From NCBI GenBank assembly GCA_026392455.1, contig JAPLCB010000009.1, forward strand, positions 372,001 through 436,000: DNA of 64,000 bases, read 5' to 3'. The stretch's first letter is position 1; each line of letters begins with the position of its first letter. The notes below the pieces were generated by a model. It was not told the origin of the DNA. It did no database searches and saw only the letters and a program-made list of their open reading frames with translations. This document shows positions 1-64,000 of this stretch, one piece after another. A program made the translations under genes and the position numbers. This stretch comes from Propionibacteriales bacterium (lineage in GTDB: Bacteria; Actinomycetota; Actinomycetes; Propionibacteriales; Nocardioidaceae).

Positions 1-1227
1 CTCGCCGCCCTGGCCCTGGCCGTGACCACCGCGCTCGCGGGACCCGCGCTCACCACGCCCGCGACCGGCGCCGGTGGCGTCCCGGTCCCCGAGGACGACC
101 CCTTCTACGCGGTCCCCGCGGACGTCGCCACCTACGCCGACGGAGCAGTGATCTCCTCGCGCCGGATCACCGCCCTCGCCTACGTGGTGCCCGCCCCGAC
201 CGACGCCTGGCAGATCCTCTACAAGACCCGCGACTCCCACGGGACCCCGACCGCCACGGTGACCACCCTGATGGTGCCGAAAGCGGCATGGACGGGCACC
301 GGCGCGCGACCACTGGTCTCCTACCAGACCGCCGAGGACGGCGTCGCCGGCAGGTGCGCACCGTCGTACGGACTGCGCGCCGGCGCGCTCCAGGCGGGAG
401 CAGCGTCGGCGGAGGTCGGCCTGATGATGATGGCGATCGCCAACGGCTGGGCCGTCTCGGCGCCGGACTACGAAGGCCCCGAGTCCCAGTTCCTGGCCGG
501 ACGGCTGGAGGGACAGGCGGTCCTCGACGGCGTCCGGGCCTCCCTGGCCTTCACCGAGGCCCGGCTCCCGGCGAGCACACCGGTCGGGCTCTGGGGCTAC
601 TCCGGCGGCAGCTTCGCCGCGAGCATCGCAGCGCAGCTCGAACCGTCGTACGCACCCGAGATCAACCTGCAGGCCGTCGCGCTCGGCGGCTTCGTCTCGG
701 AGATCCGCGACACCATCGACAAGTTCAACGGGACCGTCTACGGCGGGGCCATCGCGATGGGCGTCAACGGGCCCCTGCGGGCCTTCCCCGAGTACGACCT
801 CGGGCAGTACCTCAGCGCCGAGGGCAAGCAGAAGGTGGCCGCGGCCTCCGGTGACTGCATCGCCGACGCGGTGGCGCGCTACCCGTTCCTCGACTACGCC
901 GACATCGAGGCCTACCCCGGCGCGATGAACGCCCCGGCCGTCGTCGAGCTGCTGCACAGCAACAGCCCGTCCGGCATTCCCGGTACGCCGAGCGCCCCCG
1001 TCTACGAGTACCACGCGATGTTCGACCAGCTTGCGCCGATCGCGACCGCCCGCAAGCAGCTGCGCCGCTACTGCAACGACGGCGTCGTCGTCCAGCAGGT
1101 CGTGGACTACCTCACCGAGCACATCAGCCAGACGATCGCCGGTGCCCCGGGCGCGGTGGCGTTCCTGGGCGCACGGTTCGCCGGCAAAGCACCGAAGAAC
1201 AGCTGCTCGGCACTGGTCAGGGAGTGA
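1..1227 (+). CDS. Secretory lipase-family alpha/beta hydrolase, 5' end outside window
   Basis: The reading frame is open from base 1, and the first residues (LAALALAV) look like the hydrophobic core of a signal peptide, so the true start lies before the window. The protein matches the secreted lipase family (LIP type, Candida/actinobacterial lipases): the nucleophile elbow GYSGG sits near residue 193 counted from the GTG at 22, and a late conserved 'DQLAPIATARK' stretch fits the acid/His part of the triad. It is probably exported and hydrolyses acyl esters; the substrate cannot be read from sequence. Its 3' end overlaps the convergent membrane-protein gene by 11 bp. Family assignment is by motif and overall pattern only. 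Confidence 0.8.
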   Translation, partial: LAALALAVTTALAGPALTTPATGAGGVPVPEDDPFYAVPADVATYADGAVISSRRITALAYVVPAPTDAWQILYKTRDSHGTPTATVTTLMVPKAAWTGTGARPLVSYQTAEDGVAGRCAPSYGLRAGALQAGAASAEVGLMMMAIANGWAVSAPDYEGPESQFLAGRLEGQAVLDGVRASLAFTEARLPASTPVGLWGYSGGSFAASIAAQLEPSYAPEINLQAVALGGFVSEIRDTIDKFNGTVYGGAIAMGVNGPLRAFPEYDLGQYLSAEGKQKVAAASGDCIADAVARYPFLDYADIEAYPGAMNAPAVVELLHSNSPSGIPGTPSAPVYEYHAMFDQLAPIATARKQLRRYCNDGVVVQQVVDYLTEHISQTIAGAPGAVAFLGARFAGKAPKNSCSALVRE

Positions 1228-2602
1228 CCGGGGGCTGCGGCGGTTGGTGGTGCGGCGTCCCGGCGATCGGCCGGAACGTCGCGCGGATCTCCTGCGGGTA
1301 GAGCAACGAGAACAGGACCAGGCCCGGCATCGCGAACCACCCGACCGCCTCGGCCGGCGTCACCAGGTAGCCCCACTCACCACTGCGGGCGACCGCGATC
1401 TCCACGACCGCGAGCAGGAGGACCCCGCCGGCCAGCCCGACCACGACCGGCCTGGCCCGGTCCGGGTCACCGCCGAGAAGGGCACCGACGACGACCCCGA
1501 CCGCGGCACCGAGGACCAGCAGGACCAGGGCGACGACCTCCGTCCCCGTGGTCGTGTCACCGGCGACCAGCACCAGCAGACGACCGGCTGCGGAGACTCC
1601 GAGCGCCACCGCCAGCACCGTGCTCGCCCTCCGGGCGGTGCTCACCCAGGACTCGATCGGCGGCTGGACCAGCAGCCGCCGCTGGATCGGCCGTGAGACC
1701 AGCAGCGCCGTCCCGGCGGCGACCAGGAACACGCCGAAGACGTCCTTGAGTCCCTCGCCGGTCGCCGCGAAGAGCGGTTCGCTGTCGCTGGCACCGCCGA
1801 GGAACTGGGTGGTCACGATGCTGAACCCGACCACGGCCAGCACCCGGCCCCATTCCCGGCCACCGCTGAGGAAGCCGACGAACGGCAGCACGACGACCAC
1901 GACGTACGAACCGAGGAGCAGCACCGTGTAGCCGAGGAGGAAGGGCACCGAGACCACGTCACCGAAGTCCAGCGCCATGCTGACCAGCGCGGTCAGGGCG
2001 ACCAGCACGGTCCCACCGCCGAGCACGGCGAACAGCGCCGTGCGCCAGGCGCCGTCTGCCACCCCGGTCGGCTCCTCGTCGAAGCCGCGGACCTGGGCCG
2101 CCAGCAGTGCGCCAGCCAGGCCGACACCGACCCCGGGGCCGAGGATGCCCTCGAAGTTGTCGTTGACGTGGATCAGGTGGTTGACCAGGACAGCCAGCAC
2201 GCCGACCAGGTACGGCACTGCCGCGACCCACTTCACCAGGCGCGACTGCGGAGCTCCCCATCCGGGGACCAGCTCGAGCCTGACCAGGTACGGCACCCCG
2301 ACGGAGAGAGCCGAGACGATGGTCGCCACCACGACCCACCACCGGTCCGAGCCGTCACCCAGGCCCTGGGACTCCACGTCCCACGGCAGCGCGAGCGCAC
2401 CGAAGAGCAGGACCAGTGCGCCGAGGTCCCGGGCGACGTCGGTCAGAGCCAGGCCGGCGAACGGGTTGACCATCGGCGCCGCCGGAGCAGGCGTGGCCGG
2501 AACCGGAGCGACGGACGGGGCCGCCAGGGCCGCACCGCAGTTGCGGCAGAAGTTTCCGGGCATTGCCGGCACCCCGCACTGACCACAGAAACTGTCGCTC
2601 AC
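1217..2602 (-). CDS. Zinc-ribbon polytopic membrane protein
   Basis: I chose the GTG at 2602 because GAGGAG lies about 6 nt upstream and the protein then begins directly with a zinc ribbon (CGQCG ... CRNCG, residues about 6-25). The longer upstream open frame has no protein-like character. After a Pro/Ala linker there are roughly 11-12 hydrophobic segments, so the protein is an integral membrane protein of 461 residues with a cytoplasmic N-terminal zinc knuckle. No enzyme motif is visible and function is unknown. A second zinc-ribbon membrane protein is encoded at 3161-4633 on the other strand, so the neighbourhood may be a small functional unit. Its 3' end overlaps the lipase gene. Confidence 0.75.
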   Translation of the reverse strand: MSDSFCGQCGVPAMPGNFCRNCGAALAAPSVAPVPATPAPAAPMVNPFAGLALTDVARDLGALVLLFGALALPWDVESQGLGDGSDRWWVVVATIVSALSVGVPYLVRLELVPGWGAPQSRLVKWVAAVPYLVGVLAVLVNHLIHVNDNFEGILGPGVGVGLAGALLAAQVRGFDEEPTGVADGAWRTALFAVLGGGTVLVALTALVSMALDFGDVVSVPFLLGYTVLLLGSYVVVVVLPFVGFLSGGREWGRVLAVVGFSIVTTQFLGGASDSEPLFAATGEGLKDVFGVFLVAAGTALLVSRPIQRRLLVQPPIESWVSTARRASTVLAVALGVSAAGRLLVLVAGDTTTGTEVVALVLLVLGAAVGVVVGALLGGDPDRARPVVVGLAGGVLLLAVVEIAVARSGEWGYLVTPAEAVGWFAMPGLVLFSLLYPQEIRATFRPIAGTPHHQPPQPPVTP

Positions 2603-2704
2603 TGCTGCTCCTCGTCGCCGCAAGGCACCCCGAAATGGCCCGTAACATAGCACGCGGACGGCCCCTGACCCGGTGCCGGAGACCGAGGAGAGCGAGAGCC
2701 CACG

Positions 2705-3145
2705 ATGACCCAGAACGGGCACCCCACCGCGCTCACCCTGGCGCTGTCGGCCGGCTGGTTCACCACCGGTGCCCTCTGGTTCGTTCAGGCGGTGGTCCCG
2801 TGGACGGCGACCGGGTCCCTGTCGCACTCCTCGACCATCGACGCGTCCGCCCTGATCCGTTCCGGCGACGTCGGATCGTTGGCACCGACCTTCGCCGGTT
2901 GGCTGCTGCTGATGCTGCCGGCGGTCGGGCTGGTGCTCTGCGCCTCCGCGTTCTCGATGCACCGGGTCACCCAGGCGTTCCGGGTTCTCGCAGCTGTCGC
3001 TGCGCTGGCTGTCTCCGTGGCTCTGACCCACTACCTGACCGGCTTCCGGATCACCGACTTCGGCCCTGGGGCGCTGTTAGCATGGCTCGGCTGCGTTACG
3101 GGTACCAGCCTCCTCGCGGCCAGCGTGCTTCTCCCCTCCAGCTAG
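2705..3145 (+). CDS. Small four-helix membrane protein of unknown function
   Basis: 146 residues with four clear hydrophobic segments (about residues 8-32, 60-82, 92-113 and 120-143). GAGGAG lies 11-16 nt upstream of the ATG. It is divergent from the zinc-ribbon membrane gene at 2602 (gap about 100 bp, which must carry both promoters) and 15 bp upstream of the next gene on the same strand, so it is probably co-transcribed with the zinc-ribbon protein that follows. I recognise no family. Confidence 0.7.
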   Translation: MTQNGHPTALTLALSAGWFTTGALWFVQAVVPWTATGSLSHSSTIDASALIRSGDVGSLAPTFAGWLLLMLPAVGLVLCASAFSMHRVTQAFRVLAAVAALAVSVALTHYLTGFRITDFGPGALLAWLGCVTGTSLLAASVLLPSS

Positions 3146-3160
3146 CCGAAGGACACCGCC

Positions 3161-4633
3161 ATGCCTTACTGCTCGCACTGCGGCGCTGCCAGCGCCACCC
3201 CCGACCAGCGCTTCTGCCAGGCCTGCGGGAAGCCCCTCGACGCCGCCGCTGCGGCCTCGGCTGCCCCGGCGGCCCCGACGGCCCCCGAGGAGATCGACTA
3301 CCAGTACCTCGGTGCGCCGACCGCGCCCACCGACCAGCCGGGCGGCGGCGGTCGCCGGCTCGCGAAGGTCCTGGGCGCCACTGCCGTCGTGGCTGCCCTG
3401 GCTGGTGGTGCCTTCCTCGCGTACACGGTGTTCTTCGACCGCGCCGGCGCCGGGACCCCCGAGGACGCGGTCACCCAGATGCTCCAGGCCGTGGCCGACC
3501 AGGACGGCGTCGAGGCCCTGCGGATGCTCAACCCGGGCGAGACCGAAGGCTTCGACGACGTCTACGACAGCCTGCAGAAGAAGGTCGCTGACGCCGGCCT
3601 GGCCTCCGACGCCGACGGCAAGGTCCTCGAGGCGGTCTCCATCAAGCTCACCGACCTGAAGGTGGACGTCTCCGAGCGCGGCGAGAACGCTGCCCGGGTC
3701 TACATCAAGGACGGCACCCTGGCCGTCACCGTCGACGAGGACAAGCTCCCGGAGACGTACCGCAACCTGTACGACGAGATGGACTCCGACGCCCGCGACC
3801 AGCTCAGGAGCATCGACATCAGCGAGGTCCTCCAGGACGGTTTCGGTTCGGACGACAAGGTCTTCCTGACCACCATCAAGCAGGACGGGCGCTGGTTCGT
3901 GTCCCCGATCGCGACTGCCGGTGAGTACATCCTGGAGAGCGAGGAACTCGACCCGCTGACGGCCGCCGACTTCGACAAGGTCTCCGAGGAGAACGCCCCG
4001 AAGCCGCGCACGTCGAAGGACCCCCAGGGCGCGCTCGCCGTCCTGGTCGAGGCAATCTCCACCGACAGCGTCGAGAACATCTTCGCCGCCCTCCCCGCGG
4101 ACGAGGTGGCCGCACTGCGCCCGTTCACCGACGTCCTCCAGGACCAGCTGGACGGCACCAACGGCACTGACCTCCAGGTCAGCGACCTCGACACCGACTT
4201 CAAGGACCTCGGCGACGACCGCGGCCGGCTGACCATCAAGCACGGCAAGCTCTCCGGCACCATCGACGGCGAGGAGGGCTACGCGACCCTCGACGGGACC
4301 TGCGTGGAGAGCAGCGACTCACCCCAGGACGAGGGCGACTCCGGGACCACGAACGACTGCATCCCCGACGAGGTCAAGGACCAGACCGGGATCGACTCGA
4401 TCTGGGTGATCCTGCACCAGGCGGACGGCGGCTGGCAGGTCGACCCGCGGGCCACCGTGATCGAGTATGCGACCAGAGCCATCGACAACTTCGACCTGGA
4501 CGCCTTCAAGGACAGCTTCAGCCAGGGCTTCAGCGACGGCTTCGAGGAGGGCTCGAGCTATTACGAGGGCGGGATCGAGATCGACCCCGACACCTACCCC
4601 GGCAGCAGCCCCAGCGCGCGCGCCGGCGGCTGA
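3161..4633 (+). CDS. Zinc-ribbon, single-pass membrane protein with two extracytoplasmic NTF2-like units
   Basis: 490 residues. An N-terminal zinc ribbon (CSHCG ... CQACG, residues about 4-25) is followed by a Pro/Ala linker, one transmembrane helix near residues 68-90, and a large acidic extracytoplasmic part. That part begins with a 'GTPEDAVTQMLQAV' motif, and a second related 'DPQGALAVLVEAI' motif starts near residue 288. These resemble DUF4878/NTF2-like domains, suggesting an internal duplication. GAAGGA precedes the ATG. The stop abuts the stop of the convergent oxidoreductase gene with no gap. Function unknown; the architecture (cytosolic metal knuckle, helix, external sensor-like domains) suggests an envelope-associated sensor or scaffold, which is inference. 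Confidence 0.75.
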   Translation: MPYCSHCGAASATPDQRFCQACGKPLDAAAAASAAPAAPTAPEEIDYQYLGAPTAPTDQPGGGGRRLAKVLGATAVVAALAGGAFLAYTVFFDRAGAGTPEDAVTQMLQAVADQDGVEALRMLNPGETEGFDDVYDSLQKKVADAGLASDADGKVLEAVSIKLTDLKVDVSERGENAARVYIKDGTLAVTVDEDKLPETYRNLYDEMDSDARDQLRSIDISEVLQDGFGSDDKVFLTTIKQDGRWFVSPIATAGEYILESEELDPLTAADFDKVSEENAPKPRTSKDPQGALAVLVEAISTDSVENIFAALPADEVAALRPFTDVLQDQLDGTNGTDLQVSDLDTDFKDLGDDRGRLTIKHGKLSGTIDGEEGYATLDGTCVESSDSPQDEGDSGTTNDCIPDEVKDQTGIDSIWVILHQADGGWQVDPRATVIEYATRAIDNFDLDAFKDSFSQGFSDGFEEGSSYYEGGIEIDPDTYPGSSPSARAGG

Positions 4634-5488
4634 TCAGAGGGCGTGCAGCGCGCCGACCTGACCGGCCAGTGCCTGCACCAGGTCCCACGGCTGGTTGCCG
4701 AGGTGCATCACGTGCACCTCGGTGACGCCGAGGTCGGCGTACGGGCGCATCTTCTCGGTGAAGCCGACCGGGTCGCAGTCGCCGGTCCACAGCACCGTCT
4801 TGGCGATCGCGTCGTAGTCCCGACCGACGTCGGCGCAGTGACGGCGCAGCACGTCGAGCTTCGCGGCCGCACCGGCCGGGCCGAGCACGTCGTTGGCGAA
4901 CAGGTTGCAGGCGTCGGCGTACCGGGCCACCAGGCGCAAGGTCTGCCGCTCCCCGGAGCCGCCGATCATCAGCGGCACCGGTCGGACCGGAGGCGGGGAG
5001 CAGACCGTCGCGTCGAGCCGGTAGTGCTTCCCGACGTACGGGCCGTCCTGGGGCGAGAACATCTGCTGCACGATCTGGACGGTCTCCTCCAGCCGCTCGA
5101 ACCGTTCGGCCAGCGGCGGGAACGGTACCCCGAGGGCACGGTGCTCGGCCTCGTACCAGGCTGCTCCCAGCCCGAGCACCGCACGCCCCCCGGAGAGCTG
5201 GTCGAGGGTGGCGACGATCTTGGCGAGGACCCCGGGGTGGCGGTACGTGGTCCCGGTGACGAGCAGCTGCAGGTCGACGGTACTCGTGTGGGCAGCGAGG
5301 AAGCCGAGCGTCGTGTAGCCCTCGAGCACGGGGCTGCTCGGCGGACCCATGAACTCCAGCTGGAGGAGGTGGTCCATCACCGAGAGGTTGTCGAAACCCG
5401 CCTCCTCGACCGCTGCGCCGGTCCGGGCCAGCGCCGGTCCGACCGCCCCGTCGAACCCGAAATTGACGAGGTGGAGTCCCAGACGCAT
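4634..5488 (-). CDS. LLM-class (F420-type) flavin-dependent oxidoreductase
   Basis: 284 residues with the luciferase-like TIM-barrel pattern of actinobacterial F420-dependent oxidoreductases: start 'MRLGLHLVNFG', 'DHLLQLEF' near residue 39, 'LGLGAAWYEAEH' near residue 105, and 'PLMIGGSGERQTLRLVARYAD' like sequence in the second half. The family reduces or oxidises diverse small molecules using F420H2 or FMN; the substrate is not predictable here. It is transcribed towards the zinc-ribbon gene, and the two stop codons are adjacent. It lies just downstream of the glutamine synthetase gene on the same strand (about 50 bp), but no functional link is evident. Confidence 0.85.
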   Translation of the reverse strand: MRLGLHLVNFGFDGAVGPALARTGAAVEEAGFDNLSVMDHLLQLEFMGPPSSPVLEGYTTLGFLAAHTSTVDLQLLVTGTTYRHPGVLAKIVATLDQLSGGRAVLGLGAAWYEAEHRALGVPFPPLAERFERLEETVQIVQQMFSPQDGPYVGKHYRLDATVCSPPPVRPVPLMIGGSGERQTLRLVARYADACNLFANDVLGPAGAAAKLDVLRRHCADVGRDYDAIAKTVLWTGDCDPVGFTEKMRPYADLGVTEVHVMHLGNQPWDLVQALAGQVGALHAL

Positions 5489-5539
5489 ACGCGAACGCTA
5501 CGCCGGGACCCCACCTGTCGTCGGGAGGGACGAACTCTG

Positions 5540-7714
<2,175 letters not shown>

Positions 7715-7829
7715 GGAGCACCCCTAGGTAGATGAGAGCGGAGCAGCGCCACACTCAGCGCCTCGGTAAACCTAGGGCTCACGGGTTCCCGGTCCGTCTC
7801 GGGAATGTTTCAGGCCTGTGAAGTCGGCT

Positions 7830-7845
7830 GTGACACATCTGACAC
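7830..7845. promoter_or_regulatory. Possible GlnR-type box upstream of GSIII
   Basis: GTGAC, six bases, GACAC. The published actinobacterial GlnR half-boxes are gTnAc-n6-GaAac; here the first half fits fully and the second at four of five positions. It lies between the divergent GSIII and DUF3263 genes. A single short match is weak evidence, so this is a suggestion only. Confidence 0.3.
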
Positions 7846-7926
7846 CCGACCACTGTGCAGCCTCTGAAACACACTGTTCAACGACCCGAAACCAGACCGT
7901 TCCCCGACCCGTGGCAGGGTGGATCC

Positions 7927-8184
7927 ATGGTCGCCCTTACGGATGCACAGCGCGCAGTCCTGGACTTCGAACGGCAGTGGTGGCGCTACACCGGCGGCAA
8001 GGCGGTGGAGATCGAGAACCAGCTCGCGATGACACCGGTCGCCTACTACCGCGAGCTCAACGCGATCATCGACCTGCCCGCCGCACTGGACCACGACCCG
8101 ACCCTCGTCCGCCGCCTCCAGCGCGCCCGGACCCTGGCCCGCAGGCGCCGCTCGAACCGCGGCTTCCGGGTCGTTCCTGCCTGA
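7927..8184 (+). CDS. DUF3263 family protein
   Basis: 85 residues. Contains the DUF3263 pattern 'LTDAQRAVLDFERQWWRYTGGKA' split around residues 4-26, followed by 'EIENQLAMTPVAYYRELN', typical of a small helix-turn-helix-like protein widespread in actinobacteria. I prefer the ATG at 7927 (GGGTGG upstream) over the open frame from 7855, since family members start near this point. The C-terminus is rich in arginine (LARRRRSNRG), compatible with DNA binding. Its role is not established. Confidence 0.85.
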   Translation: MVALTDAQRAVLDFERQWWRYTGGKAVEIENQLAMTPVAYYRELNAIIDLPAALDHDPTLVRRLQRARTLARRRRSNRGFRVVPA

Positions 8185-8194
8185 CGGCGAACCG

Positions 8195-9307
8195 CTAGGC
8201 AGGGGCAGCCGGGCCCCGCACCGCGGTCAGCAGCGCCGCAAGCCCGGTCATCGGGTCCTCGGCGGACCCGCGCTCGCCCTGCAGGTGGGCGTGCAGCACC
8301 AGCTGCCCCATCGTGAGCATGAACCGTTGCCGCTCCTCCTCGTTCACGATCTGCCCGCTGTAGGCGATCATCGTGCCCATCGCGGTCGAGAGGTCCTGGG
8401 CGCGCTGCCGGGCCCGGTCCCGTCCCCGCGCCCGCGCGAGCAGCACCCCGGCCACGGCGGCGAGCGCGGCCGTCGAACCGGCGTGGGCCGCGAGCAAGGC
8501 CGACTGGGAGTAGTCCGCCCCCTTCCCCAGGTAGTGCAGGAACAGCGGGGTCACCGCGACCAGGGCTGCGACGCACAGGACGCCCAGACCAGCGCGGTAG
8601 GCGATCTTCGACTCACCCTCGTTCCGCTTCGCGTCGGCGTCGAACAGGGCGTTGACCGACTTCAGGTTCACGTCGGTGACCAGGAGACCCGCCTGCTGGG
8701 CCTTGGTGACCAGGTCCTCGAGGGTCCGGGTGATCAGCTCCTGACCCCGGGCCGCGTCAGCGTCGAACGCGGCAACGAGCTCGTGGGTCCGCGCAGCGAG
8801 CTGGTTCAGCCCGTCGGACTGACGGCGAGCCTGGTCGACGATCAACCGGAGGTCGGCCGGCATCGGCGGGTACGGCGACCGCGCGTTCAGCATCACGACG
8901 GCGGCGTCGACCTGGCCGTTGGCCAACAGGTTCCACGCCTGACCGCCAGGATCGAACCCGGTCCAGAACGGGGCGGAGTGGTCCAGCAGGGACATCGCTG
9001 GTTCGAGCAGCTGCGGGGCGTTGGGGACGTTGCCGATCATGTTGTTGAAGAGGTGGGCGGCTGCCCACGGACGTCCGCTGGCCGAGGCCTGCTGGGCGTA
9101 CGGAACCGCCTCCTCGAACCCGGGGATCCCCCGCTGCATCAGCATCCAGACCAGCAGGACCGCCGCCCAGTCGTGACCCTGGGCGAGGGCATCGCGCAGC
9201 CCGCCGAGGGCGCCTTCCTGGTCGTTGGACTGCCAGCGGCTGAAGGCAGCCCGGGCGATCTCAGCAGCACCGTCGGGGGCAGGGGGCATCGACGTGGTTT
9301 CGGTCAT
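8195..9307 (-). CDS. Hypothetical TPR/Sel1-like protein with two membrane helices
   Basis: 370 residues. The N-terminal 160 residues are helical with repeat-like spacing ('ALGGLRDALAQGHDWAAVLL', 'AVPYAQQASASGRPWAAAHL'), resembling degenerate TPR/Sel1 units. A helical linker follows, then two hydrophobic segments near residues 241-262 and 272-292, and a charged C-terminal tail. No catalytic motif is visible. It ends 10 bp from the end of the convergent DUF3263 gene. I do not recognise a family; probably a membrane-anchored protein-interaction module. Confidence 0.6.
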   Translation of the reverse strand: MTETTSMPPAPDGAAEIARAAFSRWQSNDQEGALGGLRDALAQGHDWAAVLLVWMLMQRGIPGFEEAVPYAQQASASGRPWAAAHLFNNMIGNVPNAPQLLEPAMSLLDHSAPFWTGFDPGGQAWNLLANGQVDAAVVMLNARSPYPPMPADLRLIVDQARRQSDGLNQLAARTHELVAAFDADAARGQELITRTLEDLVTKAQQAGLLVTDVNLKSVNALFDADAKRNEGESKIAYRAGLGVLCVAALVAVTPLFLHYLGKGADYSQSALLAAHAGSTAALAAVAGVLLARARGRDRARQRAQDLSTAMGTMIAYSGQIVNEEERQRFMLTMGQLVLHAHLQGERGSAEDPMTGLAALLTAVRGPAAPA

Positions 9308-9373
9308 GCCGGGTACGACACCGCTCCGGGCGAAGTATCACGGGGTCGGCCCACCGACCGACCTGGGACTCTC

Positions 9374-10570
9374 CTAGTCGAGCGGCTCCGACTCCACGTC
9401 GAAGTACTCCTGGTAGGCGCGGGCCCGCTCGCGGAGCTCACCTTCGTCCAGGCCGGTGTCGGCGAAGGTGTAGCGCTTCAGGCTGCCGCTCTGGTCACCC
9501 GGGTGTGCCGCCAGGAACGCGCGCATCCGGGCCTCGGTCTGCGCGGAGAGGTCCCAGCCGAGCTGGTCGTAGATCCGTCCGATCGCGCCGATCAGGTCGT
9601 GCCTGATGTCCTGGTAACGGACATCGAGGACCTGACCGCCCCCGAACACACCGGACGCCCGGGCCTCGAGCGCCCGGTCCAGGCCGAGCAGGATGTCCTC
9701 GCTGTACTGGGCCGCCAGCCGGGTCACCTCGAAGTGGTCGGTGGTCATCTCCCGCAGCGAGGCGCCCAGGGCACTGAGCGAGGCGATCACCTTCAGCGGG
9801 TCCCGGTGGTTCTGGATCACGATCGCGTCCGGGTACTCCTTCATCAGCTCCGGCAACGCCCACAGGTGCGCCGGTGACTTCAGCAGCCAGCGCTCGGAGT
9901 GGTGCTCGGACTGCAGGTGCTGGAGGAACCGCCGGTGCCACGCGTACGCCTGGGTCATGTCGGCCTCGTGCAGCAGCCACCGGTTGTACGCCGGCACCTC
10001 GAACTGCAGCGAGTGCTGCATCGACTTGAAGTCGCTGGTGAAGATCCGGACGTCCTCCTGGGCGAGCTCGGCCCCGAGCTCGTGGAAGGACGCGAACCCG
10101 GGGATGAACGAGTCGACCAGGTCGAACTGCGCCTGGGCCTCGGCGATCCGCGGATCGGTGGTGTACGTCGCGGTCCGAGGCGCCGGCACCGGCCGCTCGA
10201 CCTCCCAGCTCAGCGGTGCCCGGTTGGCGGGGTCCTGGGCCATCAGGTCGAGCAGGATGGTGGTACCGGTCCGCGGCTGGCCGACGATGATGATCGGCTG
10301 CCGGATCTCCTGCTCGGCGACAGCCGGGTGCTCCTTGCGCCAGGCCTCGATCCGCAGCCGGGTGGCCAGGTCCCCGACGATGCCGTCGTCGGCGACCCCG
10401 ACGCCGATCTCGTTGAGCCGGGCACTCTCGGCCAGCGAAGCGAGGTAGATGTCCAGGCCCTCGCGCCAGGTGTCGGCCCCGAAGTCGTCGGCGCCGGCGG
10501 CCTCGATGGCCGCAGCCACCAAGCGCTCCCGGCGCTGCTCGACGGATTCGGGGGCGTTCGTCTCGGTCAT
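9374..10570 (-). CDS. Sulfotransferase family protein
   Basis: 398 residues. Carries the PAPS-binding 5'-phosphosulfate loop 'GQPRTGTTILLDL' near residue 101 and a later 'LLKSPAHLWALPEL' block of the Sulfotransfer_3/Stf0-like families. Such actinobacterial proteins often sit with TetR regulators and lipid or steroid metabolism genes; the acceptor is unknown. The ATG at 10570 overlaps the TetR stop (ATGA), so the two genes are translationally coupled. The longer upstream open frame is the shadow of the regulator gene and was rejected. Confidence 0.85.
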   Translation of the reverse strand: MTETNAPESVEQRRERLVAAAIEAAGADDFGADTWREGLDIYLASLAESARLNEIGVGVADDGIVGDLATRLRIEAWRKEHPAVAEQEIRQPIIIVGQPRTGTTILLDLMAQDPANRAPLSWEVERPVPAPRTATYTTDPRIAEAQAQFDLVDSFIPGFASFHELGAELAQEDVRIFTSDFKSMQHSLQFEVPAYNRWLLHEADMTQAYAWHRRFLQHLQSEHHSERWLLKSPAHLWALPELMKEYPDAIVIQNHRDPLKVIASLSALGASLREMTTDHFEVTRLAAQYSEDILLGLDRALEARASGVFGGGQVLDVRYQDIRHDLIGAIGRIYDQLGWDLSAQTEARMRAFLAAHPGDQSGSLKRYTFADTGLDEGELRERARAYQEYFDVESEPLD

Positions 10571-11193
10571 GACACTCCTGGGGTGAGGTGGGCTGGTGCG
10601 AGGTCGATCGACGTGAGGTGGGTCTGGATGAGTGCGGGGAGATCGCCGTGACCGCCGCCAGCGACCCAGACGTCGCAGGCCAGCCGGGCGGCAGCCATGG
10701 TCAGCGCGCCGAGCATCCGCGGCCGCGGGTCGGCCTCGGCGAGGTCGCCGAAACGGGGCTCGATCGCCGCGGCGATCGCGGTCTCCCAGTCGACGTACAG
10801 GTGCAGGGTCCAGGCGAAGAGCACCGAGGACGACCTCGACAGCAGGGCCTGTTCGAGGAACATCGGACGCAGCTCGTCGAAGTTCTCCCCGAGGTGTGCG
10901 TACGCCGCGCGGATCGCGTCGAGCGGTCCGAGGTCGGCGGGCACCGCCCGGATCACGTCGGCCAGGACGTGCGCCCCCACGTCGGAGAGCCCGGTGGCGA
11001 TCGCGAGCTCCTTGGAGTCGAAGTGACGGAAGAACGTCGCTCGGCCGATCCCGGCCGCGGCGGCGATGTCGTCGACGGTGGTCGCAGCGATCCCATGCTC
11101 GCCGGCCAGGCGCGCCGCGGCCTCCGCGATCCGCGCCTGGGTCTCCGCCCGCTTGCGTTCGCGGCGGCCCGGCTCGATCTCCTGGACAGACAT
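10567..11193 (-). CDS. TetR-family transcriptional regulator
   Basis: 208 residues with an N-terminal TetR helix-turn-helix: 'ARIAEAAARLAGEHGIAATT' (about 19-38), then 'VDDIAAAAGIGRATFFRHF'. The C-terminal ligand domain is typical in size. It is the first gene of a pair with the sulfotransferase (4-bp overlap) and is divergent from the quinone oxidoreductase gene at 11250. The 56-bp intergenic region contains an imperfect 13-bp palindrome overlapping a TATCAT -10-like element for this gene, which suggests autoregulation and control of both directions. Confidence 0.9.
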   Translation of the reverse strand: MSVQEIEPGRRERKRAETQARIAEAAARLAGEHGIAATTVDDIAAAAGIGRATFFRHFDSKELAIATGLSDVGAHVLADVIRAVPADLGPLDAIRAAYAHLGENFDELRPMFLEQALLSRSSSVLFAWTLHLYVDWETAIAAAIEPRFGDLAEADPRPRMLGALTMAAARLACDVWVAGGGHGDLPALIQTHLTSIDLAPAHLTPGVS

Positions 11194-11205
11194 GATTCAG
11201 AAGAT

Positions 11206-11218
11206 GATACTGAGTCTC
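11206..11218. promoter_or_regulatory. Candidate TetR operator between divergent genes
   Basis: GATACTGAGTCTC is an imperfect palindrome (GA-ACT-AGT-TC match). It lies between the TetR start (11193) and the quinone oxidoreductase start (11250), and the TATCAT element on the minus strand overlaps it. Being the only symmetric element in a 56-bp divergent region, it is the likely binding site of the local TetR protein. Confidence 0.5.
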
Positions 11219-11249
11219 ACATTTCTGTCTAGAGCTTCGGAGGCACCGG

Positions 11250-12281
11250 ATGCGCGCGCTGCAGGTCACCCAGCACGGCAACCCGCTCGACGTCCTGTCG
11301 GTCAACGACGTCGACGTACCCGTCGCCGGGCCGGGCGAGGTGCTGATCAAGGTCTCGGCCGCGGCCCTGAACTTCAACGACATCCTGCGTGCCCAGGGCG
11401 GCCTGGTCTCGGTCCCCAAGCCGCCGCCGTTCACCCTCGGCATGGACGTGTGCGGCGTGGTCACCGACGCCGGCGCGGGCGCGGAGTCCTGGATCGGCAA
11501 GCGGGTGGTGGGGGTCTCCAAGGACGCGTTCGGCGGGATCGCGGAGTACACGACCGCCCCGACCGCGGGCGTCTTCGAGGCGCCCGGTTCGCTCGACGAC
11601 CCGACCGCCGCCGCGTTCCTGCTCCCGTTCCACACCACCTACCTGGCGCTGGTGGTCCGGGCCGACCTCAAGGAGGGCGAGACGCTGCTGGTCATCTCGG
11701 GCGCCTCGGGCCTCGGCACTGCGGCGATCCAGCTGGGCAAGGCGCTGGGCGCCCGGGTGATTGCCACGGTCAGCTCACCGGAGAAGGCCGACCTGTGCCG
11801 CCGCCTCGGAGCCGATCTGGTCATCGACCACACCGCCGAGGACTTCGCCGAGGCGACGCTCCAGGCCACCGGCGACGTCGGGGCCGACGTCGTCTGCGAC
11901 CTCGCCGGCGGTGACTTCGTGGGCAGGTCCTGGACCTGCGTCGCTCGCGGCGGACGGTACCTGCCGGTCGGCTTCACCGACGACGACCAGAACGGCATGA
12001 CCGGCCGGCCGCTGCGGATGGCCAGTATCGGGAACTTCTCGATCGTCGGCGTGCTCGGCGCCTGGGTCGACCAGGTCGACCCAGGGATGCGCCGGTTCGG
12101 CTTCAACCCCTACACCCGCGCCGAGGGCGACCAGGTGCACGCGGCCCTCGGCGCCCTGCTGACGTCCGGCTCGATCGCCCCGCACGTGGGTCGGGTCGTC
12201 GCCCTCGACGAGGCCGCGGCTGCGCTGGACGACCACCTCCAGCGGCGGTCGATCGGGCGGACCGTCGTACGCCTGGACTGA
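11250..12281 (+). CDS. NADPH:quinone oxidoreductase family (zinc-independent MDR) protein
   Basis: 343 residues of the medium-chain dehydrogenase/reductase superfamily, QOR branch: N-terminal GroES-like fold ('GPGEVLIKVSAAALNFNDIL' region), and Rossmann motif 'SGASGLGTAAIQLGKALGA' near residue 150. It lacks the structural-zinc cysteine cluster of alcohol dehydrogenases. It probably reduces quinones or enones with NADPH. GGAGG precedes the ATG. It is divergent from the TetR-sulfotransferase pair and likely under the same operator. It ends back-to-back with the convergent gene at 12282. Confidence 0.88.
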   Translation: MRALQVTQHGNPLDVLSVNDVDVPVAGPGEVLIKVSAAALNFNDILRAQGGLVSVPKPPPFTLGMDVCGVVTDAGAGAESWIGKRVVGVSKDAFGGIAEYTTAPTAGVFEAPGSLDDPTAAAFLLPFHTTYLALVVRADLKEGETLLVISGASGLGTAAIQLGKALGARVIATVSSPEKADLCRRLGADLVIDHTAEDFAEATLQATGDVGADVVCDLAGGDFVGRSWTCVARGGRYLPVGFTDDDQNGMTGRPLRMASIGNFSIVGVLGAWVDQVDPGMRRFGFNPYTRAEGDQVHAALGALLTSGSIAPHVGRVVALDEAAAALDDHLQRRSIGRTVVRLD

Positions 12282-12722
12282 TCAGCCCACCTTGCGCAGA
12301 ACGGCCTCGCCGACGACGTGACGGAAGTACGGGTGGGTCGCGCGGAGCTCCTCGAACGCTGACCGGCCGAGGTGCAGGACCGTCACCGCGTCGTGGGTCA
12401 CGACGGTCGCCGAGCGCAGCCGGTGCTGGACGATGCCCAGCTCGCCGAGGATCTCGCCGGGGCGGCACGGTCCGAGCTCGGAACCGGAGCGACGTACGTC
12501 GACCAGCCCGTCGAGCAGGACGTAGGCACGCTCGGGCGCCGTGCGCTCGGCGAGCAGGGTCCACTGCGGACGGACCCGGACGACGTAGCCGGCCTCGACC
12601 ATCGCCTTCAAGGTGGCAGCCGGCGCGTCAGCCAGCGACGGCACCGAGCCGAGCAGACGGATCTCCTGCTTAAGGTTGGCCTTCGGCGGCGGGCCGCCCG
12701 TGGTCATTCCGCGGTTCACCAT
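12282..12722 (-). CDS. Cyclic nucleotide-binding-domain protein
   Basis: 146 residues. A single Crp-type cNMP-binding beta-barrel ('LAERTAPERAYVLLDGLVDV', 'CRPGEILGELGIV', 'RLRSATVVTHDAVTVLHL'), with no DNA-binding domain after it. I chose ATG 12722 because GGGAGA is about 8 nt upstream; the upstream open frame covers the small ORF below and is not protein-like. Translation appears coupled to the 35-residue ORF, whose stop overlaps this start. A full Crp/Fnr protein is encoded at 12902-13564, so this may be its truncated paralogue or partner. Ligand unknown. Confidence 0.8.
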   Translation of the reverse strand: MVNRGMTTGGPPPKANLKQEIRLLGSVPSLADAPAATLKAMVEAGYVVRVRPQWTLLAERTAPERAYVLLDGLVDVRRSGSELGPCRPGEILGELGIVQHRLRSATVVTHDAVTVLHLGRSAFEELRATHPYFRHVVGEAVLRKVG

Positions 12723-12823
12723 GAGGTGTCTCCCTTGTCGTCCGGTTCCGGGCGCGTGGTGACCCACAGGATGCGGGTCCCCAGGAGGCCGAGCGCCAGG
12801 CCGGCGAGAATGACGCCGGTCAT
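12716..12823 (-). CDS. 35-residue single-helix membrane peptide (small ORF)
   Basis: ATG at 12823 with GGAGA about 9 nt upstream opens a 35-codon frame beginning MTGVILAGLALGLLGTRIL, one hydrophobic helix with a charged tail ending DDKGDTSW. Its last codons overlap the ATG of the next gene (TGGTGA over ATGGTG), the arrangement of translational coupling. The minus-strand frame is supported by an SD-like motif, hydrophobic profile and coupling, not by homology. Confidence 0.5.
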   Translation of the reverse strand: MTGVILAGLALGLLGTRILWVTTRPEPDDKGDTSW

Positions 12824-12901
12824 CGCGAGGTCTCCATGCAGGGAGCATGTCGCGCGCCAGCAGGCCGGTCTGTTCCCCGGGTGACACAACGGACGCAGGA
12901 T

Positions 12902-13564
12902 TCAGAGGTCGAGCTTGCGCGCCAGCGCCTCCAGGTCGGTGACCACGACCCTCCCGCGGCCGAGCTCGACGACCTGCTCGACGACCAGCCGCTGCAGGAC
13001 TTCGTTCACCCGCGGACGAGCCGCTCCGACGAGTCCGGCCAGGTGCTCCTGGGTCAACGGAATCACGGCTCGGGCCCGGTCGGTGCCGTAGACGTCGACC
13101 AGCCGGTGCAGGCAGCTCGCGACCCGGCGGTCAAGGCCGACGTACCGGGCCTCGAGGAGGTCGGTGCTCAGCTCGCGGATGCGCTCGGCCATCAGGGCCA
13201 CCACCAGGCGCTCGACCCGCGGGTGCTGCTCGCAGAGCGCACCGAAGGCCGAGCGGGAGAGTGCCAAGGTCTCGACCGGGTCGAGGGCCAGCACCGTCGC
13301 CGACCGGGTCGCCGGCGCCAGCCCGGGCAACAGCGACAGCTCCCCGATCCAGGCCCCCGGACCCAGGATGCTCAACGTGGCCAGGTCGCCGTCCCGGGTC
13401 GACACCCGGACGGCCAGGTGCCCGGCCACGACCAGGTGCACCGACTCCGCCGGGTCCCCCGCACTGAAGACCACCTCGCCGGTGCCGAACGAGCAGCTCC
13501 GGGCTGCTGCCAGGACTGCCGCCCGCTCGTCCGGGTCCAGGTTCTCCAGCACCGGGGACCGCAC
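12902..13564 (-). CDS. Crp/Fnr-family transcriptional regulator
   Basis: 220 residues from the GTG at 13564 (AAGGG upstream). N-terminal cNMP-binding domain ('FGTGEVVFSAGDPAESVHLV', 'GPGAWIGELSLL'), dimerisation helix, and C-terminal winged helix 'LTQEHLAGLVGAARPRVNEV'. The start is only 2 bp beyond the stop of the ABC permease gene, so it is the third gene of a probable ABC ATPase-permease-regulator operon. It may control this operon or respond to the transported compound; no effector can be read from the sequence. Confidence 0.88.
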   Translation of the reverse strand: MRSPVLENLDPDERAAVLAAARSCSFGTGEVVFSAGDPAESVHLVVAGHLAVRVSTRDGDLATLSILGPGAWIGELSLLPGLAPATRSATVLALDPVETLALSRSAFGALCEQHPRVERLVVALMAERIRELSTDLLEARYVGLDRRVASCLHRLVDVYGTDRARAVIPLTQEHLAGLVGAARPRVNEVLQRLVVEQVVELGRGRVVVTDLEALARKLDL

Positions 13565-13566
13565 GG

Positions 13567-14373
13567 TCAACCCTTCGCCGTCGACAGCCGGTACTGCCGG
13601 ACCGAGAGCGGCACGAAGACGAGCAGGATGCCGACGACCCAGAGCAGCGTGTAGAGCACGGCGTGCTGCAGCGGCCAGGCGTCCGGCGTCGGGACCGCCC
13701 CGGTGTTGCCGAAGAGCTCGCGGGCCGCCTGGGTCAGTGCCGAGACCGGGTTCCACTCGACCACCGTGCGCAGACCACCGGAGAACGACTCCAGCGGGAC
13801 GAAGGCGTTGGAGACGAAGGTCAGCGGCATGATCACGATGAACGAGGCGTTGTTGATCACCTCGACACTGGGGACCATCAGACCGACCCAGGCCATCACC
13901 CAGCTGATCGCGTAGGCGAACAGCAGCAGCAGACCGAACCCGGCCAGGGCGTCGAGAGCGCCCTCGCGGATCCGCCACCCGACGAGCAGCCCGGTCAGCG
14001 CCATGATGATCAGCGACAGCACGTTGTAGACGACGTCGGAGGTGGTCCGCCCGACCAGCACGGCAGCCGGCGACATCGGCAACGACCGGAACCGGTCGAT
14101 GATCCCCTTCTGCATGTCCTCCGCCAGGCCCGCGCCGGTGAAGGTCGCCCCGAAGACGACGGTCTGGGCGAAGATCCCGCCGATCAGGAACTCCTTGTAA
14201 CCGACGCCGTCGCCCGCGTCGATGGCACCGCCGAAGACGTAGGCGAAGAGCAGCACGAACATGATCGGCGAGACCAGGACGAAGATCAGGACCTCGGGCA
14301 CCCGCTTGATCTTGATCAGGTTGCGCTTGGTGATCACCCAGCCGTCCACCAGGGCCCGCGAGGCGGCGCTCAT
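13567..14373 (-). CDS. ABC-2 type transporter permease (DrrB-like)
   Basis: 268 residues with about six membrane segments and the ABC-2 pattern of the daunorubicin-resistance type: 'KRVPEVLIFVLVSPIMFVLL' early, and 'RSLPMSPAAVLVGRTTSDVVYN' like sequence near residue 93. Works with the ATPase encoded just upstream (4-bp ATGA overlap at 14370-14373) as an exporter of a lipophilic compound or cell-envelope lipid. The substrate is unknown. Confidence 0.9.
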   Translation of the reverse strand: MSAASRALVDGWVITKRNLIKIKRVPEVLIFVLVSPIMFVLLFAYVFGGAIDAGDGVGYKEFLIGGIFAQTVVFGATFTGAGLAEDMQKGIIDRFRSLPMSPAAVLVGRTTSDVVYNVLSLIIMALTGLLVGWRIREGALDALAGFGLLLLFAYAISWVMAWVGLMVPSVEVINNASFIVIMPLTFVSNAFVPLESFSGGLRTVVEWNPVSALTQAARELFGNTGAVPTPDAWPLQHAVLYTLLWVVGILLVFVPLSVRQYRLSTAKG

Positions 14374-15323
14374 GCTTCCTCCTTCGTCGCGTGGCCGGTC
14401 AGGGTCAGGAACACATCGTCCAGGGTCGGCCGACGCAGGCCGATGTCGAGGACCTCGATGTCCGCGGCCGCGAAGCCGGCGAGCACCCGGCCCAGCGACG
14501 CCGCACCTCCGGAGACCGCAGCGAGCAGGGTGCGGTCCTCGACCTGCACCTCACCGACAGCGACCTCGCGCAGCACCGCGAGAGCAGCCTCCCGGTCGTC
14601 CGGATCGGTGAGCACCACCTCGACCCGCTCGCCACCGGTCTGCGCCTTCAGCTCGTCGGCCGTCCCTCGGGCGATCTGGCGGCCGTGGTCGATCACCACG
14701 ATGTCGTCGGCCAACCGGTCCGCCTCCTCGAGGTACTGGGTGGTCAGCAGCAGGGTCGCGCCGGCACCGACCAGCTCGCGGATCACCTCCCACATCTGCT
14801 GGCGGCTGCGCGGGTCCAGGCCGGTGGTCGGCTCGTCGAGGATCAGCACGGCCGGCTCCGCCACCAGGGCACCGGCCAGGTCGAGGCGGCGTCGCATGCC
14901 GCCGGAGTAGGTCTTGGACGGGCGGTCCCCCGCCTCGACCAGGTCGAACCGCTCGAGCAGCTCACGAGCCCGCTCGCGCGACCTGACCCGACCGAGCCCG
15001 TAGAGCCGGCCCACCATCTCGAGGTTCTCGAACCCGGTCAGGTGCTCGTCGACCGCTGCGTACTGGCCGGAGAGCCCGATCTTGGAACGGACACCCTCGG
15101 GGTCCGTGGCCAGGTCACTGCCGGCCACCGTGGCGGATCCGCCGTCGGGCTTGATCAAGGTCGCCAGGATCCGCACCGCCGTGGTCTTGCCGGCGCCGTT
15201 GGGCCCCAGCAGAGCCAGCACCCGGCCCTCCGGGACACTCAGGTCGAGGCCACGGAGAGCCTCGACCCCCTTGTAGCGCTTGACCAGTCCGGTCGCGCTG
15301 ATCATGTCGGCCAATCGGATCAC
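14370..15323 (-). CDS. ABC transporter ATP-binding protein (DrrA-like)
   Basis: Up to 317 residues. Walker A GPNGAGKTT near residue 41, signature 'YSGGMRRRLDLAGAL', Walker B 'AVLILDEPTTGLDP', and the C-terminal extension typical of DrrA proteins. The start is uncertain: the GTG at 15323 has its purine run directly adjacent (spacing 0), while the ATG at 15305 gives 'MISATGLVKRYKG', closer to homologues, but its purine run is about 18 nt away. It forms an operon with the permease and the Crp-like gene. Probably a multidrug or lipid exporter. Confidence 0.9.
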   Translation of the reverse strand: MIRLADMISATGLVKRYKGVEALRGLDLSVPEGRVLALLGPNGAGKTTAVRILATLIKPDGGSATVAGSDLATDPEGVRSKIGLSGQYAAVDEHLTGFENLEMVGRLYGLGRVRSRERARELLERFDLVEAGDRPSKTYSGGMRRRLDLAGALVAEPAVLILDEPTTGLDPRSRQQMWEVIRELVGAGATLLLTTQYLEEADRLADDIVVIDHGRQIARGTADELKAQTGGERVEVVLTDPDDREAALAVLREVAVGEVQVEDRTLLAAVSGGAASLGRVLAGFAAADIEVLDIGLRRPTLDDVFLTLTGHATKEEA

Positions 15324-15401
15324 CCCTTCCCCACCGAGACGTCACCGACGCCTGGGGGCCGTCGGTACGACCGACCCTAGCCAGCCGCACCGACAACGCA
15401 G

Positions 15402-15722
15402 TCAGTCGACGGAGAGTTCCCCCATCGGCTCCCAACCCGCGCCGTCGACCTGCCGGCTGATGATCTTCGGGGTCGACGCCAGCGCTTGCGGCAGCGCCGC
15501 CATCGCGGCCTTGAAGTGGTCGCTGGTCACGTGCGGTCCGGCACCGTCGTCGGTGAAGCCCTCGACCAGCACGAACTCGTGCGGGTTCTCGACGCTGCGC
15601 GACCACTCGTAGAACAAGTTGCCCGGCTCGGCGCGAGTCGCTGCGGTGAACTCCGCGACCAGGTCCAACCAGCGGTCGGTCCACTCCGGCAGGGTCTCGA
15701 ACTTGACGACGATGAAGTACAT
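15402..15722 (-). CDS. Antibiotic biosynthesis monooxygenase (ABM)-domain protein, putative quinol monooxygenase
   Basis: 106 residues from ATG 15722: 'MYFIVVKFETLPEWTDRWLD', 'AEPGNLFYEWSRSVENPHEF' and 'FVLVEGFTDDGAGPHVTSDH' are the beta-alpha-beta hallmarks of the dimeric ferredoxin-like ABM fold (YgiN type). Family members act on quinols or as small cofactor-free oxygenases. It is downstream of the MacB permease gene (31 bp gap) on the same strand and may be a passenger in that operon or separate. Confidence 0.85.
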   Translation of the reverse strand: MYFIVVKFETLPEWTDRWLDLVAEFTAATRAEPGNLFYEWSRSVENPHEFVLVEGFTDDGAGPHVTSDHFKAAMAALPQALASTPKIISRQVDGAGWEPMGELSVD

Positions 15723-15753
15723 GGAGCCAGCCTGCCAGGCGGGGTGGCCCGCG

Positions 15754-16953
15754 TCACTGCCGGAGGGCCTGGCTCGGCTCGATCCGCGCCGCCCGCAGAG
15801 CGGGGTACAGACCGGCAAGGGTGCCGATCAGCACGCCGACGCCCGGCGCACCGAAGGTCAGCAGCGGGGACATCACGGCGGTCCACTCCCGCACCGTCGA
15901 GACGGTCACCACGACCACCACCCCGACGCTGGTCCCCACCAGACCCCCCAGGCCGCCCAAGGTCGCCGACTCCACCATCACCTGGGTGGCGACCTGGTGC
16001 GGCGTCGCCCCGAGCGCCCGCCGCAGCCCGATCTCGGACGTCCGCTCGAGGACAGCGACCAGGGTCGTGTTCGCGATCCCGACCGCGCCCACCAGCAGGC
16101 ACACGAGGGCCAGGACCACGAAGAGCGTGTTCAGGTCACCGGCCACCGAGTCCCGCAACGTGCGCGGGTCCGGCGGCGGGGTCACCCGGAGCGAACCCGG
16201 GGCCTCGGGACTGAGGGCGTACGGAAGCTCGTCGGCGACCTGCGTCGCCGCACCCGGGTCGGTGCTGACGACCTCGGTCGCAGCGGCGTTCGGCTGCGGC
16301 TGCCCCCAGATCGCCTCGGCGGTTCCGCGCGGGATGCTGACGGCGAGCAGGACCTCCGGCGAGCGGACGACGTCGTCCACGACGCCGACCACCGTGAACG
16401 GGACGTCGTCGATGGTGATGGCCGGCCGGGTCTCGAGCGTGCTGATCCCCAGCCGCACCGCTGCCGAGCTGCCGAGCACGGCGACGTGGAGACCCGCCGC
16501 ATCAGCGACCTCGTCGTAGGTGCGTCCCTCGACGACCCGGGGCTGCAGCGCCTCCCAGGCGCCGGCGGAGACGGCCATCAGGTCGAGGGTGACGGGCTGG
16601 TCGGTCGTGGGAGCACCCTCCAGGCCGAGCCCGGGCTGGCGGACGGTCCAGAGGCTCCCCGCGGCCCGCACCCCGTTCAGCGAACGGGCTCTGGCATCGG
16701 CGTCCGGGGGGATGGGGAACCGTTCACCGAGGTCCTCGCGCCCGTCGCTGGCCAGAACAGTGGTGGCCGCCAGGACGTCGAAGCGTTCGCCGATCTGGCC
16801 CGACGCGGTGGCCGCCAGGCCGACGACGCTGACGAAGGTACCGATGCCGAGGACGACTCCGAGGGCAGTCAGGCAGGTCCGGCCCGGTCTCACCACGAGT
16901 GCCGCGACGCACTCGTCGACGAGGTCTCGCGCGGAGATCCTGGAACGGTTCAC
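15754..16953 (-). CDS. MacB-type ABC transporter permease
   Basis: 399 residues from the GTG at 16953, which overlaps the ATPase stop (GTGA). One membrane helix near residues 18-50 is followed by a large extracytoplasmic MacB-PCD-like domain, then three helices in the FtsX domain ('LNTLFVVLALVCLLVGAVGI', 'LRRALGATPHQVATQVMVES'). This is the mechanotransmission type of transporter. With the upstream ATPase and peptidoglycan-binding adaptor it forms a tripartite-like export system. The substrate may be the secreted protein or lipoprotein encoded at the head of the operon, or a cell-envelope compound. Confidence 0.88.
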   Translation of the reverse strand: MNRSRISARDLVDECVAALVVRPGRTCLTALGVVLGIGTFVSVVGLAATASGQIGERFDVLAATTVLASDGREDLGERFPIPPDADARARSLNGVRAAGSLWTVRQPGLGLEGAPTTDQPVTLDLMAVSAGAWEALQPRVVEGRTYDEVADAAGLHVAVLGSSAAVRLGISTLETRPAITIDDVPFTVVGVVDDVVRSPEVLLAVSIPRGTAEAIWGQPQPNAAATEVVSTDPGAATQVADELPYALSPEAPGSLRVTPPPDPRTLRDSVAGDLNTLFVVLALVCLLVGAVGIANTTLVAVLERTSEIGLRRALGATPHQVATQVMVESATLGGLGGLVGTSVGVVVVVTVSTVREWTAVMSPLLTFGAPGVGVLIGTLAGLYPALRAARIEPSQALRQ

Positions 16954-17639
16954 CCCGACTCCGTGACCGAGCCGTCGGTGATCGCGATCCGACGCTCGGC
17001 CCGGGCTGCCACCACGGGATCGTGGGTGATCACCACCACCGTCTGGCCAGCCTGGTGGACCTCGTCGATCAGGGCGAGGACCTTCGCCGCGTTGACGCTG
17101 TCCAGGTTCCCGGTCGGTTCGTCGCACAGCAGCAGGTCCGGAGCATTCATCAGGGCGCGGGCGATCGCGACGCGCTGACGCTCGCCGCCCGAGAGCTGTG
17201 CTGGCCGGGCGTACATCCGTTCGCGCATCCCGACCCGGGTCAGCACCTGCTCGGCCCGGGCGACCCGGTCAGCGCGACCGACCTTCGTGGGTCGGTAGAG
17301 CGTGGCCACGAGCAGGTTCTCCACCGCGGTCCGGTGCTCGAGCAGGTGGAAGGACTGGAACACGAAGCCGATCCGTTCACCGCGCAGGGCTGCCCGGTCC
17401 GCCTCCGGCAGCGTGGAGACGTCGATCCCGCTGAGCCGGAAGGTCCCGCCGGTCGGCCGGTCCAGGAGCCCGAGAATGTTCAGCAGGGTCGACTTGCCCG
17501 ACCCCGACGGGCCGACGACGGCGACGTACTCGTTGCGCCGAAGGCGGAGGTCGACGTCGTGGAGTGCGGCGACGACCGGGGGGCCGGCGTAGGTCAGGGA
17601 GACTCCGACGAGCTCGACGGTCGGGACCTCGGGGTTCAT
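16950..17639 (-). CDS. MacB/LolD-type ABC transporter ATPase
   Basis: 229 residues: Walker A GPSGSGKST near residue 43, the Q-loop 'FVFQSFHLL' characteristic of the MacB/LolD/FtsE class, signature 'LSGGERQRVAIARAL', Walker B 'LLLCDEPTGNLD'. It overlaps its neighbours by 4 bp on both sides (ATGA at 17636-17639; GTGA at 16950-16953), so the adaptor, ATPase and permease are translated as a coupled set. Powers the permease encoded next. Confidence 0.93.
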   Translation of the reverse strand: MNPEVPTVELVGVSLTYAGPPVVAALHDVDLRLRRNEYVAVVGPSGSGKSTLLNILGLLDRPTGGTFRLSGIDVSTLPEADRAALRGERIGFVFQSFHLLEHRTAVENLLVATLYRPTKVGRADRVARAEQVLTRVGMRERMYARPAQLSGGERQRVAIARALMNAPDLLLCDEPTGNLDSVNAAKVLALIDEVHQAGQTVVVITHDPVVAARAERRIAITDGSVTESG

Positions 17640-18733
17640 CGCCGGGTCCCGACGAGGACGTCCGTGCCCGGACGCAGCTGCTCCGGGTGGGGCGGCACCA
17701 CCTCGACAAATCCACCGGCGGTCGCGCCGACACCCACCTCGACCGGGCGACGTTCGCCGCCGGGGGCGACCACCACCACCTCGACCGTCCCGTCCCCGGC
17801 GCGGAAGAGCGCGCTGACAGGGACCGCCAGCACCTCCGCGGCCGTCAGCCGGGAGGCCACCTCCACCCGCACGTCCTGACCGGCCCAGCCAGCAGGAAGG
17901 GTGGCGTTCGTGGTGACGACGGCCCGGGGCGGTCGCTCCCCGCCACCGGGAAGGAGCCGGGTGACGGTCCCGCGCTCCGTCTCCCCCAGGAGCTCGGCGG
18001 TCAGCTCCACGGTCGCGTCGACGACGATCGTGTCGGCCGCAGCAGGCTCGACGTCGACGAGGACCACCAGGTCGCCGGTCGCCAGGCCGATCTCGGCGTC
18101 GGCGAGGGGCTGGTTGATCCTGGCCGCGACCCGCGTCACCGAGGCACGCTCGGCCGCCACGAAGACGACGCCGGACATCGGGAACCGGGCACCACCGGCC
18201 GGTGCGACGTACCCGTGGCGCGCGAAGAGCCTACGCACCGCGCGGGCGGTGCTCACGGCGTAGGTGCCCGGCTCATCGGTCGATCTCAGACCAGCCCGGG
18301 CCAGTCCGCGGCGGAGCTGCCGGACGTCGGTCCCACGGTCGCCCACCCCGAGGTCGCGGTACGGCGCGATCCGGCCGGGAAGGAAGAACACCGGGCTGCC
18401 GGAGACCTCCAGGACGACGGCGCCAGGGGCCAGCGAGCGGCCCACCCTGACCGGGACCGCCGTGACGATCGCGCGGGCGACGCCAGCCGGGCCGACGACC
18501 GGCACCCCCGACGCCGTCGCCAGCGAGCCGACCACACCGCGGGTCACCATGCCCGTCGACAACCGACGCATCTCCACCGGCGCCGTGATCACGCTCCGCG
18601 CCGGCGCCCGCGACCCGGCAGCGCGGTCAGCCGTCGACGTCACCCGGGACCCGACCACCCAGCCGACGAGGGTCGCCAGGGCAGCCACCGCGGCCACCAC
18701 CAGGAGCAGGCGGGACCGTGTCCTCAGGTCCAC
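17636..18733 (-). CDS. Peptidoglycan-binding, HlyD/MacA-like membrane adaptor
   Basis: 365 residues from the GTG at 18733. N-terminal membrane anchor 'LLLVVAAVAALATLVGWVVG' (about 9-28), then a peptidoglycan-binding type 1 motif 'LGVGDRGTDVRQLRRGLARA' near residue 134, followed by barrel-sandwich and beta-barrel segments as in HlyD/MacA adaptors (C-terminal 'VPVSALFRAGDGTVEVVVV'). In Gram-positive bacteria such adaptors probably bridge a MacB transporter to the cell wall. It overlaps the ATPase start (ATGA) and follows the lipoprotein gene by 11 bp. Confidence 0.85.
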   Translation of the reverse strand: MDLRTRSRLLLVVAAVAALATLVGWVVGSRVTSTADRAAGSRAPARSVITAPVEMRRLSTGMVTRGVVGSLATASGVPVVGPAGVARAIVTAVPVRVGRSLAPGAVVLEVSGSPVFFLPGRIAPYRDLGVGDRGTDVRQLRRGLARAGLRSTDEPGTYAVSTARAVRRLFARHGYVAPAGGARFPMSGVVFVAAERASVTRVAARINQPLADAEIGLATGDLVVLVDVEPAAADTIVVDATVELTAELLGETERGTVTRLLPGGGERPPRAVVTTNATLPAGWAGQDVRVEVASRLTAAEVLAVPVSALFRAGDGTVEVVVVAPGGERRPVEVGVGATAGGFVEVVPPHPEQLRPGTDVLVGTRR

Positions 18734-18744
18734 GGACGGAGGTC

Positions 18745-19728
18745 TCACCGGTCTCCGGCTGCCAGGACCCGATTGGCGTTCTTGAGGGCCACGTCGATCT
18801 TCGCCCGGGCCTCCTGGAGCTCCAGCGCCTGCTTCTCGATCGCCCTGGTCTGGTACTCCGCGACGATCGCACTCCACCGCGGAACCAGGTCCACCTGGCG
18901 CTTGCACCCGACGTCGGCCAGAGCGGTGCTCACCTCGGCGGGCGACGGCGGCCCGGCCGAGCCTCGCCCGGGCCAGGGCGTCTTGGCCGGGCCGAAGGGA
19001 TGCCCGAAGGTGTAGCCACGACCCTTCATGCACGAGGACCAGCGGGCGAAGAGGTCGATCACCCGTCGGTCGGCCTCGGCCTTGATGAAGGAGCCGACGT
19101 TGATGGCGCGGGCGACGTCGTCCTCGGCCGGCATCGGGTCGCCCCACAACGTCTCCCGAGCCTCGCCGATGCAGCCGTAGGGCAGGAAGTCCCCGCCCCG
19201 GGGCCTGGCGACCCCGGAATTGAGCGAGTGGGCGACCGCGTAGCCGACCATCGCCAGGGTGAAGGCCGGGCTCTGGGCCCGAGCCGGGCCACCGTCGGCT
19301 CCGGCCCCGGCGTCAGGGCGCCCCGACTGCCGCACGAAAGCGTCCTGGTAACCGTAGGCGCGTGCCCGGTCGAGGTCGTTCAGCCCGTAGGTGTTCAGGT
19401 CTGCCTCACGTTGCTCGGCCACCAGGAACTCCCGGTCCTTGCGGTACGGCGGAACCGTGAAGCCGAAGCGCGCCATGCAGGCACCGGCCAGCAGGTTCTC
19501 CGCCGCGGTGACGTCGTACGACTCCCCACCGACGAGCAGGTACGGCCGCACCGGGAACGCGGCGAGCTGGGGGTAGGCCGCGTCGTACGCCGGGCTCGCC
19601 GGGCTCGGTCCCGCCGGGGTGTCCCGGACCTCGGTCGCCCCGGCGCCCTGCTGGGGACCGCAGCCCGCCACCAGGATCCCCACCAGCACCGAGAGCGTCG
19701 CCAGAGCTCGGCCGGAAGCAGCGCTCAC
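18745..19728 (-). CDS. Putative lipoprotein of export operon
   Basis: 327 residues from the GTG at 19728, which overlaps the previous stop (GTGA). A lipobox 'VAGC' puts the lipid-modified Cys at about residue 23. The mature part has several cysteines ('LAGACMARFGF', 'YGCIGEAR', 'WSSCMKGRGY', 'DVGCKRQVD') and a helical C-terminus 'EKQALELQEARAKIDVAL'. I do not recognise a characterised family. Its place between the secreted protein and the adaptor, with tight coupling, says it works with this export system at the outer face of the membrane. Confidence 0.8.
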   Translation of the reverse strand: MSAASGRALATLSVLVGILVAGCGPQQGAGATEVRDTPAGPSPASPAYDAAYPQLAAFPVRPYLLVGGESYDVTAAENLLAGACMARFGFTVPPYRKDREFLVAEQREADLNTYGLNDLDRARAYGYQDAFVRQSGRPDAGAGADGGPARAQSPAFTLAMVGYAVAHSLNSGVARPRGGDFLPYGCIGEARETLWGDPMPAEDDVARAINVGSFIKAEADRRVIDLFARWSSCMKGRGYTFGHPFGPAKTPWPGRGSAGPPSPAEVSTALADVGCKRQVDLVPRWSAIVAEYQTRAIEKQALELQEARAKIDVALKNANRVLAAGDR

Positions 19729-20159
19729 GGGGTGCAGTCGAATCCGTTGAGCCACTTGAACGAGGCGTTCTCGTTCCAGGTCGCCACCAGGTCGGTGTAC
19801 CGGTACGGGCGGACCAGGTCGGAGGCACCGGTGCAGTAGGAGTTGTAGTAGACCCGGGCGTCGATGTCGCGCCAGCTGTAGGCACAGGTCGCGTTGTTCT
19901 TCACGTACTGGCCCTGCCCGGTCCCCGAGCTCAGGAACCGGTAGCCGTCGAGGGTCTTCTTCGCGGTCGCGAAGTCCGACTTGGACCCGGAGCAGATGCT
20001 CGACCCCGTGAAAGCCTTGGAGAGGAAGTAGAAAGCGAGCTCGTTGGGGTCGACGTTGCCGTCCCGGTCGGCGGCCTGAGCCGGGGCCAGCGCCAGTCCG
20101 AGAGTGCTGAGCAGGGCGGCCACGATGCCGCTGGTGATGATCCGGGAACTGTTTCGCAT
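19725..20159 (-). CDS. Small secreted protein, peptidase-inhibitor I36/crystallin-like
   Basis: 144 residues. A Sec signal peptide (cleavage predicted after 'APAQA' near residue 29) and a 115-residue mature protein with four cysteines (56, 92, 109, 142), enough for two disulfides. Two similar segments, 'ELAFYFLSKAFTGSS' and 'ARVYYNSYCTGASD', and 'GTGQGQYVKNNATCAY' between them resemble the duplicated beta-motif of peptidase inhibitor I36 and betagamma-crystallin-like secreted proteins of actinomycetes; this match is from pattern memory. First gene of the export operon. It could be an exported inhibitor, bacteriocin-like effector or envelope structural protein. Confidence 0.75.
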   Translation of the reverse strand: MRNSSRIITSGIVAALLSTLGLALAPAQAADRDGNVDPNELAFYFLSKAFTGSSICSGSKSDFATAKKTLDGYRFLSSGTGQGQYVKNNATCAYSWRDIDARVYYNSYCTGASDLVRPYRYTDLVATWNENASFKWLNGFDCTP

Positions 20160-20231
20160 GGGTCCTCCTGAGTCGTGGAACGTCCACCTACTCCGGAGAA
20201 CCCCCTGCGGAAGCCACCATCACGCGGAACC

Positions 20232-21110
20232 TCAGGACTTGATCGCGACACCTTTGCGCCAGTACCCCATGAAGGCGACCTGGGAACGCTCGACCCCCAG
20301 CTCGTCGACCAGCGCCCGCCGCAGGGTGGTCACCATCCGGGACTCCCCCGCGATCCAGGCGTAGAGGTTCACCAGCTCGGGGTGGACCCGGGACCCGTCG
20401 CCGACGGTGCCGGTCGGATCCCCCGACGACGACCAGGTCGGCGTCTCCCAGAGATCCGGGTCGATCTCGGCGTCGGTGGCCCACCTGGCTGCCGTTGCCC
20501 CTGCTCCCAGGCCGAAGTGCTCGCGGATCGCCGGCACCAGCCGGGTGCCCGGGTCGGCGTCCCCGCGCGGCAGCCAGCACACCTCCACCCCGGGGGGCAC
20601 CGCCAGGTCGACGATGTCCGCCGCGTCCGGCACCTCGACGAACACGCGCCCGCAGCTCGGTGCGTCCAGGTCGGCCAGGTCGGTCAGGATGCTGGCGATC
20701 GCCGGCAGGGCGGTCTCGTCACCGACCAGGAGCAGGTCGTCAGTCCGCGACGGCGCGAACTCGATGCCGCCGTACGGGACCCCGCGCCGCGGTGCCAGCA
20801 CGTCCACCCGGTCACCCGGCACGGCGCTCAGCGCCCACCCGCCGCCCGGCCCGGCCAGCCCGTCCTCGTGCACCACGATGTCGACCACGAAGCGGGTCTC
20901 GCGGCCGGTCCCGAGGACGTCGCGGATCGTGTAGGTCCGCATGTGGTCCCCGGGGAAGACCAGCTTGATCCGCTGGTCGTAGCGCGGGCCTTCGATCCCG
21001 TACTCGGCGAGCTCGGGGCTGCCCAGGACAACCCGGACGAAGGACGGCGAGATCCGGTCGACGCTCAGCGCCTCGAGCGAGGCGTGCACCAGCGGGAGCG
21101 ACGTGGTCAT
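20232..21110 (-). CDS. Siderophore-interacting protein (ferric-siderophore reductase)
   Basis: 292 residues from ATG 21110 (GGAAGG 8 nt upstream). FAD-binding motif 'MRTYTIRD' near residue 57 and NAD(P)H-binding region 'DLLLVGDETALPAIASIL' near 124, with C-terminal 'GESRMVTTLRRAL' and 'GYWRKG', as in the ViuB/SIP family. It reduces ferric siderophores in the cytoplasm so iron is released. Two iron boxes lie between it and the divergent ABC exporter. In mycobacteria a SIP domain is fused to the transporter IrtA; here it is a separate gene. Confidence 0.93.
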   Translation of the reverse strand: MTTSLPLVHASLEALSVDRISPSFVRVVLGSPELAEYGIEGPRYDQRIKLVFPGDHMRTYTIRDVLGTGRETRFVVDIVVHEDGLAGPGGGWALSAVPGDRVDVLAPRRGVPYGGIEFAPSRTDDLLLVGDETALPAIASILTDLADLDAPSCGRVFVEVPDAADIVDLAVPPGVEVCWLPRGDADPGTRLVPAIREHFGLGAGATAARWATDAEIDPDLWETPTWSSSGDPTGTVGDGSRVHPELVNLYAWIAGESRMVTTLRRALVDELGVERSQVAFMGYWRKGVAIKS

Positions 21111-21141
21111 CGAGAAGCCTTCCGGAAGACAGCAGTAGTAG

Positions 21142-21160
21142 TTAGGTAACCCTAACTCGA
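21142..21160. promoter_or_regulatory. DtxR/IdeR-type iron box (left copy)
   Basis: TTAGGTAACCCTAACTCGA matches the 19-bp iron-box consensus TTAGGTTAGSCTAACCTAA at 14 of 19 positions. It sits next to a second, better box in the region between the SIP gene and the ABC exporter, so both directions are likely repressed by an Fe(II)-loaded DtxR/IdeR protein. Confidence 0.7.
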
Positions 21161-21179
21161 ATAAGTTAGGCTTACCTAA
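21161..21179. promoter_or_regulatory. DtxR/IdeR-type iron box (right copy)
   Basis: ATAAGTTAGGCTTACCTAA matches the consensus at 16 of 19 positions. It directly adjoins the left copy, giving a double site as found at strongly iron-regulated actinobacterial promoters. Confidence 0.8.
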
Positions 21180-21204
21180 CTGATCTCCGCCTCCGTCTGA
21201 CAGG

Positions 21205-23013
21205 ATGCGCCCGGTGACCCGGCCCACCTCCCCCGCACCCCTCTCCCCCGACGAACCGCTGCGCGCCCTGTGGCTGCGCTACCGCGCCTACCGCGGCCGG
21301 TTCGTCGCCGCGGTCACGATGTCGACGATCAACAAGGTCGCCGACGTGGTGCCCGAGCTGCTGATCGGCGCAGCCGTCGACGTGGTCATCCGGGGCCAGG
21401 GCTCCTGGGCCGGCGACGTCCTGGGCGTGGAGTCCCGGTACGCCCAGCTCGCCTGGCTGGCCGCGATCAACGTCGCCGTCTGGATCATCGAGTCCGCGAG
21501 CGAGTACGTCGCCGCGGTCCTCTGGCGCGGGCTGGCGCAAGGGATCGAGCACGACCTGCGGGTCGACGCCTACGACCACGCGCAGCACCTGGACCTCTCC
21601 TGGCACGAGTCCCGCTCCGGCGGCTCCACGGTGGCGACCCTGAACGACGACGTGAACCAGCTCGAGCGCTTCCTCGACGTCGGCGCTCCCTCGATCCTGC
21701 AGACCACCCTGAACGTGCTGCTGGTCGGCGCCGTCTTCGCGGCGTCGTCGTGGACCCTGCTGCTCTTCGCGTTCCTCCCGATCCCGGTGATCATCATCGG
21801 CTCGCTGGTCTTCCAACGCCGCCTCGAGCCGCTCTACGACCGGGTCCGCGATGCCGTTGCCGACCTGTCCGGAGCTCTCAGCGCCAACCTGGCCGGCATC
21901 GCCACGATCAAGGCCTTCACCGCCGAGGCCCGCGAACGGGACCGGATCGCCCGTGTCTCGAGCGCCTACCGCGACGCCAACACCGACGCGATCCGCTCCT
22001 CGGCGGCATTCGTCCCGCTGGTCCGGATGGCCATCCTCGCCGGCTTCACCTGCACCCTTCTGCTCGGTGGCTGGTCGGTGCTGCGCGGCGACCTCGAGGT
22101 CGGCCTCTACTCGGTGCTGGTCTTCATGACCCAGCGACTGCTCTGGCCGCTGACCGACATCGCCGAGGTGCTCGACCTCTACCAGCGCGGGCGGGCCTCG
22201 ACCAGCCGGATCCTGGCGCTGCTCGCCGTGCCGATCACGGTCCGGGCCGGCACCGTGTCGGTTCCCCGTCCTGTCCGCGGCCATCTCGAGCTGCGCGGGG
22301 TCACCGCCGGTTACAGCGACGGTCCCGACGTGCTGCACGGGATCGACCTGGTCGTCCCGGCCGGCCAGACCCACGCGATCGTCGGGGCCACCGGGTCGGG
22401 CAAGTCCACGCTGCTGCGGCTGGTGCTCCGCTTCGACGACCCCCGCACCGGGCAGGTGCTGCTCGACGGCACCGACGTCCGCGAGCTCGACTGGGACTCC
22501 CTGCGCGGGTCGATGGGGTACGTCGCCCAGGACGTCTACATGTTCGCCGGCACCATCGGCGAGAACATCGCCTACGGCCGCACCGACGCGACCCACGACG
22601 AGATCGTCGAGGCCGCCGAGGCTGCCGCGGCGCGGGACTTCATCGACGAGCTCCCGGGCGGGTTCGACACCTGGGTGGGCGAACGCGGGGTGACCCTCTC
22701 GGGCGGCCAGCGCCAGCGCCTGGCCCTGGCCCGGGCGCTCCTGCGCGATCCGGCGGTCGTCGTCCTCGACGAGGCCACCAGCGCGGTCGACAACGAGACC
22801 GAGGCCGCGATCCAGCGCTCGCTGAAACGCGCCACCGCCCAGCGGACCACCCTGGTGGTGGCGCACCGGCTGTCGACCGTCAGGCACGCCCACCGGATCT
22901 GGGTGCTGGACCGGGGGTTGGTCACCGAGGCCGGCACCCACGACGAGCTGCTCGCGATCGACGGCGCCTACGCCGCACTGTGGCGGGTGCAGACGGGCGA
23001 CGCAGCCCGCTAG
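21205..23013 (+). CDS. ABC exporter-type half-transporter (IrtB-like), fused membrane and ATPase domains
   Basis: 602 residues: six-helix ABC_membrane domain (residues about 20-320), then an ATPase with Walker A GATGSGKST near residue 395, signature 'LSGGQRQRLALARAL' and Walker B 'VVVLDEATSAVD'. This is the exporter fold; the known mycobacterial IrtAB pair uses it to import siderophores. Here it is alone, so it would act as a homodimer or pair with a partner elsewhere. Iron-box control and SIP linkage indicate a role in siderophore traffic. Its stop shares the bases CTAG (23010-23013) with the convergent fecE-like gene. Confidence 0.9.
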   Translation: MRPVTRPTSPAPLSPDEPLRALWLRYRAYRGRFVAAVTMSTINKVADVVPELLIGAAVDVVIRGQGSWAGDVLGVESRYAQLAWLAAINVAVWIIESASEYVAAVLWRGLAQGIEHDLRVDAYDHAQHLDLSWHESRSGGSTVATLNDDVNQLERFLDVGAPSILQTTLNVLLVGAVFAASSWTLLLFAFLPIPVIIIGSLVFQRRLEPLYDRVRDAVADLSGALSANLAGIATIKAFTAEARERDRIARVSSAYRDANTDAIRSSAAFVPLVRMAILAGFTCTLLLGGWSVLRGDLEVGLYSVLVFMTQRLLWPLTDIAEVLDLYQRGRASTSRILALLAVPITVRAGTVSVPRPVRGHLELRGVTAGYSDGPDVLHGIDLVVPAGQTHAIVGATGSGKSTLLRLVLRFDDPRTGQVLLDGTDVRELDWDSLRGSMGYVAQDVYMFAGTIGENIAYGRTDATHDEIVEAAEAAAARDFIDELPGGFDTWVGERGVTLSGGQRQRLALARALLRDPAVVVLDEATSAVDNETEAAIQRSLKRATAQRTTLVVAHRLSTVRHAHRIWVLDRGLVTEAGTHDELLAIDGAYAALWRVQTGDAAR

Positions 23014-23792
23014 ACGCACCCGATCGGGACGACCAGCGGCTTGCCGGTGACCGGGTCGTCGATCACCAGGGCGTCGAGCCCGAACACCTCCCGGAGCAGG
23101 TCCGGGGTGATCACCGCGGCCGGCGGTCCCGCCGCGACGATCACCCCGTCGCGCATCGCGACGACGTGGTCGCTGTACCGCGCCGCCAGATTCAGGTCGT
23201 GGAGCACCATCACGACGGTGCGGCCGTGCTCGGAGTTCAGCCTCCGGACCAGGTCGAGGACGTCGATCTGGTGGCTGAGGTCGAGGTAGGTGGTCGGCTC
23301 GTCGAGCAGGACCAGGTCGGTCTGCTGCGCCAGCGCCATCGCGATCCAGGCACGTTGCCGCTGCCCTCCGGAGAGCTGGTCGACGGGCTGGTCGGCGAGG
23401 TCGGTCATCGCGGTCCAGTCGAGCGTCTGCGCGACCACCTGCTCGTCGTCGGCGGACCACTGCCGCAGCCAGGACTGCCGCGGGTGCCGACCCCGGGCGA
23501 CCAGGTCGCGCACCACCAAGCCCTCGGGGGCGATCGGGGCCTGCGGCAGCAGGGCGAGCTCGCGCGCCACCTGCTTGGTCGAGATCTCGTCGATCCGTCG
23601 GCCGTCCAGGACCACGTGGCCGACCGTCGGGCGCAGCAGCCGCCCCAGGGCCCGCAGCATCGTCGACTTCCCGCACCCGTTGGGGCCGATCACCGTGGTG
23701 ATCGCGTGGTCGGGGACGGCGAGGTCGAGGTCGGTGACGACCGAACGGTCGCCGTAACCGACGCTGAGGTCGACGGCCTGGAGGCGGGTCAT
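23010..23792 (-). CDS. Iron-siderophore ABC transporter ATPase (FecE/FepC-like)
   Basis: 260 residues: Walker A GPNGCGKST near residue 36, signature 'LSGGQRQRAWIAMALAQ' and Walker B 'LVLLDEPTTYLDLSHQ', the form typical of FecE/FepC/FhuC ATPases. It drives uptake of a ferric siderophore through the two permeases encoded upstream, with which it overlaps (ATGA at 23789-23792). The longer open frame upstream of ATG 23792 is the shadow of the permease gene. Confidence 0.95.
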   Translation of the reverse strand: MTRLQAVDLSVGYGDRSVVTDLDLAVPDHAITTVIGPNGCGKSTMLRALGRLLRPTVGHVVLDGRRIDEISTKQVARELALLPQAPIAPEGLVVRDLVARGRHPRQSWLRQWSADDEQVVAQTLDWTAMTDLADQPVDQLSGGQRQRAWIAMALAQQTDLVLLDEPTTYLDLSHQIDVLDLVRRLNSEHGRTVVMVLHDLNLAARYSDHVVAMRDGVIVAAGPPAAVITPDLLREVFGLDALVIDDPVTGKPLVVPIGCV

Positions 23793-24844
23793 GCGGATAC
23801 CTTCCGGTTGGTGCGGGTCAGGAGCCAGAGCAGGTAGGGCGCGCCGACGAACGCCGTGACGACGCCGACCGGGAGCTCGGTGGGCAGGACCACCCGCGAG
23901 ACGGTGTCCGCCAGGAGGACGAGGAGGGCACCGAGGATCGCCGAGCTGATCAGCGGCGGGCGCGAGCCACCCACCAGCCGGAGCGCGATCTGCGGCACCA
24001 CGAAGGCGACGAAGTCGATCGGGCCTGCAGCCGAGACCGCGAACGCGGTCAGGCAGACCGCCACCAGCAGGATGCTGAGCTGAGCCACCTGGAGCCGAAC
24101 GCCGAGGCCGCGCGCGCTGTCGTCGCCGAGCTGGAGGACGCGCAGGGTCTGGCTCAGCACGATCGCGACCGGGCCGAGCACCGCCAGGGCGTACAACGCC
24201 GGGGTGACCTCGTGCCAGCCGCGACCGGCCAGCGAGCCGGCCAACCAGGTGAACGCTGCGGGCAGGTCGTAGATGGCGGCCTTGCTCAGCATCCAGCTGA
24301 CCCCGGCCGTCATCACCGCACCCAGACCGACCCCGATCAGCACGAACCGGGTGCCGTCGATCCCGCGCCGCCAGGCGAACAGGTACAGCGCCGCAGCGGT
24401 GAGCAGCGCGCCGGCGAGAGCGGCGGCGGCGACCCCGAGCGCGCTGATCCCGGTGGCCAGGACCCCGGCGGAGCTGCCGGAGACGATGACGAAGACCGCG
24501 CCGACCGACGCCCCGTCGGTGATGCCGAGAACGTCCGGGGACGCCAGCGGGTTGCGGGCGAACGTCTGGAACAGCGCCCCGGCGAGGCCGAGGCTGGCGC
24601 CGACCACCAGCGCCACGGCGGCTCGCGGCATCCGCAGCTCGGTGATGACGAACCGGTGGGCCGGGTCGCCGGCACCGGCCAGGACGGCGAGCGAGTCCGC
24701 GAGCGGGATCGGGAAGTCGCCGGCCCCGATGCTCCAGGCCAGGGTGAGGACCAGCAGGCACCCCCCGAGCACGGCGACCGCCACCGACCGGACGGGGACC
24801 CTGCCGGACAGCACCGGCGTGCGGACGACGAGGTGCGTGCTCAC
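23789..24844 (-). CDS. Iron-siderophore ABC transporter permease (FecCD family)
   Basis: 351 residues, FecCD fold with about ten hydrophobic segments; hallmark 'LRMPRAAVALVVGASLGLAG' near residue 70 followed by 'FQTFARNPLASPDVLGI'. It pairs with the other permease to form the membrane channel of a ferric-siderophore importer. It overlaps both neighbours by 4 bp. Confidence 0.95.
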   Translation of the reverse strand: MSTHLVVRTPVLSGRVPVRSVAVAVLGGCLLVLTLAWSIGAGDFPIPLADSLAVLAGAGDPAHRFVITELRMPRAAVALVVGASLGLAGALFQTFARNPLASPDVLGITDGASVGAVFVIVSGSSAGVLATGISALGVAAAALAGALLTAAALYLFAWRRGIDGTRFVLIGVGLGAVMTAGVSWMLSKAAIYDLPAAFTWLAGSLAGRGWHEVTPALYALAVLGPVAIVLSQTLRVLQLGDDSARGLGVRLQVAQLSILLVAVCLTAFAVSAAGPIDFVAFVVPQIALRLVGGSRPPLISSAILGALLVLLADTVSRVVLPTELPVGVVTAFVGAPYLLWLLTRTNRKVSA

Positions 24845-25902
24845 AGGCTGCTCAGCCTCCGGCGGCGGACCAGCGCGATGAAGAAGGGTCCGCCGATCAG
24901 CGCGAGCACGATGCCGACCTGGAGCTCGCCGGGTCGGACGACCACCCGTCCCACGATGTCCGAGACGAGCAGCAGGATCGCGCCGAGGAGTCCGGCGTAC
25001 GGCATCAGGAACCGGTAGTCGGGGCCGGTCCAGGCACGCGCGACGTGCGGGACGACCAGCCCCACGAACGCGATCGGCCCGCAGGCCGCAGTGGCGGCCC
25101 CGGCCAGGAGCGTGGTCGCGAGCAGCCCGACCGCCCGGGCGCGGCCGAGGTTCTGCCCCAACCCGCGGGCGATGTCGTCGCCCAGCGAGAGCAGGTTCAG
25201 GGCCGGGCTGTGGGCGAGCGCGACGACGACCCCGGCGATCAGGAAGGGCGCCAGCTGAGTGGCCACGTCCATCCCCCGACCAGCCAGGGACCCGACGATC
25301 CAGAACCGGTAGGCGTTGATGGTGGTGAGGTCGTTGACCAGCAACGACGTGGTCAACGAGACCAGCAGCGCGGTCACCGCAGTCCCCGCGAGCACCAGGG
25401 ACAACGGGCTTGGGGTCCGCGACACCCCCGAACCGATCAGGTACACGGTGACGGCTGCGACCACCGACCCCGCCATCGCGAACCAGACGTAACCGATCGG
25501 GCTGGTCACGGAGAGGAACTTGATGGCCGCGACGACGGCCACCGAGGCGCCGGCGGTGATCCCCAGCAGCGCCGGGTCGGCGAGCGGGTTGCGGGTGTGG
25601 CCCTGCATCAGGCTGCCGGCCATCCCGAGCGCGAGACCGACCAGGACTCCCAGAACGGTCCGCGGAAGCCGGAGCTCGTGGACGATGATCGCCGCGTCCG
25701 AGCCGTCGTTCTCGCCGAGCACCCGCCAGACGGTGCCGAGCCCGAGCGGCTTGCTCCCGATCGCCAGGCTCGCGGCGATCGCGACGAGCAGGACGACCCC
25801 GAGGACGGCCAGCCCCAGGACGAGGCGGCGTCGGGGGGCGGCCGCAGCCGCCGTCGTGCCGGCCAGCGCGGGGCGCTCCCGGGACGGTGCAATGGTGGTC
25901 AT
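24841..25902 (-). CDS. Iron-siderophore ABC transporter permease (FecCD family)
   Basis: 353 residues, first gene of the fecCDE-like operon. Hallmarks 'LRLPRTVLGVLVGLALGMAG' near residue 77 and 'MQGHTRNPLADPALLGI'. An almost perfect iron box begins 5 bp upstream of its ATG, so transcription is expected to be shut off by iron. It partners with the permease encoded next. Confidence 0.95.
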   Translation of the reverse strand: MTTIAPSRERPALAGTTAAAAAPRRRLVLGLAVLGVVLLVAIAASLAIGSKPLGLGTVWRVLGENDGSDAAIIVHELRLPRTVLGVLVGLALGMAGSLMQGHTRNPLADPALLGITAGASVAVVAAIKFLSVTSPIGYVWFAMAGSVVAAVTVYLIGSGVSRTPSPLSLVLAGTAVTALLVSLTTSLLVNDLTTINAYRFWIVGSLAGRGMDVATQLAPFLIAGVVVALAHSPALNLLSLGDDIARGLGQNLGRARAVGLLATTLLAGAATAACGPIAFVGLVVPHVARAWTGPDYRFLMPYAGLLGAILLLVSDIVGRVVVRPGELQVGIVLALIGGPFFIALVRRRRLSSL

Positions 25903-25906
25903 GAAG

Positions 25907-25925
25907 TTAGGTTAGCCTAACCTCA
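25907..25925. promoter_or_regulatory. DtxR/IdeR-type iron box, 18 of 19 match
   Basis: TTAGGTTAGCCTAACCTCA differs from the consensus TTAGGTTAGSCTAACCTAA at one base. It lies between the divergent permease (start 25902) and binding-protein (start 25965) genes and can control both. Confidence 0.9.
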
Positions 25926-25964
25926 TACGGTGGCAAGTAAGGCTGCCCGTACTGAAGGAGAACC

Positions 25965-27005
25965 ATGAAGACGTCCCGACTGGCTGCCCTGGCCGGCGCG
26001 GTGGCCCTGGCCCTGACCCTGACCGCGTGCGGCAGCTCCGAGGAGTCCGCGGACGACGCCGCGGGTTCAGGCGCGAGCACCGATGCTTTCCCGGTCAGCA
26101 TCGAGCACAAGTTCGGGACCGCGGTGATCCCCTCCGCGCCGAAGCGGATCGTCACCGTCGGCCTGACCGACCAGGACGCCGTTCTCGGGCTCGGCACCGT
26201 CCCGGTGGCCGTCACCGAGTGGTTCGGGAAGGCGGACGGCCGGATCTTCGCCTGGGCCGACGACGAGTTCGCGGCCGCGACCAACCCGCTGGGAGCAGGC
26301 CAGCGGCCCGAGATCCTCAAGGACGAGAAGCAGTTCGAGAAGATCGCCGCACTGAAGCCCGACCTGATCACCGCCGTCTACTCGGGAATGACCCAGAAGG
26401 ACTACGACCTGCTGTCGAAGATCGCCCCGGTGGTCGCCGGCCCGAAGGGTGACATCGCCTACACCACCACGTGGCAGAACCAGACCGAGCTGATCGGCAC
26501 TGCGATGGGCAAGAAGGCCGAGGCCGAGCAGATGATCGCCGACGTCGAGGCGAAGATCGCCGAGGCGAAGGACGACCACCCGGAGCTCGCCGGCAAGACC
26601 GCCGTGACCGCGGCGGCGTACGAAGGCATCTTCCTGTACAAGGACACCGACCCACGAGGACGCCTGCTGGGTGACCTCGGTTTCGTGTTCCCCGACAGCC
26701 TGCGCACGTACACCGACGAAGGGGACTTCGGCGTCTCGATCAGCGCCGAGAACGCCGACGAGGTCGACATCGACTTCGTCCTCTGGGTCAACGGTCGGAA
26801 GGCAACCACCGACATGGTGCCGACGTACCCGAACCTGACGGTCGCCCGGGAGGGACGCGACCTGTTCATCGGCGACGACGACACCGACCCGGTCTACGTC
26901 GCCAGCTCGTTCGTGACGGTGCTCAGCCTGCCGTTCTACCTCGACGAGATCGTGCCGCGGATCGCCTCCGCGGTCGACGGCGACCCGTCCACGTCGTCTG
27001 ACTGA
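25965..27005 (+). CDS. Iron-siderophore substrate-binding lipoprotein
   Basis: 346 residues. Lipoprotein signal peptide with lipobox 'LTAC' (Cys at about residue 22), then a FecB/FepB-type (Peripla_BP_2) domain: 'PKRIVTVGLTDQDAVLGLG', 'DLITAVYSGMTQKDYDLL'. AAGGAG precedes the ATG. Divergent from its transporter genes with a shared iron box. It captures a ferric siderophore outside the membrane and delivers it to the FecCD-like permeases. No siderophore biosynthesis genes are in the window, so it may take up an imported (xeno)siderophore. Confidence 0.95.
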   Translation: MKTSRLAALAGAVALALTLTACGSSEESADDAAGSGASTDAFPVSIEHKFGTAVIPSAPKRIVTVGLTDQDAVLGLGTVPVAVTEWFGKADGRIFAWADDEFAAATNPLGAGQRPEILKDEKQFEKIAALKPDLITAVYSGMTQKDYDLLSKIAPVVAGPKGDIAYTTTWQNQTELIGTAMGKKAEAEQMIADVEAKIAEAKDDHPELAGKTAVTAAAYEGIFLYKDTDPRGRLLGDLGFVFPDSLRTYTDEGDFGVSISAENADEVDIDFVLWVNGRKATTDMVPTYPNLTVAREGRDLFIGDDDTDPVYVASSFVTVLSLPFYLDEIVPRIASAVDGDPSTSSD

Positions 27006-27011
27006 GCCGGG

Positions 27012-28166
27012 CTAGGACGACACGGGAGCCGGGTCCTCGGATCCGGCTTCCGTGCTCCTCGGGCTGCTCCGGGCTCGCCCGGTGTGCAGCACGGCCAGCA
27101 CCGCGAAGGCTCCGGCGAAGCAGGCGATCGTGTACCAGCCGCTCCCGATCGGGGTGCCGTCCTCGGTGATCCCGTCGGTCGCCCCCAGGAACGCCGGCAG
27201 CGCCCCGAGCCAGGCGACCGCCATCCCCGCCAGGTAGACCGGTGGGTAGATCCGGGCGAACCAGGACAGCGGTTCGACCACGTACGCCGCCCGGCGCCGG
27301 ACGTGGGTCGCCAGGATCCAGCCGCCGGCGAGCCACACCAGGCCGAGCTCGATCCCGAGCACCCAGGCCTGCGCGGTGATGTTCGGCGTCTCACCACCGA
27401 AGATCCCCGACGGGATCCCGAAGAGGCCCATCGTCACCGGCGTCAGGACACCGGCCGCGAGCACCCGCCAGGTCAGCGACCACCCCCGCCGAGACTCCCC
27501 TGACCGGTCCCGCGAACCGACGATCCGCACCACCAGGAAGGCCAGCGCTCCCATCGAGGCGGAGGCGAAGAGCAGCATGCTGTTCATCGGGACCGCCGCC
27601 AGCGCGGGATGGTTGACCTTGTCGTTGCCGTCGTACCAGGCCCACCACCTCAGCTGCGGGCCGACCATGTCGAAGATCTCGTAGAACACCTGGCAGACGA
27701 ACGCCACCGCGACCGCGCCCACCAGCGCTCCGCGGTGCTGGAAGATCCCCAGCGCCCGGACCACCTCGTACCCGACGGCACTGATCGCCGGGTAGAACGC
27801 GACGATGTAGAGCGGCAACCGGTCCCACATGAACTGAACGCTGAAGACGTTGTGGGCGAAGATGAAGCCGTACTGCTGGTCCAGGCCGAACCACTCCGGG
27901 AAGTACAGCGGCGGCTCGGTGACGAACAGGTAGACCAGCGAGGCGAACCAGAGCGCCAGGTTGATCGGGTCACCGGCCCGGTAACGCCGGACCGCGTGGA
28001 CCAGCGCGAAGACCGCTCCGCTGATCACCACCAGCTCGAGCACCGGCATCGTCCAGTGCTCGAGGCCGAACGGGTTGTGCACCGAGACCACCGGGCTGAC
28101 GTCGTGGCAGTCGAAGCCGAGGCCGCGGGTGACTTCCTCGGCCGCCTTCTCGCAGGTCGCGCTCAT
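27012..28166 (-). CDS. Polytopic membrane protein next to KstR-type operator
   Basis: 384 residues from ATG 28166 (AGGA 8 nt upstream; ATG 28175 is an alternative). About eight to nine hydrophobic segments. Aromatic-rich stretches such as 'TEPPLYFPEWFGLDQQYGFI' and 'LPLYIVAFYPAISAVGYEVV' vaguely recall AveC-like spirocyclase-family membrane proteins, but I am not sure. It is divergent from the isomerase/thioesterase/acyltransferase operon and the KstR-type palindrome lies 35 bp upstream, so a role in steroid or lipid metabolism is likely. Its end is 6 bp from the convergent binding-lipoprotein gene. Confidence 0.7.
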   Translation of the reverse strand: MSATCEKAAEEVTRGLGFDCHDVSPVVSVHNPFGLEHWTMPVLELVVISGAVFALVHAVRRYRAGDPINLALWFASLVYLFVTEPPLYFPEWFGLDQQYGFIFAHNVFSVQFMWDRLPLYIVAFYPAISAVGYEVVRALGIFQHRGALVGAVAVAFVCQVFYEIFDMVGPQLRWWAWYDGNDKVNHPALAAVPMNSMLLFASASMGALAFLVVRIVGSRDRSGESRRGWSLTWRVLAAGVLTPVTMGLFGIPSGIFGGETPNITAQAWVLGIELGLVWLAGGWILATHVRRRAAYVVEPLSWFARIYPPVYLAGMAVAWLGALPAFLGATDGITEDGTPIGSGWYTIACFAGAFAVLAVLHTGRARSSPRSTEAGSEDPAPVSS

Positions 28167-28200
28167 GGAGGTCATCCTGTCCCATCCAGGGCCCCAGTGA

Positions 28201-28214
28201 TAGAACATGTTCTA
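28201..28214. promoter_or_regulatory. KstR-type palindromic operator
   Basis: TAGAACATGTTCTA is a perfect 14-bp palindrome and fits the published KstR operator TnnAACnnGTTnnA at every fixed base. It lies between a divergent membrane-protein gene and an operon that starts with a ketosteroid-isomerase-like gene, and its last base is the A of that gene's ATG. No SD sequence precedes that ATG, so the transcript may be leaderless with the operator over its promoter. Confidence 0.7.
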
Positions 28215-28588
28215 TGCCGATCAGCAACGAGCAAGCCGAGACCACCGTCCGCCGCTACCTCGACCTGGTCGCGAACGGAACCGCCGCCGAGATCGCCGCC
28301 CTCTACGCCGACGACGCCGTCCTGGAGGACCCGGTCGGCGCGACTCCGCTGGTGGGCCGCGAGGCGATCCAGGCGTTCTACGCCACTCTCGAGCCGATGA
28401 CCGTGACCACCGAGCTCCAGACGATCCGCACCTGCGGCGGCGAGGCCGCGTTCCAGTTCCACATCGAGACCGACACCGGGGCCGGGGTGGCGATCATGGA
28501 GCCGCTGGAGAACATGAAGTTCACCGAGGACGGCCTGATCAGCAGCATGCGCGCCTGGTGGGGCGACGCGGACCTGACCTTCGGCTGA
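28214..28588 (+). CDS. NTF2-like protein, steroid delta-isomerase type
   Basis: 124 residues, SnoaL/ketosteroid-isomerase fold: 'RRYLDLVANGTAAEIAALYA' early with 'DDAVLEDPVG' carrying the typical Asp region, then 'GREAIQAFYATL'. Members move the steroid double bond from delta-5 to delta-4. The match to a KstR operator at its start supports a steroid role. First gene of a tightly packed operon: its TGA overlaps the next ATG by one base (TGATG). Confidence 0.82.
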   Translation: MPISNEQAETTVRRYLDLVANGTAAEIAALYADDAVLEDPVGATPLVGREAIQAFYATLEPMTVTTELQTIRTCGGEAAFQFHIETDTGAGVAIMEPLENMKFTEDGLISSMRAWWGDADLTFG

Positions 28589-29049
28589 TGACCGCTGAGC
28601 GGTTCGACTGCGAGATCCAGACCCGGTTCCGGGACATCAACGTCGGCGGGCACGTCGACAACGTCGAAGCCGTCCGGGTGATCGACGAGGCCCGGATCCA
28701 GTTCTTCCTGTTCGCCGACGTCCACGGTCCCGGCGCCGGGCCGGGACTGCTGCACCGCAAGCCTGCCGGGGTCGTCGACCTGATGGGCGCTCAGCGGGTC
28801 GACTACCACGCGGAGATGCGGTTCGTACCGTTCCGACCCTTCCTGGTCCGGCTCTGGGTCCCGGTCATCGGCCGGACGTCGTTCACGGTCGCCACCGAGC
28901 TCCGGGTCGCCGCCGACCATCCGCCGGCCCTGATCGCCGAGTCGACCTTCGTCTTCTGGGACCGCACCACCGACGCCTCCTGGCCGATCAGCGACGAGGT
29001 CCGCAGCGACCTGGAGAAGTTCGCCGGCGACCGGGTCGGACTCCGATGA
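28588..29049 (+). CDS. Acyl-CoA thioesterase (hotdog, 4HBT-like)
   Basis: 153 residues with the 4HBT hotdog pattern: 'TRFRDINVGGHVDNVEAVRV' near residue 9 (the usual 'D-xx-GHVNN' motif appears as GHVDN), 'QRVDYHAEMRF' and a late 'FVFWDRTTDASWPI'. It hydrolyses acyl-CoA thioesters, perhaps freeing chains during lipid or sterol side-chain degradation. It overlaps both neighbours, by 1 bp upstream and ATGA downstream. Confidence 0.83.
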   Translation: MTAERFDCEIQTRFRDINVGGHVDNVEAVRVIDEARIQFFLFADVHGPGAGPGLLHRKPAGVVDLMGAQRVDYHAEMRFVPFRPFLVRLWVPVIGRTSFTVATELRVAADHPPALIAESTFVFWDRTTDASWPISDEVRSDLEKFAGDRVGLR

Positions 29050-29627
29050 GGATCCGTCGCGCGTTCGCCCGGAGCACCCTGCGGATCACCCGCTGGCGCT
29101 TGGTCGGCGACGTCCCCGAGGGCGGCATCCTGGTCGGCGCCCCGCACACGTCCCAGTGGGACTGGGCGGTGATGGTGCTGATCGCCTGGGCCAACGGGAT
29201 CCAGCCGCACGCCCTGGTCAGTCACACCTACTTCACCGGCGCGACCGGCTGGGTGCTGCGCAGCACCGGCGCTGTCCCGTTGAACCGCGAGGACCCCGGA
29301 GCGGCGATCCGGGCGCTGCTCGCGCTGGCCGAGGGCGACGAGAAGTTCCTGCTGGCGATCGCCGCCGAGGGCACCCGCAGCAAGGGCGAGTACTGGAAGC
29401 CCGGCTTCTACCGGATCGCCCAGCAGACCGGTCTGCCGATCGCGCTCGGGTTCGTCGACGGCCCGACCCGCACCCTGGGGATGGGGCCGTCCTTCCACCC
29501 GACCGGTGACGTCCGCGCGGACATGGACCTGGTCCGCGCCTTCTACGCCGACAAGCACGGCATCCGACCGGAGAACCGGACCGAGCCGCGGCTGCGCGAC
29601 GAGGACGAGGTCCCGGGACCCGGCTAG
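29046..29627 (+). CDS. 1-acylglycerol-3-phosphate acyltransferase-like protein (PlsC family)
   Basis: 193 residues. The acyltransferase HX4D motif is seen as HTSQWD near residue 34, and the 'AEGTRSKGEYWKPGFYRIA' block near residue 106 is the second family motif. Transfers acyl groups to lysophospholipid-type acceptors at the membrane. Overlaps the thioesterase gene by 4 bp, so these two and the isomerase-like gene form one operon. Its end overlaps the convergent small membrane gene. Confidence 0.88.
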   Translation: MRIRRAFARSTLRITRWRLVGDVPEGGILVGAPHTSQWDWAVMVLIAWANGIQPHALVSHTYFTGATGWVLRSTGAVPLNREDPGAAIRALLALAEGDEKFLLAIAAEGTRSKGEYWKPGFYRIAQQTGLPIALGFVDGPTRTLGMGPSFHPTGDVRADMDLVRAFYADKHGIRPENRTEPRLRDEDEVPGPG

Positions 29628-29809
29628 CGGTGCCGCGCCTCGAGCGCCTTGCGGCCGAGCACCCAGACACCGGATCCGAAGAAGCCGACCAGCGCGAACC
29701 CGAGGGCCTGGGAACCGCCGGCCAGCAGCAGGGCCACGCCACCGAGCACCGGGATCGCGCACAGCACGGCCAGCACCATCATCGGCCGGTCGACCTCGCG
29801 CGCACTCAT
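29624..29809 (-). CDS. Small two-helix membrane protein
   Basis: 61 residues with two hydrophobic segments ('MMVLAVLCAIPVLGGVALLL' and 'ALGFALVGFFGSGVWVLG') and a basic end 'RKALEARHR'. It overlaps the acyltransferase gene tail by 4 bp in convergent orientation. I recognise no family; the hydrophobic profile and clean frame support a real gene. Confidence 0.55.
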   Translation of the reverse strand: MSAREVDRPMMVLAVLCAIPVLGGVALLLAGGSQALGFALVGFFGSGVWVLGRKALEARHR

Positions 29810-29847
29810 GGCGCCGAGGATCTCACACCGGCCGACGATCCCTGCGC

Positions 29848-32800
29848 TCAGCCGAAGGTCGTGTCTGCGTGCGCCTCGGCGACGATCAGCTCGACACCCG
29901 GGGTCAGGCCCAGCAGGTTGTTCGCGACGGTGACGACGACCCGGACCGCCCGGACCGTCAGACCGGTGTGGCCGCTCGCCGTGCAGGTGTGGCTGACCGC
30001 AGCGCCGTTGTCGCAGAACTGCTCGTTGAGGACGATGAAGCCGATCCCCGGCAGCGCGATCGTGGTGTTGGGCGCCGGCGTTCCCGCGATCGGGATCCCG
30101 AGGACCGAGAGACCTACCAACGAGGTGCCGGTGTCCTTCGACGTCGACCCGCTCGCACTGGCCGCCGAGTTGACCTCGGAACGGATCAACGTCGCCGTGG
30201 CCACGCAGTCCCTGACGTAGCTCAGCACGCAGGCGGGCTTGGTGCCGTCACCGGTCACCTCGGCCCAGCTCCGAGCCGTGCTCCCGGAGGCGGTGAACGC
30301 GCCGGCCGAGCTGCTGTCGGCGACCTTGGCGTTGACGACCACCCCGGTCGAGGGGATCACTGCCTGCGCGACGTGCTCGGTCTCGACCCCGCCCAGCGGC
30401 GAGACCTGGGCGTAGCCCTGGATCAGGTCGGCCAGGATCGGCCCGGTGTACAGCCGCGCCGTGTAGGCGTGACCGCTGACCGACTGGTTCTTCGCCCCCG
30501 CGCACAGGAAGGTCTTCGGGAACTCGCTGTGCGAGGTGGCCTGGGCGACGTAGATCTCCGCAGCCTGGACCCCGAGCAGGAGACCGGTGATCTTCACGTG
30601 GATCATCGCCACGCTCTGGTCAGCGGTGTACTTCTGACCCGAGAGACCCGACGAACCGGTCCGCTCGTTGATCGCCACGTAGCTGTTCGGACCGAAGACG
30701 GCCTTGTTCAGCGGGATGGTGGTGGTCTGGTTGAGGTCCACCGGGACGGCGACCCCCGCAACCCTGAGGCTCTGGATCGTCGAGCCGGCGGTGCTGACGG
30801 CCGCATAGGTGCCGTTCGCCATCGTGGTGGCGACCGCGCGGACCGTCCCGGTCTCGACCGTGCACAGCCCGCCCACCGGGATCAGGCAGACCCCCGCGAC
30901 CTCACTGGTGGTGGTGGTGCGGGCCTCGGCCGGAGCCGGGGTCACCACGCTCGCGCTCGTCGCCGTCAGCACGCCGGCCCTGGCCAGCGAACCGTTGCTG
31001 GGCAGCTTGACGCTCAGCAGCGAGTCGCTCCCGGTCGACGGCCCGCCCGGGCCGCTCTGGCTGCTCGACGCCCGGCTGAGGGCCAGGGTGTTGTTGTTGG
31101 TGAACAGCCCCCCGACGATCGGGCCGACCAGGTCGAGCAGGCCCGACGTCCGGATCGACAGACCGACCGCAGACCCGTTCGACTTCGCGTTGGCGGTGTC
31201 CGGCTGCGGGACCACGTTGGTGGTGACCGTGTTCGACGACGTCGTGGTGACCTCGTTGGCCCGGATCTGGGCGACGTTCGTGATCACGCAGGTCTGGTTG
31301 CTGGTCACCCGGACCACGAGCTGGACGGTGCCGGTGCCGCCAGCCGGAGCGACCGCCCCGACGTTCCAGGTCACCAGGTTGCCGGGCGTGGTGCAGGCCG
31401 GCGCGCAGGACACGAACCCGGTACCGGCCGGGAGCTGGTCGGTGACGACAGTCCCGAGGGACTCCGCCGTTCCGGAGTTGGTGTAGGTCAGCGTGTAGGT
31501 GATCGTCTGGTCACCGAACCCGGTGGTGTCGATCGTGTCGCTCTTGACCAGGCCGAGCTTCGCGGCAGCGGCGACGCAGACCGTGGCCGCAGCGTTGGCA
31601 CCGCCACCCAGCACCACCGAGTTGCTGACCGGGTAGGCGCCGACCAGGCACCCGCCCTGACCCGACGGTCCGGTGAAGGTGGCCGGCATGGTCGCCGCGT
31701 AGGTGATCTTCTGGCTGGCACCGGGCTCGATCACCCCGGTGGTGCAGGTGAGCTTGCCGCCGGCCTTGGTGCACTCGGTCGGGACCGTGATGGTGGCGTC
31801 GAGGCGGTTGTCGTAGTCGTCGACGAACGTCGAGGTCCCCGCCACCGAACCGGTGTTCGTCACCGTGACCGTGTAGGTGACCTGCTGCCCCGGGTCCGCC
31901 GTGGTGTCGTCGGCGACCTTGGTCGCGGTGAACTTCGCGGCAGCGGCCACGCAGACCGTCTGGGAGGCCTTCACCTCGTCGCCGATGGTGACCTCGTTCG
32001 CCACCGAGTACTGACCCGGCGCACAGGGGTCGACGCCGGAGTCACCCGAGTACGTCAGCGGCAGCACCGCGTCGTACTCGAACTTCGTGGAACCGCCGGC
32101 CAGGATCTTCCCGGTGTCGCAGCTGAGCGTGCCGGCAGCCTTGGTGCAGCCCGCAGGGACGGTCGGGTCGAGACGGTTGTCGTAGTCGTCGACGATGGTG
32201 GTCGAGCCCGCTGCCGCCCCCGTGTTGGTCACGGTGACGGTGTAGTGCACGGTGTCACCCGGCTCTGCCTGCGGCTTGTCGACCGTCTTGTCGACCACGA
32301 ACTTCGGCGCCGCGGTGACGCAGACGTCCTGGGCCGCCGACGCTCCGCTGGTGCTGGTGACCGAGTTCGCGATCCGGTACTGGACCGGGGTGCAGTCGCC
32401 ACCACCGGGAGTGCCGTCGAACGTCGTCGGCACCTGGGCCGAGTAGGTGAACGGCTGCGAGGTACCAGCGTTCAGGACCTCGGTGGAGCACTGCAGCGTC
32501 TTGTCGACCTTGGCACAGCCGGCCGGGACGCTGATGGTCGCGTCCAGGCTGTCGTCGTAGTCGTCGGTGAAGGTCGTCGACCCGGAGGCGTCGCCGGTGT
32601 TCTTGACGGTGACCGTGTAGGTCACGGTCGCGCCCGGGTCCACCACCGCAGTGTCGACGGTCTTGGCAACGGTGAACTTCGGCGCTGCCGGGACGCAGAG
32701 CGTGACGTCGTCCGAGGGCCCGCCGGTGACGTTGACCGCGTTGGCAACCGGGAAGGTACCGTCGGGGCAGTCGGCACCGCCGGAGTCACCGGTGAAGGAG

Positions 32801-35800
32801 GCCGGGATCTTCGCCGAGTAGGTGAAGGTCTGGTCCTTGCCGGACTCGATCACCTCGGTGGTGCAGGTGAACTGGCCGTTGCCCTGGACGCAGCCTGCCG
32901 GCAGCGTGACGTCGGTCAGGGTGTCGGTGTAGTCGTCGACGAAGGTGGTTGCGGGAGCCGCGGCCGGGCCGGAGTTCGTGACGACGACCGTGTAGCTGAC
33001 GGTGTCACCGGTCTTCACCGAGGTCGGCTGGGCCGTCTTGTCGATGCTCAGGTCAGGCGCAGCTGCGACGCAGACCCGGGCCGTGGCGGACGGTCCGTCG
33101 GACTCGAGCGTCGCGGTGTTCTCGAACCCGTAGCTGCCGTCGGCGCAGCCGTTCGTGCCGGAGACCGCCGGGTACGTCGCCGGCAGCTTCGCGGTGTAGA
33201 CGAAGTCCTGGCTCGCACCAGCGGCCAGCACGTCGGTGGTGCAGGTGAACGAGCCGGTGTTGTCGGTGCACCCGTCGGGCAGGGTCGGACTCAACCGGTC
33301 GTTGTAGTCGTCGTCGAAGGACGTCCCACCGGCGGCGTTGCCGAGGTTGGTGACCGTGACGGTGTACTCCACGGTCTGGCCGGGCTCACCGGACTCGTCG
33401 TCGACCGACTTGGTGATCGAGAACGCCGCGTCCGCGTCGACGCAGACCACGACGGTCGCGCTGGCACCGTTGGCGAGGGTCACGGTGTTCGGGACCCGGT
33501 ACTGGTCCGCCGGGCAGCCGACGCCGCCGGTCGGCCCGTCGAACGAGCTGGGGAGCCTGCCGGTGTAGGTGAAGGTCGCGCTCTGACCGGCGTTCAACGG
33601 GCCGGTCTCGCACCTGAGGCTCGTGCTGGGGCCCTGGGGGCACGGAGCCCCGACGACGCCGAGGCGCGGGTCGTAGTCGTCGACGGCCATGATCCTGCCG
33701 GTGGCATTGCCCTCGTTCGTCACCACGACGGTGTAGGTGACGTCCTGACCGGGGGTGGTCGAGGTCGTGTCCGCGGTCTTGGTCACCGTGAACCTCGGAG
33801 CAGCAGCGACGCAGACGATGACCGCAGCGTCGGGATAGCCGTTGACGCTGTTGATCACCGCGTAGCGGCCCGGGTCGCAGAGACGGCCGCCGCTGGTACC
33901 GGTGAAGGTCTCCGGCATGTCCGCGGCGTAGGTGAAGGTCTGGGTGCCGCCCGCGTTGATCGTGCCCGTGCTGCAGCTCAGGTTCCCGTCCGCGACCGAG
34001 CAGGAGCCGCCGGAGCCGGAGATGTCGACGGCGGACAGGGTCAGGCGGTCGTCGTAGTCGTCGACGAAGTCCGTCGTGCCGGCCGCGGTGCCGGTGTTCG
34101 TCACGGTGACGGTGTAGGTGACGGTGTCACCAGCGTCGACCAGGGTCTCGTCCGCGGTCTTGGTGACCGTGTAGGCCGGCGCAGCGGCGACGCAGACGTC
34201 GTCGGAGACGGTCGGACCGTTCCTCAGCATGGCCGAGTTCGCCAGCAGGTAGCGGTCGTCGTCGCAGGTGCCCAGGCCCGGCGTGCCGGTGAAGTTCGCC
34301 GGCGCCGTCAGGTCGAAGGTGAAGACCTTGGAGACGCCCGGGTCGAGGTCGCCGGTGCTGCAGGTGAACGTCCCGTTGGCCAGGAGGCAGCCCGCAACCG
34401 TGACCCCGGTCAGGTCGTACTGGCTGTCCGGGGTGTCGGTGAAGGTGGTGGCCCCGGTCGCGCTGCCGATGTTCTTGACCGTCACCGTGTACCTGACCGG
34501 TGCACCGACCTCGACCAGCTTGCTGTCCGCGGCCTTGGTGATCGTGTACTCCGGACCGGCGGCCACGCAGACGGTGACCTTGTCGACGAGGTCGTTCGCG
34601 AGCGTTGCCTTGTTGATGATCGCGAACGCGGGCGGGGTGCAGGCAGCACTGTCCGGGCTACCGACGAACGTCATCGGGACGACGCCGCTGTAGGTGAAGC
34701 TCTGCGACTCGCCGGCGTTGATGGTGCCAGTGGTGCAGCTGAACGCCGTGTTCGCGGCGTCGACCGTGCAGCCGGCCGGAGCCGTCACGGTTGCGGTGGC
34801 GTCGTAGTCGTCGGTGAAGGACGTCGACCCGGCGGCCGTGCCGGTGTTCGTGACCACGACCGTGTAGCTGACCGTGCTCCCCGGATTGACCTGGTACCTG
34901 TCCGCGGTCTTCTTGACCGTGAAGGTTGCCGCCGCCGCGACGCAGACGTCCTGGCTGGCCGTCGAACCACCAGCCGTGACCGTGTTCGCGACCTGGTACT
35001 CGCCCGGGTCGCAGTCCCCGCCGCCGCTCTCACCGGTGAAGGTGGCCGGCATCTGCGCGGTGTAGGTGAAGCTCTGGCTGGCCCCGGGCTCGATGACGCC
35101 CGTCGGGCAGTTGCTGAAGACCCGGGCTCCGACCGCTCCGCTGGGGGCGCAGGTGTTGCCGGACGGGGTCGAGACCGCGCTGGACGGCGACAACCGGCTG
35201 TCCGGGGTGTCGCTGAAGGTGGTCGAACCACCGGCGGTGCCGGTGTTCGTGACCTTGATCGTGTAGGTCACGCTCTCGCCGGGCAGGACGTTGGCGTCGT
35301 CCACGGACTTGGCGACCGAGAAGGCCGGTGCCGCGCTGACGCAGACCTGGGCGCCGGTCGAGGCACCGCCGTCGAGCGTCACGTCGTTGGCGATGCCGTA
35401 GGCCCCGGGAGCACAGGTGCCCGTGGGGGCCGTGCTGAGGAACGTTGCCGGCATCACCGCGGTGTAGGTGAAAACCTGGTTGTCACCGGACGCGATGTCG
35501 CCGGTGGTGCAGCTGAGCTTGCCGTCGGCCTTGGTGCAGCCGTTCGGGACAGTCGGGTTCAACCGGTTGTCGTAGTCGTCGACGAACCCGGTCGAGCCCG
35601 ACGCCGGGCCGGTGTTGGTGACGGTGACCGTGTAGGTCACGGTGGAGCCGACACCTACGGTCTGCGGGGTGGCCGTCTTGGTGATCGTGAACGTCGGAGC
35701 CGCCGCAACGCAGACGAGCACGCTGTCGGACGAGCCGCTCGGGATCCCGGCAGTGTTCTTGACCGCGTACTGGCCCGGCGCACAGTCGCCACCGCCCGGA

Positions 35801-38796
35801 CCGGTGAAGGTCGCCGGCAGGACCGCTGAGTAGCTGAACGTCTCCGAGCCGTTCGCCAGGATCGTCCCGGTGGTGCAGGACAGCTTGCCGTCGGCCTTGG
35901 TGCAGCCGGTCGGTGCGGTGATCGAGGAGTCCAGGCGGTTGTCGAAGTCGTCGACGAAGGTGGTCCCGCCAGCAGCGGAGCCGGTGTTGCTGACCGTGAT
36001 CGTGTAGGTCACCGTGTCACCGGGAGCGGCCGACTCGTCGGACACCGACTTGTCGAGGACGAACCTCGGGGCGGCGGTGACACAGACGTCCGCGGTGGCC
36101 GGAGGCAGGGTGCCCAGGACCGCGCTGTTGGCGATCCGGTACTGCGACGACGTGCAGGTCCCCCCGCCGGTGACGCCGCTGTAGGTCGCCGGGACCCGCG
36201 CCGAGTAGGTGAAGGTCTGCTGCGCGCCGGCCGGGATCAGGTCGGTGGTGCAGTTCAGCACACCGGCTCCGGGCGAGCAGGTGCCACCGCTCGGCAGGAT
36301 CGTGACCCCACCGAGGGTGAGGCGGTTGTCGTGGTCGTCGACGAAGGACGTGGACCCGGAAGCGGCGCCGGTGTTCTTGACGGTGACGGTGTAGGTGACC
36401 AGGTCGGAGGGCAACGCGTCCTTGGGCGAGACCGTCTTGCTGATCTCGTACTTCGGCGCGGCCGCGACGCAGACGACGCCCAACCCGGACAGGTTGCTGT
36501 TGGCGAGGGTCGCGGTGTTGCGGACCGGGTAGGTGCCGGTCGCGCAGCCCGATCCTCCGGAGGTCGCACCGAACGTGGCCGGCATCGCTGCGGTGTAGGT
36601 GAAGGTCGCGGTGGCGCCGACCACGAGCTTGCCGGTCGCACAGGTGAACTTCCCAGCGCCCGGGGTGCACGACGAACCAGCGTTCGGCGAGGTCGGCAGG
36701 GTCGGGGTGATCCTGCTGTCGTAGACGTCCACGAACGACGTGGACCCGCTCGCCATGCCGGTGTTCTTGACAGCCACCGTGTAGGTGACGACCTGGCCGG
36801 GGACGGCGGTGGCCGGGGTCGCGGCCTTGGTGATCTCGTACGTCGCCACCGCGCCGACACAGACCGTCTTGGTCGACGTGCTGAGTCCGATCGTGGCGGT
36901 GTTGGTGATCGCGTAGGTGTCGTCGGCACACCCGTTGGTCGCCGGGGTGCCGTCGAAGGTGCTCGGCATCGTCGCGGTGTAGACGATGTTCGTGCTGGCG
37001 CCGGCCAGGATCGGGCCGGTGGTGCAGGTGAACGAGCCGTTCGGGCCAGACGCGCAACCGGGAGGCAGGGTGCCGAGGGTGATGCCGGCCGCCGGGGTGT
37101 CGGTGACCGACGTGGTTCCGGAGGCGGTGCCGGTGTTGGTCACCTTCAGGGTGTAGGTGACGACGTCACCCGGGTTCGCGACGCTGACGTTGGCCGACTT
37201 GACCACGGTGAAGGCGGGAGCTGCCTGGACGCAGACGTTGACGGTCGCGGACGGGCCGCCGGTGATGGTGACCTTGTTGGCGACCTGGTAGCCGCCCGTG
37301 CAGGCGGTGCCGCCGTCGAAGGACGCCGGCATCGTGGCGTCGTACGTGAAGGTCTGGCTGGCACCGGCCGGGATCGAACCCGTGGTGCAGGCCATCGAAC
37401 CGAGGGCGGGCGCCGAGCAGGAGCCGCCGGTCCCCGAGATCGTCACGCTGCCGGGAGTGACGGCGTAGGTGTCGGTGAAGCTGGTGGAGCCGGCGGCATT
37501 CCCGTTGTTCGTGACGGTGATCGCGTAGCTGACGACCTGGCCGGTGGTGGCGGTGGTGGTGCTGGCGGTCTTGCTGATCGCGAACTGGGCGGCAGCACTG
37601 ACGCAGACCAGGGCCGTGGCCGAGGTGTTCGTGGTGTTGTTCGGGTTCGCCGCGAGGGTGGCGGTGTTGCTGACCGGGTAGGTCCCGCCCGTACATCCGC
37701 CGGTGTTCACGCCGCCGGAGAAGGAGGCCGGCATGTTCGCGGTGTAGGTGAAGACCTGGGTGCCGCCGTTGCCGGCGATCGGGTTCGTCGTACAGGTCAT
37801 CGCCCCGGAGCCCTGGGTACAGCCGGACGGGGTCGAGACGTTGGTCAGGTTGTTGTTGTAGTCGTCGGTGAAGGTCGTCGTCCCGGGCTGGCCACCGGTG
37901 TTCGTGACCGTGACGGTGTAGGTGATCTGACCGCCAGCGCTGGCCGTGGTGGCACTCGCGGTCTTGGTGATCGTGTACGCCGCCGGCGGTACGGGCGCAA
38001 CCGCGCTTCCGCCCTGGATCGAGTTCGCGGTCGCCCCGGTGGAAGCGCCGTCCACCTTGTCGAGCTTGAACGCGTAGGGGCCACCGGAGACCGAGGACGC
38101 ACCGAATCCGGCCCCCCACGACCGGGGCAGGGTGGCCGGAGCGCCCACCGCGAGGTGACCCCCGAAGAGCAGCACTGCCGTCTTCGCCGTGCCGGGAGTC
38201 GTGTTCCGGAACCGGACGGTCACCGTGACCAGGTCGTCGCCCGCGGCAGCAGAGTCGTGGGACGGCGCAGTGTCGCTGGTGAGGTCGGCGCCGTACATCG
38301 TCCACTGACGGGCGGCGTCGGGCAGGTCGTGGTCCCGCGGCGCTGTGGAGATCCCGGGACCGGCCGGCGGGACGCTCAGCGTCGGGTCCTCGGTCATCTG
38401 CAAGGTGTCCGGCACGCCCGCGCAGAGGGCAGCGGCCAACCCCTGGCAGGGCAGGGCAGCGACCGACGTCCTGTTCCAGGTCGCCAGCGAGTCGTACGCG
38501 TGGATGCTGCCCTTGCGATCCTGGTAGGTGAAGGTCAAGGAGTGCTCGAGGCTGTCCGCCGGCAGGTTGATCAGCGCTCGCTGCGGAACCACGTCGTCCT
38601 CGGTGTAGTGCGAGTTGCTCGACTGCAGCGACCCGTTGACCCAGCCACCGACGCAACCGAGGGCTGTGCCGGCGCCGTTCTCGCACTGGGAGAACCCACC
38701 CACGGTGGCCCCGGCTGCACTGGCCGGCGCTTGCGCGGCGATGCTCAACCCGGTCGCAGCGAGCGCGGTGACCAGCAGGAGACGGAAGGTACGCAT
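29848..38796 (-). CDS. Giant secreted surface protein with 18 DUF11-type repeats
   Basis: 2982 residues. Sec signal peptide (cleavage near 'ASAAG', about residue 28), a unique N-terminal region (about 30-270), 18 tandem DUF11/SdrD-B-like domains of about 125 residues (272-2528), and a C-terminal region of about 450 residues that resembles choice-of-anchor P-type sequences and ends 'ELIVAEAHADTTFG'. Each repeat opens with a 'T(V/I)TK-GxxVTYTVTVTNTG' pattern, includes a 'DDYDNRL' motif and closes with 'VCVxAAP'. I see no LPXTG motif, hydrophobic anchor or basic tail. Probably a stalk-like adhesin or envelope layer protein. A sortase is encoded 210 bp upstream on the same strand. Confidence 0.92.
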   Translation of the reverse strand: MRTFRLLLVTALAATGLSIAAQAPASAAGATVGGFSQCENGAGTALGCVGGWVNGSLQSSNSHYTEDDVVPQRALINLPADSLEHSLTFTYQDRKGSIHAYDSLATWNRTSVAALPCQGLAAALCAGVPDTLQMTEDPTLSVPPAGPGISTAPRDHDLPDAARQWTMYGADLTSDTAPSHDSAAAGDDLVTVTVRFRNTTPGTAKTAVLLFGGHLAVGAPATLPRSWGAGFGASSVSGGPYAFKLDKVDGASTGATANSIQGGSAVAPVPPAAYTITKTASATTASAGGQITYTVTVTNTGGQPGTTTFTDDYNNNLTNVSTPSGCTQGSGAMTCTTNPIAGNGGTQVFTYTANMPASFSGGVNTGGCTGGTYPVSNTATLAANPNNTTNTSATALVCVSAAAQFAISKTASTTTATTGQVVSYAITVTNNGNAAGSTSFTDTYAVTPGSVTISGTGGSCSAPALGSMACTTGSIPAGASQTFTYDATMPASFDGGTACTGGYQVANKVTITGGPSATVNVCVQAAPAFTVVKSANVSVANPGDVVTYTLKVTNTGTASGTTSVTDTPAAGITLGTLPPGCASGPNGSFTCTTGPILAGASTNIVYTATMPSTFDGTPATNGCADDTYAITNTATIGLSTSTKTVCVGAVATYEITKAATPATAVPGQVVTYTVAVKNTGMASGSTSFVDVYDSRITPTLPTSPNAGSSCTPGAGKFTCATGKLVVGATATFTYTAAMPATFGATSGGSGCATGTYPVRNTATLANSNLSGLGVVCVAAAPKYEISKTVSPKDALPSDLVTYTVTVKNTGAASGSTSFVDDHDNRLTLGGVTILPSGGTCSPGAGVLNCTTDLIPAGAQQTFTYSARVPATYSGVTGGGTCTSSQYRIANSAVLGTLPPATADVCVTAAPRFVLDKSVSDESAAPGDTVTYTITVSNTGSAAGGTTFVDDFDNRLDSSITAPTGCTKADGKLSCTTGTILANGSETFSYSAVLPATFTGPGGGDCAPGQYAVKNTAGIPSGSSDSVLVCVAAAPTFTITKTATPQTVGVGSTVTYTVTVTNTGPASGSTGFVDDYDNRLNPTVPNGCTKADGKLSCTTGDIASGDNQVFTYTAVMPATFLSTAPTGTCAPGAYGIANDVTLDGGASTGAQVCVSAAPAFSVAKSVDDANVLPGESVTYTIKVTNTGTAGGSTTFSDTPDSRLSPSSAVSTPSGNTCAPSGAVGARVFSNCPTGVIEPGASQSFTYTAQMPATFTGESGGGDCDPGEYQVANTVTAGGSTASQDVCVAAAATFTVKKTADRYQVNPGSTVSYTVVVTNTGTAAGSTSFTDDYDATATVTAPAGCTVDAANTAFSCTTGTINAGESQSFTYSGVVPMTFVGSPDSAACTPPAFAIINKATLANDLVDKVTVCVAAGPEYTITKAADSKLVEVGAPVRYTVTVKNIGSATGATTFTDTPDSQYDLTGVTVAGCLLANGTFTCSTGDLDPGVSKVFTFDLTAPANFTGTPGLGTCDDDRYLLANSAMLRNGPTVSDDVCVAAAPAYTVTKTADETLVDAGDTVTYTVTVTNTGTAAGTTDFVDDYDDRLTLSAVDISGSGGSCSVADGNLSCSTGTINAGGTQTFTYAADMPETFTGTSGGRLCDPGRYAVINSVNGYPDAAVIVCVAAAPRFTVTKTADTTSTTPGQDVTYTVVVTNEGNATGRIMAVDDYDPRLGVVGAPCPQGPSTSLRCETGPLNAGQSATFTYTGRLPSSFDGPTGGVGCPADQYRVPNTVTLANGASATVVVCVDADAAFSITKSVDDESGEPGQTVEYTVTVTNLGNAAGGTSFDDDYNDRLSPTLPDGCTDNTGSFTCTTDVLAAGASQDFVYTAKLPATYPAVSGTNGCADGSYGFENTATLESDGPSATARVCVAAAPDLSIDKTAQPTSVKTGDTVSYTVVVTNSGPAAAPATTFVDDYTDTLTDVTLPAGCVQGNGQFTCTTEVIESGKDQTFTYSAKIPASFTGDSGGADCPDGTFPVANAVNVTGGPSDDVTLCVPAAPKFTVAKTVDTAVVDPGATVTYTVTVKNTGDASGSTTFTDDYDDSLDATISVPAGCAKVDKTLQCSTEVLNAGTSQPFTYSAQVPTTFDGTPGGGDCTPVQYRIANSVTSTSGASAAQDVCVTAAPKFVVDKTVDKPQAEPGDTVHYTVTVTNTGAAAGSTTIVDDYDNRLDPTVPAGCTKAAGTLSCDTGKILAGGSTKFEYDAVLPLTYSGDSGVDPCAPGQYSVANEVTIGDEVKASQTVCVAAAAKFTATKVADDTTADPGQQVTYTVTVTNTGSVAGTSTFVDDYDNRLDATITVPTECTKAGGKLTCTTGVIEPGASQKITYAATMPATFTGPSGQGGCLVGAYPVSNSVVLGGGANAAATVCVAAAAKLGLVKSDTIDTTGFGDQTITYTLTYTNSGTAESLGTVVTDQLPAGTGFVSCAPACTTPGNLVTWNVGAVAPAGGTGTVQLVVRVTSNQTCVITNVAQIRANEVTTTSSNTVTTNVVPQPDTANAKSNGSAVGLSIRTSGLLDLVGPIVGGLFTNNNTLALSRASSSQSGPGGPSTGSDSLLSVKLPSNGSLARAGVLTATSASVVTPAPAEARTTTTSEVAGVCLIPVGGLCTVETGTVRAVATTMANGTYAAVSTAGSTIQSLRVAGVAVPVDLNQTTTIPLNKAVFGPNSYVAINERTGSSGLSGQKYTADQSVAMIHVKITGLLLGVQAAEIYVAQATSHSEFPKTFLCAGAKNQSVSGHAYTARLYTGPILADLIQGYAQVSPLGGVETEHVAQAVIPSTGVVVNAKVADSSSAGAFTASGSTARSWAEVTGDGTKPACVLSYVRDCVATATLIRSEVNSAASASGSTSKDTGTSLVGLSVLGIPIAGTPAPNTTIALPGIGFIVLNEQFCDNGAAVSHTCTASGHTGLTVRAVRVVVTVANNLLGLTPGVELIVAEAHADTTFG
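31210..37983 (-). repeat. Tandem DUF11-type repeat tract, 18 units
   Basis: About 6.8 kb of in-frame repeats inside the giant gene, near 376 bp per unit. Units 1-17 share the same ordered motifs (opening TK-GxxVTYTV, middle VDDYDNRL or TDTPDSR, pair of Cys, closing VCVxAAP); unit 18 is divergent ('LGLVKSDTIDTTGFGD'). DNA repetition of this kind can change copy number by recombination and is prone to assembly collapse. It also generates long shadow frames on the plus strand. Confidence 0.88.
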
Positions 38797-38882
38797 GGAA
38801 CAACCCCTTGAATGGCGGTAGGTGCGCCCGAGATCCGCGGCCTGGTACCTGGGAGGGGTCAGACCGGGACGGGTGCAACTTG

Positions 38883-38911
38883 ATTCAAGGTCGGGCGGGA
38901 CGGACCGTCAA
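38883..38911 (-). promoter_or_regulatory. Candidate promoter of the giant-protein gene
   Basis: On the minus strand: TTGACG (38906-38911), a 17-bp spacer and TTGAAT (38883-38888). A perfect palindrome CTTGATTCAAG (38879-38889) covers the -10 element and could be an operator. The implied 5' leader is about 80 nt. Confidence 0.35.
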
Positions 38912-39006
38912 ACAGATCTCGCGCCGGTTCAGAGACTTCGGCGTATCTGTATAGAACTACCGTCCGCGGAGTGTGACACTTTCGAACCTGCTAGCGCTGA
39001 ACTGCG

Positions 39007-39693
39007 TCAGCCGAGCAGTCCGCCCAGAAGCCCGCCGAGGAGGCTCGGCGGTTCTTCCTCGGCCGGGGGCTGCGCCGGGGGCGGCGGCGTCGGGGCCACC
39101 GGGACGCCGTACCAGATCGTGCGCCGGGTCCAGTTGCCCGGACCGAGCCGCTTCCCCGAGCACGCGACGATGACGACCTGCTCGGGGCCCCAGTAGCGGA
39201 ACGCCTTGTTCCGCGGCACCTCGTCGACGGGGTAGCTGGTCCGCTCGGTGATCCGGTAGCAGGCGCGTCGACCGTTGCTGCCGGTCAGCACGATGCCGTC
39301 ACCCCGGTGCAGGTCGCGGAGCATCGCGTTGCCGAGGGCAGACCCGTCGGGCCAGGTGTGACCGGACAGGATCACGCTGCCCTTCCTGCTGGCCGGCTTG
39401 GTCTGCGGGTCCATGGCCATCAGCCACTTGCCCTCCTGGGTCACCGGGCCGGCACCGACCTGGCCGCTGCTCGTGCGCTTGACCTGGATCACCTTCACGG
39501 TCCGGCCGATCGCCGGAATCTCCGCGCGGGACGGCACGAACCCGTTGGCAGGCCGCTTGCACGAGGCCGGGACCGCGCCGGCCGTCTGGATCGCACCCGA
39601 TCCAGTGATCACGACGAGAACCTGGGCGACCAGGACGAGCAGCAGCGCGACCGCTGCCCGCGAGACATGGACGAACCGACGATCGAGCGCCAC
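39007..39693 (-). CDS. Class F-like sortase
   Basis: 228 residues from the GTG at 39693 (AAGGGGG 7 nt upstream). N-terminal membrane anchor (about residues 14-36), then the sortase barrel with His in 'LSGHTWPDG', catalytic Cys in 'VIVACSGKR' and Arg in 'GNWTRRTIW'. A Pro-rich tail and short 'SLLGGLLGGLLG' end are unusual. Actinobacterial class F sortases are short-substrate housekeeping or unknown enzymes. Upstream of the DUF11 giant gene, which lacks a visible LPXTG, so its substrate is unclear. Confidence 0.82.
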   Translation of the reverse strand: MALDRRFVHVSRAAVALLLVLVAQVLVVITGSGAIQTAGAVPASCKRPANGFVPSRAEIPAIGRTVKVIQVKRTSSGQVGAGPVTQEGKWLMAMDPQTKPASRKGSVILSGHTWPDGSALGNAMLRDLHRGDGIVLTGSNGRRACYRITERTSYPVDEVPRNKAFRYWGPEQVVIVACSGKRLGPGNWTRRTIWYGVPVAPTPPPPAQPPAEEEPPSLLGGLLGGLLG

Positions 39694-39796
39694 GACGTAC
39701 CCCCTTGTTCGGCCTCCAGCGAAGGCGTCCCGTCCCCGGGCCCAGTGAACCGGATGGAGCCGATCAGCACAACGGGATCCGCGAGACCGGCGAGGT

Positions 39797-40102
39797 CTAC
39801 GTGGTGCGGGGCGTGGCCGAGGCCGGGTGCCCGAGCCGGACGAGCTCGGCCTGAAGCCGCAGGACCTCGGCCTGCAGCCCGAGCACCCGCTCGATCCCCA
39901 CCGAGTTGAGGCCGGCGTCGAGCATCTCGCGGATGCTGAGCAGCCGGTCGACGTCGTTCTGGCTGTAGCGCCGCGACCCGCCGTCGGTCCGCCCCGGTTC
40001 CACCAACCCGCTGCGTTCGTAAGCCCGCAGGTTCTGCACCGTCGTACCCGCGAGCTCGGCGGCGACCGAGATGGCGAACACCCCTCGGGTCGGATCGGTC
40101 AT
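39797..40102 (-). CDS. MerR-family regulator, HspR-like
   Basis: 101 residues: MerR helix-turn-helix 'FAISVAAELAGTTVQNLRAY' near residues 9-28, 'RSGLVEPGRTDGGSRRYSQN', then a dimerising coiled coil 'QAEVLRLQAELVRLG'. Short and divergent from an hsp20 gene, which is the HspR arrangement of actinobacteria. It probably represses the hsp20 promoter and its own. I did not find an exact HAIR element in the intergenic region. Confidence 0.85.
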   Translation of the reverse strand: MTDPTRGVFAISVAAELAGTTVQNLRAYERSGLVEPGRTDGGSRRYSQNDVDRLLSIREMLDAGLNSVGIERVLGLQAEVLRLQAELVRLGHPASATPRTT

Positions 40103-40123
40103 GGCACACCCCTTGCTTCGGAC

Positions 40124-40143
40124 TTATGGCTTGTGCTACATAA
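40124..40143. promoter_or_regulatory. Possible MerR-type operator between merR and hsp20
   Basis: TTATG, ten bases, CATAA is an inverted repeat in the 94-bp divergent region. MerR-family proteins bind inverted repeats within long promoter spacers. It is not the published HAIR sequence, so this is weak. Confidence 0.3.
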
Positions 40144-40196
40144 AACCTATAACAGCCAGTACACCTCTGGCTACCTGACGACAAGGAGGACATGTC

Positions 40197-40622
40197 ATGT
40201 TGCTGCGCACCGCAGACCCGTTCCGTGAGTTCGAACGACTGAGCCACCAGCTCGCCGGGACGACCAACCGTCCTGCGGTCATGCCGATGGATGCCTGGCG
40301 TCAGGGCGACGCCTTCGTCCTGGAGTTCGACCTCCCGGGCGTCACGAAGGAGACCATCGACCTGGACGTCGAGCGCAACGTCCTGACCGTGCGGGCCGAG
40401 CGCGTCGTCCGGAACGGCGACTGGGAGATGCTGGCCACCGAACGGCCCCGCGGCCTCTTCAGCCGCCAGCTGGTGCTGGGCGACAACCTCGATCTCGAGC
40501 GCATCGACGCCGCGTACGCCGACGGCGTCCTGCGCCTGACGATCCCGGTCGCCGAGAAGGCCAAGCCCCGCAAGATCGAGGTCCGCACGGCCGCACCGGA
40601 GAGCACAGCGATCTCCTCCTGA
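40197..40622 (+). CDS. Hsp20-family small heat shock protein
   Basis: 141 residues, alpha-crystallin domain: '[20 protein letters not shown]' start, '[14 protein letters not shown]' in the middle, and '[20 protein letters not shown]' at the C-terminal beta-strand with the IxI-like tail. A holdase chaperone that binds unfolding proteins. Very strong SD (AAGGAGG) 9 nt upstream of the ATG. Its transcript probably ends at the hairpin 24 bp downstream. Confidence 0.95.
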
Positions 40623-40645
40623 GCCACCGGTTGGAGAAACCCGAA

Positions 40646-40679
40646 GGGCCCCCGGAACCGCTTCAGGTTCCGGGGGCCC
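40646..40679. terminator. Strong bidirectional hairpin terminator
   Basis: Perfect 14-bp arms (GGGCCCCCGGAACC and GGTTCCGGGGGCCC) around a six-base loop. It lies between the convergent hsp20 and acyl-CoA dehydrogenase genes (stops at 40622 and 40690). There is no U-tract, as is common in high-GC actinobacteria. Confidence 0.85.
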
Positions 40680-40689
40680 ACGGGGGTGA

Positions 40690-41847
40690 TCAGCTCGGCG
40701 CCGGCAGCGACCGGGCGATGATCTCCTTCATGATCTCGGTCGTGCCGGCGTAGATCTGGCTGACCCGCAGGTCGGCCCACGCACGCGCGATCGGGTACTC
40801 CTCCATGTAGCCGTAGCCCCCGTGGAGCTGCAGGCACTGGTCGACGACCTTCTGGGCCCGCTCCGACGACCAGTACTTCGCCATCGCCGCCGTCGGGATG
40901 TCGAGCTCACCGGCCAGGTGGGAGGTGATGCAGTCGTCGATGAACGACCGGCACACCCGGGCCTCGGTGGCGACCTCGGCGAGCACGAACTTGGTGTTCT
41001 GGAACGCGAAGATCGGCTTGCCGAAAGCGGTGCGGCTCAGGGTGTACTCGTGGGTCAGGTTGAGCACCAGCTCCATCGACGCCACGCAGCTGACGGCGAC
41101 GATCAACCGCTCCTGGGGCAGCTGCATCATCAGCTGGACGAAGCCCTGCCCTTCCTCGGTGCCCAGCAGGTTGGTCACCGGGATCCGGACGTCGTCGAAG
41201 AACAGCTCGCAGGTGTCCTGGCCCTTCATCCCGATCTTGTCGAGCACCCGGCCGCGGCGGAAACCCTCGGCATCCGTCGGCACGATCACCAGGGACACTC
41301 CGGAGGCAGCCTCGGACGGGTCGGTCTTCACGGCGACCAGCACCATGTCGGCCTGGGCGCCGTTGGTGATGAAGGTCTTGGCCCCGTTGACGACGTACTC
41401 GTCACCCTCGCGGATCGCCTTGGTCCGGATCCCCTGGAGATCCGACCCGGTACCAGGCTCGGTCATCGCGATGGCGCTGACCACCTCGCCGCTGGCCAGC
41501 CGTGGCAGCCAGTGCTGCTTCTGCTCCTCGGTCCCGTAGTGCAGCAGGTAGTGGGCGACGATGCCGCTGTGCAGGGACGCCCCCCAGCTGCTGTCACCGA
41601 CCCGCGCCTGCTCCTCGATCAGGACGGCCTCGTGCGCGAAGGTGCCACCACCACCGCCGTACTCCTCGGGGATCGAGGCGCACAGCAGGCCGAGGGCGCC
41701 GGCCTTGTTCCACAGCTCCCGGTCGACCTGCTTGTTGCGGATGAAGGTCTCGGAGTTGGGCTTGATCTCCTTCTCGCAGAACGTCCGAGCGAGGTCACGG
41801 AAGTCCTCGAGGTCCTGATCCATCCAGGGCGACGTGCGCGCGGTCAT
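40690..41847 (-). CDS. Acyl-CoA dehydrogenase
   Basis: 385 residues with acyl-CoA dehydrogenase signatures: 'AMTEPGTGSDLQGIRTKA' near residue 127, 'ITNGAQADMVLV', the C-terminal FAD motif 'LHGGYGYMEEYPIARAW' carrying the catalytic Glu, and 'YAGTTEIMKEIIAR'. It oxidises acyl-CoA to 2-enoyl-CoA with FAD; chain preference unknown. A clear promoter is seen 60 bp upstream. A different gene from the island acyl-CoA dehydrogenase at 56355, with only moderate similarity. Confidence 0.93.
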   Translation of the reverse strand: MTARTSPWMDQDLEDFRDLARTFCEKEIKPNSETFIRNKQVDRELWNKAGALGLLCASIPEEYGGGGGTFAHEAVLIEEQARVGDSSWGASLHSGIVAHYLLHYGTEEQKQHWLPRLASGEVVSAIAMTEPGTGSDLQGIRTKAIREGDEYVVNGAKTFITNGAQADMVLVAVKTDPSEAASGVSLVIVPTDAEGFRRGRVLDKIGMKGQDTCELFFDDVRIPVTNLLGTEEGQGFVQLMMQLPQERLIVAVSCVASMELVLNLTHEYTLSRTAFGKPIFAFQNTKFVLAEVATEARVCRSFIDDCITSHLAGELDIPTAAMAKYWSSERAQKVVDQCLQLHGGYGYMEEYPIARAWADLRVSQIYAGTTEIMKEIIARSLPAPS

Positions 41848-41904
41848 GGGCTCTCCTTGAGCTGAGGGACTGGTACGGGTCCGGCCGGCAGGCCGACCCC
41901 GGGT

Positions 41905-41933
41905 ACTAGATCACTAACTCTGCCACTGGTCAA
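41905..41933 (-). promoter_or_regulatory. Promoter of the acyl-CoA dehydrogenase gene
   Basis: On the minus strand: -35 TTGACC (41928-41933), 17-bp spacer, -10 TCTAGT (41905-41910). The predicted start is near 41898. It overlaps the TGCCA/TGGCA array described next, so a regulator bound there would block RNA polymerase. Confidence 0.55.
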
Positions 41934-41952
41934 TGGCACACTTGCCAGTGGC
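41921..41952. promoter_or_regulatory. Alternating TGCCA/TGGCA array, candidate operator
   Basis: TGCCA-N8-TGGCA (41921-41938) runs into TGGCA-N4-TGCCA (41934-41947), and the arms GCCACTGG and CCAGTGGC (41922-41929 and 41945-41952) form a longer inverted repeat. The array covers the -35 region of the promoter above. No regulator gene sits next to it, so the binder is unknown. Confidence 0.4.
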
Positions 41953-42060
41953 TTCACGGATCGCGGGCCCAGGAGGGGAAGGACGCTGACCGGTTTACTT
42001 TTCCTGCCCCCGCGCATCTACTGAGTCGGACGGACACACTCGGGCGTACAGGGGTCACAG

Positions 42061-42870
42061 GTGAAGCAGAGTCGAATGATCTGCGCGATCACCGCCGGGG
42101 TGTTCTTGGCCGTCAGCACGACGACGGCAGTGTCGGCGGCGGAGCCCGGCCACCCGGACGGGACCTACTCCCTCGACTCGACCTCGGGGCACCTGCGCGG
42201 GTTCGTCGAGGGTGAGGACGGCGAATCGGGATACGCCGACACGCGGGATGCTCCGTTCCTGATCACCCAGACCTCGATCTCGGACGATCACACCCCGAGC
42301 GCCGAGATCTCTCGCAGCATCGATCTCGGGAACGGCTTGGCGCCGCAGCCGTGGACCGGGACGGGGCCAAAGCGAATCATCTACTCCAGTGCCGGAACGT
42401 ACACACCGAACGTCTCCTTGACTGACGGCGACGGCAACACCACGATCGTGCCCCTGCCGACGATCACAGTGAAGAGTGACGAGAAGGCCCCGGTCCTGCG
42501 CATCACCCGCCCGGCGCGCGTCCACAAGGTTGCAGCCTGGCGTCGGATTCGCGGAGGCGCCTACGACACCGGCATCGGTCTGGCCGATCGCGGCGTGACC
42601 GTTCGGGTCTGGGAGAAGCGGAACGGCACCTGGTACGGCTACAACTTCACGACCAAGCGGTGGGTGAAGGGCAAACGCACCTTCGCCGCTACGAGGTCCA
42701 TGCCGTTCAACAGCTACATCACGACCTCCTCAAAGGTTGCCGAGAACAGGTGGCACACCCCGTACATCCAGGGCCTCAAGCGCGGCTACCTGCACGTCGA
42801 AGCCATCGTGAACGATCGCATCCCCCTGCGCACCGAGACCCGGACCAGCGCCGACCTGCGCCGCTGGTAG
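42061..42870 (+). CDS. Secreted protein with PKD-like segment
   Basis: 269 residues from the GTG at 42061 (AGGGG 6 nt upstream). Sec signal peptide (about residues 1-26, 'AVSAAEPG'). The middle has a PKD-like pattern 'YSSAGTYTPNVSLTDGDGNT', and the C-terminal half is basic and rich in aromatic residues ('GTWYGYNFTTKRWVKGKRTF'). No catalytic motif is visible. Third-codon positions look less GC-rich than in the neighbours, suggesting possible transfer; this is qualitative. Function unknown; a wall-binding or adhesive protein is possible. Confidence 0.65.
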   Translation: MKQSRMICAITAGVFLAVSTTTAVSAAEPGHPDGTYSLDSTSGHLRGFVEGEDGESGYADTRDAPFLITQTSISDDHTPSAEISRSIDLGNGLAPQPWTGTGPKRIIYSSAGTYTPNVSLTDGDGNTTIVPLPTITVKSDEKAPVLRITRPARVHKVAAWRRIRGGAYDTGIGLADRGVTVRVWEKRNGTWYGYNFTTKRWVKGKRTFAATRSMPFNSYITTSSKVAENRWHTPYIQGLKRGYLHVEAIVNDRIPLRTETRTSADLRRW

Positions 42871-42984
42871 GCAGTTCGGTTTCAGGCCACTTCGAGGCCT
42901 CCGCCAGCTGGACGACCACGTACGACGCCCGCCGCGAGGGCGGTGGCGGCCATCTGGAACTCCGTCGCGACGAGGGGAATGAGA

Positions 42985-43000
42985 ATACCCCGGGGGGTGT
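42985..43000. promoter_or_regulatory. CsoR/CstR-type operator, upstream copy
   Basis: ATACCCCGGGGGGTGT, an AT-flanked C-run/G-run pseudopalindrome as bound by CsoR-family repressors (copper-CsoR, persulfide-CstR). It abuts the -35 hexamer TTGACC. Confidence 0.55.
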
Positions 43001-43030
43001 TTGACCAGAATGACAGATACCCCCTAGGGT
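43001..43030 (+). promoter_or_regulatory. Promoter of the MMPL/thiol-redox operon
   Basis: -35 TTGACC (43001-43006), 18-bp spacer, -10 TAGGGT (43025-43030), predicting a start near 43037 and ATG at 43063. The -10 lies inside the second CsoR-type site and the first site is just upstream, a classic repression layout. Confidence 0.6.
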
Positions 43031-43032
43031 AT
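43017..43032. promoter_or_regulatory. CsoR/CstR-type operator, copy over the -10
   Basis: ATACCCCCTAGGGTAT: arms ATACCC and GGGTAT with an inner CCTAGG. Center-to-center distance to the upstream copy is 32 bp, about three helical turns. Confidence 0.6.
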
Positions 43033-43062
43033 TCGAGTACCGGCCCGAAGAGAGAGAGAACC

Positions 43063-45228
43063 ATGACTGTCACCGACTCCCGTTCCACTGGCCCCGAGAC
43101 CGACCCGGAGATCGGGTTCTCCCCCGGCCCCCTCGGCAGGCTCGGCGTCTGGGTGACGCGTCACCGTCGGGTCACCGCCGCCGTCTGGCTGCTGCTGATC
43201 GTGGGACTGGGAATCTTCGCCCCGAAGGTCGAGACGCAGCTCTCCGGCGCCGGCTGGCAGGCCGACGGCTCGGACTCGGTCGCGGCACGGGACCTGGCCC
43301 AGGAGCACTTCGGCGGCAACGCCAGCTCGGCGATCCAGGTCGTCGTCCGCTCGACCGACGGGCCGGTGACCCAGGGGGTCGGGGCCGAGGTGCTGGCCCG
43401 CGCAACGGCCATCCTCCAGAAGGATCCGAGGATCGCTGAGGTCATCCAGCCGCAGCCCGGGGCCACTCTGAGCCAGGACCAGAAGACCGCCGTGCTGCTC
43501 GCCGGCGCCGGCGCCGACACCAACGAGATGGTGCGGGTCGCCGACGACCTGAAGGGACCGCTGCAGGACCTCTCCCGCGACGGCGTGAGCGTCAACCCCA
43601 CCGGAGCCTCGTTGCTGTGGTCGGACTTCAACGAAGCCAACCTGAGCGCGATGCTGAAGTCGGAGATGTTCTCCTGGCCCGTCACCCTGGCCATCCTGGT
43701 GCTCGCGTTCGGCGCACTCGTCGCTGCGGGGCTGCCCCTGCTGCTGACTCTGTCCGGACTGGTCGCCTCCGCCGGCTCGCTGGTGCTGATCAACCAGTTC
43801 GTCCCGGTCTCGATCTGGGCGATGAACTTCGCGATGATGTTCGCCCTCGCTCTCGGGATCGACTACGCGCTGTTCCTCGTCGTCCGGTTCCGCGCCGCCA
43901 GAATGGGGTCGCACGAGTCGCCCCGCCAGGCCATCGCCGAGACCATGGACACCGCCGGCAAGGCGGTGCTGCTCTCCGGAGCCACCGTGCTGATCTCGCT
44001 GTCCGCGGTGATGCTGGTGCCGTCGCCGTCGTTCCGGTCGATGGCCGGCGGCATCATGCTGGCCGTGCTCTTCGTCCTGGGGGCCACCCTGACGCTGCTG
44101 CCGCTGGTCCTGTTCAAGCTCGACGACCGGATCAACAAGTTCTCGCTCCCCTGGGTGCACCAGGGCGAGCACCGCTCCCCCACGTTCGCCGCCTGGGGAG
44201 AACGCCTCTGGAAGCGTCCGCTGGTCTGGGGCCTCGGCTCCCTGGTCGTGCTGGTCGCTCTTGCTGCTCCGATCTTCGGCCTGCACACGGCGATGCCCTC
44301 GATCAAGGTGCTGCCCGAGGACGCCTCGGCCCGGATCGGGTACGACATCGTCAAGGAGAGCTTCGGCGACGGAGCGCCGGGAACCCTCCAGATCGTCGTC
44401 AAGCAGTCCCAGGCGGCAGAAGCGGCCACGGTGATCGGGGCCGACCCCGGGATCTCCGGCACCATGCCCGCAGCGACCGCGAACGACGGCAGTGGACTCG
44501 CCCTCATCCAGGCGGTCCCGAAGGTCGACCCGAGCGACCCAGCGCTGGCGGCCACCGTCGACCGTCTGCGGGCGGATCTGCCCCCCTCGGCCCTGGTCGG
44601 CGGCGCGGCCGTGGAGAACCTGGACCTCAAGACCCAGCTCGACGCCTCGACCCCGCTGGTGATCGGCGTGATCCTGGCGCTCGGATTCCTGCTGCTGCTG
44701 GTCGCCCTGGGCGCCCCGCTGATCGCCCTGCTCGGCACCCTGGTGAGCCTGCTCTCCACTGCTGCGGCCTTCGGGGTCGCACGGTTGGTCTTCCAGGAAG
44801 GATGGGGCGCGGGCTTCTTCGGCTTCGAGTCCCAGGGATTCCTCGACGCGTGGGCACCGGTGTTCTTCTTCGCGATGATCTTCGCGATCGCGATGGACTA
44901 CACGGTCTTCCTGCTGGCCTCGGCCAAGGAGCACTACGAGCACAGCGGCGACCCTCGTGAGGCCATGATCGGCGCGGTCGCGCACTCGGGCCGGGTGATC
45001 TTCGCCGCCGGCGCGGTGATGGTGGCGGTGTTCTTCACCTTCGCCCTCTCCGGTCCGCTGCCGCCCAAGGAGATGGGAATCATCCTCGGCGTCGCGGTGC
45101 TGCTCGACGCGTTCCTGGTGCGCCTGGTGCTGCTGCCGGTCCTGCTCCGACTCACCGGCAAGGCAGCGTGGTGGGCCCCGCGCTGGCTCACCCGGGTCCT
45201 GCCGAACATCAAGTTCGCCCACAACTGA
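43063..45228 (+). CDS. MMPL-family RND transporter
   Basis: 721 residues from ATG 43063 (GAGAGAGAA upstream). Two MMPL blocks: an N-terminal helix (about 28-48), extracytoplasmic domain, five helices near 195-370, a second extracytoplasmic domain and five helices near 520-700. Family features 'MMFALALGIDYALFLVVRFR' and 'FAMIFAIAMDYTVFLLAS' carry the intramembrane Asp-Tyr relay. MMPL proteins export lipids or small molecules using the proton gradient. First gene of the CsoR/CstR-box operon, which links it to thiol or metal stress. Confidence 0.93.
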   Translation: MTVTDSRSTGPETDPEIGFSPGPLGRLGVWVTRHRRVTAAVWLLLIVGLGIFAPKVETQLSGAGWQADGSDSVAARDLAQEHFGGNASSAIQVVVRSTDGPVTQGVGAEVLARATAILQKDPRIAEVIQPQPGATLSQDQKTAVLLAGAGADTNEMVRVADDLKGPLQDLSRDGVSVNPTGASLLWSDFNEANLSAMLKSEMFSWPVTLAILVLAFGALVAAGLPLLLTLSGLVASAGSLVLINQFVPVSIWAMNFAMMFALALGIDYALFLVVRFRAARMGSHESPRQAIAETMDTAGKAVLLSGATVLISLSAVMLVPSPSFRSMAGGIMLAVLFVLGATLTLLPLVLFKLDDRINKFSLPWVHQGEHRSPTFAAWGERLWKRPLVWGLGSLVVLVALAAPIFGLHTAMPSIKVLPEDASARIGYDIVKESFGDGAPGTLQIVVKQSQAAEAATVIGADPGISGTMPAATANDGSGLALIQAVPKVDPSDPALAATVDRLRADLPPSALVGGAAVENLDLKTQLDASTPLVIGVILALGFLLLLVALGAPLIALLGTLVSLLSTAAAFGVARLVFQEGWGAGFFGFESQGFLDAWAPVFFFAMIFAIAMDYTVFLLASAKEHYEHSGDPREAMIGAVAHSGRVIFAAGAVMVAVFFTFALSGPLPPKEMGIILGVAVLLDAFLVRLVLLPVLLRLTGKAAWWAPRWLTRVLPNIKFAHN

Positions 45229-45262
45229 CCACTCACAGCTGACCCACGAAAGGAACACCACC

Positions 45263-45646
45263 ATGACCACCACCACCCACTCCCCGCACGGCAAGGACGT
45301 TCTGGCCGAGCTCTCACCACTGCACCGTGAGCTCCGCCGGGCCATCCCTGACGTCTACAAGGGCTTCGGCGAGCTGCACAAGGCAGCCTTCACGGCCGGT
45401 GAGCTCGACGTGAAGACCAAGGAGCTGATCGCGCTGGCGATCGGCGTGGTCGAGGGTTGCGACGGCTGCATCGCCTCGCACGCTCAGGGCGCAGCCCGGG
45501 CCGGGGCGTCGCGGCAGGAGGCGGCCGAGGCCATCGGCGTGACCTTCCTGATGAAGGGCGGCCCCGCCACCATCTACGGCCCGCGTGCGTACGACGCGTT
45601 CTGCGGCTTTGCCGAGGACACCGAGTCCGGCGCAGCGCCGGCCTGA
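45263..45646 (+). CDS. Carboxymuconolactone decarboxylase/AhpD-like protein
   Basis: 127 residues: the AhpD-type CxxC at Cys66-Cys69 ('GCDGCIASH') with the following His73. AhpD-like proteins act as disulfide reductases or peroxidase partners in thiol stress defence. AAAGGA precedes the ATG. It is the second gene of the operon, 34 bp after the MMPL gene. Confidence 0.88.
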   Translation: MTTTTHSPHGKDVLAELSPLHRELRRAIPDVYKGFGELHKAAFTAGELDVKTKELIALAIGVVEGCDGCIASHAQGAARAGASRQEAAEAIGVTFLMKGGPATIYGPRAYDAFCGFAEDTESGAAPA

Positions 45647-45658
45647 GAGGAGCCACCC

Positions 45659-45850
45659 ATGTGCAGAGCAGTGCGTTGTCGGACCTGCGACAAGACCACC
45701 TGGTCGGGCTGCGGCGCCCACGTGGCCCAGGTCAAGGCCCGCGTCCCCGCGGACCAGTGGTGCACCGGCCACCAGAGCACGACCGCAGACACCGGCACGA
45801 CCACGTCCTGGTTGCGCCGCATCATCGGAAGCAACGGAGGGGAACGATGA
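45659..45850 (+). CDS. 63-residue Cys-rich protein
   Basis: Begins 'MCRAVRCRTCDKTTWSGCG', with Cys at 2, 7, 10, 18 and 36 ('QWCTGH'). This C-x4-C-x2-C-x7-C arrangement is suitable for metal or persulfide chemistry and resembles small proteins next to DUF2892/CsoR loci (from memory, not verified). GAGGAG lies upstream of the ATG. Its TGA overlaps the next ATG (ATGA at 45847-45850). Confidence 0.75.
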   Translation: MCRAVRCRTCDKTTWSGCGAHVAQVKARVPADQWCTGHQSTTADTGTTTSWLRRIIGSNGGER

Positions 45851-46092
45851 ACATCGACCGCGCCGTCCTGGCACTGGCCGGGACCATGATCCTGATCAGC
45901 GTGGCACTGACCGCCCTGGTCTCGACCTGGTGGTTGCTGCTGACCACCTTCGTCGGCCTCAACCTGCTTCAGTCCAGCGTCACCGGCTTCTGCCCGGCCG
46001 CGGTGATCTTCGCCAAGCTCGGCCTCAGCTCCGGGTGCGCGTTCAGCGGCGCACCGACGGCGGTTTCGGTCGACGCCCGACCCGGTTCCTGA
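45847..46092 (+). CDS. DUF2892 (YgaP-type) membrane protein
   Basis: 81 residues: 'MNIDRAVLALAGTMILISVA' with a second helix, then 'NLLQSSVTGFCPAAVIFAKLGL' split by the conserved GFCP motif of DUF2892. These domains are membrane partners of rhodaneses in persulfide-response loci (CstR type). It overlaps the upstream gene by 4 bp and has 3 bp to the next gene. Confidence 0.88.
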   Translation: MNIDRAVLALAGTMILISVALTALVSTWWLLLTTFVGLNLLQSSVTGFCPAAVIFAKLGLSSGCAFSGAPTAVSVDARPGS

Positions 46093-46095
46093 CCC

Positions 46096-46827
46096 GTGTC
46101 GACCTCGAACCGATCGGGACGCGTCAGGTCGGCGACCATCATCGCCGAGCGACGCCGCCAGGAGAAGCGCCGCCGGCTGCTGATCCAGCTCGGCATCGGT
46201 CTCGTCGTGGTCGTCGCCGTGCTCGGCACCACGATCGCGGTGCTGAAGTCCCAGGACGACACGACGCCGGCCGCGACGCCGCCGAACCTGACCGCCACGG
46301 GCGGGGTGGTGCTCGGTAACGCGTCGGCACCGGTGACGGTGACGGTGGTCGAGGACTTCGGCTGTCCGCACTGCAAGGTCTTCGAGGAGGAAGCCGGCTC
46401 GCTCCTCGCGGGCTACGCGACAGGAACCGACGTCAAGGTCGAGTACCGCGGGATCGCCTTCCTCGACCGAGCATTCACGACCAACTACTCCAGTCGCGCC
46501 CTGAACGCATCGGTCTGCGTCGCAGCGACGTCGACGCCCGAGGTCTGGAAGAAGTTCCACGACGCCCTGTTCACCGAGCAGCCTGCCGAGGGTTCCAAGG
46601 GCCTCGATTCCGGCGCACTGGTCTCCCGGGCCGCTGCTGCCGGCGCCACGGTCGGGGACTGCATCACCAGCGGCACCTACCTCGACTGGGTGAAGGCCCA
46701 GACCGATTCGACCCTGGGCCACGGTGGCGTCGAGGGAACACCGACCGTCTTCGTCAACGACGTCCTGGTCGAGCGGCCGAGCGCTGCGACCGTGGCGGCC
46801 GCCGTCGCGGGGGCGTCGACCTCATGA
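46096..46827 (+). CDS. Membrane-anchored DsbA-like thiol-disulfide oxidoreductase
   Basis: 243 residues: signal-anchor helix (about 29-50) and an extracytoplasmic DsbA/thioredoxin-4 fold with active site CPHC in 'EDFGCPHCKVFEEE', cis-Pro motif 'GTPTVFVNDV'. Introduces or isomerises disulfides in exported proteins. GTG start at 46096. Overlaps the VKOR gene by 4 bp (ATGA), fitting an oxidant/oxidase pair. Confidence 0.92.
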   Translation: MSTSNRSGRVRSATIIAERRRQEKRRRLLIQLGIGLVVVVAVLGTTIAVLKSQDDTTPAATPPNLTATGGVVLGNASAPVTVTVVEDFGCPHCKVFEEEAGSLLAGYATGTDVKVEYRGIAFLDRAFTTNYSSRALNASVCVAATSTPEVWKKFHDALFTEQPAEGSKGLDSGALVSRAAAAGATVGDCITSGTYLDWVKAQTDSTLGHGGVEGTPTVFVNDVLVERPSAATVAAAVAGASTS

Positions 46828-47435
46828 CGGCGGAGATCGACGAGGCTCCTGCGGCGTACGAGCCAACCCGGCTGGGCGGGATCTCGCTCGCGCTCTGGTC
46901 CTCGCTGGGTCTGGTCGCCGCGTTCTTCCTCTCGGTCGACAAGCTCAAGATGCTCGAGGACCCGGACTTCGTCCCGTCGTGCAACTTCAACCCGGTCCTC
47001 TCCTGCGGTTCGGTCATCACGACCGATCAAGCCTCCGCGTTCGGGTTCCCCAATCCGTTCCTCGGCCTGGTCGGGTTCGCCGTCATCGCCACCCTCGGCG
47101 TCCTGCTCGCAGCGCAGGTGGTGCTCCCCCGCTGGGTGCTCGTCGGCGCGGCAGCAGGCTCGTTCCTCGGCTTCGGTTTTGTGCACTGGCTCGCGTTCCA
47201 GAGCCTGTACACCATCGGCGCGCTGTGCCCGTGGTGCCTGGTGGTGTGGGCCATCTCGCCGCTGATCTGGCTCTGGCCCACGTTCTGGGCGGCCGCCTCG
47301 TCACCCAGGAGCTCGGTCCGCACGATCGGCCGGGCGCTGTGGGACTGGCGCTACCTCGCGGTCGCATCCTGGTACCTGCTGGTCGTGGTCCTGATCCTGA
47401 TCCGCTTCTGGTCCTACTGGCGCACGCTCCTGTGA
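46824..47435 (+). CDS. Vitamin K epoxide reductase (VKOR)-family protein
   Basis: 203 residues, five hydrophobic segments; active site CPWC ('GALCPWCLVVWA') and the loop cysteines 'SCNFNPVLSC' of bacterial VKOR. It oxidises DsbA and passes electrons to quinone, as in mycobacteria. It is the partner of the DsbA-like protein just upstream (4-bp overlap). Confidence 0.93.
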   Translation: MTAEIDEAPAAYEPTRLGGISLALWSSLGLVAAFFLSVDKLKMLEDPDFVPSCNFNPVLSCGSVITTDQASAFGFPNPFLGLVGFAVIATLGVLLAAQVVLPRWVLVGAAAGSFLGFGFVHWLAFQSLYTIGALCPWCLVVWAISPLIWLWPTFWAAASSPRSSVRTIGRALWDWRYLAVASWYLLVVVLILIRFWSYWRTLL

Positions 47436-47482
47436 ACCGCACCGGGACGCGACCTGGACCGGATCGAACCTATGCTCGCGGT

Positions 47483-49207
47483 ATGGACGATTCCTCGACC
47501 ACCGATCCCGCCGACACCCCGCTGGTGCGTCGCATCCGCGAGTCGGTGATCGGCGACGATCACGTGATGCAGGGACCGTTCGGACCTCGACGCGTGACCT
47601 ACGCCGACTACACCGCTTCGGGACGGGCGCTGGGGTTCATCGAGGACTTCATCCGCGACGAGGTCCTGCCCAGCTACGCGAACACCCACACCGAGTCGAG
47701 CGGGACCGGGCTGCAGACCACGCGGCTGCGCTCGGACGCACGATCGATCATCTCCGACGCCGTGGGCGGCGACGACGAGACGGTGGTGATCTTTGCCGGG
47801 TCGGGCTGCACCGGGGCGATCGACAAGCTGATCGGCATCCTCGGCCTCCGGCTGCCCTCGAACCTCGAGGACCAGTACCACTTCGCTGCGTCGATACCCG
47901 CCGATCAGCGACCGGTCGTCTTCACCGGACCCTACGAGCACCACTCGAACGAGATCCCCTGGCGGGAATCGATCGCCGACCTGGTCCCCATCCCGGCCGA
48001 CGCCGACGGCCACATCGACCTGGCCGAGCTCGAGACGCAGCTGCAGAAGTACGCCGGCCGAGCACTGAAGATCGGGACCTTCTCAGCAGCCAGCAACGTC
48101 ACCGGGATCCTGAGCGACACCGCCGCGATCTCCTCGATGCTGCACCGGTACGGCGCGCTGTCGTTCTGGGACTTCGCAGCGGCCGGGCCGTACGTCGACA
48201 TCGAGATGTACGGGCCCGACCTCGAGGACCCGCTCTGCTACAAGGACGCGATCTTCTTGAGTCCGCACAAGTTCATCGGCGGGCCGAGCACCCCCGGTGT
48301 CCTGGTGGTCAGGCGCGAGCTGCTGACCAACCGGGTGCCCGACGTACCCGGCGGCGGCACCGTTGCCTACGTCAACCCCGACGAGCACCGGTACCTGACC
48401 GATCCCGCCCAGCGCGAGGAGGGCGGCACCCCGGCGATCGTGGAATCGATCCGCGCCGGCCTGGTCTTCCACCTCAAGGAGTCCGTCGGCATCCAGGTGA
48501 TCCGCGAACGCGAGGAGCACTTCCTGAAGCGGGCCTTGGCCGCTTGGGCCGCGGAACCCACCATGGAGATCCTCGGGAACCTGGACGCAGAGCGGCTCTC
48601 GATCGTCTCGTTCGTGATCCGGACGCCCACCGGCAAGTACCTGCACCACAACTTCGTGGTCTCCTTGCTCAACGACCTGTTCGGGATCCAGTCGCGCGGC
48701 GGCTGCTCGTGCGCCGGACCGTACGGACACCGGCTGCTCGGGATCGACATCGAGCGGTCCCACGAGTTCGAGCGGGAGATCACCCGTGGCTGCGAGGGGA
48801 TCAAGCCGGGATGGGTCCGGATCAGCTTCAACTACTTCATCTCCGAGGCGGTCTTCGACTACATCGTCGAGGCGGTCAAGCTGGTGGCCCGGGACGGCTG
48901 GCGGATGCTCGGTGAGTACCGGTTCGATCCCGCTACCGGGATCTGGATCCACCGAGAGGGACTGGTCGAGCCACCACTGCGCCTCAGCCAGGTGAGCTAC
49001 TCCCCCGAGGGCCAGATGCAGCACCCGCGAGGCGCGCAGACCGCCCCGGAGACTGCCCTCGCCGAGCACCTCGCAGACGGCGCCCGCCTGCTCGCCGAGG
49101 TGGTACCACCCGAGCTGGGCGGTGCGGGCACCCAGGTCTCGGCCGACTTCGAGCACCTGCGCTGGTTCGACCTACCCCCGGAGTCCATCGCGTCCTGCAA
49201 CCACTGA
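47483..49207 (+). CDS. Class V aminotransferase/cysteine desulfurase-like enzyme
   Basis: 574 residues, long for the family (about 400), with a C-terminal extension of about 120 residues. PLP-fold landmarks: 'VIFAGSGCTGAIDKLI', 'EHHSNEIPWRE', 'LSFWDFAAAGPYVDI' and the Schiff-base Lys in 'FLSPHKFIGGPSTPGVLVVR'. A Cys-containing 'RGGCSCAGPYG' loop occupies the position of the catalytic Cys of desulfurases. Ending near the sulfur/redox operon, 48 bp after VKOR, it may supply persulfide. A TATGCT element 7 nt before the ATG suggests a possible leaderless start. Substrate unproven. Confidence 0.85.
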   Translation: MDDSSTTDPADTPLVRRIRESVIGDDHVMQGPFGPRRVTYADYTASGRALGFIEDFIRDEVLPSYANTHTESSGTGLQTTRLRSDARSIISDAVGGDDETVVIFAGSGCTGAIDKLIGILGLRLPSNLEDQYHFAASIPADQRPVVFTGPYEHHSNEIPWRESIADLVPIPADADGHIDLAELETQLQKYAGRALKIGTFSAASNVTGILSDTAAISSMLHRYGALSFWDFAAAGPYVDIEMYGPDLEDPLCYKDAIFLSPHKFIGGPSTPGVLVVRRELLTNRVPDVPGGGTVAYVNPDEHRYLTDPAQREEGGTPAIVESIRAGLVFHLKESVGIQVIREREEHFLKRALAAWAAEPTMEILGNLDAERLSIVSFVIRTPTGKYLHHNFVVSLLNDLFGIQSRGGCSCAGPYGHRLLGIDIERSHEFEREITRGCEGIKPGWVRISFNYFISEAVFDYIVEAVKLVARDGWRMLGEYRFDPATGIWIHREGLVEPPLRLSQVSYSPEGQMQHPRGAQTAPETALAEHLADGARLLAEVVPPELGGAGTQVSADFEHLRWFDLPPESIASCNH

Positions 49208-49273
49208 GAGGTGCGGACCGCGGCACAGCGCCCACCACGGAACCCGGGTGCGATGCCGCTCTGATCCGATACC

Positions 49274-49292
49274 TCCTGGGTCCCAGCCAGGA
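49274..49292. terminator. Possible hairpin after the class V enzyme gene
   Basis: TCCTGG, seven bases, CCAGGA. It lies 67 bp after the stop codon; no U-tract. Weak candidate for the end of the long operon. Confidence 0.35.
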
Positions 49293-49308
49293 ACCTCAGG
49301 TGTCGATG

Positions 49309-49350
49309 TGGTGGAGCTGAGGGGATTCGAACCCCGGACCTTCTCATTGC
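49309..49350 (-). repeat. tRNA-Ala 3'-end fragment, copy 1 (att-like scar)
   Basis: The minus strand gives an anticodon-loop end ..GCAA, stem TGAGA, variable AGGTC, a T arm, acceptor strand CAGCTCC, discriminator A and CCA. U at position 70 (CAGCTCC opposite GGGGCTG) is the G3:U70 identity sign of alanine. The T arm has one change (CGGGG) relative to copy 2. Upstream on that strand there is a degenerate D-arm-like GGTAGCGCAC (49361-49370) but no complete tRNA can be folded. Confidence 0.7.
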
Positions 49351-49382
49351 CATCGGCGCAGTGCGCTACCCCGGAAACCAGA

Positions 49383-49406
49383 AAGCCGACCCTCGCGGAT
49401 CGGCTT
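49383..49406 (-). terminator. Hairpin between the two tRNA-Ala fragments
   Basis: AAGCCGA, ten bases, TCGGCTT; on the minus strand it follows copy 2's CCA end directly. This is the usual tRNA terminator position, suggesting that the fragment brought its own downstream DNA. T-rich flanks (CTTT) occur on the plus strand. Confidence 0.6.
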
Positions 49407-49408
49407 CT

Positions 49409-49451
<43 letters not shown>

Positions 49452-49751
49452 GAGGAAGCCTGTTCAACGCGTCGCCGAATCTCGGAAGAATTCGGCCACA
49501 CCTGCTCTGACCTGGGCCGACACCCGACATCAGTGTCGTTGTCGCTCACAATCTTACCCGAGCAGCACGGCTGATCTCGGCTCTTCTCGACTTCATTCCG
49601 CGGAGTAGGTGCGGATCCAGCAACCCTGTGTCGGGGTGACGTGCCGCAGGGCGGACAGACGCCCAACTTCCTCAGCCTGGGCCGAAGACCGGCCGGTGTC
49701 GTCGCACCTGACGTACGAGCTCATGGCGGGGTGGATCTGATTGGGTCGCTC
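49452..49751. other. Gene-poor junction after the tRNA-Ala fragments
   Basis: About 300 bp without a gene I can support. A 73-codon minus-strand frame (49445-49666) overlaps fragment copy 2, has no SD or recognisable sequence, and was rejected. No integrase, IS end or RNA gene was seen. Confidence 0.6.
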
Positions 49752-49753
49752 TG

Positions 49754-49800
49754 TTGACAGTTAGCCAACAGACTCCCAAACTATTGATAGTTAGCCAACA
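49754..49800. promoter_or_regulatory. Two direct operator-like repeats before the thiolase gene
   Basis: TTGACAGTTAGCCAACA (49754-49770) and TTGATAGTTAGCCAACA (49784-49800), 16 of 17 identical, 30 bp apart (about three helical turns). The first, with preceding TG, forms an imperfect TGTTG...CAACA inverted repeat, and starts with a perfect -35-like TTGACA. No clear -10 was found. Likely binding sites for a regulator of the fadAB-type operon, perhaps the MerR (53530) or TetR (57622) protein. Confidence 0.55.
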
Positions 49801-49894
49801 AGGCTCAACTCGCTGTTGTCCGCGGATCGGCGCAGGGCCTGTTGGCGTGGGGCGACAACGCCCGCATCGGATTCAAGGAAGTTGGGAAGTTCAC

Positions 49895-51115
<1,221 letters not shown>

Positions 51116-51146
51116 ACTCCCCGCGACCGGAAAGTAGCAACCAGAA

Positions 51147-53347
51147 ATGTCTGAGACCGCAACTAAGCCAACTACCAACCTGGGCGTGCGTTACGAGAAG
51201 GACGCCGACTCGATCGTCAACCTGATCCTCGACGACCCCTTTGCTTCCGCGAACACCATGAACGAGGTGTACGTCGAAGGCATGAGGGCCGCACTGGTCC
51301 AGCTGGAGCGGGAGGTCTCCGAGGGCAGCGTTACCGGCGTAGTGATCTCGAGCGCCAAGAAGACCTTCTTCGCGGGTGGGAACCTCCATCAGCTGCTGAC
51401 GATCGGACCTGACGACGCGCAGCGCGTCTACGACGAATCGATGGAGATCAAGGCCGATCTGCGCAGGCTCGAGACGCTCGGAGTCCCGGTTGTAGCGGCC
51501 ATCAACGGTGCCGCCCTCGGCGGTGGCTATGAGATCGCCTTGTCCACTCACCGTCGTGTCCTACTGGCCGGCGCCGAGGTCGGTCTTCCCGAAGTGCAGC
51601 TCGGCCTGCTTCCCGGCGGCGGAGGCGTCACCCGCACTGTGCGGCTCCTTGGCCTGGTGACCGCCTTGATGGATGTGCTGACCACGGGAGCCAAGTACCG
51701 CGGCCAGAAGGCTCTCGACAAGGGCTTGGTCGACGAGGTCGTCAACTCGGTCGACGACCTGATCCCGACCGCCAAGAAGTGGATCCTCGAGAATCAGGAA
51801 AACGAGGACGCCCGAACCCAGCCGTGGGACCGCAAGGGCTACAAGGTCCCCGGTGGTTCTCCGAGCCACCCGGCGATCGCCGGCATGCTGCCCGCCATCC
51901 CCGGCACCGTGCGCAAGCAGGCCAAGGGGGTGCCGTTCCCGGCGCAGCGCGCGATCATCGCGGCAGCTGTCGAAGGCGCCCAGGTCGACTTCGCCAACGC
52001 GGAGAAGATCGAGGCTCGCTACTTTGCCGGCCTGTGCACGGGGCGCGTCTCGAAGGCCATGATCCAGGCCTTCTTCTTCGACCTGCAGGCGCTCAACAGC
52101 GGCTCAATGCGTCCGCAGGGCTACGACACGTTCAAACCCACCAGGATCGCCGTCCTGGGTGCCGGCATGATGGGCGCAGGCGTCGCTTACACCTCGGCCG
52201 TCGCAGGCATGGAGGTCCTGCTGAAGGACGTCACCCAAGCGGCTGCTGACCGTGGCAAGGCTACTCCGCCACGTTGCTCGCCAAGCAGGTCAAGCGGAGT
52301 CGAATCACGCAGGACAAGGCCGACGAGATCCTGGCCCGCATCACACCGACGGCTGATCCCGAGGACCTCAAAGGTTGCGAGATGGTCGTCGAGGCGGTCT
52401 TCGAGGACCCGACACTGAAACACAGGGTCTTCCAAGAGGTCGAGCACATCGTGACCGAGGACGCCCTCCTCGGCTCGAACACCTCCACGCTCCCCATCAC
52501 CGGCCTCGCCGAGGGCGTCAAGCGCCAAGAAGACTTCATCGGCATCCACTTCTTCTCGCCCGTCGACAAGATGCCCCTGGTCGAGATCATCCGCGGCGCC
52601 AAGACGTCGGATGCCGCGCTGGCCAAGACAATCGATTACGTCCTGGCCATCAAGAAGATCCCGATCGTCGTCAACGACAGCCGCGGCTTCTACACCTCCC
52701 GCGTCATCGGGTTCATGATCAACGAGGGCATGGCCATGCTCGCCGAGGGTGTCCACCCCTGGAGCATCGAGCGGGCCACGACCTCGGCTGGTTACCCAGC
52801 GCCAGTGCTTCAGCTCTCCGACGAGCTCAACCTCGAGCTCATGGCCAAGATCGCGAAGGAGACCCGAGAGGCAACCCTGGCCGATGGCAAGAGCTTCATG
52901 GATCACCCCGGCACGGCGATCGTGGAGAAGATGCTCGAAGCCGGCCGCCCCGGCCGGCTTCGTGGAGCTGGCTTCTACGACTACGACGAGAACGGTCACC
53001 GCCTCTCGATGTGGAGCGGACTCGCTGAACTATTCCCCGTCAGCGAGACCCAGATCCCGATCCAGGACATCCGGGATCGCATGATGTTCGCCGAGGCCCT
53101 CGATACGGCTCGTTGCTTCGAGGAGGGCGTCATCGAATCCGCAGCCGCTGCAAACATCGGCTCGATCATGGGTATCGGCTTCCCAGCTATATCCGGCGGG
53201 ACCGTCACTTTCATGACCAACTACGAAGGCGGCCTCCCCGGCTTCGTCGCCCGCGCCGAGGAGCTCGCTGCGGCGTACGGCGACCGCTTCGCCCCGACTC
53301 AGTGGCTCAAGGACAGGGCTACAAGCGGCGAGGGCTTCCCGGCGTAG
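51147..53347 (+). pseudogene. fadB: FadB-type multifunctional beta-oxidation protein with a one-base frameshift
   Basis: About 733 residues in two frames. Frame 1 (51147 to about 52258): enoyl-CoA hydratase part ('KKTFFAGGNL', 'NGAALGGGYEIAL', 'GLLPGGGGVTRTVRLLG') and start of the dehydrogenase part ('VLGAGMMGAGVAYTSA'). At 'CGTGGCAAGGCTAC' (52251-52264) the expected 'RGKGYS' needs one extra G; after it frame 2 continues 'YSATLLAKQVKRSRIT' through 'IHFFSPVDKMPLVEII' to the stop at 53347. It would hydrate enoyl-CoA and oxidise 3-hydroxyacyl-CoA. Either a real frameshift or a sequencing error in a G run. Confidence 0.85.
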
Positions 53348-53362
53348 GTCAATCCTGGGTGC

Positions 53363-53399
53363 ACCCAGCCCCGCTGGACATTGTTCCGCGGGGCTGGGT
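53363..53399. terminator. Hairpin terminator after fadB
   Basis: ACCCAGCCCCGC and GCGGGGCTGGGT are perfect 12-bp arms around a 13-base loop, 16 bp after the fadB stop. No U-tract, but position and stem support termination of the thiolase-fadB transcript. Confidence 0.75.
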
Positions 53400-53529
53400 G
53401 GCAATCGTATCCATCCACGTTCGGCCGCAACATCCCGTCCAGACCCACGTTCCCCGAATCAAACTGCAGGATTCCAGTCGCCGCCCGCGAGCCACCCGCT
53501 GCCACCGTGATCGTTCTCCAAGGACTGCC

Positions 53530-54261
53530 ATGGCCTCGAACAATCCGCTTCACGTCGCTGGGTCGATGTCGATCGACGAACTCTCCCGAGCGAGCGGGCT
53601 ATCGGTCCGGACTGTGCGCTACTACCTCACCAGAGGCCTCCTCCCCGCGCCCGACCGAGAGGGTCGTCGCAAGGTGTTCGGTCGTAGGCATCGGCACCGC
53701 CTCCAGCAAGTTCGTGCGCTCCTTTCCCACGGCTTGACCCTTCAGGCAATCCAGGACGGATTTCTCACCGAGCGGGTACCTTGCGACGCGCTCGGCGCCT
53801 CTCATGCGCTCATCGCCGTGTGGACGGCTGATCAGTGGTCGCCCATCGATCGTCGTGATCTCGAACGATCGGCCGCCGGGTCTCTTGATGAGAGCGCCAT
53901 CGAATGGCTCGTCGCGAGCCGAGCCCTCCGGCCTGGCCAGGCCTCGGAGTTCGAGGCCTCAGATGCCATCGACGCCGCTCTGGAGCTTCACACTCTGGGC
54001 ATTCCGCTGGACGTGATCGTTGCCGCCAACACGGCCGCCCAGCGTTCGGTCGAACGGTTGACAGCGGACCTCACCGCATTGTGGGAAGTCGGGGAACTGG
54101 GCTCCACCGGACTTGACTTCGAAGAATCTGGGAGCTTCGACCAGGTCCAAGCCCTCCACGCCTTGCGTACGGCGACGTTGATCGCTATCGCCGTCACGTT
54201 CGAGCGAACGGTTGTGGCCAGGTACCGCAGGATGATGCCGCCGCCGACCGATCCCGACTGA
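53530..54261 (+). CDS. MerR-family transcriptional regulator
   Basis: 243 residues from ATG 53530 (AAGGA 6 nt upstream). MerR HTH 'MSIDELSRASGLSVRTVRYY' near residues 13-32, 'TRGLLPAPDREGRRKVFG' wing, then a 150-residue C-terminal domain of unknown type. It lies after the fadAB terminator with its own promoter and may control the nearby operon through the repeats at 49754-49800. That target is inference. Confidence 0.83.
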   Translation: MASNNPLHVAGSMSIDELSRASGLSVRTVRYYLTRGLLPAPDREGRRKVFGRRHRHRLQQVRALLSHGLTLQAIQDGFLTERVPCDALGASHALIAVWTADQWSPIDRRDLERSAAGSLDESAIEWLVASRALRPGQASEFEASDAIDAALELHTLGIPLDVIVAANTAAQRSVERLTADLTALWEVGELGSTGLDFEESGSFDQVQALHALRTATLIAIAVTFERTVVARYRRMMPPPTDPD

Positions 54262-54357
54262 CTGGTTTGGCAACATGAGGTCTCGCAGGGGCGAAGCACA
54301 AGCTCTGGCGTTCTCGCGATCCCCTGCACCGAGCTAGTGTCGGGAACTCAGGTGGAG

Positions 54358-55611
54358 TCATCGTCCGTAGTGCTCAACCATGAGCAACTGAAGTTCTCCG
54401 ACTCCGAAGCCCAGGACTGCACCGACTGTGACCATGAGCAGCTCGTCCTCCTTGAAGACAGGACGCAGGATCCCCTCGTACTGAGCTGGCGAAAGCTGGT
54501 TCATCTTGTCGATGATGAGTTGTTCGATTCCCAAGGTCCGCGCGGCATAGTCCTTAGCGTGCGCGATGGTTTCGGGAATCCTGTCGACTAGGTGGTTCAC
54601 CACGGTAGATCTGAGTTGTCGATACCCCGATGTCCCGATCACGATAGTGACCGCCGGACGAGCCAACCCAAGCTGATCGTCAAGCGCGGCCGAGACCTCC
54701 TTGTCGATGGCCGCAAGGAGTCGGTCCGAAGTCGGTCCGTGGAGAAGCCCCTCGAGGAGGACCTCCGGAGAGAAGATGTCGTTGGCGAGGATTCGGGCGT
54801 AGTCCTGAGTGATCTGGTCGCGCTGGCTGTGGAGAACGCCGTGCACAGGGAACAGGCCAAAGATCTTCCTTCGCTTCCTGGGAACGAAGATCAGGTTCAA
54901 CGCAAGCCAGTCACTGGCGAATCCGACGAAGAAGCCGAAGGCCGGCATGATCCAAGGATTGTGGAAGTAGGCCCACGCGACCATCTGTACCGATCCGATG
55001 AGGAGCCCGAAGTAGATGCCGCTCCGGCGGATGAACTTCATCGGCGCCCGCCCGATCCCACGAACCAGAGCGTTCAACTGCTCCTTGTTGCGGACCAGGA
55101 TGGTGACGGCGAGGTATTGGAGGTCGACGAACCGTCCCAAGTCGCGACGCATGTCGACTAGAAGGTTGTCGACGATTCCCGGCGCAGCGCGGCGGATCCG
55201 GGCGAGGATGGCGTTGCGCCCGACCTGGGGAATGGAGTCCCAGAGTCCAGGACGGACCTTTTGGCACAGCAGTCGCGCGAGGTCGTCGACGATCTCGGTG
55301 AGTGGCTCTCGGAGTTCCTCGACGAGCTCCGCAGGATCGATGTTGTCCAGGATCTCCTCTGGCCGCAGTAGTTCCTCGGTCAGCATCTCGATCGTCACTG
55401 AGGCGGTCTTCCCAGCTCGGCGCGGCACCACACCCTGCCATCCCAAGGGCCCTACGCCCCGGAACTGGAGCGGGCGATACAGCATCTGCAGCGCCACCAG
55501 CTTGGTTCCGTACCCAACAAGTGCAGCTATCGCAGGCATCGAGAGGTAGATCAGCCAGTGACTACCGACATCAACGCGAATCTCGGACCAACTCTGGACG
55601 AACGGCACCAT
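54358..55611 (-). CDS. DUF445 family membrane protein
   Basis: 417 residues from ATG 55611, chosen because the longer TTG-initiated frame would run into the neighbouring gene and lacks an SD. Hydrophobic N-terminal segment near 'PAIAALVGYGTKLVALQMLY', second near 'FGLLIGSVQMVAWAYFHNPW', and DUF445 motifs 'PLGWQGVVPRRAGKTA' and 'GTSGYRQLRSTVVNHLVDRI'. Function of the family is unknown. 8 bp from the end of the next gene; the two may be co-transcribed. Confidence 0.8.
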   Translation of the reverse strand: MVPFVQSWSEIRVDVGSHWLIYLSMPAIAALVGYGTKLVALQMLYRPLQFRGVGPLGWQGVVPRRAGKTASVTIEMLTEELLRPEEILDNIDPAELVEELREPLTEIVDDLARLLCQKVRPGLWDSIPQVGRNAILARIRRAAPGIVDNLLVDMRRDLGRFVDLQYLAVTILVRNKEQLNALVRGIGRAPMKFIRRSGIYFGLLIGSVQMVAWAYFHNPWIMPAFGFFVGFASDWLALNLIFVPRKRRKIFGLFPVHGVLHSQRDQITQDYARILANDIFSPEVLLEGLLHGPTSDRLLAAIDKEVSAALDDQLGLARPAVTIVIGTSGYRQLRSTVVNHLVDRIPETIAHAKDYAARTLGIEQLIIDKMNQLSPAQYEGILRPVFKEDELLMVTVGAVLGFGVGELQLLMVEHYGR

Positions 55612-55619
55612 GGCGGCGA

Positions 55620-56312
55620 TCACCGGAAGTCGTCCAGAGCTGCACGCCAAAGGTCCGCGCCGAGGGGCGACAATTGAAGCGATCGCTTCTCCACACGAGG
55701 GGGGATCGGACCATGGGTGGCCCTTCGAATCGCCCGCAGCACCATGGTGTCCGCGGCGAGGATCTCGTATTCAGTCTTGAGTCGAGAATCCTCTGGCCCT
55801 TCTTCGACAAGGCCCATCAACTTCAGCCTGCCTACGTACACCGGAGTCATCTGGGGCAGGGTCAGGTTCGCGCTCTTTCCGATGAGCGACATGTTCTGCA
55901 GCACGGCCTCACCAGTGCTCCCTCCTCGAGTCCTCTGAAATATGTGAATCATGGGGGATGCCGAGCCGTCCGAGAGGGCGCCGAGAATTCGTGCTTCGTC
56001 AGGGACCAGTCCGTCGAGGAGGTGGTGGAACAGGTCCGACCTGCTTGAGCTGGTGTCGTCCTCGAGCGCTCGCTCCAACAGGCCTCGGAGCTTGCCGCCT
56101 AGCGATTCCTGGTCGATGTGGCGAGCGGTCATTGCTGCCGACGAAGGGGCTACGGTGTCCATGCGCTCACGGAGGAGCGCAAGCGTCTGGCGCTCGTACC
56201 AACCTGCGACAGTCACTGTGGAGCGCAACGCCGTACCAAGTAGTGATCGGAAACCTTCCAGCACGTCGACACCTTCGCCCCCGTCAAGGGCGCGTTCACC
56301 CTGACCCGTCAC
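55620..56312 (-). CDS. Abi-alpha (DUF4393)-like protein
   Basis: 230 residues. The central segment 'EARILGALSDGSASPMIHIF', 'VLQNMSLIGKSANLTLPQMTP' and 'YVGRLKLMGLVEEGPED' resembles the abortive-infection alpha family (winged-helix-like). The match is from pattern memory, so moderate. The GTG start at 56312 has no SD; the start is uncertain. Upstream of the DUF445 gene in the same direction. Family members were described in phage-defence contexts, but here the role is unproven. Confidence 0.6.
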   Translation of the reverse strand: MTGQGERALDGGEGVDVLEGFRSLLGTALRSTVTVAGWYERQTLALLRERMDTVAPSSAAMTARHIDQESLGGKLRGLLERALEDDTSSSRSDLFHHLLDGLVPDEARILGALSDGSASPMIHIFQRTRGGSTGEAVLQNMSLIGKSANLTLPQMTPVYVGRLKLMGLVEEGPEDSRLKTEYEILAADTMVLRAIRRATHGPIPPRVEKRSLQLSPLGADLWRAALDDFR

Positions 56313-56354
56313 GACGACGCACCGATAGGGCTCGTCACAGCGCGAACCCCATCC

Positions 56355-57548
56355 TCATCGGAGAAGCTCTCCCGCAATGATCAACTTGCGGATCTCAGTC
56401 GTTCCCGCGCCGATCTCGAGCAGCTTGATCGTCCGGAAGAGCCGGTTGATCTCGGTTTCCCAGATGTAGCCAGATCCTCCGTGCACCTGCAACGCGTGGT
56501 TCAGGACCCGGTTAGCGACCTCCGAGCAGAACATGACCGAAGCTGCGGTGAGCGCGTGGATCTCACCCCGCCCTGCCTCGGCCTCGTCGACCTGATCGCA
56601 CTCGGCCAAGACTCTCCAGCACAAGCCCTTTGCTGCCTCGATCTCGGCGTACATCTCAGCGATACGCGCCTGGACCATCTGGAAGGTCGAGATCGGTGCG
56701 CCGAACTGCTCACGCGAACCCGCGTACTCGACCGAGAGTTGGAGAGCACGCTCCGCGACACCGACAGCGATCGGCGCGATCATCGCCCGCTCGTAGTCGA
56801 GCCCGGACATCACCACACGGTGGCCCTCGTGCTCCTCACCGAGGATATTGCCGACGGGCACGACCATGTCCTCGAAGACCAGCTCCGAGGTCTGCGACCC
56901 ACGGAACCCCATCTTCACCAACTTCTGGGCAACCTGGAAGCCAGGCGTGTCGGTCTCGACCACAAAGGCAGTGATGCCTTTCGATCCCCGGTCGGGCTGC
57001 GTCTTCGCGTACAGCAGGCACACGTCCGCTACAGGGCCATTCGTGATGTACAACTTCGAGCCCGAGATCCGGTAGACGTCCCCGTCGCGGACCGCCCGGG
57101 TCCGCATCGATCCGAGTGCATCCGACCCGGCGCCGGGCTCGGTCAGCCCAAGACAGCCGACCCACTCACCGCTACAGAGTTTGGGCAGGAAGCGCTTTCG
57201 AATGTCCTCATTGCCATTGATGTAGATGTTGTTGGCGCAGAGATTGTCGTGCGCCGCCCAACTCAGCGCTACTGCTGGGTTCCAGCGCGCAAAAGCCTGA
57301 AGGACGAGGCCAGCCTCGAGATAGCCCATACCCGCGCCGCCATATCCCGGGCTGATGGTGGCACCGAGCATCCCGGCACGCCCGAAGCGTTCCATCAGGT
57401 CCTCGGGCCACCACTCCTCGTTGTCCATTCGCTCGGCGAGAGGTCCGAGTTCCCTGCGGCCGAAGTCGTCGGCGGCCTTCAACAAACTCTGCTGTTCCTC
57501 GCTCAGGCCGAAACTGTGTGCAGCCGATGAAGTGTCGTGGGTTTTCAT
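56355..57548 (-). CDS. Acyl-CoA dehydrogenase, isovaleryl/citronellyl-CoA type
   Basis: 397 residues from ATG 57548 (AGGAG 7 nt upstream). FAD and substrate motifs 'LTEPGAGSDALGSMRT' near residue 135, 'KLYITNGPVADVCLLY', 'GFRGSQTSELVFEDM', and 'IGAGTTEIRKLIIAGELL'. A Glu in 'SGLDYERAM' (about Glu253) aligns with the catalytic Glu254 of isovaleryl-CoA dehydrogenase, which supports a branched or terpenoid substrate. Downstream of the TetR gene, in the carboxylase/AtuA transcript. Confidence 0.88.
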   Translation of the reverse strand: MKTHDTSSAAHSFGLSEEQQSLLKAADDFGRRELGPLAERMDNEEWWPEDLMERFGRAGMLGATISPGYGGAGMGYLEAGLVLQAFARWNPAVALSWAAHDNLCANNIYINGNEDIRKRFLPKLCSGEWVGCLGLTEPGAGSDALGSMRTRAVRDGDVYRISGSKLYITNGPVADVCLLYAKTQPDRGSKGITAFVVETDTPGFQVAQKLVKMGFRGSQTSELVFEDMVVPVGNILGEEHEGHRVVMSGLDYERAMIAPIAVGVAERALQLSVEYAGSREQFGAPISTFQMVQARIAEMYAEIEAAKGLCWRVLAECDQVDEAEAGRGEIHALTAASVMFCSEVANRVLNHALQVHGGSGYIWETEINRLFRTIKLLEIGAGTTEIRKLIIAGELLR

Positions 57549-57621
57549 GGAAGTCTCCTGGTTCTCAGGTCTCTGTGCTCGCACTTGGCATTCCAGGCGG
57601 CTGACACGGGTAGGACGGGTT

Positions 57622-58281
57622 TCACGAACGGGGCGGCGCGGTTGGTGCCGCAGTGGTGAGCACTGCCATCGCCGCGTTGCGCAGGATCAACCGGAGCCGA
57701 TCGTCGGGGAGTCCAGAATCGTGGTTCAGCGTGGACTGCACCGCGCCGATCGCACAGTGCACGACCGTGCGGGCGCCAGCGTCATCGATGTCCGGATCCC
57801 ACTCGGTCAGCAGATGCACCCACTCCTCGATGTGCATCCGTTGCTTCCGACGGAGATTGCGGCGGTCTTGTTCTGGCAGGTGACCGACCTCCCGGAAGTA
57901 CACCTGCGCGACATTCCGGTCCGCGACCACAAAACTGATCTGAGCATCGATCAAGCGCAGCAGGGCCTCACGCGGATCGCTCGGCGCCTCATCCGCAAGC
58001 CGGGCACTCTCGGCAAGCAGGCCATCGATCACCCGATCGAACATTGCGACCAGGACAGCGGCTTTGCCCGGGAAGTGCCGGTAGATGGCCGAGGCCGTGA
58101 TCCCCGCTGCCTCGCCGACCTGCTCCATCGATACTGCGTGGAAGCCGTCGAGCGACATCAGGTCGGCGGCAGCGCTGAGGATGCGCTCTTTCCGCGCCGG
58201 ATCACGGGTCCGCCCCGTCCCCTTACCCACCATCGGCGGAGTCTTGGAGGCACCTGCGCGCGGGGTCGTCACAGCGCTCAT
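57622..58281 (-). CDS. TetR-family transcriptional regulator of the catabolic operon
   Basis: 219 residues with HTH 'RKERILSAAADLMSLDGFHA' and 'AAGITASAIYRHFPGKAAVL' near residues 30-75. It overlaps the AtuA-like gene end (ATGA at 58278-58281), so it is translated within the operon and probably senses one of the acyl-CoA intermediates. No clear palindrome was seen near its start. Confidence 0.9.
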   Translation of the reverse strand: MSAVTTPRAGASKTPPMVGKGTGRTRDPARKERILSAAADLMSLDGFHAVSMEQVGEAAGITASAIYRHFPGKAAVLVAMFDRVIDGLLAESARLADEAPSDPREALLRLIDAQISFVVADRNVAQVYFREVGHLPEQDRRNLRRKQRMHIEEWVHLLTEWDPDIDDAGARTVVHCAIGAVQSTLNHDSGLPDDRLRLILRNAAMAVLTTAAPTAPPRS

Positions 58282-60056
58282 CGTGGGTCACCACCGTCGG
58301 CTGCGACAACCCACGAACCGGGGAGGTCGACGTATCGCGAGCGCAGATACTCTCCGAGGCCTTTGGCCTGGGGATCTGGACGGGTTGAGTCCGCGACGCC
58401 GTTCCCGAGCAGACCGATCGCCACGAAGTTTAGAGCCAAGAGATTGGGCAAGTCGTAGCGGCGCACCTCGAGACCCGCAGACTCAGGCAGAAGCTCCTTG
58501 AACCTCTCAACACTCAGGTAGTCCTGCAACCAGGCGTAGTGCTCGGCTTCTGCGCACCACACCCCGACATTCGCGTTTCCACCTTTGTCCCCCGACCGGG
58601 CTGCGCAGACTGTTCCGAGCGGCGCTCGCTGCGTTGCCTCACCCGCGGGCCGGGTAATCGACACCGTCGGCGCGCCAGCGTGCTCGGCCACGCCGGCTGG
58701 CGTGTGCTCGATCACTGCGCGAGTTCCGTCAGGCAGGACCAACTCCTGGGTAACGGCCTCGGCGGCCACCAACGCCGGCCAGTAGACTCCGAACTCCGCG
58801 GCATCGGTCGGCGGAGTGGTCGTGTGGACGCCGGCATACCCGCTGAGCGCCATCTCGATCACCGCGTCAGCGAACCGGCGTCCCACTTTGGAGCGATCTG
58901 AGTCCTTCACGGTGATGCGCAGGTGAGCCGTTGCCTGAGCGTTGGTCGGCGCATCGGGACGATCGAACCTGAGGAGCTGCACGTCCGCGTCATCGAACTG
59001 TTCCCGACCACCGAGCAGGTCGAACAGTCTGTGCTCGGCGGCGGCGGCCTTCGCCTCGATGTCCAGGCCGGTCAACACCAGCGTCATCGTATTGCGGAAG
59101 CCGCCGACGAAGTCGATCGCAACCTTGAGCGAGCCCGTGGGCGCGGACCCTCGAGCACCGTCGATGCGAACCCGGTCGACTGCTTCCTGGGTCAGCTCCA
59201 CCGAGTCGAAGTGCGCGATCACATCGGGGTTTGCGTAGTCGGGACCGGCGATCTCGTACAGAAGCTGCGCGGTAACCGTGCCGACCGAGACAACGCCTCC
59301 GGTGCCCTGGTGCTTGGTGATCACGCTCGAGCCGTCGGTGGCGACCTCCGCGATCGGGAATCCAGGGGTCCGGGAGTCAGGGAGCTCGTGGCTCCATGAG
59401 TAATTGCCACCCGTCGCTTGCGGCCCACACTCGATCACGTGTCCTGCCGCAACAGCGCCGGCCAGAGCGTCGAAATCGGTGCGCTTCCAGCCGTGCCACC
59501 ACGCAGCAGGACCGACAACGAGCGATGCGTCGGTGACGCGAGGGCAAACGACGATGTCGGCACCGGCAGTCAGCGCGTCCACGATCCCCCAAGCACCGAG
59601 GTACGCGTTGGCAGTGACCGGAACGACTCCTTCGTCGCGCAACGAAGTGCCCCGGTCGAGATGCGTGAAGTCGTGGCCGCTGGCCATCAGCTCCTGCATC
59701 CGATCGGTCAAGTCGTCACCTTCGATGAACGCCACCTTCGGCGCCAGGCCGAGCCTGTCTCCGAGCACGGAGATCTGTTCGGCCAACCCTGCAGGGTTCA
59801 GGCCGCCAGCGTTGGTCACGACCTTGATGCCCCGGTCGAGGACCGTCCCGAGCACCTGCTCGAGCTGGATCAGATGGGTCTTCGCAAACCCGGCGCCCGG
59901 GTCCTTCCGGCGAGCCTTCCACAAGATGAGCATGGTGAGCTCAGCGAGGTAGTCGCCGGTCACCACGTCAACGGGGCCGCCGTCCACCATCTCACGCATC
60001 GCGGCGAGCCGGTCCCCGTAGAATCCCGAGACGTTTCCAATCCTGACGGGTCTCAT
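58278..60056 (-). CDS. AtuA-family (DUF1446) protein
   Basis: 592 residues from ATG 60056. N-terminal DUF1446 domain ('GNVSGFYGDRLAAMREMV', 'GLNPAGLAEQISVLGDRLG', 'GAWGIVDALTAGADIVVCPR'), middle 'GYVGVH' type region and C-terminal domain 'LGTVCAARSGDKGGNANVGVW'. AtuA is required for acyclic terpene utilisation in Pseudomonas and its biochemical role remains uncertain. It overlaps both neighbours by 4 bp. Surrounding carboxylase and acyl-CoA dehydrogenase genes agree with a terpenoid or branched-chain pathway. Confidence 0.88.
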   Translation of the reverse strand: MRPVRIGNVSGFYGDRLAAMREMVDGGPVDVVTGDYLAELTMLILWKARRKDPGAGFAKTHLIQLEQVLGTVLDRGIKVVTNAGGLNPAGLAEQISVLGDRLGLAPKVAFIEGDDLTDRMQELMASGHDFTHLDRGTSLRDEGVVPVTANAYLGAWGIVDALTAGADIVVCPRVTDASLVVGPAAWWHGWKRTDFDALAGAVAAGHVIECGPQATGGNYSWSHELPDSRTPGFPIAEVATDGSSVITKHQGTGGVVSVGTVTAQLLYEIAGPDYANPDVIAHFDSVELTQEAVDRVRIDGARGSAPTGSLKVAIDFVGGFRNTMTLVLTGLDIEAKAAAAEHRLFDLLGGREQFDDADVQLLRFDRPDAPTNAQATAHLRITVKDSDRSKVGRRFADAVIEMALSGYAGVHTTTPPTDAAEFGVYWPALVAAEAVTQELVLPDGTRAVIEHTPAGVAEHAGAPTVSITRPAGEATQRAPLGTVCAARSGDKGGNANVGVWCAEAEHYAWLQDYLSVERFKELLPESAGLEVRRYDLPNLLALNFVAIGLLGNGVADSTRPDPQAKGLGEYLRSRYVDLPGSWVVAADGGDPR

Positions 60057-60904
60057 CGGACCACGCTCCTTGTCGCAACGTGCGCCCAGCCTGCGGGCCG
60101 TCCAGGCCCCGGCGCACCGGCATAAGCCTGTGCGATCGTCATCCACTCCAGCGCGACTTCACCAGAGATCGTGAGACCGGTGTCAGCCGGATTGCGGCGT
60201 TGGGTAACGGCCAGGCAGAAGTCCAGGGCAGGGCCCGTGACTCGGTCGTCGGCGTGCGGGTCACCCCAGGTCCACACCTCACCGCCGACCGTTCGCAGTT
60301 CGACGTGCACGGGCACTTCCGGGACGGGGCGGCCATTGAGCTGGAAAGCAAAGGCAAACGTACGAACGCCAAGGTCCGCAACGTGGCGTAGGCGTGCTGT
60401 CGGCACTCGCTCGATTCCGAGCGCGTCGGCGATGTCCTGCCCGTGCGCCCAGGTCTCCATCAGGCGCGCCGTCGCCGATGAGATCACGCCCATATCCGGC
60501 CCGAACCAGGGCAGGCGTGCACTTGGGTCTGCGTCTGCGAAGGTGTCCAGCAGACGCGCGCGCGAGCGTTCAAACCAAGAGCGAGCCTCCGCCTCCGGGA
60601 GTGGCCGGTACCTCTCCGCGACCACATCGGGGAACTCATCCCCGTACTTCAGGAGGGCGTCTCGTTGCGCGGCAAAGGCCTCGACATCAGTGATCGCCAA
60701 GCGGGTACTATCGTCGAAGAACGCAAGATGGGTCACCTGATCTCCGACCGACCAGCCTTCGGCCGGCGTCAGCCGAGCCCAATCTCCGTCGACGAGCCCA
60801 TCGAGAATCCGAATCAGATCAGCCGATTCGGCCCGGAGATCGGCAACCACCTGGTCGCGGATCGCGGCCTTCCCGGGACTAGTTGCTCCAGTGCGCGCGC
60901 TCAT
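60053..60904 (-). CDS. TIGR03084-like, mycothiol-dependent-fold (DinB/MDMPI) protein
   Basis: 283 residues. The N-terminal half is of the DinB/maleylpyruvate-isomerase metal-binding type: 'TPAEGWSVGDQVTHLAFFDD' with the first His, 'METWAHGQDIADALG' with two His-like positions near residue 150. Such proteins (TIGR03084) accompany AtuA-like and acyl-CoA genes in actinobacteria. It may bind a metal and act as a thiol-linked isomerase or hydrolase. 4-bp overlaps on both sides. Confidence 0.8.
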   Translation of the reverse strand: MSARTGATSPGKAAIRDQVVADLRAESADLIRILDGLVDGDWARLTPAEGWSVGDQVTHLAFFDDSTRLAITDVEAFAAQRDALLKYGDEFPDVVAERYRPLPEAEARSWFERSRARLLDTFADADPSARLPWFGPDMGVISSATARLMETWAHGQDIADALGIERVPTARLRHVADLGVRTFAFAFQLNGRPVPEVPVHVELRTVGGEVWTWGDPHADDRVTGPALDFCLAVTQRRNPADTGLTISGEVALEWMTIAQAYAGAPGPGRPAGWAHVATRSVVR

Positions 60905-62892
60905 GATTCCTCCTCCGGGTCGGCCACAATCGCGAGGACCGCCCCCTGGTCGACCGTTTGGCCGGCACTCACACCCACCTGGACCACCGTTCCGGGATGT
61001 GGGGCCTTGACCTGGTGCTCCATCTTCATCGCCTCCAGCACGATCAGAACGTCGCCGGCTGCCACCGACTGACCGACCTCGGCCATGACACGGACGACGG
61101 TCCCCGGCATTGGAGCGACCAGGGAGCCAGCTGTGTTCGCGTTCTCCAGTTCCGGGAAGCGAGGTTGCTCCTCAAGCGTCGAGCTGCCGAGCACCGAGTC
61201 CGCGTAGCGAATCGATCCCGCACGAGCAATCCGGACCGTGCGACGAATCCCGGCGACCTCGAGATCAACCGAGTCCGCCGAACTTGAGCGGATCCGAACG
61301 GGGCCGAGGGTGACGCCTTCAACCTCGGCGGCCACTCGGTCCCGGTCAATCCGGTACCGGACCCGGATGTCGCGTTCGCCGCAGCGGTAAGCGACCTCCT
61401 GCGGTTGGTTCGGCACGTTCCTCCACCCCGAGGGAACCGCCGGATTCACGACCGCCCCAGCCCGACGCTGCGCCTGGTCGGCAAGTGCGACGGCTAGGGG
61501 ATGGATCACATCAAGTCGAGGGTCGCCCGCCATCAGAACCGTCGGATCATGGCGGGTCAGGTAGCCGGTGTCTATGTCGCCGGCGAGGAACTCGTCCTCG
61601 CGAAGGATCCCAATGAGGAGGTCTCGGTTGGTGACGACCCCGTGCACTCTCGAGTCGGCCAGTGTTCGCGCAAGCAGCCGGACCGCCTGCTCACGATCCT
61701 CGCCATAAGCCATCACCTTCGCCAGCATCGGGTCGTAGAAGACACTGACTTCGTCCCCGGTTCGGAAGCCCGCGTCGACCCGCACTCCTGGACGGTCCGG
61801 GATCTCAAACAGGTCGAGCCGACCTGTCGAGGGCAGATACCCAGCCGCGACGTCCTCGGCGTACAGACGGGCTTCGATCGCGTGCCCTCGTAGCGTCGGC
61901 CGAAGTGCCGCCTCGGGAAGGACCTTGCCCTCAGCAACCGCGAGCTGGAGGGCAACCAAGTCAAGGCCGGTTACCAACTCGGTGACCGGATGTTCGACCT
62001 GGAGGCGGGTGTTCACCTCGAGGAAGAAGAACTCGCCCGAGACGTCCATGATGAACTCGACGGTCCCGGCGCCTCGATAGCCGATGGCGCGTGCTGCGGC
62101 GACGGCCGCCGCGCCGAGTGCGTCTCGTCGAGAGCCATCTACTACCGGGGACGGGGCCTCTTCGAGGATCTTCTGATAGCGCCGCTGGATCGAGCACTCG
62201 CGCTCGAAGAGATGCACCACGTTGTCATGGTTGTCGGCGAAGACCTGGACCTCGATGTGACGCGGCCGTTGGACCAAGCGCTCCAGGAAGACGGCGCCGT
62301 TGCCGAAAGCCCCGACGGCCTCCCGGCGGGCACCCTCGACTGCAGTTGCGAGCTCATCACGGCCGTTGACCACACGCATTCCACGGCCACCGCCGCCGAA
62401 CGCAGCCTTGACCAGGAGTGGGAATCCGATCTCGTTCGCGGCTCGCTCGAGGACCTCGGTGGCCACCTCCCCGTCCTCGATCGAGATCCCGGGGAGCACG
62501 GGTACGCCGGCCGCCGCCATGAGTTCCTTGGCAGCCGTCTTCGAACCCATCGCGCGAATCGCATCGGGTGGCGGACCGACGAAGATCAATCCCGCGTCAG
62601 CACAGGCTTCGGCGAACTCCGCGTTCTCGGAGAGGAAGCCGTATCCGGGGTGGATGGCCTGCGCACCTGTCGACTGAGCCGCCGCGATGATCAGCTCGGG
62701 TCGCAGGTACGTCTCGGCAGCCGAAGATCCGGGAAGCGCGACAGCTTCGTCCGCCTCCAAGACGAAGGGGGCCGAAGCGTCGGGCTCGGAGTGGACCGCG
62801 ACCGTCGCGATGTCGAGACTGCGCGCAGATCGGATAACACGCGAGGCAATCTCGCCCCGGTTCGCGATCAACAGCTTGGTGATTCTGGCCAT
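60901..62892 (-). CDS. Acyl-CoA carboxylase alpha subunit (biotin carboxylase + BCCP)
   Basis: 663 residues. Biotin carboxylase core: start 'KLLIANRGEIASRVIRSARS', ATP-grasp 'KAAFGGGGRGMRVV', 'ERECSIQRRYQKILEEAPSP' and 'FLEVNTRLQVEHPVTE'; biotinyl Lys in 'LEAMKMEH' near residue 629. It carboxylates biotin with bicarbonate and ATP. With the beta subunit encoded upstream it would carboxylate geranyl-CoA, methylcrotonyl-CoA or a similar acyl-CoA. Overlaps the TIGR03084-like gene. Confidence 0.94.
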   Translation of the reverse strand: MARITKLLIANRGEIASRVIRSARSLDIATVAVHSEPDASAPFVLEADEAVALPGSSAAETYLRPELIIAAAQSTGAQAIHPGYGFLSENAEFAEACADAGLIFVGPPPDAIRAMGSKTAAKELMAAAGVPVLPGISIEDGEVATEVLERAANEIGFPLLVKAAFGGGGRGMRVVNGRDELATAVEGARREAVGAFGNGAVFLERLVQRPRHIEVQVFADNHDNVVHLFERECSIQRRYQKILEEAPSPVVDGSRRDALGAAAVAAARAIGYRGAGTVEFIMDVSGEFFFLEVNTRLQVEHPVTELVTGLDLVALQLAVAEGKVLPEAALRPTLRGHAIEARLYAEDVAAGYLPSTGRLDLFEIPDRPGVRVDAGFRTGDEVSVFYDPMLAKVMAYGEDREQAVRLLARTLADSRVHGVVTNRDLLIGILREDEFLAGDIDTGYLTRHDPTVLMAGDPRLDVIHPLAVALADQAQRRAGAVVNPAVPSGWRNVPNQPQEVAYRCGERDIRVRYRIDRDRVAAEVEGVTLGPVRIRSSSADSVDLEVAGIRRTVRIARAGSIRYADSVLGSSTLEEQPRFPELENANTAGSLVAPMPGTVVRVMAEVGQSVAAGDVLIVLEAMKMEHQVKAPHPGTVVQVGVSAGQTVDQGAVLAIVADPEEES

Positions 62893-62901
62893 GACGCTTC
62901 C

Positions 62902-64000
62902 CTACATCCGAAAGACGCCGAAACCTCGGCGTCCCTCGATCACTTGTGAGTGGACGGCGGACAGCGCCATCCCCAGGACCGTCCTGGTGTCGCGAGGATC
63001 AATGACTCCGTCGTCGTAGATCCGCGCGGTGGTGAAGAACGCGTGCGATTCCTTCTCGATCTGTTCCTCGATCGCCAGCCGCTGCCGGGCGTCCGCGTCG
63101 AGGTCGAACTCGCGGCCAGCCGATTCCGCCGCCTGGCGGCCCACGATGGACAACACCCCGGCGAGCTGTTGTGCGCCCATGACCGCGAGACGCGCGTTGA
63201 CCCAGGCAAACATCAGTCGCGGGTCGTAGGCGCGCCCGGACATGCCGTAGTTTCCCGCCCCGAAGGAGGCGCCGATGTTGATCGTGATGTGCGGCACCGT
63301 GCTGTTCGCGACCGCGTTGATCATCTTGGCGCCGTCTTTGATGATCCCGCCCTGCTCATACGACGTGCCCACCATGTATCCGGTGGTGTTCTGCAGGAAG
63401 ATCAACGGTGTGTCTGTCTGGTTCGCGAGGAGGATGAACTCGGCGGCCTTCTTGGCCTCTTCGCTGAACATCACCCCGCGGTGGTTCGCCAAGATCCCGA
63501 CCGGGAAGCCGTGGATGGTCGCCCATCCGGTAACCAGGCTGGTGCCGTAGCGGGACTTGTACTCGCTGAAGCGGGAGCCGTCGACGACGCGCGCCAGAAT
63601 CTCGCGGGGATCCACCGGTGTGCGGAAATTTTCCGGTGTGATGCCCAGCAACTCCTCCGAGTCGTAAAGCGGCTCCTCGGGAACGGAACTCAGCCCGGGG
63701 CCGAGCTTGCGCCACCCGAGGTCGGCCACAATCTCGCGTCCGATCCTGATGCAATCACGCTCGTCGACCGCGAACATGTCGGCCAGGCCGGATACTTCGG
63801 CATGCATGCGAGCGCCGCCGAGCTGCTCGTCGTCAGCGTCCTCGCCGGTCGCCATCTTGACCAGTGGCGGACCGCCGAGGAACACCTTGGCCTGTCCGTC
63901 CACCAGCACGCAGTAGTCGCACATGCCCGGGACGTAGGCTCCACCGGCGGTCGAATTCCCGAAGACCAGCGCGATCGTCGGGACCCCCTCGGCGGAGAGG
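62902..64000 (-). CDS. Acyl-CoA carboxylase beta subunit, 5' part outside window
   Basis: Partial: the frame is open to the window edge ('[20 protein letters not shown]' encoded near 63940-63999). Carboxyltransferase motifs '[13 protein letters not shown]', '[20 protein letters not shown]', '[20 protein letters not shown]' and '[19 protein letters not shown]', as in methylcrotonyl/geranyl-CoA carboxylase type. 9 bp upstream of the alpha-subunit gene. Transfers the carboxyl group to the acyl-CoA. Substrate class cannot be settled from this part. Confidence 0.92.

Follow-up and report, generated by a model that had tools for sequence, protein, structure and literature searches.

The gene run studied here probably constitutes an operon repressed by a CstR-type regulator and induced by sulfane sulfur, in which a cysteine-poor, MmpL3-like RND protein would form a conserved arm for export or for the envelope. 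By computation we established which genes are present, the type of the repressor, the operators, and how far these are conserved and linked, working on a 64,000-nt stretch of DNA (the window), on the source genome to which it belongs (G000; 3.55 Mb, 11 contigs) and on related loci of other genomes. On the forward strand of the window, the run begins with an MMPL-family protein of 721 aa (43063–45228; PF03176), followed by an AhpD-like CMD protein with the CxxCxxxH motif EGCDGCIASH (45263–45646; PF02627 and TIGR00778, both above cut-off), a Cys-rich protein of 63 aa with the pattern MC-x4-C-x2-C-x7-C-x2-H-x13-C (45659–45850), a YgaP-like transmembrane protein (45847–46092; PF11127), a DsbA-like thioredoxin with CPHC (46096–46827; PF13462) and a VKOR with CPWC, assigned by family profile (46824–47435). 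The sequence-only reading of this DNA, which had named the YgaP-like protein DUF2892, gave the same gene order. Four of the five gene junctions overlap or leave a gap of at most 12 bp, the MMPL-to-AhpD gap being 34 bp.

Ahead of this gene run lie two predicted CstR-type operators, both 16-bp inverted repeats on the forward strand, with a start-to-start distance of 32 bp. The left one, ATACCCCGGGGGGTGT (42985–43000), has one mismatch to TACCC-N4-GGGTA; the right one, ATACCCCCTAGGGTAT (43017–43032), matches it exactly over its 14-bp core and is also an exact fit to ATACC-N6-GGTAT. A promoter-like TTGACC-18-TAGGGT (43001–43030, forward strand) has its TTGACC at 43001–43006 and its −10, TAGGGT, at 43025–43030, within the right operator; coordinates and letters of this arrangement agree with those first described. 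We rate this promoter as plausible but weak, because the generic sigma-70 and strict scan of 42860–47600, which reported no promoter and no terminator, misses it. Operators of this kind fall into a class A, ATACCC-N4-GGGTAT, and a class B of the kind (A/T)(A/T)CCCCC-N2-GGGGG(A/T)(A/T). Seven relatives sharing its operator class were selected, and their promoters were aligned with the MMPL promoter here. In these 8 class A sequences, the columns without variation fall within the two operator blocks, the left of them largely invariant, and on the single T that follows the left one; the remaining spacer and the flanks had diverged, and the two nearest relatives carry TTGACT in place of TTGACC.

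How this MMPL protein is placed in other genomes carries most of our argument. A five-protein alignment scanned against GTDB species genomes found 281 MMPL relatives, and the loci of the best 80 of these 281 were kept; all fractions of 80 or 78 below refer to this set, and gene matches to E <= 1e-5 unless noted. A CstR-type gene is present in 64/80 loci, and in 53 of the 65 loci whose flanks are complete; the 16/80 loci in which it is missing from the fetched stretch stay in all counts. At 20 other MMPL loci (8 from the source genome, 6 from G028, 5 from G413 and 1 from G394) it was found in none. The linkage between MMPL and CstR extends over at least seven families of actinobacteria: Nocardioidaceae, Geodermatophilaceae, Nocardiaceae, Gordoniaceae, Tsukamurellaceae, Thermomonosporaceae and Streptomycetaceae. 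The initial view of MMPL as an unusual member of such a locus is thus reversed for this clade. Matches to the Cys-rich protein occur in 47/80 loci, DUF302 in 41/80, YgaP-TM in 34/80, AhpD in 19/80 (21/80 at E <= 1e-3), TauE in 19/80 and Trx in 7/80. PDO-like proteins match in 23/80, and in 20/80 over 900 bases; 19 of these 20 PDO–rhodanese loci have TauE and 19 have CstR. The long PDO–rhodanese match precedes MMPL, in the same orientation, in 16/80 loci, and in 9 of these 16 TauE is interposed. Example proteins consist of Lactamase_B and Rhodanese domains, an architecture from which they would be persulfide dioxygenases (PDO), and the TauE family was likewise confirmed for examples. In the source genome the PDO–rhodanese protein used as query finds matches at domain level only, and therefore the strongest sulfur marker is missing from it.

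The operators follow the MMPL gene as well. Counting over 170 bp before MMPL plus 40 bp, and omitting 2/80 loci with too little upstream DNA, we found at least one operator in 57/78 of the best-80 loci versus 163/4273 control windows, and a double operator with a spacing of 31–38 bp in 42/78 versus 10/4273; 21/78 loci have no operator just upstream of MMPL. The consensus behind these counts was itself derived from the sequences counted. Among the 16 loci in which PDO comes first, only 8 have a site of at least 11/12 within 450 bp before PDO. Since CstR, double operators and PDO–rhodanese together with TauE recur at MMPL loci, we consider control by CstR to be the right reading and sulfur probably its theme, with persulfide as the likely signal.

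What the MMPL protein itself does within such an operon allows two answers. Its structure model (pLDDT 85.1, pTM 0.83) matches MmpL3 structures at TM ~0.85 with 22–24% identity, and MmpL3 is the nearest PDB entry both by sequence and by fold. With MmpL3, the mycobacterial trehalose monomycolate exporter, it has in common the fold, a similar core length and the Asp-Tyr pairs, presumably the proton relay, which align in both halves and do not vary among 35 aligned sequences. Against the MmpL3 equivalog profile it scores 166.3 bits where the cut-off is 1400, below the threshold for an MmpL3 orthologue. Unlike MmpL3, the clade sits in CstR loci and has at most one Cys in the matched part: none in 69/80 and one in 11/80 of the best 80 relatives, and none at all in the protein here. 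As a clade signature this near-absence of Cys is suggestive only, because 5/20 control MMPLs are Cys-free too.

For the MMPL step alone, it is quite conceivable, at somewhat short of an even chance, that the protein is a CstR-controlled, MmpL3-like remodeller of envelope lipids under sulfur or redox stress which exports no sulfur compound. The nearest fold and sequence, those of MmpL3-type lipid transporters, favor such a role, as do acyl-CoA-ligase-like proteins in 5/44 and acyl-CoA-dehydrogenase-like proteins in 4/44 clustered records (assigned by eye); but the strongest recurrent partners in the best 80 loci are CstR, DUF302, the Cys-rich protein, PDO–rhodanese and TauE, and not lipid genes. 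More tentatively, as a possible but rather doubtful proposal, the RND proteins of this clade would be exporters dedicated to reactive sulfur species, namely elemental sulfur, polysulfanes or mycothiol persulfide/polysulfide. The latter, a derivative of a sugar-linked thiol, might be accommodated by an MmpL3-type pocket.

The repressor that would govern the operon can be named from the source genome. The sequence-only reading had proposed control of the CsoR/CstR type and had made it depend on a CsoR-family repressor being encoded; two such genes are present, on contigs C9 and C3, one of them CstR-type, and the proposal survives because the operon of this CstR-type repressor carries the same 16-bp operator class. 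The repressor on contig C3 has the CstR-type C-G-C residues, scores 81.9 bits against PF02583 (CsoR/DUF156 family; cut-off 22.8) and is the last gene of a thioredoxin–DUF302–cstR operon, which is not adjacent to the MMPL operon in the source strain. Upstream of that operon lies ACACCCCCTGGGGTAT, one mismatch away from ATACC-N6-GGTAT, and a degenerate ATAC-N8-GTAT is found exactly 32 bp further upstream (measured by eye). Genome-wide, a good CstR-type 16-bp site occurs at two promoters, those of the MMPL operon and of the trx-DUF302-cstR operon. In a 16-mer scan of the genome allowing up to 3 mismatches, at most 2 mismatches were seen only at the right MMPL-promoter site and the contig C3 site; six further places have 3 mismatches, namely the left MMPL-promoter operator, two CsoR-type sites and three intragenic sites (in genes polA-, rpsB- and acetyl-CoA-synthetase-like by eye) that we take as chance.

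The second CsoR-family gene, on contig C9, has the copper-type C-H-C triad and a 17-bp operator, ATACCCCCTAGGGGTAT, just upstream, of which a second copy lies on contig C4. One may therefore ask whether the MMPL operon is a copper-stress operon under this paralogue, with MMPL and the thiol proteins repairing copper damage. A C-H-C CsoR is indeed encoded, its operator resembles the MMPL-promoter site, and a heavy-metal-ATPase-like protein (by eye) appears in 5/44 clustered records. The CsoR-type sites, however, exceed the 16-bp class at MMPL by one base, and the regulator whose operon has a matching 16-bp site is C-G-C, not C-H-C. Among 91 CsoR-family rows from related loci, at least 2 of them duplicates, both Cys (35 and 64) are kept in 89 and the copper-ligand His in none, and PDO–rhodanese and TauE recur in the best 80 MMPL loci. 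We reject copper control on regulator type and operator length and consider it quite improbable. The stress had originally been left as thiol/persulfide or copper; the thiol/persulfide half holds by association, with the sulfur response still to be read as probable, and the copper half falls on the missing His and the 17-bp CsoR sites.

The AhpD-like and the Cys-rich protein deserve separate consideration. The AhpD-like protein scores 54.2 bits against TIGR00778 (cut-off 27.8), stays below cut-off for the AhpD subfamily profile TIGR00777 (18.6 versus 191.95 bits), keeps CxxCxxxH in 5/5 aligned sequences and has 5dik AhpD as nearest PDB entry. As a query it matched 42/394 genomes of the class at E <= 1e-20, with 43 hits; 41 of these (without the source locus and without G066) and one locus from another search make up the 42 loci that were fetched. 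CstR is present in 25/42, at a distance of up to 1.5 kb in 20, and absent from 17/42, and ahead of AhpD an operator scoring at least 11/12 was found in 21/42 loci versus 5/1228 control windows. Within the best 80 MMPL loci, the 21 with AhpD and the 20 with PDO have a single locus in common (Fisher p 0.017, with relatedness ignored), and in the family of the source none of 10 AhpD genomes has PDO, beside 16 PDO genomes (a hand tally among the matches listed). Class-wide, PDO is found in 18/42 AhpD genomes (p 0.40, no exclusion). With this coexistence we reject AhpD as a general substitute for PDO, and because class-wide exclusion is absent, replacement of PDO by AhpD is kept as a family-level hint only. 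In the Cys-rich protein, C2, C7, C10, C18, H21 and C35 are kept in 37/37 aligned sequences (the protein here and 36 of 48 relatives, 12 being left out), and for this reason it probably binds metal. Profile searches gave it no family above cut-off, and its low-confidence structure model (pLDDT 72, pTM 0.37) no fold match at E <= 0.001.

The last two genes appear to stand apart. A DsbA-like CxxC thioredoxin adjoining a CxxC VKOR has the layout of a DsbA–VKOR oxidative folding pair, and the whole run could be imagined as a single envelope-disulfide-stress unit with this pair as core and MMPL and AhpD as accessories. Tight spacing (from the YgaP gene onward, neighbors either overlap or leave 3 bp between them) and the fact that no second VKOR was found in the genome speak for such a unit. 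Among the best 80 MMPL loci, however, VKOR occurs in none, and DsbA-like proteins appear as weak 25–35% matches in only 4; six genus mates were tested, and in the two that have VKOR the DsbA–VKOR pair lies beside other genes, CopC-like and CDF-like by eye. Because of the missing VKOR and these other neighbors, we regard the pair as a local addition, inside the gene run here and outside the conserved module. DsbA–VKOR as the core is rejected on the 0/80 count and is very improbable as an overall reading; the pair had been described at the outset as part of the system, which holds physically but not for the related loci.

It remains to consider the operators as mere letters. Exact TACCC-N4-GGGTA occurs once in the whole 3.55 Mb genome, as the right operator of the MMPL promoter. 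With up to one mismatch the window has 2 sites where 0.75 are expected per 64 kb; by the letter statistics of the source genome alone, single sites in the window are only moderately unusual. A pair spaced 25–45 bp appeared in 0/60 simulated first-order Markov windows, and the close operator pair upstream of MMPL is unusual. That the operators arose by chance within a GC-rich promoter is scarcely credible: two or more single sites do turn up in 21/100 shuffles of the window, but position, spacing and sequence are conserved across genera, and the counts upstream of MMPL against control windows contradict it.

Operator class also goes together with residue 21 of CstR. In the MMPL set, Gln accompanies class A in 19/19 and His accompanies class B in 26/27; a second set, overlapping the first (its L022 apparently comes from the same genome as L131 there, and its L025 is the source genome itself), agrees in 26/26, and one rule applied to all gives agreement in 81/81 classifiable loci, with 9/90 CstR rows not classifiable for both traits and left out. 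On the CstR tree this match amounts to one single change. The MMPL tree has three changes per trait, and 57/57 rows with both traits agree (24/81 MMPL rows left out likewise), which gives only 2–3 independent pairs and is not significant.

Let us now suppose that the operon works as a CstR-governed response; we then infer, in the scenario that follows, how it is repressed, that sulfur induces it, what each protein does chemically and what MMPL carries. CstR made from the trx-DUF302-cstR operon on contig C3 would most likely occupy both operators of the MMPL promoter, and the bound repressor would block the promoter lying between and inside them. Persulfide or polysulfide would modify the Cys35/Cys64 pair, upon which CstR would leave the DNA. 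The derepressed operon would then provide the MmpL3-like RND protein, the CxxC AhpD-like protein, the Cys-rich protein and the YgaP-type membrane protein. Trx and AhpD would most likely reduce or relay protein and low-molecular-weight persulfides, and MMPL would clear the inner membrane of a hydrophobic sulfane-sulfur species, a thiol adduct or a damaged lipid. DsbA–VKOR would probably be expressed by read-through in the source strain and might add envelope disulfide capacity.

Parts of such a circuit are familiar. CstR of S. aureus is a persulfide-sensing CsoR-family repressor with two Cys that controls sulfur genes, among them those for rhodanese/PDO-type enzymes, SQR and a TauE-type exporter; it resembles the CstR here in family and in the two Cys, and we know of no MMPL among its targets. 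More generally, known sulfane-sulfur defence consists of enzymes (PDO, rhodanese and SQR) and a sulfite exporter. According to passages of one paper, S. coelicolor ScCsoR occupies two ATACC-N6-GGTAT sites ahead of pdo, its binding is lowered by polysulfide, and its targets are PDO, rhodanese and a sulfite transporter (PMC7533328). This is close to the circuit proposed here, a two-Cys CsoR-like repressor with a 16-bp operator in two copies, but those passages do not list MMPL, AhpD, Cys-rich or YgaP-TM proteins, as found in the operon here, among the targets (PMC7533328). A plasmid SUL module of Arthrobacter, as described in the relevant part of its report, comprises a CsoR-family regulator, a putative sulfur dioxygenase, two rhodaneses, TauE and DUF302; it shares these with the MMPL loci, along with a small hypothetical protein, but its further transporter is an MFS protein and MMPL belongs there to a separate efflux module (PMC6305408). 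T. thermophilus TTHA1953, in the portion of the paper concerned, is likewise a repressor of the CsoR family and regulates remote sulfur promoters, including one ahead of a thioredoxin; it differs in that its targets are Sox genes and its operator is 20 bp long (PMC10318464). The full-text literature that we searched, mostly outside subscription papers, contained no account of MMPL as an arm of a CstR regulon.

A lipid-type RND protein that is conserved and tied to a repressor of the CstR kind may be a missing membrane arm of sulfane-sulfur defence. MMPL substrates are often unknown, and the present association would offer a testable physiological trigger for one MMPL clade; the pairing of Gln21 and His21 CstR types with two operator classes poses a ready question of specificity. 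If the clade does export reactive sulfur, MMPL would be the membrane arm of the actinobacterial sulfane-sulfur defence, working beside PDO–TauE or, in some lineages, instead of it.

Across related loci, residue 21 of CstR, either Gln or His, matches the two operator classes, ATACCC-N4-GGGTAT and (A/T)(A/T)CCCCC-N2-GGGGG(A/T)(A/T), in all 81 of the 81 loci that could be classified, a correspondence that represents only one change on the CstR tree. Within the genome that contains the window, the sites of the copper-type CsoR paralogue are longer than the CstR sites by one base. The 17-bp CsoR-type operator ATACCCCCTAGGGGTAT lies at 1440-1456 of locus record L001, and its second copy, on the minus strand at 1500-1516 of record L007 (contig C4 of the same genome), is near genes judged by eye to be OsmC-like and DUF4396-like.

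Some further features of the window and of the fetched records deserve mention. The minus strand of the window at 29848-38796 holds a 2982-aa reading frame that, judged by eye, consists of many repeats of the type 'TYTVTVTNTG...' and looks like a repetitive surface protein. By the same kind of inspection, a heavy-metal P-type ATPase-like protein is present in five of the 44 clustered records (L063, L064, L067, L069 and L084). In records L168 and L173, the MMPL on a contig labelled Bifidobacterium breve is nearly identical to that of a Solirubrobacteraceae MAG, and the MMPL on a contig labelled Acidobacteria is close to an Acidimicrobiaceae MMPL; both contigs are probably mis-binned or mislabelled.

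The neighbourhoods of the DsbA-VKOR pair seem to differ between genomes, because the pair adjoins a cation-diffusion gene in one genus mate (L097) but a CopC-like gene in another (L099), both assigned by eye. The small Cys-rich protein encoded at 45659-45850 of the window, whose family has no Pfam or NCBIfam model scoring above cut-off, recurs in related CstR, persulfide dioxygenase-type (PDO) and MMPL loci, and in locus L116 a second copy of its gene adjoins those for PDO and the exporter TauE.
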